From positions 1 to 35,670 of the forward strand of contig JAGAFU010000020.1 in assembly GCA_017627955.1 (NCBI GenBank): a DNA stretch of 35,670 bases, given 5' to 3'. Source of the stretch: Bacteroidales bacterium. GTDB lineage: Bacteria > Bacteroidota > Bacteroidia > Bacteroidales > UBA932. Of the stretch, positions 1 through 35,670 are shown piece after piece. Made by a program: the position numbers and the translations under genes. The number at the start of each line of letters is the position of its first letter. The first letter of the stretch is position 1. The notes beneath the pieces were generated by a model. That model ran no database searches. It had not been told where the DNA came from and worked only from the letters and a program-made list of their open reading frames with translations.

Positions 1-45
1 AAGCAGGCTGAAGTGATAAAAACCGCTCCAGCCTGCTTTCTTTTT
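1..45 (+). terminator. Intrinsic terminator of a gene left of the window
   Basis: A 9-bp stem (AAGCAGGCT with AGCCTGCTT, bases 1-9 and 30-38) is followed by a T-rich tract on the plus strand. The gene it ends lies outside the window. The IS21-like end repeats that follow suggest an IS21 istB gene, but that is inference. Confidence 0.6.
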
Positions 46-66
46 GTGTTTTCGATATCAGGGCCG

Positions 67-123
67 GGGGGTCACTTTCAATCGGAACAGGGGGTCACGT
101 TGAAAAGAGAACAAGGGGGTCAC
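67..123 (+). repeat. Three copies of GGGGGTCAC, IS21-type end repeats
   Basis: GGGGGTCAC occurs at 67-75, 90-98 and 115-123, spaced 23 and 25 bases apart. Each copy is followed by a degenerate TTNAA/CGGAA stretch. Repeated end sites of this style are known from IS21-family elements, where the transposase binds them. No istA or istB gene is in the window, so the family assignment rests only on repeat style. Confidence 0.5.
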
Positions 124-448
124 TTTGCGTCGGAATTTCCACTTTGGACCCATATGAGCAAAGATTTGTGATATACCCAGAATACGAAAAAGGGGTTCCT
201 AAAATAGCTCTGATAAAAACAGTATCGGAAACTATCGACATCAATGAGGAAGTCGTCAATAGCTGGTCTATAAAGGCAAAGGAAGTGGAAAAGATATTTG
301 AAAATAACGAAAACCAACATCCATGGACAAACAATATGGTCTATGATTCTCATACGCGAACAATTCCGCTTAATTCGGATCTGAAAAACTTATTTATGGA
401 TGATAATTGATGCTTTGCTATATTCTGGAAATTCCGACGCAAAGTGAC
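119..448. repeat. 22-bp perfect inverted repeat bounding a 330-bp unit
   Basis: Bases 119-140 are the exact reverse complement of 427-448 (outer bases GTCACTTTGCG). Outside the right arm, 462-475 reads on the minus strand as AGGGGTCAGTTTGA, close to the GGGGTCACTTT units on the left. Both ends therefore carry related nested repeats. The unit is consistent with a small non-autonomous element or an IS21 derivative that has lost istAB. Its interior is the AT-rich reading frame at 144-410. Confidence 0.65.
144..410 (+). pseudogene. Gene remnant of unknown function inside the inverted-repeat unit
   Basis: An 88-codon reading frame has no good start. The only in-frame initiator is a TTG at 144, and the frame stays open upstream through the repeat arm, so the 5' end has probably been replaced by the repeat. 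The product is acidic and hydrophilic (contains DINEEVVNSWSIKAKEVEKIF) with no signal peptide, membrane segment or motif I recognise. The stretch is visibly more AT-rich than the genes around it. It may be the C-terminal part of a captured gene, or chance coding. Confidence 0.35.
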
Positions 449-519
449 ATTCAGTCCGATTTCAAACTGACCCCTCTCCAATAGGCCAAGGGCCAATTCT
501 TGTTCAGTTAGTCTTCCGT

Positions 520-1068
520 CTATAGATATCGATTCCTCGCGACAATAAAACCTAGGAGGAAGAAGAAAACAATTACAATATAGACTATTAAAATTGCCCA
601 TACCCAAGCCTTGTCGGAAAGCCAGACGCCATGCCCATGCACAATCTCCTTTAGTTCGCGTTTGTATTGGGCAAAGGCCTCCTTCAACTCCAGTTTGTAT
701 TTCTCAAGTCCCAATTTCTGCTCGGCAAGAACTTCCTGATGAAGGCCCTTTACCTCAAGGACTGATTTGTCGTCCAATTGGGATGTAACCTTCGCATCTT
801 TAAGGGTCGTGAGTTGGGCGTTGATCAGATTCAATGTCCAGCCTATCTTCACGGCCGTTTCCTGAATGGCTGCGGTGGTCTCGTCCATTCCGGAGGCTTC
901 GATGATCAGCGCCTCACAAGACGCCTCCAAGTCCCTGGCTGTCTTTTGCATTTGTTCGATCTGCCGGTCAAAGTTGCCGGTTTCTTTCTTCAGTTCTTCC
1001 TCTCTGTCTATGTCGTCCATCATGGCCTCGAAATCAAGGCCGGTTTTCGGGGGTAACTTTTCTTTCAT
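520..1068 (-). CDS. Coiled-coil, C-terminally membrane-anchored protein of the mob module
   Basis: The 182-residue product has a charged N-terminal two thirds rich in Glu, Lys and Gln with heptad-like spacing (about residues 15-140), predicted coiled coil. One hydrophobic segment follows near the C-terminus (WVWAILIVYIVIVFFFLLGF, about 155-175) and then a short basic tail. That layout suggests a tail-anchored protein with its coiled coil in the cytoplasm. It lies 12 bases after the relaxase gene on the same strand, so it is probably cotranscribed with mobA. Small coiled-coil membrane proteins often follow mobA in Bacteroidales mobilizable elements. A role in conjugation or relaxosome docking is inference from position only. 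Confidence 0.7.
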   Translation of the reverse strand: MKEKLPPKTGLDFEAMMDDIDREEELKKETGNFDRQIEQMQKTARDLEASCEALIIEASGMDETTAAIQETAVKIGWTLNLINAQLTTLKDAKVTSQLDDKSVLEVKGLHQEVLAEQKLGLEKYKLELKEAFAQYKRELKEIVHGHGVWLSDKAWVWAILIVYIVIVFFFLLGFIVARNRYL

Positions 1069-1080
1069 AATGCAATCTGT

Positions 1081-2298
1081 TTATCTGTGTCGTCTATACG
1101 TATTCGGGCGCTCATGGAGTTCTTTCGCTTTCTTCAGACAACGGCGCGCCCACGTCCAGTCGTCCTCTTTGGGATCCTTTCCCCATCCAGTGCCGGGAGA
1201 GCTGCCGCCGCCACAGGATTGGGACAGCGCAGTAGCTCCGTCGATATATTCGCAGAAAAGGAGCATGGCGGTATGCAGGACATGCTCCCGGCTGGTGCTG
1301 GAATTATTTTCCGGAACCTCCGTCTCTTTCTGGAAGATCTCATAGATCGCCTCCGGAATGTCGAGAGAATACCTCTGCCCCTCGATCGTGATGTCCTGGT
1401 GGGCCATAGCCGGGACAGGCTTCGGCGCCGGGGTGGGACGTTTCGTCACATCCCCTGCCGCAGAACGGGGTTTTTCCGTCTTTTCAGCTAGGGCATGAAC
1501 TTCCTCGACAGGATGCAGTTTTGCCCACGTCTCCAGGATTCTGGCTGGGGTAAGGCTGCGGGTGTGCCCCAGCTCTGAGGACTTGTATTTGATATATCCT
1601 ATATTCAGGGAATAGCCATGGATCTTGCCTTCTTCGTCGAGCCGGAAGACTACTTTATAGCCCTTTCCCTCAAGTTTCTGCTTATAGGCATCCCAGTCAA
1701 AGGTATCCATTTCCTTCAGGGCAGCGATGCAGTCCTGGGTGACCAATACCGCCCTCTCTTTGTGGATCTCCTCGGGCTGCACCCATCCCCGGCGTTCGTT
1801 TATCACGTATGCCGCTTGCTTTGCCCGCTCGCTGATGAAGTGAGAGTCGATGACGTTCCCGTCCATGTCAACCCGGTTAGCTGTGATGTGCAGGTGCAGG
1901 ATTCCGCTCTTGCTATCATGGTGGAGCATGGCGACATATTGGGTGTTTTTCAGGCTCGTGGCTTTGGAACTCTCCCGCCCTGTCCGTCCGGAAAAGTCCA
2001 CGGCATCGAACTCCCGGACGAATTCATCCGCAAGTTCCCTCCATTTCTCCATCGTCCATCCGACCGTCTCCTCTCTGGCCGGTGATATCTCAAACCGGAG
2101 CGAGGTGTTTTTCAAGGGTTTGGTCCGGTTCAGCTTCTCCCGGAACTGTTCCTGCAGAATCGTCATCCTCGACCAGATCGCGGACGCGGAGAGGTTCTCC
2201 GGGAGATTGTGGACCTTGACGATTTCGGACAGGTCCTTTTCTGTGGAGTAACGGACATTGGTGCTCCCGTGTGCTATGGCAGCGGCTTTTGCGATCAT
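1081..2298 (-). CDS. mobA: MOBP-type relaxase (mobilization protein MobA)
   Basis: Relaxases nick one strand at oriT and carry it into the recipient during conjugative mobilization. This 405-residue protein starts in the family manner (MIAKAAAIAHGSTNVRY), and Tyr17 is the likely nicking tyrosine. The metal-binding motif HLHITANRV lies at about 135-143 (His135, His137), with further histidines at 126-127, giving the MOBP three-motif layout. The relaxase domain fills roughly residues 1-230. The C-terminal part is Pro/Lys-rich and then acidic, and is probably accessory. The gene begins 3 bases after mobC ends, so they form one transcription unit. No conjugation (tra) genes are present in the window, so transfer would need a helper element. 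Confidence 0.9.
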   Translation of the reverse strand: MIAKAAAIAHGSTNVRYSTEKDLSEIVKVHNLPENLSASAIWSRMTILQEQFREKLNRTKPLKNTSLRFEISPAREETVGWTMEKWRELADEFVREFDAVDFSGRTGRESSKATSLKNTQYVAMLHHDSKSGILHLHITANRVDMDGNVIDSHFISERAKQAAYVINERRGWVQPEEIHKERAVLVTQDCIAALKEMDTFDWDAYKQKLEGKGYKVVFRLDEEGKIHGYSLNIGYIKYKSSELGHTRSLTPARILETWAKLHPVEEVHALAEKTEKPRSAAGDVTKRPTPAPKPVPAMAHQDITIEGQRYSLDIPEAIYEIFQKETEVPENNSSTSREHVLHTAMLLFCEYIDGATALSQSCGGGSSPGTGWGKDPKEDDWTWARRCLKKAKELHERPNTYRRHR

Positions 2299-2301
2299 GG
2301 T

Positions 2302-2670
2302 CTATCCCTTCATTTTGTCGATGATACTGTCCCAATAAGCAAGGATCTTGTTGACGGAATCCAGCCATGCTTGCCGGAATTTCTCGTTCTTGAAGTACAG
2401 CTTCCTCTTCTCCGGATCCTTGCTGTTGATCTGACTGAAGAGACGGACCACATCTCCCCTGGCATCGGTCAGGCTGATCAGGGCCTCGATCTCCCGTTCG
2501 GTCAGGTGGTACTTCGGCTGGTGGCCGAGCGTACATTCCCGGGTGTATTTGCTGACGGTTATGCCACACTCATCGGCACGTTTCTTCACGGCGTCATACT
2601 CTTCCTGAGTGACGCGGGCGTCCAAGTGCAGTGTGCGCTTGGGCACAATCTCTTGTTCTTTTTTCTTCAT
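2302..2670 (-). CDS. mobC: Relaxosome accessory protein MobC
   Basis: The 122-residue product has a ribbon-helix-helix-like start (RTLHLDARVTQEEYDAVKKR) followed by the MobC signature GITVSKYTRECTLGH and a helical C-terminal half. MobC proteins bind oriT DNA and help the relaxase open the nick region. Length and layout are typical. It sits directly between the oriT candidate (2671-2801) and mobA, the usual arrangement in Bacteroidales mobilizable elements. Confidence 0.85.
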   Translation of the reverse strand: MKKKEQEIVPKRTLHLDARVTQEEYDAVKKRADECGITVSKYTRECTLGHQPKYHLTEREIEALISLTDARGDVVRLFSQINSKDPEKRKLYFKNEKFRQAWLDSVNKILAYWDSIIDKMKG

Positions 2671-2801
2671 GTTGTAAAACTTTTGTAAGTCAATCCAATG
2701 CGAGCCGGCGAGCGTTCAAGAAGCCACGTTGGACAAGTCGCATCGCGGGTTTGTCCGACATTGGCACATCTAGCAATACGGAGGAGAAAACGTTCTCCTC
2801 C
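2671..2801. other. Candidate origin of transfer (oriT)
   Basis: This 131-base non-coding gap upstream of mobC is rich in secondary structure. CCAATG (2695-2700) pairs with CATTGG (2759-2764). Inside it, GTTGGACAA (2728-2736) pairs with TTGTCCGAC (2751-2759), 8 of 9 matches. A separate 9-bp hairpin with an AACG loop occupies 2780-2801, touching the stop codon of the upstream ATPase gene. Position next to mobC-mobA and nested inverted repeats are what an oriT looks like. The nic site itself cannot be identified by eye. Confidence 0.5.
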
Positions 2802-3527
2802 TCACTCCGCAGGTTTGCCAATAATCTCACGATAAGAATCGGCACGGAAACGGACAATCGTACACATTTCCTGAAACCGGTCCTGGACACGGCCACCATA
2901 TCGGCTCACCAGTAGCTTTTCTGATAGATTCGTGGAGATTACCGTCGGAAGTTGCTTGTCGTATCGATAGTATATCAGCTCTGGAAGAGGAGCATGCTCA
3001 ATACCATAGTTCCTGAATTGGTCCGATTCTATCCCCAGGTCGTCCAAAAATAGGAAGCTCGCTTTTCTAAGTTCGTCGAAACATGAACCGGCCTTGTCGA
3101 GTTTTGCCTGGTACTGCTCATAGACATCGAGGGCTTTGCATTTCCAGACGTTTCTACAGAAACGATGATACAAAGAATAAAGAGCCTCAAGCATCGTGGT
3201 CTTCCCGGACCCCAGTGTTCCACGAAGGAGAAGACAGGATTTTACTTTGGAACCCATCATCCATTTTGCCGCCGTCTCGATATTCTCTGCCAACTCGGTT
3301 CCGGCTATGTCTATGAATGTATTCCCGCGGTCTTCAACTTCGCCGCGATACAATTCCGTCAAGAGGATTTGCAGATCTTCTTTTCCTATTCCCTTAATTT
3401 GGTCGGGTAATTTAGGGCGCCGGTCTTGTTCCGAAGGCGACTCAGAATTCGGACGGATCACCGATAACAAGTGAGGGATTGATATGCCGTTCATATCTGT
3501 ATTTTCTTTTAACTGGTTCATCTTCAT
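2802..3527 (-). CDS. DnaC/IstB-like AAA+ ATPase (probable helicase loader)
   Basis: The 241-residue product is a small AAA+ ATPase. It has Walker A GTLGSGKTT (103-111), Walker B FLFLDDLG (158-165), a sensor-1-like VISTNLS and an arginine-containing C-terminal end (RYGGRVQDRF). This is the DnaC/IstB helicase-loader type, which would recruit the host replicative helicase to the element's origin. IstB of IS21 elements is a relative, but the neighbouring replication-type genes favour a loader role. The start is uncertain: Met1 (3527) overlaps the upstream gene by 86 bases, and Met12 (3494) would shorten the overlap to 53. Confidence 0.8.
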   Translation of the reverse strand: MKMNQLKENTDMNGISIPHLLSVIRPNSESPSEQDRRPKLPDQIKGIGKEDLQILLTELYRGEVEDRGNTFIDIAGTELAENIETAAKWMMGSKVKSCLLLRGTLGSGKTTMLEALYSLYHRFCRNVWKCKALDVYEQYQAKLDKAGSCFDELRKASFLFLDDLGIESDQFRNYGIEHAPLPELIYYRYDKQLPTVISTNLSEKLLVSRYGGRVQDRFQEMCTIVRFRADSYREIIGKPAE

Positions 3528-3951
3528 CTATATTCATAGAATTATCGATATACTTATCTTTCTTATTATCGTGCGAAGAAAGGTTACAGGGGGATGTAAC
3601 TTTTCTTCCCATCTGGGTGGGAACTTTCTTCGCATCCCCCTGCGAAGTTTCTTCACAACCGGGTGTAACAAAACTTCGCACCTTCTCCTCGCAGACAGAG
3701 TAGGAATAAGTCTGGTATTCCGGATGCTTGGACTTCGAGCGGATGAGTAGGCCTTTTTCGCAAAGCCGCTTAAGGATTATTCCCGCTTGTTTACGGGAAC
3801 AACCCACCAGCTCGGCGATGCTTCCTTCGCTTGCGAATAGCGTCTTCCCTTCCCGGAAGAAAGAATAGGCGTATGCGAAGATCGGCATCTCGTACCCACC
3901 AAGGCCGAGTCCACGTCCCATCATCCAGTCTTCTACCAGGAAGCTTGTCAT
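3442..3951 (-). CDS. Winged-helix DNA-binding protein, likely replication initiator or regulator
   Basis: The 169-residue product has an N-terminal winged-helix domain (about 20-90). It contains GSIAELVGCSRKQAGIILKR, a recognition-helix pattern, then LCEKGLLIRSKSK as the wing. After about residue 95 the chain is low in hydrophobic residues and probably disordered. This layout occurs in replication proteins of Bacteroidales mobile elements that pair with a DnaC-like loader. The gene starts in an ATGA overlap with the DUF3853 gene and its 3' end overlaps the ATPase gene, so the three are translationally linked. Exact function is not shown by the sequence. Confidence 0.7.
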   Translation of the reverse strand: MTSFLVEDWMMGRGLGLGGYEMPIFAYAYSFFREGKTLFASEGSIAELVGCSRKQAGIILKRLCEKGLLIRSKSKHPEYQTYSYSVCEEKVRSFVTPGCEETSQGDAKKVPTQMGRKVTSPCNLSSHDNKKDKYIDNSMNIDEDEPVKRKYRYERHINPSLVIGDPSEF

Positions 3952-4292
3952 TTTCGCGCAGACTGATAACCGTCGGCCAGCCGACGGGCGGTGTCTACAT
4001 CGAAGACAATCCTTCTCCCGATCCGGGAGACGATGGCGGGCTTGAGGATCCCGCCACCTTCGGCGGATCCGTCCTCTTCACGTGCCGCGCGCATAAGCGC
4101 ATATATGGTAGAGTCCGAGCATCCGAGCTCAACAGCCAGGGCGTGAACGCCGAGGGCCTTCTGGCCCATAGGAGCCGAGCTGGTACCTGCATTCGGGGAT
4201 AGGCTCAGCGCATATTGCGTGAGCTGGCAGTACTCCTCTCCGGTCATCTGCCAGAGGGGTCTGGATAGTAATTGTGAAATTGTATTGTCCAT
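3948..4292 (-). CDS. DUF3853 family helix-turn-helix protein
   Basis: The 114-residue product matches the DUF3853 pattern as I remember it: an MTGEEYCQLTQYAL N-terminus, then a helix-turn-helix with GVHALAVELGCSDSTIYALMR, then an excisionase/MerR-like end (IGRRIVFDVDTARRLADGY). These proteins are common next to replication and mobilization genes of Bacteroidales integrative elements and probably bind DNA as a directionality or replication factor. It is the first gene of the run DUF3853, winged helix, ATPase. The repeat cluster just upstream at 4382-4409 is a plausible binding site. Confidence 0.75.
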   Translation of the reverse strand: MDNTISQLLSRPLWQMTGEEYCQLTQYALSLSPNAGTSSAPMGQKALGVHALAVELGCSDSTIYALMRAAREEDGSAEGGGILKPAIVSRIGRRIVFDVDTARRLADGYQSARK

Positions 4293-4418
4293 CTTTGTTC
4301 GTTTTTTAGTTCAACATTAAAAGCATGCGGCCGCATTCATATGAAAGCGACCGCAAGATGGACAAAAATCGATTTTTTCTTTTCGAACGCTCGAACCGCG
4401 ATTCGAACGAGATGGAAA
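4293..4418. promoter_or_regulatory. Regulatory or origin region with TCGAAC repeats
   Basis: This 126-base gap lies between the membrane-protein gene and DUF3853. Bases 4382-4389, 4390-4397 and 4402-4409 read TTCGAACG, CTCGAACC and TTCGAACG: three same-strand copies of TCGAAC at 8 and about 12 base spacing, as in iterons or an operator. Next to them, 4328-4335 (GCGGCCGC) and the related GCGACCGC (about 4348-4355) form a second pair. The interval upstream of replication-type genes is a good place for an origin or autoregulatory operator. No clear promoter element is visible. Confidence 0.4.
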
Positions 4419-5198
4419 TCAGCTTTTATTCAGCAGTTTTCCGATAATTCCCTCCGCCTGTTTCACCTCCTGGCTTCCGTTGTGGATATCACGGTAATAG
4501 GAAAGGTTGCCCTTGGTTTTCACGACCCGCATCCCGGGATTGATGGCGGCAAGGGCTAAGACGGCCTCTACAAAATCGACCTGAGAGGTTTCTGCATGGA
4601 GGACGGATAGGTTCTTCAAGGCAAGCATCAGGATCTTTTCGTTTTTCCCGTCCGGAAGATTGTCATCAGGAAGGTATTCAGCGATGGGTTTTTCTGTCAT
4701 CCAGTGGACAACGAGACCTCTTATCTTCTCGGCCTGTTCCTTTCCTTTGCCGGTCAGAATCTCATCCCAAAGATAATTCGCCCGCCTGGTGCCTTCCTCG
4801 CTTTCCATGGCTTTCTGCAGATCCTTGAAGTCATCGTAGGAGAAGTCATATTTGACAAGGTACTGCTTCAAGGCATCATCATCGGCAAGGACCCGCTCGA
4901 CGAAAGAGAGGGCCATGACGGTTTTTTCATCCTTGGGCGGGACCATCATGAAGGGATACTTCTCCTGCCGGAGCGATCTGACGATATCTTCCTTATCCGT
5001 CCCGGAAAGAAGCATCTCCTTCGCCCGGCCGTGTAGGATCGAGAGGTAATAGTATTCGGCCGGACGGAACAGGACACCGAAAGACCAGCCCCGCTGGATG
5101 AATATCTTGATGATATCATACACGACCAGGGCCAGCAGGCACGCCATGAAGGGTACCAGCCCGGGCATGATACTATCCAGTAATCGTTCGAGCCACAT
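4419..5198 (-). CDS. Membrane-anchored protein of unknown function
   Basis: I do not recognise this 259-residue family. It begins with a hydrophobic anchor (about residues 13-35, PGLVPFMACLLALVVYDIIK). The rest is soluble, mostly helical and charged, with a Lys/Glu-rich middle and no nuclease, kinase or NTPase motif. It starts 11 bases after the YhcG-type nuclease gene ends, on the same strand, so the two are probably cotranscribed behind the integrase. The pairing could be a cargo or defence module, but nothing in the sequence proves it. Confidence 0.65.
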   Translation of the reverse strand: MWLERLLDSIMPGLVPFMACLLALVVYDIIKIFIQRGWSFGVLFRPAEYYYLSILHGRAKEMLLSGTDKEDIVRSLRQEKYPFMMVPPKDEKTVMALSFVERVLADDDALKQYLVKYDFSYDDFKDLQKAMESEEGTRRANYLWDEILTGKGKEQAEKIRGLVVHWMTEKPIAEYLPDDNLPDGKNEKILMLALKNLSVLHAETSQVDFVEAVLALAAINPGMRVVKTKGNLSYYRDIHNGSQEVKQAEGIIGKLLNKS

Positions 5199-5209
5199 GA
5201 AGGTTTATT

Positions 5210-6355
5210 CTATGAATTGCGACAACTCTCTTTACGCAGCCAATCCAGTATCTGCTCGCGATCTGGAAGATGAAGCATATATGTTGATACGAAAACGTTT
5301 TCATCGATGCCGGGCGATGTATACTGAACCATTTCCTGTCCAGCTTCCGTACACAAGAGAATTCCAACAGGAGGATTGTCTCCGTCATTCATCATATTGG
5401 CCCTGTAGTAATTCACATACATATTGAGCTGGGCCATATCGGCGTAGTCCAGTTCCTTGGATTTTAGTTCAAGGATAACACCGCAATGAAGAATGCGGTT
5501 ATAGAAAAGCAGATCATAGAAGTAGTATTTGTCATCTATGACGATCCTTTTCTGCCTGGCTTCAAAACAGAATCCGTTCCCCAGTTCGAGCATAAAATCC
5601 TGAAGATGGTCCATCAGAGCGCTCTCCAGATCGCTTTCCTCGACAACCTCTTTGGACTTGAGGCCAAGGAATTCAAATGTATATGGAGATCTGATGACAT
5701 CCCTGATATCGGTCTTCTCTGCGCCAACGTTTGCCTTTTCTACAGACAGATCCTTATTACGGCTTAGGCCGGTTCTCAAATAAAGATTGCTGTCTATCTG
5801 ACGCTTCAACTCCCGGACGCTCCAAATTCCTTTTATAGCCTGAATCTCGTAGAAAGCTTTTTCAACAGGATCTTTGAGGGACAAAAGTTGAACAATGTGC
5901 GTAAACGACAATGATGAGAATACTTCTTCCGGAGAGATTAATTCCTCATTCATTGATTGGGCAATCGCTGATTGCCTAATTGTATCAAGTTTATTTACAG
6001 TCTCTTCCAATTGGGCAATCATTGGTTGCCCAATTCTACTATCGGATAAAAGGAAGCGTGAAATACTGGAAGACAGCTCCGGAAATGCAAGATAGAATTG
6101 TCGGAATAATTTCAAATTACGATATGACAGTCCGTCTTGGCCTATCTTCTCGGCCAAGGCTTGAAGAGTACGTTCACCATATGCAGCACGGTCTTCTCCG
6201 TGCTGTTCATAATTGAAAATACAGTAGCCAATGAGCCAGTTTCTGGCCGTCACATGCTTGTTGATTGCCTTGGCGGCACTTTGCTGCAGTGATTCGTTTA
6301 TCGCTTTGATTTCGTTGGCAAGTACATTCAGTTTCATACTCTTCAATCTTATCAT
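5210..6355 (-). CDS. YhcG/DUF1016 family PD-(D/E)XK nuclease
   Basis: The 381-residue product has the two-part layout of the family. An N-terminal DUF1016 helical domain (about 10-190) includes ARNWLIGYCIFNYEQHG and LSYRNLKLFRQFYLAFPEL. A C-terminal PD-(D/E)XK nuclease fold (about 225-375) carries Asp281 in FYDLLFYNR and Glu296-x-Lys298 in VILELKSKE, with Gln309 after them. Proteins of this family occur in mobile elements and near restriction-modification genes; their target is not well defined. The gene begins 22 bases after the integrase gene and precedes the membrane-anchored protein. Met7 (6337) is an alternative start. Two near-identical palindromes lie inside the coding region at 5957-5979 and 6011-6033. 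Confidence 0.85.
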   Translation of the reverse strand: MIRLKSMKLNVLANEIKAINESLQQSAAKAINKHVTARNWLIGYCIFNYEQHGEDRAAYGERTLQALAEKIGQDGLSYRNLKLFRQFYLAFPELSSSISRFLLSDSRIGQPMIAQLEETVNKLDTIRQSAIAQSMNEELISPEEVFSSLSFTHIVQLLSLKDPVEKAFYEIQAIKGIWSVRELKRQIDSNLYLRTGLSRNKDLSVEKANVGAEKTDIRDVIRSPYTFEFLGLKSKEVVEESDLESALMDHLQDFMLELGNGFCFEARQKRIVIDDKYYFYDLLFYNRILHCGVILELKSKELDYADMAQLNMYVNYYRANMMNDGDNPPVGILLCTEAGQEMVQYTSPGIDENVFVSTYMLHLPDREQILDWLRKESCRNS

Positions 6356-6377
6356 CCGCTAAGATAGCAAAGATTCA

Positions 6378-7742
6378 TCAGTCCATGAAATCCATCTTCG
6401 TCATTTCCTTTGCCTTTATGCTGTCTACGATGTCGATGTAGGGCCTCATGGCTTTGTAGTCAGAGTGACCGGTCCATTTCATCACGACATTCGGAGCAAT
6501 TCCATGGGAAAGGGCGTTGACGATGAAGGTGCGGCGGCCGGTGTGGGTGCCGACCAGCTCCCATTTCGGCTGGATCTTGTCGGTGCGGACGTTGCCCTTG
6601 TAGGTAGTGACGCGAATCTCCTCATTGATTCCGGCGAGTTTGCACAGTTCCTTGATGTCGCGGTTCATCGCCTGATTGGTGTAGTTCGGCAGGGCCTTGT
6701 TGTCCTTGAAGGGGGTGTCCTTGTATTTCTCCAGAATATCCCGGGTGACCTTGTTCAGCTCGATGGAAATGCTGTCCGCCGTCTTGACGGTCGTGACCTC
6801 GATGTGGTCGCCCTTAATGTCGCTGCGGCGGAGGTTGTTGACGTCGGAGTGCCGGAGACCGGAGAAGCAGCAGAACAGGAAGATGTCTCGGATGGGATCC
6901 AGGTAGGCCTGGGCCTCGGAGAGTTCCAGGTCGCGCACACGGGCGATTTCATCCTTGGTCAGGTAAATGACCTTCCGCTGCGTCATCTTGAGCGTCGGGC
7001 GGAATTTCTTATAGTCCAGGTTGGTGTTGTAGCCCCGGTCGGTGGCCCAGTTCAGGAACCAGCGGAGATAGCCCAACTTCTTCTCGATGGTGGAGTTCTT
7101 CAAGCCCACCAGGTCCTCCTGGTCATAGTCTTCTCTTTCTCCCTTCTTTTTCCGAGGAGTGCGAAGCTTCTTGCTGTCGCGCATATATGCGACGAACTCC
7201 GTCAAGGTGGCCTCCGTCAGATCGGAGAACTTGATGTTCTTCTTGAAGGTGGTCAGGTCGACGCGCATCGCCTCCATCTTCTCGAAGGTAGCTTCCGTCC
7301 AGGCGTTCTTTTCGCCGCACTCTTTCAAGAACATATCATAGGTCTTGAAGAAGTCCGGGACCTTGGGCTTGCGCTCCTTCTTCGGCTCCGGGGCTGGCTT
7401 CTGCGGAACGGATCCGTTCAATCGGTCCTCATACTTCTTCTGTAGTTGAGACGACGTCGGGATCTGGTCGATGGCCTCGAAGAACTTGAAGGTAGAGTCC
7501 ATCTGGTCCTTGATATTCCGGAGCTCGTTATTGATGGACAAGGCGGTCTCTCCCTTTAGTCCTTTGTAGCCCGACTTGACCAGCTGGGATTCATCATCCC
7601 AGGCAGACTTGTTGTTGATCTGGCAACCGGTCTTGAGGTCCAGCCGTTGTCCGTTGAACGTGGTGCGGAGCCGTATCTGGAAAAGGTCATTGTTCTTCCC
7701 GTAAGCTCTCAACTTGAAAGCGACATTTCTCTTGATCTTCAT
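6378..7742 (-). CDS. int: Tyrosine recombinase (integrase) of the mobilizable element
   Basis: The 454-residue protein has an N-terminal Arm-type DNA-binding region (about 1-100), a SAM-like core-binding domain (about 125-240) and a catalytic domain (about 255-454). The catalytic residues are visible: Arg297 (FSGLRHSD), His400 and Arg403 (HTGRR), His426 (WTGHSD) and the nucleophile Tyr435. This is the Bacteroidales integrative-element class that inserts and excises mobilizable units. The gene is the outermost one before chromosomal genes, as expected for an integrase next to its attachment site. A TAnnTTTG promoter is present about 70 bases upstream of its start. Confidence 0.93.
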   Translation of the reverse strand: MKIKRNVAFKLRAYGKNNDLFQIRLRTTFNGQRLDLKTGCQINNKSAWDDESQLVKSGYKGLKGETALSINNELRNIKDQMDSTFKFFEAIDQIPTSSQLQKKYEDRLNGSVPQKPAPEPKKERKPKVPDFFKTYDMFLKECGEKNAWTEATFEKMEAMRVDLTTFKKNIKFSDLTEATLTEFVAYMRDSKKLRTPRKKKGEREDYDQEDLVGLKNSTIEKKLGYLRWFLNWATDRGYNTNLDYKKFRPTLKMTQRKVIYLTKDEIARVRDLELSEAQAYLDPIRDIFLFCCFSGLRHSDVNNLRRSDIKGDHIEVTTVKTADSISIELNKVTRDILEKYKDTPFKDNKALPNYTNQAMNRDIKELCKLAGINEEIRVTTYKGNVRTDKIQPKWELVGTHTGRRTFIVNALSHGIAPNVVMKWTGHSDYKAMRPYIDIVDSIKAKEMTKMDFMD

Positions 7743-7811
7743 GGAGTCTCTTTGTTAAAATCGTGGCCCAATAATGGCCCAATTTTGCTCAAAGTCGAGC
7801 ATCGTTGTTCG

Positions 7812-7842
7812 CAAAGATACGCAATAGAAACCATTCCTGCAA
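7812..7842 (-). promoter_or_regulatory. Bacteroidota promoter for int, overlapping a possible attachment core
   Basis: On the minus strand TATCTTTG (7819-7812) matches the TAnnTTTG -7 element exactly. A TTG lies 20 bases upstream (7842-7840), at the -33 position. The same bases read GTATCTTTGC (7820-7811), which fits GTANNTTTGC, the core reported for CTnDOT-type attachment sites. The two readings are not exclusive, because such elements can insert at or carry promoter-like cores. Confidence 0.55.
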
Positions 7843-7891
7843 GGGTTTACGAAGGGCGTTGTACTTGGTTTACGATTCTCGCTCTCTCCGC

Positions 7892-7933
7892 AAAAAAGAG
7901 GCGCCATGCTATAGCTTGGCGCCTCTTTTTTTT
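7892..7933. terminator. Bidirectional intrinsic terminator after the phosphodiesterase gene
   Basis: GAGGCGCCA (7898-7906) pairs with TGGCGCCTC (7917-7925) around a 10-base loop. A run of six A precedes the stem and eight T follow, so it can work on both strands. It lies 12 bases beyond the minus-strand phosphodiesterase gene and closes that operon. It also marks the chromosomal side of the integrated element. Confidence 0.85.
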
Positions 7934-7944
7934 AGCATTATCCT

Positions 7945-8847
7945 CTATTCAAAGACATCCATAGGGACTCCCCTCCAGCTGTTGGGGGTCTTCAGATGGA
8001 ACACCTTGGCGACGGTAGCGGCCATATCGTACTGGATCATCGGCTCGGTGATCTCGTGGTTCTTCATGATCCCCTTGCCCCAGACCACGAACGGAGTCTC
8101 GATCTCGTTGGTGGTATCACCGCCATGGCCGGTGCCCTCGTGACCGTGGTCGGAGGTGATCATGAATATGGTGTCGTCGTATATTCCCGCTTCCTTCACG
8201 CCCTCGACAATCTTGCGGATGCGCTCGTCAACCTTCGGAAGCTCAGCCATATACTCAGGAGAACCCTTCCCATAGGAGTGACCCATGTGGTCAAGAGCGT
8301 CGATGTGGATAAAGCAGATCACGGGCTTCTTATCCTTGATGTACTTCACGCTCTCCTCAACAATGGCGTCGGGATGCTCTGAAGGGCCGTCAATCTTCTT
8401 CTTATAGCTGACGCAGAGGGTGTCGGCGTAATTCTGGAAATCGCCCCACTCGCAGACAACTCCCGTCTCGGCATCAGGCCTCTCCTGGCGCATCAGATGG
8501 AAGAAAGTAGGCTGCGCTTTATGCTCCGTCTGGACAAGCGGCTTGAAAGTAGGCTCTTTCTCGTTGCCGGTGATGCCAGAGACCTCAACCGGAGTGCCGT
8601 TCATCATCGCCGCCCAGTTCGGACCACTGATAGAAGGACGGACAGTCCTCTTGTAAAGAGTCCAGGAACCTTCCTTCATCTTCTCCTTGATAAATGGCGT
8701 GTCACCATCCTTAAAACTCCATGTCCCCCAACCATCAAGACCGATGATGATCACATGATCGGCGATGTCCTTGGGATTCTCTTTCTTGCTCTGACACGCT
8801 CCGAAGACCAGCAGCGCTGCCATCATTAACAAAATGCCTTTTCTCAT
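7945..8847 (-). CDS. Lipoprotein alkaline-phosphatase-superfamily phosphodiesterase
   Basis: The 300-residue product begins with a lipoprotein signal peptide (lipobox VFGAC, Cys18). The mature part is an alkaline-phosphatase-superfamily metalloenzyme of the type I phosphodiesterase/nucleotide pyrophosphatase kind. Visible metal-site segments are GLDGWG (Asp38), the nucleophile segment SISGPNW (Ser74 likely), DALDHMGHSYG, TSDHGHEG and GTGHGGD. The enzyme would hydrolyse a phosphodiester, or possibly a sulfate ester, in the periplasm or at the surface; the substrate is not evident. It is the last gene of the 13.7-7.9 kb operon, 29 bases after the catalytically lost transglutaminase-like gene, and is followed by a strong terminator. 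Confidence 0.82.
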   Translation of the reverse strand: MRKGILLMMAALLVFGACQSKKENPKDIADHVIIIGLDGWGTWSFKDGDTPFIKEKMKEGSWTLYKRTVRPSISGPNWAAMMNGTPVEVSGITGNEKEPTFKPLVQTEHKAQPTFFHLMRQERPDAETGVVCEWGDFQNYADTLCVSYKKKIDGPSEHPDAIVEESVKYIKDKKPVICFIHIDALDHMGHSYGKGSPEYMAELPKVDERIRKIVEGVKEAGIYDDTIFMITSDHGHEGTGHGGDTTNEIETPFVVWGKGIMKNHEITEPMIQYDMAATVAKVFHLKTPNSWRGVPMDVFE

Positions 8848-8876
8848 AATTATTCCAGTAATATATTAATATCCAA

Positions 8877-10418
8877 CTATTTCTTTACGACAATCGTCCT
8901 ATAGGCATCGTCCTTATAAAGATTAAACATGTTCCTCAAAGAAGCATATTCCTTGACCGGAACAATAGTCTTCAGGATCTTTGCCTCGCGGGTATAGACA
9001 GCGGTGCCGCCGCTCACAGTCAACTTTACTTTGACAGAACCGGCAGGGCAGGACAGCGTCTTCTCGAACGGCACCGAGACTATCGTTCCACCTTCTGGAG
9101 CCTCTATCCTGTAAGTGACGCTCTCGTCCAGCTTGAACGGGAGCTCAATCGGATATGACCTTGATGAATTCAAGCTCCGCACACCGGAAGCGTCAAGACC
9201 TTCTCTGGCGACAGGAAGCTTAAAGACAAGATAATCACCCGCTTCCGTAGCGTTTTTGGGATCCAGAGACACAGTCTCGTCAATCTTGACTTCCGTGAAC
9301 GCTTCGGGCACACTGACCGTTCCTGATGGAGACAGGGCCTGGAAACGTCCCTTAAGGTCGGCTACAGGACGGGAGAATCCCCCCGCTGCGGAGTAATACT
9401 TGTCTGAAGCCTTGATCCACATGGCGCCAGAAAGCGTCTGAAGACAAGGTGGACAGGTGGGGGCGAATATAGCCACCGGCTCAGCTTTCACACCCACCGC
9501 TGAAGCAAGGCTCAGCATGAGGGCGGCTTTCTCCTCGAAAGTACCATAAGCCGAAGCGACAACCTCGGAAGGCTTCCTCACCTTTCCTGCCTGGTTCAAA
9601 GGCAAAGCGCAGAAACCAAGATTCCGGGCCACCCACATTGAGATAGCGTCCATCTTCTCAGTGTCACCTGTCTTGCCCTCACAAATCTTTGAGGCGAGAG
9701 TGGACATATCCTCCTTGGGAAGATTGAATACGGCCGCAGCTCCCTCTCCGGGATTGACAGAAGCGTAGATGTACGGGACATCATCGACAGGAGCATAGAT
9801 CTCATTCAGCCTGGCCGGAATCCCGGAGGCCTTGAAAGTATACTCACGGCCATCGGCGGACTTGGTCATCTTCGCGCCAAGACTCTGGCTGACAACAAGT
9901 TCCTTACCAGCAGGCACCTCAATCACAAGGGTGTAATCCCTCACGGGAGAGACTTCATTGAAACTGCGGAATATGTCGCCAGAGCCAGGGAATCCAGGCT
10001 TTGTGGTGATCGTGTAGTCCAGAGATATCACGGCACCGGGCTCGAGTCCCGTATGTGTCACGACCATCTCCTTGAGATGATTATACGCCGGAGCGTCGGC
10101 GGCGGCGCTCGGAAGAACCTCATTCAGGGCATTGGGAGGGAGGGGCACCATCGTCTTATCGGCCTGCACCGTGTGGCAGCCGTCGATAGTGAGAATCTGG
10201 TAATCGGGATTATAGACGATGAAGGTCTCGCCGTAGAGATTGTGAATAGAATAGAATGTGTTGACCTTCAACTCCTTGTGGTATTTGTAGACCACCGATC
10301 CATCGTCACCGATAGTGTATTTTTCCCGAAGAGAGATAAACTCCCCTTCCGTCTTCTGGGCGAAAAGCCCTGTAGCTATCATTAACCCTGAAAGCAGGGC
10401 GAAAACAGTCTTTCTCAT
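8877..10418 (-). CDS. Secreted DUF3857/transglutaminase-like protein without catalytic residues
   Basis: The 513-residue product has a signal peptide (about residues 1-20, ending GLFA). It has the layout of DUF3857-transglutaminase proteins: an N-terminal beta-rich domain, a transglutaminase-like middle (about 240-350) and a beta-rich C-terminus. Where the neighbouring paralogue-like protein has GVCKDKASML, this one has GTFEEKAALM, so the cysteine is Phe294. The His segment (HFNHCVAV) reads TLSGAMWI, and the Asp segment (YEPLDPTW) reads YYSAAGGF. All three triad positions are lost, so it is probably a binding or scaffolding protein. It starts 9 bases after the active-type gene ends. Confidence 0.75.
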   Translation of the reverse strand: MRKTVFALLSGLMIATGLFAQKTEGEFISLREKYTIGDDGSVVYKYHKELKVNTFYSIHNLYGETFIVYNPDYQILTIDGCHTVQADKTMVPLPPNALNEVLPSAAADAPAYNHLKEMVVTHTGLEPGAVISLDYTITTKPGFPGSGDIFRSFNEVSPVRDYTLVIEVPAGKELVVSQSLGAKMTKSADGREYTFKASGIPARLNEIYAPVDDVPYIYASVNPGEGAAAVFNLPKEDMSTLASKICEGKTGDTEKMDAISMWVARNLGFCALPLNQAGKVRKPSEVVASAYGTFEEKAALMLSLASAVGVKAEPVAIFAPTCPPCLQTLSGAMWIKASDKYYSAAGGFSRPVADLKGRFQALSPSGTVSVPEAFTEVKIDETVSLDPKNATEAGDYLVFKLPVAREGLDASGVRSLNSSRSYPIELPFKLDESVTYRIEAPEGGTIVSVPFEKTLSCPAGSVKVKLTVSGGTAVYTREAKILKTIVPVKEYASLRNMFNLYKDDAYRTIVVKK

Positions 10419-10427
10419 GGCTTTCCC

Positions 10428-12380
10428 CTATTTGATCACAACGATATTATCCTCAATCGACTTCCAAGCCTGAACGGCCTTCTTGAAACCGGGATAGTCC
10501 TCCGCCTCATAGACACGTTTCTTAAGAGCGATCGAAGAGGCAATAATGACAGTGTTTCCCTTACCGGCCACTTTTCCGGAGAAGTCCGCGGCCTCGCTGG
10601 AAGCGCTCTCCTCCAAGGGCGAAGAAAGCGTCATTCCCTTCGGAACAATCACATTCTCATTCGCTTCCACAAGCCTCGAGCATGAGTCCTTAAAGCCGAA
10701 CTCCCTCTCAGGAAGGTCAGTGTTGACCCTGAGGAAAGTCTTGGACCGGTTGTAAAGACGGCCGGTGACCGGCTTGTAAAGCAGGGCTCCGTCGGAAGTC
10801 TTGACTGCATACGACGGGATCGAGAACTTCGCGGTGATCTTGATCGGCGCGTCCAGGTAATAATCTGGATTCTTCCCGTAGTTGACGCTCAGCATCTTGG
10901 CCTGAGGGTCGATCGAAAGGATCTCATTCTCCATGGCATTCTGCCAATTGGCCACATAGCTCTTTGTGAAAGGGCTCCGCACCGAAGCGTCGGACTGGCC
11001 TTCAGCGGTGACGGTATATTCCCCGACAAGATTGCCGTCTTTGTCCAGGGTGGCCTTGACATAAAGCCTGAGATAATGATTCTCAGGAGCTGAGACTGGA
11101 GTCAGCAAAAGCGGGGATCCCTCGGGCAAGCCAGGAAGGTAGTTCTGCTGCTGCTCGGCGCTGGACCAATTCTCACGGGTAAACGGCACCCAGGTCGGAT
11201 CAAGAGGCTCGTAGACTCCGCTTGAGAGTTTCACGACAGCGACACAGTGGTTGAAGTGGTCCGCCGGGATGCTCTCGATCCTGGATCCTGCCATAGTCAT
11301 GGCCGGATGGGCATCAAAACCAGCTGCCCTGAGCATGGTGATAAGCATCGAGGCCTTGTCCTTGCACACACCGCAACGGTCCGTGAAATTCATCTTGGCA
11401 TTGTGGAGGGTGTAGCCTTCACCTTCGCCCATGGATATTCCGGAATAACGAATATAATCGGCCACCCAGTGGGTCAGGAGCCAGATTTTCCTCTGCTCAT
11501 CAGTGACGCCCTTAAGGATCTCGGCCACTTTCTTCCGAACCTCCGGGGTCGGCTCAAAACTGCCGTAATCCTCGTTGACATTGTTGAACCAGACGGACTT
11601 GTCCTCCCAGCGGTCAGTCGAGGAGAGCATCAGCTTCGGAGCCACATCATAGAGGTCGACCATATTCGGCTCCCTCTTGAAGGGTCTGGCGTCGCCAATG
11701 GAAAAGCTCAAGAACTTGCGGTCCCCGTCAACCCTGGTGGAAGAATGGCACTCACCCTGGTAGAACTCGTACTGGACCTCCTTGTTCCTCGGGACATCGA
11801 TCGTGTAGATCTTGGAGACCGTAGGATAGGTCACCCAGAAAGGTACGATGTCATAGAAATGCCCCTTCATAGGAGGGATGAACCTGTCATCCTCATCCGG
11901 GAAGCCGGAAGCCAGAAGGGCGTATGTGAAACCCTTCTTGCCGATGCGGTAGTCAACCACATCCCCTGGCTCAAGAGCTCCGACCTCAACCATGACCTGC
12001 CTGGCGCCCCAATAGATCATTCTCGCCGGGGCGGCATAGTCACAAACTTTTGAGAGATCGATGTTCCTGACCGATCCGTCGGCCTTATAGACCTTGACAT
12101 CCTCGAAAACAGCCGAGGCTGTCAGAGGATCGTAGTCGTACTTCAATACCCGATGGGCAAGGGCACCTGCCTTGGTCTGTATCTTGACAACCTGATGGAT
12201 GTCAAAGCTTCCGGAGCCGGAATCCTTGAAACGGACTCCGATGCTGTCCAGAAGCACGACCGCATCGCTGCCGGCGATGTCAGCCTGTCGGGACGCCCGA
12301 TTCTCCAAAGGCCTCCACGACTGGGCGGAGGCTTGAACGGAAATGGCGGCGAAAAGCGCCGCCAATAAAACATTTCGCAT
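10428..12380 (-). CDS. Secreted DUF3857 domain transglutaminase-like protein
   Basis: The 650-residue product has a signal peptide (about 1-20, SVQASAQ), a DUF3857 domain (about 45-250), a transglutaminase-like domain (about 290-410) and a DUF2569/DUF3858-like beta-rich C-terminus. The papain-like triad is intact: Cys339 in CGVCKDKASML, His378 in DHFNHCVAV and Asp394 in PLDPTW. Bacterial members are thought to act as proteases or transamidases in the envelope; the substrate is unknown. The gene starts 11 bases after the Gfo/Idh/MocA gene and is followed after 9 bases by its inactive counterpart, so they very likely form one transcript. Confidence 0.85.
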   Translation of the reverse strand: MRNVLLAALFAAISVQASAQSWRPLENRASRQADIAGSDAVVLLDSIGVRFKDSGSGSFDIHQVVKIQTKAGALAHRVLKYDYDPLTASAVFEDVKVYKADGSVRNIDLSKVCDYAAPARMIYWGARQVMVEVGALEPGDVVDYRIGKKGFTYALLASGFPDEDDRFIPPMKGHFYDIVPFWVTYPTVSKIYTIDVPRNKEVQYEFYQGECHSSTRVDGDRKFLSFSIGDARPFKREPNMVDLYDVAPKLMLSSTDRWEDKSVWFNNVNEDYGSFEPTPEVRKKVAEILKGVTDEQRKIWLLTHWVADYIRYSGISMGEGEGYTLHNAKMNFTDRCGVCKDKASMLITMLRAAGFDAHPAMTMAGSRIESIPADHFNHCVAVVKLSSGVYEPLDPTWVPFTRENWSSAEQQQNYLPGLPEGSPLLLTPVSAPENHYLRLYVKATLDKDGNLVGEYTVTAEGQSDASVRSPFTKSYVANWQNAMENEILSIDPQAKMLSVNYGKNPDYYLDAPIKITAKFSIPSYAVKTSDGALLYKPVTGRLYNRSKTFLRVNTDLPEREFGFKDSCSRLVEANENVIVPKGMTLSSPLEESASSEAADFSGKVAGKGNTVIIASSIALKKRVYEAEDYPGFKKAVQAWKSIEDNIVVIK

Positions 12381-12391
12381 ATTGGAAATAA

Positions 12392-13735
12392 CTAGATGTC
12401 AAGCTTATAGCCAGGACGATAGTCGTAGTGCATCAGTTTGGTGGCCTCAGGGTCATGCATGAACTTCTGCACTATCGGATTCCAGACGACGGGCCTGCCA
12501 AGATCCATGGCGATATTGCCAAGGTTGCAGACGGTGCAGGAGGAGTGTCCGACCTCAACGGGAACGTTAGGATCGATCCTGGACTTGACAGCCTCGATGA
12601 ACGCCCTGTGGTGTCCGACCTTGGTCTCGTAAGGGACGGAATCGTCACCGGCGGCGGCCTTCATCTCGAGCTTCTTGTCGGAAGCCTCGTATTTGCCGCG
12701 GGAAACCTTGATCCAACCATCCTCTCCGTAGATCTGGACGCCGGGAGTGCTTCCGTCGAAAGGCTCCTCGGAGACGATGATGCCATTGTCATATTTGTAG
12801 GTAAGGTGCTCGTAGAAGCTGTAACCGGCGGGAATGATCTCGACAGGGCCGCTTCCGTCTTTACCGATCGCCCACTGGGCGATGTCAAACATGTGGGCAC
12901 CCCAGTCTGTCATCAGACCGCCGCCCATCGGCTTGTACCAACGCCATGCGCCCCAGAGCTGCTCGTCATGCTCATCATTGATGATCGGGTCGAGGTCTGA
13001 ATGGTAATATACAGAGGTAGGAAGAGGTCCAAGCCACTTGTCCCAGTTCAGTCCGGCAGGAACTTCCATCTTCGGAAGCGGGCAGGGAACAGGAGCGGCG
13101 GAATTCGGGTTGGCGTTATTACGGCCGACATATACCTTGATCTTATGAATCTGGCCGAGGTCTCCCTCGCGGGCATGGGTGGCGGCGGTAATGAACTCGT
13201 CGCTGGAACGCTGCTGGCTTCCGACCTGGAGAATCCTGTTGTACTTGCGGACAGCCTTCACGAGCTGCTGGCCTTCGAAAATGGTCAGTGTCATCGGCTT
13301 CTCAAGATACACGTCCTTACCGGCCTTGCAAGCGGCAATCGCGATGATAGCGTGCTGGTGGTCAGGAACGGCGATCACGACAGCGTCGATGTCCGGACGA
13401 GCGAGAAGCTCCTGGTAGTCCTCGTACATGTCTACCTTGACCTTCTTCTCACCTTTCTCCTGATAATAATTTGTGACCCTCTTGGCGAAACGGTCCCTCT
13501 TGATGTCATACACATCGCAACCGGCGACAACTCTCACATCATCCATCTTCATGAAACCCTGCAGCAAATACATAGCCTGCTGGCCCAAGCCGATGAAGCC
13601 CATGTTGATTGTTCCGTTGGCTGATTTTTTCGCGGGGGCCTTCTTGGATGCGGCCGAGGCGCTTACAATACCAGCAGGCATCATGATGCCCGCAGCTCCG
13701 ATTGCGGAGGCTTTCAAGAAATCTCTACGTACCAT
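12392..13735 (-). CDS. Tat-exported Gfo/Idh/MocA family oxidoreductase
   Basis: The 447-residue product begins with a twin-arginine signal (RRDFLKASAIGAAGIMMPAG), so a folded, NAD-bound protein is probably exported. The Rossmann glycine motif is GFIGLGQQA (about 48-56). The family lysine is in YLEKPMT (about residue 148), and WGAHMFDIAQW supplies the usual C-terminal-domain catalytic region. Members oxidise or reduce sugars, or use NAD catalytically, for example in glycosidases of this fold. The substrate cannot be read from the sequence. It is the first gene of the four-gene operon. A weak TATATTTA element lies upstream, but no convincing -33 partner. Confidence 0.85.
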   Translation of the reverse strand: MVRRDFLKASAIGAAGIMMPAGIVSASAASKKAPAKKSANGTINMGFIGLGQQAMYLLQGFMKMDDVRVVAGCDVYDIKRDRFAKRVTNYYQEKGEKKVKVDMYEDYQELLARPDIDAVVIAVPDHQHAIIAIAACKAGKDVYLEKPMTLTIFEGQQLVKAVRKYNRILQVGSQQRSSDEFITAATHAREGDLGQIHKIKVYVGRNNANPNSAAPVPCPLPKMEVPAGLNWDKWLGPLPTSVYYHSDLDPIINDEHDEQLWGAWRWYKPMGGGLMTDWGAHMFDIAQWAIGKDGSGPVEIIPAGYSFYEHLTYKYDNGIIVSEEPFDGSTPGVQIYGEDGWIKVSRGKYEASDKKLEMKAAAGDDSVPYETKVGHHRAFIEAVKSRIDPNVPVEVGHSSCTVCNLGNIAMDLGRPVVWNPIVQKFMHDPEATKLMHYDYRPGYKLDI

Positions 13736-13903
13736 GTTTCAGTGATTATTCAATTATATCGTAAATATAGTGATTTTTTATAAAAAAACTCTTCATGTCA
13801 TTCAACCTTTGGCACGGAAATGGTATATTCTTAAAACGACATAATTTTTTACCCATAAACCAAAAACTGACTCAATAGTTATTTCATAAGTATTGGACAA
13901 ACA

Positions 13904-13935
13904 AACGGGAACCTGTCGAGAGACACGTTCCCGTT
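13904..13935. terminator. Hairpin terminator downstream of namZ
   Basis: AACGGGAAC (13904-13912) pairs with GTTCCCGTT (13927-13935). Inside the loop TGTC and GACA close a GAGA tetraloop, giving a long stable hairpin. On the minus strand it is followed by GTTTGTTTG, and on the plus strand by an A/T tract with six T. It probably ends the namZ transcript. The rest of 13736-13903 is AT-rich intergenic sequence carrying the promoter of the downstream operon. Confidence 0.65.
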
Positions 13936-13946
13936 ATATTTTTTAT

Positions 13947-14043
13947 CCCTGGACGGCAACACCCTTTTCATCCTGAACGGCAGCACACTTGTCATCCTGA
14001 ACGGCAGCACACTTGTCATCCTGAACGGCAGTGAAGGATCTTA
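13947..14043. repeat. Tandem 24-bp repeat ending in the namZ stop codon
   Basis: The unit GTCATCCTGAACGGCAGCAC plus four more bases is present at about 13947-13966 (degenerate), 13967-13990, 13991-14014 and 14015-14038. The last copy diverges into GTGAAGGATCTTA, the end typical of the interspersed repeats in the ATP synthase operon. Bases 14041-14043 of that last copy are the TAA stop of namZ. Confidence 0.85.
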
Positions 14044-15285
14044 TTCAGGATAAAGCAGGTACGGTTCCCTCCTCGCCTTGAACGCCTCAACATCCTCTTT
14101 CCACCGTTCCTTGATCTCGGCGGCGGTCGCCCCGGACAAGATCATCTCCCGGACATAAGACGCCCCTGCCAGGCGATCGAAAAAAGAATTACCCCCGAAG
14201 AATTCCTCACCCATATTCAGGTCCCGGAACGCATGGATCACATATTCAAGGTTCACACCCTCACTCCATATTTCCTCCAGAGGTTTTTCCCGTAGATCAA
14301 CCCCATGGCAGACTTGGTCCTTATAGGGAGGATTCTTCGCCCCAAGGACACTCTTCGGAGTGAAAGAGAAACCAGAGGTCATGTCCGGGTGGCCATAAAC
14401 CTCGAACGGATAATCGGTTCCACGTCCGAGGGACACGACTGTTCCTTCAAAGAAACAAGTTGATGAATATAGATAGACAGCCCTCATCGTCTTGAGGTTC
14501 GGGGAGGGGTTGACGATCAGGGAGGTCTTGGTCTGGTGGGTGTATCCAAGGCACGGAACCACCTGGAGATCACACTTTAAGCCATCCTCAAGCCAACCCT
14601 CGCCATTGGCCATGAGAGCCAGTTCGCCGAGTGTCATGCCGTGGACTGTCGGTATCGGGAAACGTCCTACGCCGGACTTGAGTCCCGGTTCGAGGACCGG
14701 TCCGTCTACATAGAATCCGTTGGGATTGGGCCGGTCAAGGATGATCACCTTCTTGCCGTTACGGGCGCAAGTCTCCATGAGCCGGGTCATTGTGATGTAG
14801 TAGGTGTAATACCTCAACCCCACATCTTGAATATCAACGAGAAGGACATCAAATTGCCCGGAATTCTTCTCAGGAGCCACCTTCGCTCCCTGGCCGAAAA
14901 GAGAGACTATCTCAACCCCTGTCTTCTCATCCTTTCCGCTATTAACTTCCTCACCGGCATCGGCGGTTCCACGGAATCCATGTTCGGGCGAGAATATAAG
15001 CCTCACATCAACACCCTTTTCCATCAGGACATCGACAAGGTGAGGTCCATAAACGGGATTCCCGCTTTTGTCCACTGTCATGACATCGCCCACTATCCCG
15101 GACTGATTGCTGAACACAGCCACTCTTTTCCCCTCCAGCTCAGGAATATACACCTCAAAGCGCTCGTCCCCGAGAACCACCCGTCCGCTGCCTCGGTCAA
15201 CTCGTTCGCCAATGCGGACCATCCCGCACGACGAGGCATAAGTTAAAACCCCAAGCAGCAACGCCATCACTTTAATCAATCTCAT
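14041..15285 (-). CDS. namZ: Exo-beta-N-acetylmuramidase NamZ (DUF1343), lipoprotein
   Basis: This is the DUF1343 family, whose characterised member NamZ removes N-acetylmuramic acid from the non-reducing end of peptidoglycan fragments. The protein has a lipoprotein-type signal (lipobox-like YASSCG). The family segments are GKRVAVFSNQSG, IFSPEHGFRG, VDIQDVGLRYYTY, ILDRPNPNGF, PTVHGMTLGELA and SLGRGTDYPFEVYGHP. I prefer the ATG at 15285 (MRLIKVM, 414 residues) over the GTG at 15300, since a signal peptide follows it directly. It stands alone between the tandem repeats and the RAYT locus and probably serves peptidoglycan recycling. Confidence 0.9.
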   Translation of the reverse strand: MRLIKVMALLLGVLTYASSCGMVRIGERVDRGSGRVVLGDERFEVYIPELEGKRVAVFSNQSGIVGDVMTVDKSGNPVYGPHLVDVLMEKGVDVRLIFSPEHGFRGTADAGEEVNSGKDEKTGVEIVSLFGQGAKVAPEKNSGQFDVLLVDIQDVGLRYYTYYITMTRLMETCARNGKKVIILDRPNPNGFYVDGPVLEPGLKSGVGRFPIPTVHGMTLGELALMANGEGWLEDGLKCDLQVVPCLGYTHQTKTSLIVNPSPNLKTMRAVYLYSSTCFFEGTVVSLGRGTDYPFEVYGHPDMTSGFSFTPKSVLGAKNPPYKDQVCHGVDLREKPLEEIWSEGVNLEYVIHAFRDLNMGEEFFGGNSFFDRLAGASYVREMILSGATAAEIKERWKEDVEAFKARREPYLLYPE

Positions 15286-15410
15286 ATTACTTTGACTCAC
15301 ACTATTTGACTATTTATTCCTATCTAATTATTGCCTATGATTCCACAAGCCAAGCTATGCCCTCGATTCTCCCTTAAAGATAATCATTATTATGAATACC
15401 CCAACTCGTT

Positions 15411-15568
15411 TTCTTCCCATGTCATTCCTGGGAATACCGGGCATACCTGCCTCCCTCCCCGAAAGGGCCAAAGAAATGGTCCAAGGTGGTTATGAAAGCA
15501 TGAATCGGCCATTATATAGCTTTGACAAACACCTAAGGTGGTCCTGAAAGCAAGGACAAGGCGTTTTC
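15411..15568 (+). repeat. Palindromic repeat copy 1, flanking the RAYT gene
   Basis: About 150 bases match 16588-16746 at roughly 85% identity in the same orientation. Within it the arm AGGTGGTTATGAAAGC (15484-15499) is followed by its imperfect reverse complement (15519-15534, 13 of 16 positions) and by another forward arm (15536-15551). Arms thus alternate + - +, as in REP/BIME clusters. Nothing else is evident between 15301 and 15689. Confidence 0.85.
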
Positions 15569-15689
15569 CTGCCATTTCAACCACTTAACTTAGTCCTCAA
15601 TGCTTCTTGGCATAAGAATATAGCAATTGTGAGACCGTGGAACGAGACATATTCAATTGGAGTTGACTCCAAATCCATAATTCAACAAA

Positions 15690-16445
15690 CTACCAATGAG
15701 AGAGTCGATGTCTGATCCCGACGGAATCCACTCCCGCATCTGCCGCAGCCTTAGCGTAGGTATTATAGTCCCTGAAAAGTTTATACGTATAGTCTTTGGA
15801 ATCTTTATAAAGAGACTGGGCCTTCGTCAATCCCTTTTCCTCGCCAACCTTCATAAGATAGCTCTCCGGCAAGACGTATCCCAATTTGCATATCCTGTAG
15901 TAAGAAGGTAATATCACTCGGGATCCCAACAGCTGCCGGACCCTTGACGTGCCCATCCCTGAAATGGTCTCATCTTCAAACAATTCATTAATTTTACTGA
16001 ATATCAGATAGTTGCTACTCCACAAATATCCCCCCGGAAGAATATCATTCCGGGCATCATACGAATTCCTGGCTGAATATGTGACCGCGTTTACCAGCTC
16101 CTCGAGCGATCCGAGCCTGCCAAGTTTCATAAACCATTCCTTGGGGAGAGGAGGAAATCCGTCCCTTGTAAGCCAGGCGTTCGCCCTAAACCTAATATAA
16201 TCAAACAATTGACAACACTGCGATCCTGCCGCATAAAGAATGAAGTGTCCATGGTTCCTCATCCAATCGAACTGAACCACTCCGATGTTGTAAAGATATT
16301 GGCCGATAGCCAAAGTATTCATCGCATTAACGCACTGTGACCTGTTATTCAGCAGGTTCCGCTTCCCGAGACTATCAAGGGTAAGATGGTAGTACCATTT
16401 GTCATACGACTGGTACTCTTTTCGAAGTTTTTCAATCTTTCTCAT
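15690..16445 (-). CDS. REP-associated tyrosine transposase (RAYT-like, Y1 HUH)
   Basis: RAYT proteins are single-copy relatives of IS200 transposases that cut single-stranded REP hairpins. This 251-residue product shows the pattern: YYHLTLDSLGKRNLL near the N-terminus, the HUH motif in WMRNHGHFILYA (His65, His67), then FDYIRFRANAWL, which offers a candidate catalytic tyrosine, and SYDARN...GGYLWSSNYLIF, the usual YpWSS segment. I chose the ATG at 16445 (MRKIEKL), because the upstream extension looks non-coding. It stands alone between atpG and namZ and is flanked by two direct copies of an alternating-arm palindromic repeat, its likely substrate. Confidence 0.75.
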   Translation of the reverse strand: MRKIEKLRKEYQSYDKWYYHLTLDSLGKRNLLNNRSQCVNAMNTLAIGQYLYNIGVVQFDWMRNHGHFILYAAGSQCCQLFDYIRFRANAWLTRDGFPPLPKEWFMKLGRLGSLEELVNAVTYSARNSYDARNDILPGGYLWSSNYLIFSKINELFEDETISGMGTSRVRQLLGSRVILPSYYRICKLGYVLPESYLMKVGEEKGLTKAQSLYKDSKDYTYKLFRDYNTYAKAAADAGVDSVGIRHRLSHW

Positions 16446-16587
16446 CACGAATAAGTGTAAGTTATCCGCAATTATAACAAATCCCCACATTCTTCAGGAC
16501 GCTTATAAAAAAACAATCATGAAGTTTTTTCGTTTTTTTATCATATAACCTTGTTTACCGTTATCCTCGGTCCTTTCCATGCCCGGC

Positions 16588-16768
16588 ATCTTCCCACGTC
16601 ATTCCCGGGAATACAGGGCACACCTGCCTCTCTCCCACGAAAGGGCCAAAGGGAAGGGCCCAAGGTGGTTATGAAAGCATGATTCAGCCATTATTTAGCT
16701 TTGATAAACACCTAAGGTGGCCCTGAAAGCAGGAATAAGGCGTTTTATAGCTTTGATAAACGCCTTAA
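16588..16768 (+). repeat. Palindromic repeat copy 2, upstream of the RAYT gene
   Basis: This is the second copy of the 150-base repeat. The arms are at 16663-16678 (+), 16698-16713 (-), 16715-16730 (+) and an additional one at 16750-16765 (-, ending CGCCT), giving + - + -. The copy at 15411 lacks the last arm. It sits between the RAYT start and the end of atpG, and may double as the end of the ATP synthase transcript. Confidence 0.85.
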
Positions 16769-16815
16769 GGTGATATCCTTAGGGCAAGGTTCGTGTGAAT
16801 GCACACCGTAGGAGA

Positions 16816-17757
16816 CTATTGCAAGGTGCCCCCGACGATGTCCAGAATCTCGGAGGTAATCTTCTGCTGGCGGCCCTTGTTGTACTCGAGTGTGAGTTGC
16901 TCGAGGAGATCGTTGCCGTTGTCAGTGGCCGTCTGCATGGCGACAGTACGGGCGGCATGTTCGGCAGCGTTGCTGTCGAGGAGGGTTGTATAAATCTTCA
17001 GGTGCTGGACTTTGGGGAGGAGTTCCTCAAGAAGATCCTTGGGAGATGGCTCAATGATTATGTCGTCAGGAACCGGTTCGGGAGATGGCCGATTATGCTG
17101 GGCATTTGGAGCATCGGAATCAAGGCTGGCGTCATCTGAAACGGCGATGCTGTCCAAAGAGCCTTCGATGGACATCGGCAAAAATGTTTCCCGAACGGTC
17201 GGCTGGGAGGCGGTGGACTTGAAATGGTTATAGACGAGTTCAACCTTGGAATACAAGCCTGACGAGAACCCGTCGACAAGCTCTTTGGCCAACGCTGAAG
17301 CAGCCTCATAGCCAGGAGTTTCCGCCATCTTTGAATAATCAGAAGGAGACAGGAAACCAGCCTTCCTCATCGCTTCAGCCATCTTACGGCCGACTGAATA
17401 TACGATGATGTCTTCGGGAGAATAACCGGCTGATTGATATTCATCTATCACAGCGAGGGTCTTTCGTATGGCGTTGGCGTTGAAGGCTCCGCAGAGGGAT
17501 GAGTTGGAGGAGAAAGCGACGATGGCTATGCGGCCTGGGCCAGACGACGCACCGGCGCCAAGCGCTCCAGCGTCAGGACAAGCCGCCATCAGCCGGCCAA
17601 AGATACTCTGGAGTTGATGCTCGTACGGAAGCATGTTGGTGATGGCCTGCTGCGCTTTACGCAACTTGGCCGAAGCCACAAGCTTCATCGCCGAAGTGAT
17701 CTTCAACGTTCCGCTGACAGAGGTGATCCTGCCTTTTATTTCTTTTAAAGAAGCCAT
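16816..17757 (-). CDS. atpG: ATP synthase F1 subunit gamma
   Basis: Gamma is the rotor shaft of F1. The 313-residue product starts with the conserved coiled coil (MASLKEIKGRITSVSGTLKI), including TSAMKLVASAKLRKAQQA, and ends with the C-terminal helix signature (SNAAEHAARTVAMQTATDNG...LTLEYNKGRQQKITSEI). The middle contains SSNSSLCGAFN. Around residues 190-225 there is a Ser/Asp/Pro-rich segment that looks like a low-complexity insertion in the outer domain, making the protein slightly long. It is the last gene of the operon, 7 bases after atpA. Confidence 0.95.
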   Translation of the reverse strand: MASLKEIKGRITSVSGTLKITSAMKLVASAKLRKAQQAITNMLPYEHQLQSIFGRLMAACPDAGALGAGASSGPGRIAIVAFSSNSSLCGAFNANAIRKTLAVIDEYQSAGYSPEDIIVYSVGRKMAEAMRKAGFLSPSDYSKMAETPGYEAASALAKELVDGFSSGLYSKVELVYNHFKSTASQPTVRETFLPMSIEGSLDSIAVSDDASLDSDAPNAQHNRPSPEPVPDDIIIEPSPKDLLEELLPKVQHLKIYTTLLDSNAAEHAARTVAMQTATDNGNDLLEQLTLEYNKGRQQKITSEILDIVGGTLQ

Positions 17758-17764
17758 GATGTCA

Positions 17765-19354
17765 TCAGCCCACCAACGAGGCGACCACGGCAGAGGCCGC
17801 CTTTTCTATGACGGAAGTCATTGACTCATCAATCTTTCCGGCGCCCAACGCATCAAGCACATCCTGATGTCCGGACCGCATCCTATCCAAGAATAAGCCC
17901 TGGAATTCAGGAACCTGATCGACCTTTAAGTCCGCCATCAGGCCATGTGTCCCGCAATAAAGGATAGCGACCTGCTCCCCTACTGGCATCGGGGAATACT
18001 GCGCCTGGATCAAAAGCTTGTTGTTCTTGCGTCCTTTATCAAGAGCCATAGCGGTGACCTTGTCCATGTCTGAGGAGAATTTCGAGAACGACTCGAGCTC
18101 GCCGTACTGCGCCTGGTCGATCTTAAGCGTACCGGCCACCTTCTTCATCGACTTCACCTGAGCCGAACCTCCGACCCTGGACACCGATATTCCGACATTG
18201 ATAGCCGGTCTCTGTCCTTGGTTGAACAGGCCGGACTCCAGATAGATCTGCCCGTCGGTTATCGAGATCACATTGGTGGGAATATATGCGGACACGTCCC
18301 CGGCCTGGGTCTCGATGATAGGCAGGGCGGTAAGTGACCCGCCGGCCTTGACCTTTCCTTTAAGAGAATCCGGAAGGTCATTCATCTGCTCCGCGACTTC
18401 CTGCTGATCAATGATTTTCGCGGCTCTCTCCAACAACCTGGAGTGGAGATAGAACACATCGCCGGGATAAGCCTCACGCCCGGAAGGACGCCTCAAGATA
18501 AGCGAGACCTCACGATAGGCCACAGCTTGCTTTGATAGATCATCGTAAACAACCAGGGCCGCGCGTCCCGTGTCACGGAAATATTCACCGATGGCAGCAC
18601 CGGCAAACGGAGCGAAATATTGAAGGGCGGCGGGATCGGCGGCGGTGGCCGCGACCACGATCGTGTAGTCCATCGCTCCATAGGAGCGAAGGGTCTCGAC
18701 TATATTCGCGACAGTCGATCCCTTTTGACCGACAGCCACATAGATGCAATATACCGGATTTCCGGCCTGGAAGCAGGAACGCTGGTTGATGATCGTGTCG
18801 ATCGCAAGTGACGTTTTCCCCGTCTGACGGTCACCAATGATGAGTTCCCTCTGCCCCCGGCCTATAGGAATCATGGCGTCAATAGCCTTGAGGCCCGTCT
18901 GGAGAGGCTCTGTAACAGGCTGACGGAACACCACCCCGGGAGCTTTGCGCTCAAGAGGCATCTCGACAAGTTCTCCCTCGATATTACCAAGACCGTCAAG
19001 GGGAACCCCGAGAGGATCCACAACCCTTCCAAGCATCGACTCTCCTACCCTGATCGAGGCGATACGGCCGGTCCTGCGGACAGTCATACCCTCTTTCACC
19101 TCATCGGTAGGGCCTAAAAGGACAGCGCCCACATTATCCTGCTCCAGATTCATCACGACACCCTTCACACCGCTCTCGAATTCGAGCAGTTCTCCGGCCT
19201 CGGCGTTTGTGAGTCCGTACATCCTGGCGACACCGTCGCTGACCTGCAAGACTTTTCCGATCTCCTCGAAATGGAGAGAGGTGTCGATGTCTTTCAGCTG
19301 CGCAAGGAGCACCTCGGAGATCTCACTTGGCCTGATATTATTGTTTTGAGCCAT
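17765..19354 (-). CDS. atpA: ATP synthase F1 subunit alpha
   Basis: Alpha is the non-catalytic nucleotide-binding subunit of F1. The 529-residue product has an N-terminal beta-barrel, the P-loop GDRQTGKT (174-181) and family segments such as [13 protein letters not shown] and SRVGGSAQ. Length and sequence are ordinary, and unlike atpH, atpC and atpB it contains no repeat-derived insertion. It lies 15 bases after atpH and 7 bases before atpG. Confidence 0.97.
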
Positions 19355-19369
19355 ATCTAATGAATATAA

Positions 19370-19987
19370 CTACACGATTCTACGATTCCTTTCCACAAAC
19401 TGCCTCTTGATAACGTCCAACTGATGGGAGACAGACGCGTCCAGCAGTTTGTCCTCTATCTCAAGCGTGAATCCACCGATCAGGGACTCATCCACCTGGG
19501 TGACAAGTCGCAGGGTTTTTCCGGTCTTGTCCTCGATCAAAGACTTGAGCTTGTCCTCAAGCGCCTTGGCGTTCTCATCCGGCTCGGAAGAGAGAATCAG
19601 ATGGCCCCGAATGATATTGCGGGCTTTATAATACTGGTCTTCGAAACTCCTGAGCACTAATGAGATATCTCCGATTCGTCCGTTACGTAGGAGAAGCGCG
19701 AAGAATCGTCTCAATTCTGGGGAGAGAGATCCTTCGCTTCGCTCAGGATGACAAGAAGGATCGAGCGAATTGACTGAAGGATCAACCTTCCCAGCAGTCT
19801 CCAGCAGAGACAACTTCTTGTCATCGGACACGGAAAGATCGACCAGCAAGCGCCGCAGCTCCGGAACGGCGGCAAGCGCTTCAAGAACGGCATGAGCCTG
19901 GGAGACAACCACCTCACCGGAGCCGGTCTCATCGACCAGCTTCAGCAAAGCCTTTGCGTAACGTGAAGCGATAATCCCCGTATTCAT
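19370..19987 (-). CDS. atpH: ATP synthase F1 subunit delta with repeat-derived insertion
   Basis: Delta links F1 to the peripheral stalk. The 205-residue product has the N-terminal helical domain (IIASRYAKALLKLVDE) and the C-terminal domain ending GGFTLEIEDKLLDASVSHQLDVIKRQF. Between them, residues about 68-87 (including SCHPERSEGSL) have no counterpart in the family and are the translation of the interspersed repeat at 19727-19752. The reading frame is kept. The insertion sits in the linker between the domains, where extra length may be tolerated. The gene lies 4 bases after atpF. Confidence 0.93.
   Translation of the reverse strand: MNTGIIASRYAKALLKLVDETGSGEVVVSQAHAVLEALAAVPELRRLLVDLSVSDDKKLSLLETAGKVDPSVNSLDPSCHPERSEGSLSPELRRFFALLLRNGRIGDISLVLRSFEDQYYKARNIIRGHLILSSEPDENAKALEDKLKSLIEDKTGKTLRLVTQVDESLIGGFTLEIEDKLLDASVSHQLDVIKRQFVERNRRIV
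19727..19752 (-). repeat. 26-bp interspersed repeat inside atpH
   Basis: The sequence is identical base for base to 21772-21797 in atpB. On the minus strand it begins GTCATCCTGAGCG and ends GAAGGATCT. Here it is read as CHPERSEGS. Confidence 0.95.
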
Positions 19988-19991
19988 GGAT

Positions 19992-20501
19992 CTAACTGTT
20001 TAAATCCCTTGAAGATGAGACTTCATCCACGAGCTTCCCGATAAGTTCATCATGACCTTTGTCAGAATTCAGATCCTTGCGAAGGATCTTCTCCGCCACG
20101 GCGACAGAAAGCAGAGCCACCTCCTTGCGGACATCCCGCAAAGCGCTCTCCTTCTCCGCGGTTATCCGCGTCTGGGCCTGCTCGAGAATCTTCGCGGCCT
20201 CATCCCTGGCCTGGACCTTGGCCTGCTCGATGAGGGCGTCCCTGGAGGCCGCCGCCTCCTTGAGGATAGCGGCTTGCTCCTTGCGGGCTTTCTCAATCAA
20301 AGCATCCTGCTCCGAAGAAAGGTTGCGAAGCCTTTCCTCGGCCTCACGGGCCTTCTGAATCGACTCGTTGATCCTGTCGGCCCTTTTCTGGACTGAATCC
20401 GTGATCATCGGGAATCCCCACTTGGCCAGCACGAAGAAGACGATGCCGAAAATCAGCGTCATCCACACGAGCAACCCGAAGTCGGGAGTGATCAGAGACA
20501 T
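19992..20501 (-). CDS. atpF: ATP synthase F0 subunit b
   Basis: Subunit b forms the peripheral stalk. The 169-residue product has one N-terminal membrane helix (about 8-28, LLVWMTLIFGIVFFVLAKWG). A long charged helix follows, with Ala/Glu/Arg/Lys heptads (RADRINESIQKAREAEERLR) and KEVALLSVAVAEKILRKDL near the end. Length and layout are typical. It lies 2 bases after atpE and 4 bases before atpH. Confidence 0.96.
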   Translation of the reverse strand: MSLITPDFGLLVWMTLIFGIVFFVLAKWGFPMITDSVQKRADRINESIQKAREAEERLRNLSSEQDALIEKARKEQAAILKEAAASRDALIEQAKVQARDEAAKILEQAQTRITAEKESALRDVRKEVALLSVAVAEKILRKDLNSDKGHDELIGKLVDEVSSSRDLNS

Positions 20502-20503
20502 GG

Positions 20504-20749
20504 CTACTTAGCGATAAGACAAACGACTATTGCGAAAAGGCAAGCTCCCTCGATAAGGGCGCTGACGATGATGGCGGTCATCCTGTAATGGCCTGCCTGC
20601 TCGGGCTGACGGGCGCCAGCCTCAAGGGAAGACTTACCGATCTTACCGATACCGAAAGCTGCGGCGAAAGCCGCGAGAGCGGCTCCAATAGCCTTTCCGA
20701 AAACCCCGAGGGAAACCCCGGCCTGAAGCAAGAACATCAATGGTGTCAT
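20504..20749 (-). CDS. atpE: ATP synthase F0 subunit c
   Basis: Subunit c builds the rotor ring. The 81-residue product has two membrane helices joined by the polar loop ARQPEQ (about 46-51). The ion-binding carboxylate is Glu67 in SALIEGACLF. Gly follows the Glu, and I see no polar Na+-ligand pattern, so a proton-driven ring is more likely. It lies 19 bases after atpB and 2 bases before atpF. Confidence 0.96.
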   Translation of the reverse strand: MTPLMFLLQAGVSLGVFGKAIGAALAAFAAAFGIGKIGKSSLEAGARQPEQAGHYRMTAIIVSALIEGACLFAIVVCLIAK

Positions 20750-20768
20750 AATTCTAAAATATTAATAA

Positions 20769-21848
20769 TTAACTAGTTTCCGCTTTTTGTCTGGACAATC
20801 CGATAAAGACTGCCGAGAGCATGGTGAACACATAAGCCTGGATGAACGCCACAAGCAGTTCCAGGCAGTCCATGAATACTCCGAGGATGACAGCGACCAC
20901 GGTCAACCCGCCGTTCACGGCAGCTCCCATCTTCGCCGTCAGGAATATGACAGCGATAACTCCGAGAATCATGAAATGCCCTGCGAGAATGTTGGCGAAA
21001 AGCCTGACCATCAGACTGAAAGGCTTGGTGAACATACCGATTATCTCAATCACCGGCATCAGCGGGATCGGGACTTTCAACCAAGTGGGGACATCAGGCC
21101 AGAGAATATCTTTCCAGTAATGTTTGTTTCCGAATATATTGACAGTGAAGAAGGTAAAGAGCGCGAGCACGAGCGTCACGGCAATGTTGCCGGTTATGTT
21201 GGCTCCGCCAGGGAAGAAGGGCACTATGCCCATCAGATTATTGATGAATATGAAGAAAAACGCTGTCAGGAGGTAGGGCGAATATCGCTTGTAATCCTCT
21301 CCGACACAATCCTTTATGATGTCATCTTCAACCATGGTGACCATCATTTCCATGATCCCTGTGCCTCCGGTCGGGACCTCTTCCGCGGCGTCGTGCCTGC
21401 GGTACCACCTGGCTGTCAAGAGAACGATCACGACCAACAGGACGCTGTTGATCATCAGTCCCAGAACATTTTTCGTGATGGAGAAGTCCCAGGGGCGGAT
21501 CTCGCTACCGTCAGGACCTTTCTCCACTATCTTATTCTCGTACTTACCCGAGTGGGCGACGCTAAACCCTTCATATTCACCTTCTTCCAAATGATGAGAC
21601 GAGAATATGTGAGCTCCGTTCCCGACCTTGCTGATCACGATCACCGGCAGTGGGATGCTCACGGGCTTACCATTTATCGTCGTGATGTGCCACTCGTACG
21701 AATCCCTCACATGGCCGTACAGATACTCATCCATGTCCAGATCCACCTCTTGAGAAGCACCGCCGGAAGGCAGATCCTTCGCTTCGCTCAGGATGACAGG
21801 AAAGAGCAAAACGAAGAGAAAGGCTAATATGACACGGCAGTGGCTCAT
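20769..21848 (-). CDS. atpB: ATP synthase F0 subunit a, with repeat in the signal region
   Basis: Subunit a carries the ion half-channels. I place the start at 21848 (MSHCRVILA), where ATG overlaps the atpC stop as ATGA. The longer form from 21863 is possible. Like other Bacteroidota forms it has a signal-type hydrophobic N-terminus and a long extracytoplasmic domain (DSYEWHITTINGKPVSIPLPVI) before the membrane helices. The essential arginine is in SLMVRLFANILAGH. Just after the hydrophobic start, PVILSEAKDLPS is the translation of the repeat at 21772-21797, the same 26 bases found in atpH in another frame. Confidence 0.94.
   Translation of the reverse strand: MSHCRVILAFLFVLLFPVILSEAKDLPSGGASQEVDLDMDEYLYGHVRDSYEWHITTINGKPVSIPLPVIVISKVGNGAHIFSSHHLEEGEYEGFSVAHSGKYENKIVEKGPDGSEIRPWDFSITKNVLGLMINSVLLVVIVLLTARWYRRHDAAEEVPTGGTGIMEMMVTMVEDDIIKDCVGEDYKRYSPYLLTAFFFIFINNLMGIVPFFPGGANITGNIAVTLVLALFTFFTVNIFGNKHYWKDILWPDVPTWLKVPIPLMPVIEIIGMFTKPFSLMVRLFANILAGHFMILGVIAVIFLTAKMGAAVNGGLTVVAVILGVFMDCLELLVAFIQAYVFTMLSAVFIGLSRQKAETS
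21772..21797 (-). repeat. 26-bp interspersed repeat inside atpB
   Basis: It is identical to 19727-19752 in atpH and lies in the same orientation, but is read in a different frame (VILSEAKDL). It lies at the junction of signal peptide and mature domain. Confidence 0.95.
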
Positions 21849-22168
21849 CGGGTTTCTACGCAAGCTATTACTTGATTATCAGCAACTTCAACAAATCCAG
21901 ACTTGATTCTTATTTGACCTTCCCGGTCCCTGAGCGGTGGTTCGACTCCGCTCACCAACCGTTGTTCGACAGAATTCTCATGCCGGTCCCTGAGCGGAGC
22001 CGAAGGGCCGGACTCCTCCCCGAACACAATATCCCCCTCCACCAAAGACGAGATAATCGGCGCATGCCCCTTAAGGACCACGAACCTCCCCTTGGCGCCA
22101 GGAAGCTCAACCCGGTCAACCTCCTGATCAACCAGTGTCCCTTCCGGGGTAATAATATTCAGTCTCAT
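21845..22168 (-). CDS. atpC: ATP synthase F1 subunit epsilon with repeat-derived insertion
   Basis: Epsilon contacts gamma and the c ring. The start is the ATG at 22168 (MRLNIITPEG), as in relatives; a GTG at 22174 overlaps the atpD stop and is an alternative. The 107-residue product keeps the beta-sandwich segments (GTLVDQEVDRVELPG, FVVLKGHAPIISSLVEGDI, IRIKSGFVEVADNQVIACVE) and lacks the C-terminal helical domain, as is usual in this phylum. Residues about 53-85, including two copies of PLRDR, correspond to the repeat at 21923-22011 and interrupt the sandwich between strands. Without them the length is about 75, close to normal. Confidence 0.92.
   Translation of the reverse strand: MRLNIITPEGTLVDQEVDRVELPGAKGRFVVLKGHAPIISSLVEGDIVFGEESGPSAPLRDRHENSVEQRLVSGVEPPLRDREGQIRIKSGFVEVADNQVIACVETR
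21923..22011. repeat. Paired GGTCCCTGAGCGG-type repeats inside atpC
   Basis: CCGGTCCCTGAGCGG starts at 21923 and again at 21983. Each copy is followed by a partial reverse complement (CCGCTCACC; GAAGGGCCGG), so each can fold. The whole insert is translated in frame within atpC. Confidence 0.9.
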
Positions 22169-22170
22169 TG

Positions 22171-23742
<1,572 letters not shown>

Positions 23743-23752
23743 AAGTCAACAA

Positions 23753-23760
23753 CAAAAATA
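23753..23760 (-). promoter_or_regulatory. Candidate -7 element of the ATP synthase operon
   Basis: TATTTTTG on the minus strand matches TAnnTTTG and lies 68 bases upstream of the atpD start, just after the ompA terminator. No clear TTG is seen at -33; that region is T-rich because of the terminator. Confidence 0.45.
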
Positions 23761-23771
23761 CTGATTATTTC

Positions 23772-23810
23772 ACTAAAAAAGAAAAAGAGGTCCCAATATG
23801 GAACCTCTTT
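23772..23810 (-). terminator. Intrinsic terminator of the OmpA-like gene
   Basis: AAAGAGGT (23810-23803 on the minus strand) pairs with ACCTCTTT (23791-23784) around a short loop, and TTTCTTTTTT follows. It separates the OmpA-like gene from the ATP synthase operon. Confidence 0.85.
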
Positions 23811-23829
23811 CTACTTTTGTCAAACTTTA

Positions 23830-24912
23830 TTACTTCACAAGGCAGACCGCGACACGGTTCTCCTCAGGAGTGTTGAAAGGATTGATGGTGTCGCCGAAGT
23901 ACTCGGTGATGATCCTATCCTTGCTGATGCCGGCGTTGATGATAGCCTGGGCGACGATCTCAGACCTCTTCTCGGAAAGGAACTGATTCCTCTTGGCGGT
24001 ACCTGTGTCCTTATCAGCATAACCGGAGATGCGGACCTTGGTCTCAGGATTCTCCTTCATGCAAGCGACGATCTCATCGATCTTGAGCTGCTCGCTGTCG
24101 CGGATATCCCACTTGTTGATAACGAAGAAGATGTTCCTCTGGAGAGACTCGAAAGCAGGCTCGACAATGACGGGCTCTTTCTCCTCAACCACGGGAGCGG
24201 GTTCGGGTTCCTTAACAGGGGCCGGAGCCGGTGCCGGAGGAACGATCACGGGAGCGGGAACGGGCTTTGCCTTACCGAAGCTGAAGGTCAAACCGGCGAG
24301 AGCCTTGATCTGGAAGTCAGCCTTTGAACCCTTCTTGGAGTTGAAGTGGTCGTTGATGAAGCTTGTGTTACCTTCGAGGTTGAGGGCGACAACATCGGAA
24401 AGCCTGATGTTGAAACCGAGACCAGCCCTGAGAGCAGGAGAAATGCTGCTGGGATCCCAGAGGTAGTTGGTAGCAGGGAAGCTCTTGGCAAGACCGTTAG
24501 CCTCATCGTTGTTGAAAGCGTAGTTAGCGCCAACACCACCGAAGATGTAAGGATTGATCGTACGATCATACTTGTAACCACCGAAGAGAGCGGCGAGGTC
24601 GGCCATGAGGTCGATAGCACCCTCAACATAGTTGTACTTGTAGACCCTGGTCTGACCATCATTGATGGCACCCTTACCCTGCCATGCGTTGGCGTTCAGT
24701 CTGGCGGCGAAAACCGGAGAGAACTGATAACCAAGGGAAATGGCGCCTGAAGGGGAGATAAGGTCAGTCCATGTGGTCTCACCGATAGTCTCAGCGGCAC
24801 CACCCTGGAGCTGCAGGAACCAATACGGGTCAAAATCCTTCTTCTGCGCGTTAGCAACTGAAAGCGAAGCGACGAGCGCGACACTTGCGAGAATAGTTAT
24901 TATACGTTTCAT
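23830..24912 (-). CDS. OmpA-family outer membrane protein
   Basis: The 360-residue product has a signal peptide (residues 1-22, VANA-QKK). An N-terminal beta-barrel domain (about 25-215) has alternating aromatic strands. A proline/alanine/glutamate-rich linker (about 218-250) follows, then a C-terminal OmpA peptidoglycan-binding domain (NIFFVINKWDIRDSEQLKID, RISGYADKDTG, RNQFLSEKRSEIV, NRVAVCL). It would tie the outer membrane to the cell wall. It has its own promoter (TTG at 24976-24978, TAATTTAG at 24955-24948) and a clear terminator, so it is a single-gene unit. Confidence 0.92.
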   Translation of the reverse strand: MKRIITILASVALVASLSVANAQKKDFDPYWFLQLQGGAAETIGETTWTDLISPSGAISLGYQFSPVFAARLNANAWQGKGAINDGQTRVYKYNYVEGAIDLMADLAALFGGYKYDRTINPYIFGGVGANYAFNNDEANGLAKSFPATNYLWDPSSISPALRAGLGFNIRLSDVVALNLEGNTSFINDHFNSKKGSKADFQIKALAGLTFSFGKAKPVPAPVIVPPAPAPAPVKEPEPAPVVEEKEPVIVEPAFESLQRNIFFVINKWDIRDSEQLKIDEIVACMKENPETKVRISGYADKDTGTAKRNQFLSEKRSEIVAQAIINAGISKDRIITEYFGDTINPFNTPEENRVAVCLVK

Positions 24913-24947
24913 GATACTTATGAATATTAATTGCGCATTTAACGTCG

Positions 24948-24978
24948 CTAAATTAGTATATTTTTTTTAATTGAGCAA
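24948..24978 (-). promoter_or_regulatory. Promoter of the OmpA-like gene
   Basis: On the minus strand a TTG (24978-24976) lies 20 bases before TAATTTAG (24955-24948), one mismatch from TAnnTTTG, and the start codon follows 36 bases later. An A/T-rich spacer fits a strongly expressed envelope gene. Confidence 0.45.
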
Positions 24979-24987
24979 GAAAGAACA

Positions 24988-25413
24988 TTAATTTTCCGTC
25001 ATTTGCCCATGTATGCGCAAGACAAAATTCTCGGGCTTACCCGAGACGGCAAAATACACTTTCTGGTAGACCCTTCCCGCCTTCTTCAATCTTCCGTTAT
25101 AAGTCACGACGATTTCACCTCTTTTTCCCGGCTTCACTGGCTTTTCAGGGTAAGTGGCGGTAACACATCCGCAGCTATAGTCGACGTCAAGAAACTCCAA
25201 TGGAGCGTCACCGACGTTAGTGAAAGTAAAGACAGTCGTACGGGTACTTGCGCTGCGAGGGAAAGTCCCGATCTTGGCGTCGACAGAATCCAGCTGGATC
25301 GATGCCTGCTTGAGAGTCCCGTCTTTGCGGACTCCGGAATGACATGAGCAGAGCCCAGGGAGCAGAAACGCCAGAGGAAGGATAAAATGGAAAAAGGCTT
25401 TCATATTCACCAT
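24988..25413 (-). CDS. DUF1573 domain lipoprotein-like protein
   Basis: The 141-residue product has a signal peptide with a Cys at its end (FLLPGLCSCHSG, lipobox-like) and one DUF1573 domain. The family pattern is visible: FTFTNVGDAPLEFLDVDYSCGCVTATYPEKPVKPGKRGEIVVTYN and a closing FAVSGKPENFVLRIHGQ. DUF1573 is an immunoglobulin-like fold common in Bacteroidota envelope proteins, with no known catalytic role. Met4 (25404) is an alternative start. It lies between the collagen-like lipoprotein and the OmpA-like gene. Confidence 0.85.
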   Translation of the reverse strand: MVNMKAFFHFILPLAFLLPGLCSCHSGVRKDGTLKQASIQLDSVDAKIGTFPRSASTRTTVFTFTNVGDAPLEFLDVDYSCGCVTATYPEKPVKPGKRGEIVVTYNGRLKKAGRVYQKVYFAVSGKPENFVLRIHGQMTEN

Positions 25414-25462
25414 TAATCAATAGATGGAATGAATATGTAAAATTAGCAAAATAAAAGATAAT

Positions 25463-25494
25463 AAAAAAGGAGGGGCGCCGTTTGGCGTCCCTCC
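25463..25494 (-). terminator. Terminator of the collagen-like lipoprotein gene
   Basis: GGAGGGACGCC (25494-25484 on the minus strand) pairs with GGCGCCCCTCC (25479-25469) around a 4-base loop and is followed by TTTTTT. It is strong and correctly placed. Confidence 0.9.
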
Positions 25495-25521
25495 AATTAT
25501 CAAGTGTCAAATACTTTCGTA

Positions 25522-28500
25522 TTATTCGCCACCTTCAGTAGCCGCAGGCTCAGTGGGCTCCTCAGCAGGCTCTTCGCTAACAGGATTCACCGGAGGGACA
25601 TCCTGGTTGATGGTCTTCTCAACAGGGACGGTCACCCAGTCAGTGTTGAAGTAACCAAAGCCATAGTGCAAGGTAGCCTTGACATAGAGCTCGAAGTTGT
25701 CGGTAAGGTTCCTACCGTTGTTGAAGTACATCAGGTAACCGCTGGCGTTCTTCGGGACATAGACAGTCCTCTTAGGACGGACAGGATCGCTGACCTTGAA
25801 GTAGGTAACCTTGTTGATGGTGGTATCAGGATCGTCAGGGAAGACCTGGACAATGTACATACCCTCGAAGATGCCCTGGCGCTTGCCAGCGATCTTGCAC
25901 TCGACATTGTTAGTGTCAATGATGATCTCGAAGTTGTAGGTGTCATCCTCCATCTTGACTCCGTAATAACCCCAATAGTTAGGATACTGGGCGAAGGTAC
26001 GCTTACGCCAATCCTTCGGGTTGAGGAGGTCAGCGATGCTGATGTAAGAACCAGGCTGGCCGAAGTCAACACCATCAACATACTTGCCAGTGGACAGGGT
26101 CTCGACCTCGATAGGACGGAGAATGTCAGCCTGGAAGTGATCCTTACCGTCGAAGGTCACAGCGACCTCCTTGGCATCCTCGGTGCAGAGGAAGGCCTTG
26201 GCACCGATGAAGGTGTACATGGCACCAGTGTTGATGAGAGTATCAGCGACATGGAAAACAGTATCCTCATTCTCGCCGATAGGCTCATTCTTGATCCAAT
26301 AGAAGGCATTGTAGAAGTTGACATTGAGTTCGTCCTCATCAAGAATCTCCTGAGCGGCCTCCTGAGCGGCGTCATGACCATTGATGATGACAGCGACAGG
26401 CTGCATCTCGTAACCCTTGAGAGCGTTACCCTTGGCATCCTGGATCTCGGCGAAGAGATAGCTGTAGACACCATCCTCGGTATCGATATCCCAAGCCTCG
26501 AGAGCGTCCTCATCGTCAACAAGGAACTCAACGTTGAGATCACCGATCTTGGTGATAGCCTCGACATCCTTCTTGCAGAAGTAGTAAACCACAGAGTCAA
26601 CAGCCTCGACCATGATCTGGCCAGCCTTAGCGCTGCCCTTAGGATAGGTAACGAAGGAAGTGTTGATGTCGGTGATCATCTGGGCGCCACGGCCGACAGT
26701 GTCGCCAGCGGGAGCAGGCATGACATTGTAACGTGTAGCGATACCCTTCTCACCACGGTCAGAAGGCTTGGTCCAGTACTCAGGGACATAGTCACCCTTG
26801 TCAGACTTGAGGTCGACACCCTTGTCGTAAGGAGCGACGCTGGCCTTCAGGAGAACGTCAACATAGAGAGAAGTGTTGGTCTTGCTGATGTACCTGGCGA
26901 TGATGGAGACATCCTTGCCGGCATACTTCCAGAGATCGTCCGGACCAAGCTCCCAGACAATAACGTGGGTACCCTGAACAGGATCAACCACAGAGTCGCG
27001 GACGGTGCCGATGGTATCCTTGACATCCTTAGGAAGGACGACAGTGATAGAATCATAGAGAGCGTGGAACTCATCCTTGGACTTGTTGGTCTGGTTGTAG
27101 AGGATCTTGTTCATATCCTCGACAGTGGTCATGAGCATGTCACCCTCGCAGTAGAAGTGGAAGATGTTCTCAGAGGTGTTGTCGAGAGGATCCCTTCTAG
27201 GAGTGAGCTCAACAGCAGGATTGATAGCGTCGACAGCGGCGATGTAAACCTTGATGTAAGCGACATTGATGATGTCCTCGCCATGCATGAGCTTGACGCG
27301 GATGATAGGAGTACGGCCGATGGAGGCGGTACCGTCAACGTCGTAAACAGCAGGCCAGAAAATACCATCTTCAATCTTGAAGTTCTTGTGCTTGACGAAG
27401 TTGGACTGATCAGTCTCAGGCTTTCCAACCTTGTAGTTCTTGACAACCTCATACTCGAAATGGAGACCGAACTCTTCCATCTCAGCAGGAGTCAACTCGA
27501 AGCAGTTCTCGACTTCCTCCTTAGGCTCCTCTCTATAGGTTCCGTCAGGAAGAACCTCTATTTCATCATCGCAGCACTCTTTGAGCTTCCAGCAGAAGCC
27601 ATTCTCAGGCACATAATGAGCGATGGTGATGGCATTGAGGTCAAGACCAGTGGTGGTGTTCCAAGCGATAGCGGTGTCGCAGGAAGCGTGGGCCTCTTCA
27701 AGAGTGTTGTTCTCACTCCAAGGAGCGACATACTCGTAAGCGAAGAGGTAATGCATGTCCTCATCATAGTAATCACCGTAGTAATCGCCATCATCGTTTC
27801 CGCTGAGACCAACGGTACCACGACGATAGTGCTCCTCGTAGTTTACGCTCTTGAGAGCTTCAGCCTTGTTGGGGCTAGGAGTGCTGGCAGTAGCCTTCAC
27901 CTGAGCGATAGGGTCAGCGATCCTGGGCTGATCGATATCCTTGACAACGAAGGTGGCGTAGTCAGAAGTGTAGACCTTGCCAGACTTGATGACCTGCAGA
28001 GCGAACTGGGTCATGTGGTTGTCAGTCTCGGAAGCAGTGGCGGGACGACCCTGATAAGTGACATTGAGGGAAAGCTTACCATCCTTGAACTCCTTGAAGG
28101 TGGCGTCCATGGCGAAATCCTCGCTGCTCTCAGTCCTTGTGTAGAAGGGAACGTCCTTCCAGATGAGCTTGTAAGTGTAGGTGGAATCGAGAGCAAGGCC
28201 ATAGTTGACGTGATAAGTGGCGACGGCGGGAACAGCCTCATAAACGAGGTAACCATTCTCGACAGCCCACTCACGATAAAGGTCAAATCCCTCCTCTTCG
28301 CTCGCGGCATCGAGGTCAATCTTGTTCTTTTCGCAATACTCCTCGAACTTTTCTATTGACTTCTCAATGTTGGCATCCCATTTCTCATCCTTGCTGTCAA
28401 TCTTGTTAGGGGTGTAGATCGAAGCGGTGAAGGACTTGATCACCATGGCGTGCTCGCCATCGACAATCGCCTGAGGCTCGAAAACGAAGCTAGCGGCGCT

Positions 28501-29265
28501 GTCAGGGATGGTGACCTTGAAGGTCTCGTCACCAGCCTTGATGGAGATGGTGTTGGTGTCAGCATCGAAATCAACGCTGAAGAATCCCACGGGGAGATAC
28601 TTCTGGTCAGTCGCGGTGATCACAATCTCACCGGTGGCCTCGTCAATCTCATACTTGTCCCAGCAAGCGGTCTCGGCATTAGGAACATACCAGCAGCCGT
28701 CCTTACCCTTAGGACCCTGTGCGGGGACCTCGAGGTCCTCTTCACCGATCCACCAGTTGCCGTTCTCACCAATGAAAGGAGTAAGACCGTCCTCTCCCTG
28801 GATACCCTGCTCGCCAGTGTCACCCTTAGGACCCTGGGCAGCAACCTCAGTGTCTTTGTCACCGATCCACCAGTTGCCGTTCTCACCAATGTAAGGAGTA
28901 AGACCGGCCTCACCCTGGATACCCTGAGGGCCCTGGATGCCTTGGTCACCCTTGTCACCCTTGTCACCCTTGTCACCCTTGGCTCCATTGAGGATCTCAT
29001 AAGTTTTACCATCAGAAGTGGTGAAAACCCATCCACCGACTTCCTTGGTGCTAGCGGAGACACCAGTAATCACATAACCGGCGTTGATCTTGTTCTGCAG
29101 CTCATTGACTGTAGACTGCAGAGACGAGACCTGACCATTGGTGTTAGTCACGTCGTTTTGCAATTTGTTGATGTCATCATCGTAGTCCGTACAAGATACG
29201 GCTACCCCTGCGAGACCCAGTACAAGAGCCCCGGCAAGGAACAGATTTTTGAATTTTTTGTTCAT
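25522..29265 (-). CDS. Very large lipoprotein with coiled coil and collagen-like repeats
   Basis: The 1247-residue product has a lipoprotein signal (lipobox VAVSC, Cys25). A short coiled coil (about 27-62, NKLQNDVTNTNGQVSSLQ) is followed by a DUF4988-like segment (STKEVGGWVFTTSDGKTYEI). Then comes a collagen-like Gly-X-Y stretch (94-119, GAKGDKGDKGDKGDQGIQG) continuing into a duplicated 38-39-residue unit (115-153 and 154-190). The remaining thousand residues look beta-rich and domain-repeated, ending in an acidic Pro/Glu tail. I know no enzymatic motif in it. The N-terminal order coiled coil plus collagen suggests a trimeric surface fibre anchored in the outer membrane. Confidence 0.85.
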   Translation of the reverse strand: MNKKFKNLFLAGALVLGLAGVAVSCTDYDDDINKLQNDVTNTNGQVSSLQSTVNELQNKINAGYVITGVSASTKEVGGWVFTTSDGKTYEILNGAKGDKGDKGDKGDQGIQGPQGIQGEAGLTPYIGENGNWWIGDKDTEVAAQGPKGDTGEQGIQGEDGLTPFIGENGNWWIGEEDLEVPAQGPKGKDGCWYVPNAETACWDKYEIDEATGEIVITATDQKYLPVGFFSVDFDADTNTISIKAGDETFKVTIPDSAASFVFEPQAIVDGEHAMVIKSFTASIYTPNKIDSKDEKWDANIEKSIEKFEEYCEKNKIDLDAASEEEGFDLYREWAVENGYLVYEAVPAVATYHVNYGLALDSTYTYKLIWKDVPFYTRTESSEDFAMDATFKEFKDGKLSLNVTYQGRPATASETDNHMTQFALQVIKSGKVYTSDYATFVVKDIDQPRIADPIAQVKATASTPSPNKAEALKSVNYEEHYRRGTVGLSGNDDGDYYGDYYDEDMHYLFAYEYVAPWSENNTLEEAHASCDTAIAWNTTTGLDLNAITIAHYVPENGFCWKLKECCDDEIEVLPDGTYREEPKEEVENCFELTPAEMEEFGLHFEYEVVKNYKVGKPETDQSNFVKHKNFKIEDGIFWPAVYDVDGTASIGRTPIIRVKLMHGEDIINVAYIKVYIAAVDAINPAVELTPRRDPLDNTSENIFHFYCEGDMLMTTVEDMNKILYNQTNKSKDEFHALYDSITVVLPKDVKDTIGTVRDSVVDPVQGTHVIVWELGPDDLWKYAGKDVSIIARYISKTNTSLYVDVLLKASVAPYDKGVDLKSDKGDYVPEYWTKPSDRGEKGIATRYNVMPAPAGDTVGRGAQMITDINTSFVTYPKGSAKAGQIMVEAVDSVVYYFCKKDVEAITKIGDLNVEFLVDDEDALEAWDIDTEDGVYSYLFAEIQDAKGNALKGYEMQPVAVIINGHDAAQEAAQEILDEDELNVNFYNAFYWIKNEPIGENEDTVFHVADTLINTGAMYTFIGAKAFLCTEDAKEVAVTFDGKDHFQADILRPIEVETLSTGKYVDGVDFGQPGSYISIADLLNPKDWRKRTFAQYPNYWGYYGVKMEDDTYNFEIIIDTNNVECKIAGKRQGIFEGMYIVQVFPDDPDTTINKVTYFKVSDPVRPKRTVYVPKNASGYLMYFNNGRNLTDNFELYVKATLHYGFGYFNTDWVTVPVEKTINQDVPPVNPVSEEPAEEPTEPAATEGGE
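28696..28923 (-). repeat. Duplicated 117-bp coding unit in the collagen-like region
   Basis: The unit encoding GIQGEAGLTPYIGENGNWWI and its continuation (28923-28807) is repeated as GIQGEDGLTPFIGENGNWWI (28806-28696). The bases coding IGENGNWWIG are almost identical. Next to it, about 28945-28980 is a 9-bp tandem repeat coding GDK. Unequal recombination could change copy number without shifting frame. Confidence 0.85.
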
Positions 29266-29427
29266 AGTACTAAAACAAAATTGAATAAAGTGTTAAAAAC
29301 ATAATTTCGGTTTGTTGTCTTTTCTTCTTGCGAATAAGTATTTTAGATTAAACAATAAACTCTTGCTGCCGCAAGTCCACTCTCTGGCACGCACAATGCA
29401 GCCACCAAAAAAGCTGACTTGACCTTG

Positions 29428-29457
29428 CAAAGATAGCACGAATAATTAAATAAACAA
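29428..29457 (-). promoter_or_regulatory. Promoter of the collagen-like lipoprotein gene
   Basis: TATCTTTG (29435-29428 on the minus strand) matches TAnnTTTG exactly, with TTG at 29457-29455, a spacing of 19 bases. It implies a leader of about 155 bases before the ATG, containing a small hairpin (CTTGC-GGCA-GCAAG). The remainder of 29266-29427 shows nothing else I can name. Confidence 0.7.
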
Positions 29458-29543
29458 TAATTTTCAAAGTTTTTTAGTGTTTGCGGCCATTCCAAGGCCG
29501 TTTTTACTCATAAACCTCACTATATAAATCCACTTTTTTAAAA

Positions 29544-29591
29544 ATCTTGCATCAAAAAGTGAAAAAAATTTCACTTTTTTTGATGCAAGAT
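29544..29591. terminator. Long AT-rich palindrome downstream of trpB2
   Basis: ATCTTGCATCAAAAAGTGAA and its mate at 29569-29591 are reverse complements apart from two extra T, giving about 21 base pairs. On the minus strand it lies just after trpB2 and is followed by ATTTTTAAAAAA, so it can serve as its terminator. The long near-perfect stem would also suit a protein-binding site. Confidence 0.6.
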
Positions 29592-29615
29592 CGTACCTTA
29601 TTATATATTAATAAC

Positions 29616-30980
29616 TTACTGGTTCAGGGCATCAGCTGACTTGATGTACTTCGCCAAATCCTCCTCGGATACATGGTAATTGCTCATCTCTCCCGAGAAA
29701 TACTGGTCATAAGCGCTCATATCGACAAATCCGTGTCCGGAAAGGTTGAACAGGATGGTCTTCGCCTCACCAGTCTCTTTGCATTTGAGCGCCTCGGCCA
29801 CTGTCGCGGCGATCGCGTGGCAGGACTCTGGAGCGGGGATAATACCCTCGGTCTGGGCGAACAGGACTCCGGCCTTGAAAGAATCAAGTTGCTCGATGTC
29901 GACAGCCTCCATGAAACCGTCCTTCATCAGCTGGCTCATGATCACACCAGCGCCATGGTAACGCAGACCACCGGCATGGATCGTGGCGGGCTTGAATGTG
30001 TGTCCGAGGGTGTACATGGGAAGGAGGGGTGTCAGTCCGGACTCGTCACCGAAGTCATATTCAAACTTGCCTCTCGTCAGTTTCGGGCAGGAATAGGGTT
30101 CAGCGGCGATGAAGCGGGTTTTCTTGCCTTCCTGGATGTTGTGGCGCATGAAAGGATAGGCGATGCCGCTGAAGTTGGAGCCGCCGCCGAAGCAGGCAAT
30201 GACGATGTCGGGATATTCCCCAGCCAGCTCCATCTGCTTTTCAGCCTCGAGACCGATGATTGATTGGTGGAGACAGACGTGGTTCAGCACGGAACCGAGC
30301 GTGTACTTGCAGTTGGGAGTAGTGACAGCAAGCTCGATGGCCTCGGAGATGGCGCACCCAAGGGAACCCTGGTCATTGGGATTGACTGTCAGGATGTCTT
30401 TACCGGCACGGGTCGACATTGAAGGGGAAGGGGTGATCGCCGCGCCGAAGGTCTGCATGATGCTTCTGCGGTAAGGCTTCTGGTTGTAGCTGACTTTAAC
30501 CATATAAACAGCGCAGTCTAAGCCGAACTTTTTGGCGGCATACGACAGGGCGCCTCCCCACTGGCCAGCGCCTGTCTCCGTGGTGATATTCGTGATCCCC
30601 TGCTTCTTCGCGTAGTAGGCCTGGGCCAAGGCGGAATTCAGCTTATGGCTGCCGGCCGGTGACACACTTTCATTTTTGAAATATATGTGCGCGGGAGTGC
30701 CGAGAGCCTCTTCCAGCTCATAAGCCCTCACGAGTGGAGTGCAGCGGTAGGCGGCGTACTGCTCACGAACCTCCTCCGGGATAGGAATCCACTCGTCCGT
30801 CTGGTTGAGTTCCTGGTCAGCGCACTCCTTGCAGAAGATCGGGTAAAGATCCTCGGGCTTGAGCGGCTGCCTGGTTCCGGGGTGAAGGAACGGGAGGGGC
30901 TTGTTGGGCATGATGGCCTGGATGTTGAAAAAATGCGTGGGAATCTCTGATTCCGGAAGCAAGAACTTTTTCTGTCTCAT
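29616..30980 (-). CDS. trpB: Tryptophan synthase beta-like protein TrpB2
   Basis: The enzyme joins indole and serine to make tryptophan. At 454 residues it is the longer TrpB2 type (TIGR01415-like), with the extra N-terminus PTHFFNIQAIMPNKPLPFLHPGT. The PLP lysine is Lys113 in SPAGSHKLNSA, and the phosphate cup is CFGGGSNFSG. Other segments are TTETGAGQWGGALSYAA and HAGGLRYHGAGV. No trpA or other trp gene is nearby, as is common for TrpB2, which can use free indole. Immediately upstream is a leader peptide with tandem Trp and a terminator, so expression is probably tuned by tryptophan supply. Confidence 0.93.
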   Translation of the reverse strand: MRQKKFLLPESEIPTHFFNIQAIMPNKPLPFLHPGTRQPLKPEDLYPIFCKECADQELNQTDEWIPIPEEVREQYAAYRCTPLVRAYELEEALGTPAHIYFKNESVSPAGSHKLNSALAQAYYAKKQGITNITTETGAGQWGGALSYAAKKFGLDCAVYMVKVSYNQKPYRRSIMQTFGAAITPSPSMSTRAGKDILTVNPNDQGSLGCAISEAIELAVTTPNCKYTLGSVLNHVCLHQSIIGLEAEKQMELAGEYPDIVIACFGGGSNFSGIAYPFMRHNIQEGKKTRFIAAEPYSCPKLTRGKFEYDFGDESGLTPLLPMYTLGHTFKPATIHAGGLRYHGAGVIMSQLMKDGFMEAVDIEQLDSFKAGVLFAQTEGIIPAPESCHAIAATVAEALKCKETGEAKTILFNLSGHGFVDMSAYDQYFSGEMSNYHVSEEDLAKYIKSADALNQ

Positions 30981-31040
30981 TGCTGTTCGTTTTTAAATTG
31001 GGTTTATAATAAATGTAACATAATCTTCAGGGCATAAAGA

Positions 31041-31073
31041 AAGGTGGCCCGCTGTAAGTCAGCGTGCCACCTT
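31041..31073 (-). terminator. Attenuator terminator hairpin upstream of trpB2
   Basis: AAGGTGGC pairs with GCCACCTT (8 bp). After an A-G mismatch, CGCTG pairs with CAGCG over an ACTTA loop. It lies 60 bases before the trpB2 start, inside its leader. The U tract (TCTTTA) is short, as expected for a conditional terminator. Confidence 0.8.
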
Positions 31074-31137
31074 ATACTAAACGAACCTGGTAACCACGAG
31101 CGACGACTTACAGCTTTGAACTGCAAGAGCGCCACCA
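31041..31137 (-). promoter_or_regulatory. trp attenuator: 1:2 hairpin, antiterminator and terminator
   Basis: On the minus strand the parts occur in order. Two Trp codons lie at 31137-31132. Segment 1, CTTGCAG (31127-31121), pairs with segment 2, CTGTAAG (31113-31107), six Watson-Crick pairs and one G-U, over a 7-base loop. The overlapping GCTGTAAGTC (31114-31105) is the exact complement of GACTTACAGC (31060-31051). That segment lies in the terminator hairpin 31073-31041, whose 13-bp stem has one A-G mismatch and is followed by TCTTTA. A ribosome stalled at Trp would cover segment 1 and allow the 10-bp antiterminator. With Trp present the ribosome moves on and the terminator forms. Confidence 0.8.
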
Positions 31138-31164
31138 GAAGTTATTGTTCGTGTTCTTTCTCAT
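31108..31164 (-). CDS. trpL: trp leader peptide with tandem tryptophan codons
   Basis: The 18-residue open frame MRKNTNNNFWWRSCSSKL ends at a TAA. Codons 10 and 11 are both TGG. Its stop codon lies within segment 2 of the attenuator, and its last codons contain segment 1, the geometry expected of a ribosome-sensing leader. The ATG is only a few bases from the predicted transcription start, so it may be translated nearly leaderless. The gene symbol is functional by analogy with trpL elsewhere; no homology is claimed. Confidence 0.8.
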   Translation of the reverse strand: MRKNTNNNFWWRSCSSKL

Positions 31165-31171
31165 ACCGAAA

Positions 31172-31202
31172 ACAAATATAGCGATTAAAATCGTAAATGC
31201 AA
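31172..31202 (-). promoter_or_regulatory. Promoter of the trpL-trpB2 unit
   Basis: TATATTTG (31179-31172 or one base aside on the minus strand) matches TAnnTTTG. A TTG at 31202-31200 lies about 19-20 bases upstream. Transcription would begin near 31167, just before the leader ATG at 31164. It overlaps the 3' end of the sdhC transcript. Confidence 0.65.
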
Positions 31203-31205
31203 TAC

Positions 31206-31934
31206 TTAAGCTAAGAAATTCGCCTGGATGAAGGCATTGACCGCCGTGGCGACGAAGAGGAAGATGATCAGGCTGGCGACAACCACGCCGATAACCTTGA
31301 GCCTCTTGAACCAGACCTGGTTGTTCCAACCGACGGTCTGGAACATGCTCCAGAAGCCATGGCAGAGGTGAGCCCAGATCGCCGCGAACCAAATCAGGTA
31401 GATAACGAGCATCCACCACTTCCCGAAGGTCGCGCAAAGGAGGTAATACGGGTTGTTCTCGAAATCTCCGATCCCGAACATCTCCGGAAGCTGCATCTTG
31501 GCCCAGAAATGAGAGAGGTGGAAGAAGAGCAGTCCGAGAATCACGATACCCAGGACAAACATGTTCTTCGCGGCCCATGAGTCAGCGGCGGCGACACTCT
31601 TCTCCTCGTAACGCTTCACGCCACCGCGGGCCTTGATGTTACGATAGGTGAGGTAGCAGCCGTAGAAGATGTGCACGACAAAACCGAGAGCCAGGATCGG
31701 GACCATTATGTCGATGAAGGGAGTGGACATGAAGTCGCAACCCAGCTTGAAGAGACCATCTCCGGCGGAGAACAGTTTGTCGTCACTGGCGACAACTCCG
31801 AACTTTCCGGTGAAAGTGTCAATCACCGAGAAGAAGTTGATGGTGCCATGGAGAAGCAAGAAAATAATCAGGAAGGCTCCGCTAACCGCTTGGATGAACT
31901 TCCTGCCGATCGAATAATGGAACGCGTTTGGCAT
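31206..31934 (-). CDS. sdhC: Succinate dehydrogenase/fumarate reductase cytochrome b subunit
   Basis: This is the di-haem membrane anchor of the B-type complex that links succinate/fumarate to quinones. I use the ATG at 31934 (MPNAFHYSIGRKFIQAVSG, 242 residues), because a longer start would run into the tRNA. Five membrane segments are visible, with histidines at helix positions used for haem ligation (LLLHGTINFF, GFVVHIFYG, FFHLSHFWAK, WAHLCHGFWS). Normally sdhA and sdhB follow directly. Here the next thing downstream is the trp leader, so the partner subunits must be elsewhere or absent. The tRNA-Met gene ends 20 bases upstream. Confidence 0.88.
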   Translation of the reverse strand: MPNAFHYSIGRKFIQAVSGAFLIIFLLLHGTINFFSVIDTFTGKFGVVASDDKLFSAGDGLFKLGCDFMSTPFIDIMVPILALGFVVHIFYGCYLTYRNIKARGGVKRYEEKSVAAADSWAAKNMFVLGIVILGLLFFHLSHFWAKMQLPEMFGIGDFENNPYYLLCATFGKWWMLVIYLIWFAAIWAHLCHGFWSMFQTVGWNNQVWFKRLKVIGVVVASLIIFLFVATAVNAFIQANFLA

Positions 31935-31954
31935 TATCGTAATGTTTGTGGTAG

Positions 31955-32028
31955 TAGCGGGGGTGGGGCATGATCCCACGACCTCCGGATTATGAATCCG
32001 ACGCTCTAGCCAGCTGAGCTACCCCGCC
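31955..32028 (-). tRNA. tRNA-Met (CAT anticodon)
   Basis: The 74-base cloverleaf has an acceptor stem GGCGGGG/CCCCGCT (first pair G-U), D stem GCTC/GAGC, anticodon stem TCGGA/TCCGG with loop TTCATAA (CAT), and T stem GTGGG/CCCAC. CCA is not encoded. The first acceptor pair is G-U rather than the mismatch of initiators, so an elongator, or an Ile-CAT species, is more likely. The T loop is ATCATGC instead of the usual TTCRANT. Confidence 0.88.
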
Positions 32029-32033
32029 TTTTT

Positions 32034-32124
32034 AGGGGGCGCTGCCCCCTGAGAACCCCCGCGGCCTTTCCGCCTCAACGACTTTCTTTGAAAGTCCCGG
32101 CCCGGCCGGCCGGCTGATGCCGGC
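32034..32124. repeat. Three hairpins in the spacer between two tRNA genes
   Basis: AGGGGGC/GCCCCCT (32034-32050, 3-base loop), GACTTTC/GAAAGTC (32080-32096, 3-base loop) and GCCGGC/GCCGGC (32109-32124, 4-base loop) follow one another. The GC-rich text resembles an interspersed repeat rather than a simple tRNA spacer. It may be processed out of a joint tRNA transcript. Confidence 0.6.
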
Positions 32125-32161
32125 TTGTTAGTACCACTATTCAACGCAGTACCACAAAAAG

Positions 32162-32232
32162 TTGAGATAGAAGGATTCGAACCCTCACTGACAGAGCCAG
32201 AATCTGTAGTGCTACCATTACACCATATCTCA
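32162..32232 (-). tRNA. tRNA-Gln (CTG anticodon)
   Basis: The 71-base cloverleaf has a perfect 7-bp acceptor stem (TGAGATA/TATCTCA), D arm GTG...CAC, anticodon stem ACAGA/TCTGT with loop TTCTGGC (CTG), and T arm GAGGG-TTCGAAT-CCTTC with a final pair mismatch tolerated. CCA is not encoded. The anticodon CTG reads CAG. It is probably cotranscribed with tRNA-Met 134 bases downstream. Confidence 0.92.
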
Positions 32233-32307
32233 ATGGTTCCCTAGCTTCAACCATCAGGTTGCCTTTCGGGAATGCAAAAATAGGTATTTATATTGAATCC
32301 GCAAAAA

Positions 32308-33759
32308 TTATTCTGTTTTTTTTCGTCTTACAAGTAAGCAAAGCCCTAAGAAAGTCAACGCGGCATTGATCAGGATAAGCTCATAAGAGAACTTATAGCC
32401 CCCGAACCAACGTTCCGCGTTAGCCTGGAGGACCAGACAAACCAGAGGGGAGATGACCGCCACGAGCGGGACCCACTTGTCCCTGACCTTCCTCTTACAG
32501 GATATTCCGAAAGCGAACATCCCGAGGATCGGGCCGTAGGTGTAGCTTGCCAGCTTGTAAACCGCGTCAATCGCCGACTTTGTGTTCAACAGATGGAACG
32601 CGATGATTACCAGGCCCATAAGGAGCGCCATGAGGAAGTGTACCCGCTTCCGAGTCCTGGTGACCTGGTCCTCGGTCTTGCCGGAGGTGCCAAGGATGTC
32701 CACTGTAAATGAAGTCGTGAGGGCTGTCAGGGCGGATCCGCCTGATGAATAGGCGCATGAAACCAGGCCCAGCACGAAAAGGACTCCGACTCCGAGAGGG
32801 AGATACCCCCCTGTCGCGACCGCCGGGAATATGGTGTCACCCGTCTGGGGGATGCCCCGCTGGGCAGCGTATATATAAAGGAGCGCCCCAAGGCAGAGAA
32901 ACATGAATATGACCGGAATCTGAAGGAGACCGCTGGTGATCAGGTTCTTGCGGGATTCTTTCTGGTCGCGGCTGGCAAGGGTCCGTTGCATGAGGTCCTG
33001 GTCAAGGCCGGTCATGGCGACAACGAGCAGGATGCCGGAAAGGAACTGCTTCCAGAAATATTCCGGATGGTTGATGTCATCGAAGAAGAATATCCGGGAA
33101 TACCCGCTCTGGGCCACAGATGCGGTCATTCCTTTGAAGTCCATTCCCAAATCCTTGGCTATGAATATGATGGTCAATATGATCGAGACGACCATGCAGA
33201 CTGTTTTCAGGGTATCGTTCCAGATCACCGACTTGACACCGCCCCTGAATGTGTACAGAAGGACGATGGCCATTGACACAGCCGCGTTCAGGACGAACGG
33301 GAGACCGAGCGGATCGAAGACCATCAGCTGAAGAGTAACGCAGACGAGGTAGAGTCTCACAGCAGCGCCCAGAATCTTGGAGATGAAGAAGAACCAGGCC
33401 CCTGTCTTGTGGGATGACGCGCCGAATCGGTCCTCCAGGTACTGGTAGATCGAGACCACATTCATCTTGAAGAAGACTGGAGTCAGCACATAAGCTATGA
33501 TCAGGTATCCGACAAAGAAGCCGGCGACCATCTGCATGTAGCCCATCGCGGCCCCAGTTCCGACCATGCCCGGTACCGAGACGTACGTCACGCCGGACAT
33601 CGGGGCCCCGATCATCGCTATCGCCACTATCCACCAGGGGGCTTTGCGGCCTCCATTGAAAAAGCCTTGGTTGTCCATTCCCCTCGACGAGATCCAGCCA
33701 ATGGCAAGCATCGCCGCGAAATACGCGGCGAGAGTGATAATTACCGCTAATGGTGTCAT
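32308..33759 (-). CDS. Sodium:solute symporter family transporter
   Basis: The 483-residue product has about 13 membrane helices from the N-terminus onward. It carries the family features WISSRGMDNQGFFNGGRKAPWW near the start, followed by GAPMSGVTYVSVPGMVG, and GLVSCAYSSGGSALTALTTSF in the second half, which contains the Na+-site serines. The SSS family carries sugars, amino acids, sialic acid or similar solutes; the substrate is not readable here. It starts 2 bases after ispF ends, so the two are cotranscribed, although their jobs are unrelated. tRNA-Gln lies downstream on the same strand. Confidence 0.9.
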   Translation of the reverse strand: MTPLAVIITLAAYFAAMLAIGWISSRGMDNQGFFNGGRKAPWWIVAIAMIGAPMSGVTYVSVPGMVGTGAAMGYMQMVAGFFVGYLIIAYVLTPVFFKMNVVSIYQYLEDRFGASSHKTGAWFFFISKILGAAVRLYLVCVTLQLMVFDPLGLPFVLNAAVSMAIVLLYTFRGGVKSVIWNDTLKTVCMVVSIILTIIFIAKDLGMDFKGMTASVAQSGYSRIFFFDDINHPEYFWKQFLSGILLVVAMTGLDQDLMQRTLASRDQKESRKNLITSGLLQIPVIFMFLCLGALLYIYAAQRGIPQTGDTIFPAVATGGYLPLGVGVLFVLGLVSCAYSSGGSALTALTTSFTVDILGTSGKTEDQVTRTRKRVHFLMALLMGLVIIAFHLLNTKSAIDAVYKLASYTYGPILGMFAFGISCKRKVRDKWVPLVAVISPLVCLVLQANAERWFGGYKFSYELILINAALTFLGLCLLVRRKKTE

Positions 33760-33761
33760 TC

Positions 33762-34283
33762 TCAGTATTGATTAACGTTTCTCGGGGCGATCATCACGGT
33801 CGCCCAGACCTCACAACCCTCTCCCCTACCGACAAAACCGAGCCTCTCGGTCGTTGTCGCCTTCACGCTGACCCGGCCTTTGTCGATGTTCATAACCTCC
33901 GCCAGAGTTTGGCGCATGGTGTCGATGTGCGGCCTGAGCTTGGGCTCCTGCAGGGCTATCGTTATGTCGGCGTTGACAATGTCGTATGAGGGCCTCCCTT
34001 CGTCAGTAACCAGCCGGACGACATGGGCCAGAAGCTCCTTACTGTCAATGCCTTTGAAACGAGGATCGCTGTCGGGGAAATGAAGGCCTATGTCTCCGAG
34101 CGCCGCCGCCCCGAGAAGGGCATCGCAAAGCGCATGGATCGCCACATCTCCGTCGGAATGCGCCACAAAGCCTTTGGCCGAAGGAATATCCACTCCGCAA
34201 AGCCGCATCGGCAAGCCCTCTTTGAGAGCATGCACGTCATAACCATTTCCCACCCTTGGGCAGTTGTCTATTGATGAACTCAT
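33762..34283 (-). CDS. ispF: 2-C-methyl-D-erythritol 2,4-cyclodiphosphate synthase
   Basis: IspF closes the cyclic diphosphate in the MEP pathway to isoprenoids. The 173-residue product shows the metal ligands Asp16 and His18 (GNGYDVHAL) and His50 (AHSDGDVAIHALCDALLGA). It also has the conserved GDIGLHFPDSD and a C-terminal KATTTERLGFVGRGEG, which forms the trimer and substrate site. Length is slightly long because of about ten extra N-terminal residues. It is the first gene of a two-gene unit with the symporter. Confidence 0.96.
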   Translation of the reverse strand: MSSSIDNCPRVGNGYDVHALKEGLPMRLCGVDIPSAKGFVAHSDGDVAIHALCDALLGAAALGDIGLHFPDSDPRFKGIDSKELLAHVVRLVTDEGRPSYDIVNADITIALQEPKLRPHIDTMRQTLAEVMNIDKGRVSVKATTTERLGFVGRGEGCEVWATVMIAPRNVNQY

Positions 34284-34305
34284 AGTGAAATCACGTCTTG
34301 CAAGA

Positions 34306-34313
34306 CAAATTTA
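34306..34313 (-). promoter_or_regulatory. Candidate -7 element of ispF
   Basis: TAAATTTG on the minus strand matches TAnnTTTG and lies 23 bases upstream of the ispF ATG, in the 69-base divergent gap to metX. No good -33 TTG is present. On the plus strand TATATTCG (34328-34335) could serve metX but has one mismatch. Confidence 0.4.
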
Positions 34314-34352
34314 ACAAAACAAATCGGTATATTCGCGACTTGAACACAGAAT

Positions 34353-35369
34353 ATGATAAGGCACACTTACAAGCATCATCACCCTTTCACCTTCGAGGCC
34401 GGAGGATCAATAGACAACCTCGAGGTCGTCTATCACACTTCTCCAGGGGAATATTCTGCCGACAAAAAGGTCATTTGGCTTTGTCATGCGCTGACTGCGT
34501 CTTCCGACGCCGAAGGCCAATGGTGGCCTGCCCTGGTCGGTCCCGGCAAGACAATCGACACGGACAAGTTTTTCGTGATCTGCGCCAATGTGCTGGGCTC
34601 AGCCTGTGGGTCGTCCGGACCCGCGTCGATCAATCCAGCGACCGGGAAGCCTTATTATTTCGACTTTCCGAAAGTCACGGTCCACGACACGGTAAAGGCT
34701 TTCGATTTGTTAAGGGAACATCTTGGTATTGAGAAGATTGACTTCATAGTCAGCACTTCAATGGGAGGATTCATGACCTTCGATTGGCTGGCTTGGAAGC
34801 CTGAATTGTTCGACAAGGTGTTTTTCATCGCGACCGGAGCGAGGGTGACTCCTTGGCTGACCGGATTCAACGCGGCGATGAAAATGGCTCTTTATGCAGA
34901 TCCATCATTCAAGGAACGGCGCGATCTCAAGGGCGGAATGGACGGGCTCAAGGCAGCCCGGACGATTGCTCTGCTGACGTACAGAAGCGAAGAAGGGCTT
35001 TTCAAACAAGTGGAGGATTCGGACGATGTGATGTTCGCTGACAAAGCGGCTTCATATTACCGCCACCAAAGCTCAAAATTCGTGAAGGAATGGGACGCGT
35101 ATTCCTACATGTACGTCTGCGACCAGGTTGACAGCAATAATGTCGGCCGGGGCCGCGGCGGGGTTGAGAATGTTCTGAGGAACATCAAGGCTGAATGCGT
35201 GTTCGTGTGCATGTCTTCCGACGAGCTGTTTCCTCCTGAGGACATGAGACCTTGGGCAGAGATGGTTCCGGGAGCCAAGTATTTCCAGATAGAGACGCCT
35301 TTCGGGCACGACGGTTTTCTGATCGAGACCGACGCGATCTCCCGCATCCTCTCCCCATACCTTCAATAG
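34353..35369 (+). CDS. metX: Homoserine O-acetyltransferase-type alpha/beta hydrolase
   Basis: MetX acetylates homoserine for methionine synthesis. The 338-residue product has an alpha/beta hydrolase fold with VIWLCHALTASSDAEGQWWPAL (the family HALTGS-type segment), CANVLGSACGSSGPASINP, and the nucleophile elbow VSTSMGGF (Ser136). Asp290 (SSDELFPP) and His319 (FGHDGFL) complete the triad. Serine acetylation or homoserine succinylation by relatives cannot be ruled out by eye. It is the only substantial intact plus-strand gene, divergent from ispF and convergent with the rRNA operon. No SAM riboswitch fits in its short upstream region. Confidence 0.88.
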   Translation: MIRHTYKHHHPFTFEAGGSIDNLEVVYHTSPGEYSADKKVIWLCHALTASSDAEGQWWPALVGPGKTIDTDKFFVICANVLGSACGSSGPASINPATGKPYYFDFPKVTVHDTVKAFDLLREHLGIEKIDFIVSTSMGGFMTFDWLAWKPELFDKVFFIATGARVTPWLTGFNAAMKMALYADPSFKERRDLKGGMDGLKAARTIALLTYRSEEGLFKQVEDSDDVMFADKAASYYRHQSSKFVKEWDAYSYMYVCDQVDSNNVGRGRGGVENVLRNIKAECVFVCMSSDELFPPEDMRPWAEMVPGAKYFQIETPFGHDGFLIETDAISRILSPYLQ

Positions 35370-35399
35370 CACACAATCCCCCTCAATGGATATAACGAA

Positions 35400-35434
35400 G
35401 AAGTCCCTGGCAGACCTTGTCTGTCAGGGACTTC
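35400..35434. terminator. Hairpin terminator between metX and the rRNA operon
   Basis: AAGTCCCTG (35401-35409) pairs with CAGGGACTT (35425-35433), and inside it CAGAC pairs with GTCTG over a CTT loop. On the minus strand TTCTTCGTTATAT follows. It ends the rRNA transcript and probably metX as well. Confidence 0.75.
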
Positions 35435-35440
35435 CGAAGA

Positions 35441-35552
35441 ACGGCGGCGACCTACTCTCCCAGCTGGTGGGCCAGTACCATCGGCGCGGATGAGCTTAAC
35501 GGCTCTGTTCGGGATGGGAAGAGGTGGACCCTCATCGCTTTAACCACCGCAA
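35441..35552 (-). rRNA. rrf: 5S ribosomal RNA
   Basis: Read on the minus strand it has the 5S core (CCACCTCTTCCCATCCCGAA, then GAACAGAGCCGTTAAGCTC, GCGCCGATGGTACTG, GGGAGAGTAGGTCGCCGCC). The 5' and 3' ends pair (GCGGTG with CGCCGC). Ends are set by eye to a few bases. It follows the 23S gene after about 40 bases. Confidence 0.93.
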
Positions 35553-35593
35553 TATTTTACTTGAGAGACCACTTAACTTGGTGTCGCGACTCT

Positions 35594-35670
35594 GAGGAAA
35601 GAGTTCGGGCTATTAGTACGGGTCGGCTTTGCCGTCACCGGCTTTACACCTCCCGCCTATCAACGTCGTA
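35594..35670 (-). rRNA. rrl: 23S ribosomal RNA, 3' end (partial)
   Basis: Read on the minus strand the sequence enters at the window edge with the 23S 3' region (CGTTGATAGGCGGGAGGTGT, GCCGACCCGTACTAATAGCC). The mature end is placed about 18 bases after ACTAAT, by analogy with other bacteria. The rest of the gene lies beyond the window. Confidence 0.92.

Follow-up and report, generated by a model that had tools for sequence, protein, structure and literature searches.

The trpB2 gene of this Bacteroidales bacterium is very probably preceded by a ribosome-mediated transcription attenuator that couples its expression to the charging of tRNA-Trp, as judged by sequence comparison. In the window, i.e., the whole stretch of 35,670 nucleotides that was analyzed (contig JAGAFU010000020.1), a leader of approximately 130 nt lies on the minus strand between sdhC (31979-31206, minus strand, identified by a match to the profile TIGR02046) and trpB2 (30980-29616). 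Ribosome-mediated trp attenuation of a lone trpB2 had been proposed for this site in an earlier note on the same DNA, and the proposal appears well supported by the comparative evidence.

Architecture of the trpB2 Leader

The leader and its target gene comprise the following elements:

31200-31203, minus strand: -33 promoter element ATTG with a TTG core, directly past the sdhC stop codon (consensus TTTG)
31173-31180, minus strand: -7 promoter element TATATTTG, TAnnTTTG-like, 19 nt from the -33 element
31108-31164, minus strand: leader ORF MRKNTNNNFWWRSCSSKL of 18 amino acids, with its AUG 8 nt past the -7 element
31132-31137, minus strand: two putative regulatory Trp codons (codons 10-11); TGGTGG is invariant in 39 of the 39 rows of alignment A1
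31121-31127, minus strand: segment 1, CTTGCAG, the 5' arm of the 1:2 hairpin, which pairs with 31113-31107
31105-31114, minus strand: segment 2, GCTGTAAGTC, which contains the leader stop codon and has segment 1 and segment 3 as alternative partners
31051-31060, minus strand: segment 3, GACTTACAGC, terminator loop and inner strand, which pairs with segment 2
31041-31073, minus strand: intrinsic terminator hairpin (segments 3:4), 8+5 bp, with covariation
31034-31040, minus strand: U-rich terminator tail
29616-30980, minus strand: trpB2, 454 amino acids, the putatively controlled gene (NF009057 and TIGR01415)

The earlier note had described these parts, and each of them is present in the sequence. 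The 18-residue leader carries its adjacent Trp codons on the minus strand, and the 1:2 hairpin (31127-31121 with 31113-31107; 7 bp, including one G-U) begins four bases past the second Trp codon and holds the leader stop codon (31110-31108) in its second arm. The antiterminator between 31114-31105 and 31060-31051 is perfect, with 10 of 10 pairs. The 13-bp terminator, which shares segment 3, is formed by 8+5 pairs flanking one A-G mismatch (31073-31041) and is followed by the U-rich tail. The TAnnTTTG promoter corresponds to the element at 31180-31173 together with ATTG at 31203-31200. The folding energy of the leader RNA is -53.5 kcal/mol (z = -6.0), a value equaled by 0 of 200 shuffles.

Two tRNA genes are located upstream of sdhC, and no sdhA or sdhB was recognized by eye in the list of surrounding ORFs. 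Of the 12 relatives listed, 7 likewise have an sdhC-like ORF ahead of trpB2. Elsewhere in the window, positions 25522-29265 encode a 1247-aa ORF with a lipoprotein-like start and collagen-like G-x-x repeats, which is overlapped by an antisense ORF of 951 amino acids (25504-28359).

Conservation of the Leader Upstream of trpB2

A search of 61 whole genomes returned 50 with a match, 42 of which encode TrpB2 (at least 53% identity) and 8 only a TrpB1-like protein (below 40%). The locus sample combined 30 loci from the 61 genomes with the best 80 contig loci among the matches listed, and leans to close relatives; the nearest named relatives among these matches are mostly labelled as assemblies from ruminant gut samples. 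The census covered 106 of these 110 loci, leaving out L027, L074 and L099, which have no trpB2 start, and L030, which was read under the handle L151; removal of 5 identical upstreams left 101 distinct ones. The motif was counted as present when a terminator-like hairpin followed a short ORF that encodes W-W or W-x-W. It was found in 74 of the 101 distinct upstreams (73 with a score floor), a count over related genomes that are not independent trials, as compared with 1 of 303 control pieces from other parts of these loci and with none of 303 shuffled sequences. When the rows were anchored on the terminator only, TGGTGG lay in a frame open from an ATG to a stop codon ahead of the terminator in 70 of 72, and the two shifted frames through TGGTGG were open in 0 and 4 rows. 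The leader frame with Trp codons that the earlier note expected in relatives occurs, with its terminator, in 30 of the 42 TrpB2 genomes and is absent from the other 12 (a hand tally over 42 readable upstreams); these 12 count against the proposal.

The arrangement of the Trp codons varies in some relatives, since spaced codons replace the plain WW before trpB2 in L144 (WCW), L145 (WRWRWW) and L146 (WRWRW), from genomes G057, G043 and G049, respectively. In genome G016 (loci L015 and L136) a Trp leader precedes trpB1, and none precedes its trpB2. Close downstream ORFs of the leader-less trpB2 genes in L076, L084 and L085 resemble Phe/Tyr or shikimate genes when read by eye. The Trp attenuator may have been lost where trpB2 heads a cluster of this kind.

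Covariation and Pairing Tests

The sequence type of the window, class A, was represented by the 39 rows of alignment A1, from which two of the 41 class A rows were omitted by hand (L029, another sequence type that had passed the motif filter; L110, with a leader identical to those of L007, L040 and L054). The earlier note had called for covarying stems in relatives, and the terminator is the stem that answers to this. Changes on both sides were found in 9 of its 14 pairs (65 cells), its covariation score was reached by 0 of 500 shuffles, and 88.2% of the cells are paired as compared with 26.8-53.0% in slid versions. By contrast, the other two stems hardly vary within class A. In the 2:3 helix, 95.2% of the cells of the 39 rows are paired, with nearly invariant letters, and the helix does not stand out from its shuffle control: 46 of 500 shuffles reach its pairing and 174 of 500 its covariation score. 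The 1:2 hairpin is paired in 99.6% of the cells, shows little variation, and has one double-changed pair, a number that 45 of 500 shuffles also reach.

Because both stems are nearly invariant inside class A, the best support for them comes from the comparison of lineages. Class B (15 rows, alignment A2) follows the same logic with different letters. Its 1:2 hairpin is CCTGA/TCAGG, and its antiterminator, CCGGTCAG/CTGTCCGG, has 7 of 8 pairs and one T-T. The class B terminator covaries in 13 double-change cells, and none of 500 shuffles attains its covariation score; the number of its double-change pairs, three, was reached by 203 of 500.

The stretch following the Trp codons was further compared with the terminator of the same locus in 74 rows, which gave a mean pairing score of 22.8 against 15.6 for shuffles. 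With the whole terminator scanned, the antiterminator reached p ≤ 0.05 in 51 of the 74 rows, or in 17 of 74 when the inner 3' strand of the terminator was left out of the scan. The 23 rows with p > 0.05 in the whole scan include all 6 of the GTCGTAG/CTGCGAC group. Swapping terminators among 19 representatives of sequence clusters lowered the mean score from 22.4 to 16.3, and none of 5000 permutations matched the original pairing; the clustering was average-linkage, and the corresponding counts are 8 of 5000 at 6 clusters and 2477 of 5000 at 2 clusters, which are too few for a test. The own terminator pairs better than foreign ones in 17 of the 19 clusters. The antiterminator is therefore kept between classes and lineages though both of its partners have been replaced.

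Promoter and Translation Start of the Leader

The promoter consensus -33 TTTG / -7 TAnnTTTG is given in the available text of a previous study (PMC7366714). A consensus search that required TTG at -33 and tolerated no more than a single mismatch in the -7 element located a -33/-7 pair before the leader in 64 of the 74 rows, and in none of them between the terminator and trpB2; a lone exact -7 element past the terminator occurs in one row, L010. In 71 rows a -7 element with one mismatch or none was found, and the distance from it to the nearest in-frame AUG is 6-9 nt in 45, 19-25 nt in 14, and another value between 2 and 50 nt in 12. When only exact -7 elements are counted, 34 of the 74 rows have one (shuffles, 6%), at 6-9 nt in 16 of the 34. 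Among ordinary long genes of these loci, from 54 sources, 20 of 416 combine an exact -7 with a -33 element, and these place the AUG at 16-25 nt in 16 of the 20 and at 9 nt in one, several of the genes being mutual orthologues.

In Bacteroides thetaiotaomicron, the -7 element is centered at -7, and approximately 3.7% of the 5' UTRs are shorter than 10 nt, as given in the available text (PMC7366714). Because the -7 element of the window ends 8 nt before the leader AUG, the same geometry predicts a 5' UTR of about 0-5 nt. The spacing of the consensus promoter elements suggests that the leader peptide is near-leaderless.

Folding States and Proposed Mechanism

Truncated RNAs were folded on the assumption that 13 nt beyond the A site are hidden when the ribosome stalls at either Trp codon (10 or 11). 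When the first 41 or 44 bases of the leader are withheld and the polymerase has just passed segment 3, the lowest-energy fold is the antiterminator (-24.2 kcal/mol). This folded state also sequesters the 5' arm of the terminator in a second helix, roughly 31097-31089 with 31071-31063. When segment 2 is withheld as well, the terminator becomes the minimum (-22.2 kcal/mol). A completed terminator is the minimum even if the 5' part of the leader is withheld, i.e., in the stalled case as well, and the switch must therefore be kinetic. Attenuation is generally held to be kinetically controlled.

We infer how the switch responds to Trp, that the ribosome stalls, in which direction control acts, where the indole comes from and exactly where transcription starts, and the resulting mechanism would proceed as follows. 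RNA polymerase would start at, or a few bases before, the leader AUG. When Trp-tRNA is plentiful, the ribosome would pass both UGG codons and reach the stop codon, covering segment 2, which would leave segment 3 to fold with segment 4 and would end transcription at approximately 31040. With scarce Trp-tRNA the ribosome would stall at codons 10-11 and cover segment 1, segment 2 would pair with the emerging segment 3, the terminator would form too late, and trpB2 would be made. TrpB2 would then combine indole from outside with serine, so that indole salvage would be switched on only under Trp shortage in the cell.

Other Readings of the Leader Hairpins

The hairpin upstream of trpB2 might simply end sdhC transcription, with the leader ORF incidental and trpB2 transcribed from a constitutive promoter of its own. 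The end of sdhC does lie directly upstream, and five leader-lacking relatives (L016, L049, L076, L084 and L109) show by eye an sdhC-like end and a hairpin with no leader. A separate trpB2 promoter is also favored by a one-mismatch -7 element, TACATTTA, that was seen by eye past the window terminator at 31017-31010; this element has no -33 partner, and the complete pair is missing past the terminator in all 74 rows. Against an incidental ORF stand the order of leader and terminator in 73 of the 101 upstreams, the Trp-codon frame in 70 of 72 rows and the outcome of the swap test (0 of 5000). Leaders moreover persist in loci where sdhC does not adjoin (L053, L070, L092 and L104, read by eye). A hairpin that serves sdhC alone is a highly improbable account of the region.

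The same hairpins could also be governed by another sensor, such as a T-box, a riboswitch or an RNA-binding protein that reads Trp. There is precedent for this in Firmicutes, in which Trp control is exerted by T-box or TRAP. Such a sensor needs no open frame with pairs or triplets of UGG, yet the frame is kept. No T-box or riboswitch of Rfam matched the window at gathering scores or, with E values of up to 10 allowed, the 401-base region. We regard this type of control as extremely improbable here, and ribosome-mediated attenuation by a Trp-codon leader is the preferred explanation.

TrpB2 and the Tryptophan Gene Content

The trpB2 product scores 690.5 bits with NF009057 (cut-off 366) and 588.5 bits with TIGR01415 (cut-off 518.85). 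It is the sole TrpB found in the genome of the window (2.58 Mb, 92.6% complete), in which no match was obtained for trpA, trpC, trpD, trpB1 or tnaA in a search that covered these five genes. The tnaA model reached its cut-off in 0 of the 61 genomes, 28 of which have a match below it. Since those five genes were not found, TrpB2 can apparently supply Trp only from outside indole. The suggestion of the earlier note that TrpB2 works in Trp supply rather than only in indole salvage is, for this reason, a false contrast: with outside indole as the apparent route to Trp, the opposition of supply and salvage falls away.

A trpA match over the cut-off is absent in 24 of the 30 leader-bearing genomes of the 61-genome set, i.e., trpA is present in 6 of 30 leader-bearing versus 5 of 12 leader-lacking genomes by a hand tally. 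Among 50 named genomes, drawn from 73 loci as all 19 leader-lacking ones and 31 others picked by hand at about every second, the corresponding figures are 5 of 31 and 10 of 19 (Fisher 0.0105, kinship ignored; L075, whose 6-aa GTG leader is doubtful, was taken as leader-bearing). The association of the leader with the absence of trpA is a trend only.

The attenuation could be real and TrpB2 nevertheless serve another purpose than Trp supply, e.g., serine deamination or another PLP reaction. The NCBIfam label is merely 'TrpB-like', and in some leader-lacking relatives trpB2 adjoins, as read by eye, Phe/Tyr-like pathway genes. By contrast, a leader with Trp codons implies a product linked to Trp. 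The available text of a study on the TrpB2 of B. thetaiotaomicron also speaks against another role, as an E. coli trpA mutant that carried it grew better beside wild-type E. coli, which its authors read as conversion of secreted indole (PMC11535334). Such a role for TrpB2 is very unlikely, and Trp supply from indole remains the favored function.

Relation to Known Leaders

The E. coli trpL attenuator, which controls trpEDCBA, consists of a leader peptide with tandem Trp codons, stems 1:2, 2:3 and 3:4, and an intrinsic terminator. The window leader shares the tandem-Trp peptide, the three stems and the intrinsic terminator, and differs in its target, a lone trpB2, and in the position of the stop codon inside segment 2. 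In addition, segment 3 of class A consists of the terminator loop and inner strand, and the window has a Bacteroidota-type promoter with, as predicted, almost no 5' UTR.

In Bacteroidetes, the Bacteroid-trp element RF01692 (Weinberg 2010) was described as a cis-regulatory candidate (PMC2864571, available text), is named 'Bacteroidete tryptophan peptide leader RNA' in Rfam, and has been described as similar to the trp leader of E. coli (PMC6414381, available text). For Flavobacterium psychrophilum, signs of attenuation by leader peptides upstream of amino-acid operons have been reported (PMC9723704, available text). RF01692 matched 4 of the 61 relatives, 3 of them over the cut-off and all directly before trpB1, under strict filters by which weak matches are lost. 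The window gave no match at the gathering score (49 bits), the 401-base region gave none with E values of up to 10 allowed, and two other trpB2 leaders scored 30.5 and 29.5 bits, below the cut-off. Like this Trp peptide leader of Bacteroidetes, the window element has a run of UGG codons followed by a segment 2 that resembles the GUCGUAAG of the RF01692 consensus; unlike RF01692, which precedes trpB1 in these relatives, it precedes trpB2. The window element would work like RF01692, yet is not classed as RF01692.

A model built from the class A trpB2 leaders, R1, has one match in the genome of the window, namely the window element. In other genomes it also recovers leaders before trpB1, trpE-like and trpG/pabA-like genes. 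Four trpB1 leaders are matched at E values from 2e-6 to 2e-4, but a plain terminator (G060:C78) is matched at 1.1e-4. R1 matches loci devoid of a Trp leader as well (L126, L127, L129, L137 and L139, the first three being plain terminators), and scores near E 1e-4 are thus unspecific. The trpB2 leader peptides WWWHLQLRKS (L046) and WWWRLQLKKS (L047) resemble the trpB1 leader WWWHLQLQQS (L114). Shared descent of the trpB2 and trpB1 leaders is plausible, and convergence is possible.

Two systems outside Bacteroidota resemble the window in single traits. The trpL (rnTrpL) of Sinorhizobium meliloti is a leaderless Trp leader, with the RNA starting at the trpL ATG, according to the available text (PMC7298713); it controls trpE(G), and the near-leaderless start in the window is deduced from promoter spacing. 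An attenuator was predicted before the trpB2A operon of Corynebacterium diphtheriae, in which trpB2 comes first (PMC1262725, available text). That gene, which resembles the window trpB2 by name, belongs to a biosynthetic operon of Actinobacteria in which trpA follows; the window trpB2 is a lone gene. As to whether attenuation of trpB2 in Bacteroidota had been described, on which the earlier note was undecided, Trp attenuation in the phylum is on record through RF01692. No description of a trpB2 attenuator in Bacteroidota was recognized in the available text of the open-licence literature, and trpB2 as its target seems new.

Leaders that carry codons of other amino acids were also observed in the relatives. 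In G022:C42 (L128:961-2042, minus strand), cysK (TIGR01139, 421.6 bits, cut-off 350.95) is directly preceded by a terminator and by a leader ORF with consecutive Cys codons (ACCCCDC), likely a Cys attenuator in the same genus. A leader ORF with five His codons (SLHHHHHWE) and a terminator lie before hisG in G048:C134 (L130:322-1480, minus strand; TIGR00070, 115.8 bits, cut-off 75.75), likely a His attenuator in another family of the same order. A trpE-like gene in G042:C131 (L125:1846-2131, minus strand; best family TIGR00564, below cut-off) follows two Trp leaders in tandem, both of which have WWW and a terminator of their own, and double attenuation is possible at this locus.

Biological Implications

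The attenuator would tie TrpB2 to Trp shortage through a sensor that reads only charged tRNA-Trp, and would make it directly testable whether gut Bacteroidales use indole salvage as a regulated supply of Trp. The attenuator set occurs in at least two sequence classes and, in the cases tried, beyond the reach of the Rfam model. Its sensor peptide is likely near-leaderless, in a phylum whose one consulted species, B. thetaiotaomicron, has few short 5' UTRs. With about an even chance of being right, we propose that in Bacteroidales that appear to have lost the Trp pathway a near-leaderless Trp leader akin to that of trpB1 in the trp operon gates the use of community indole, and that the attenuator outlived the pathway. 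If this is true, the cell would take the indole of its neighbors only when its own tRNA-Trp is uncharged, and the attenuator would have survived the pathway that it may once have served by residing on the salvage gene.
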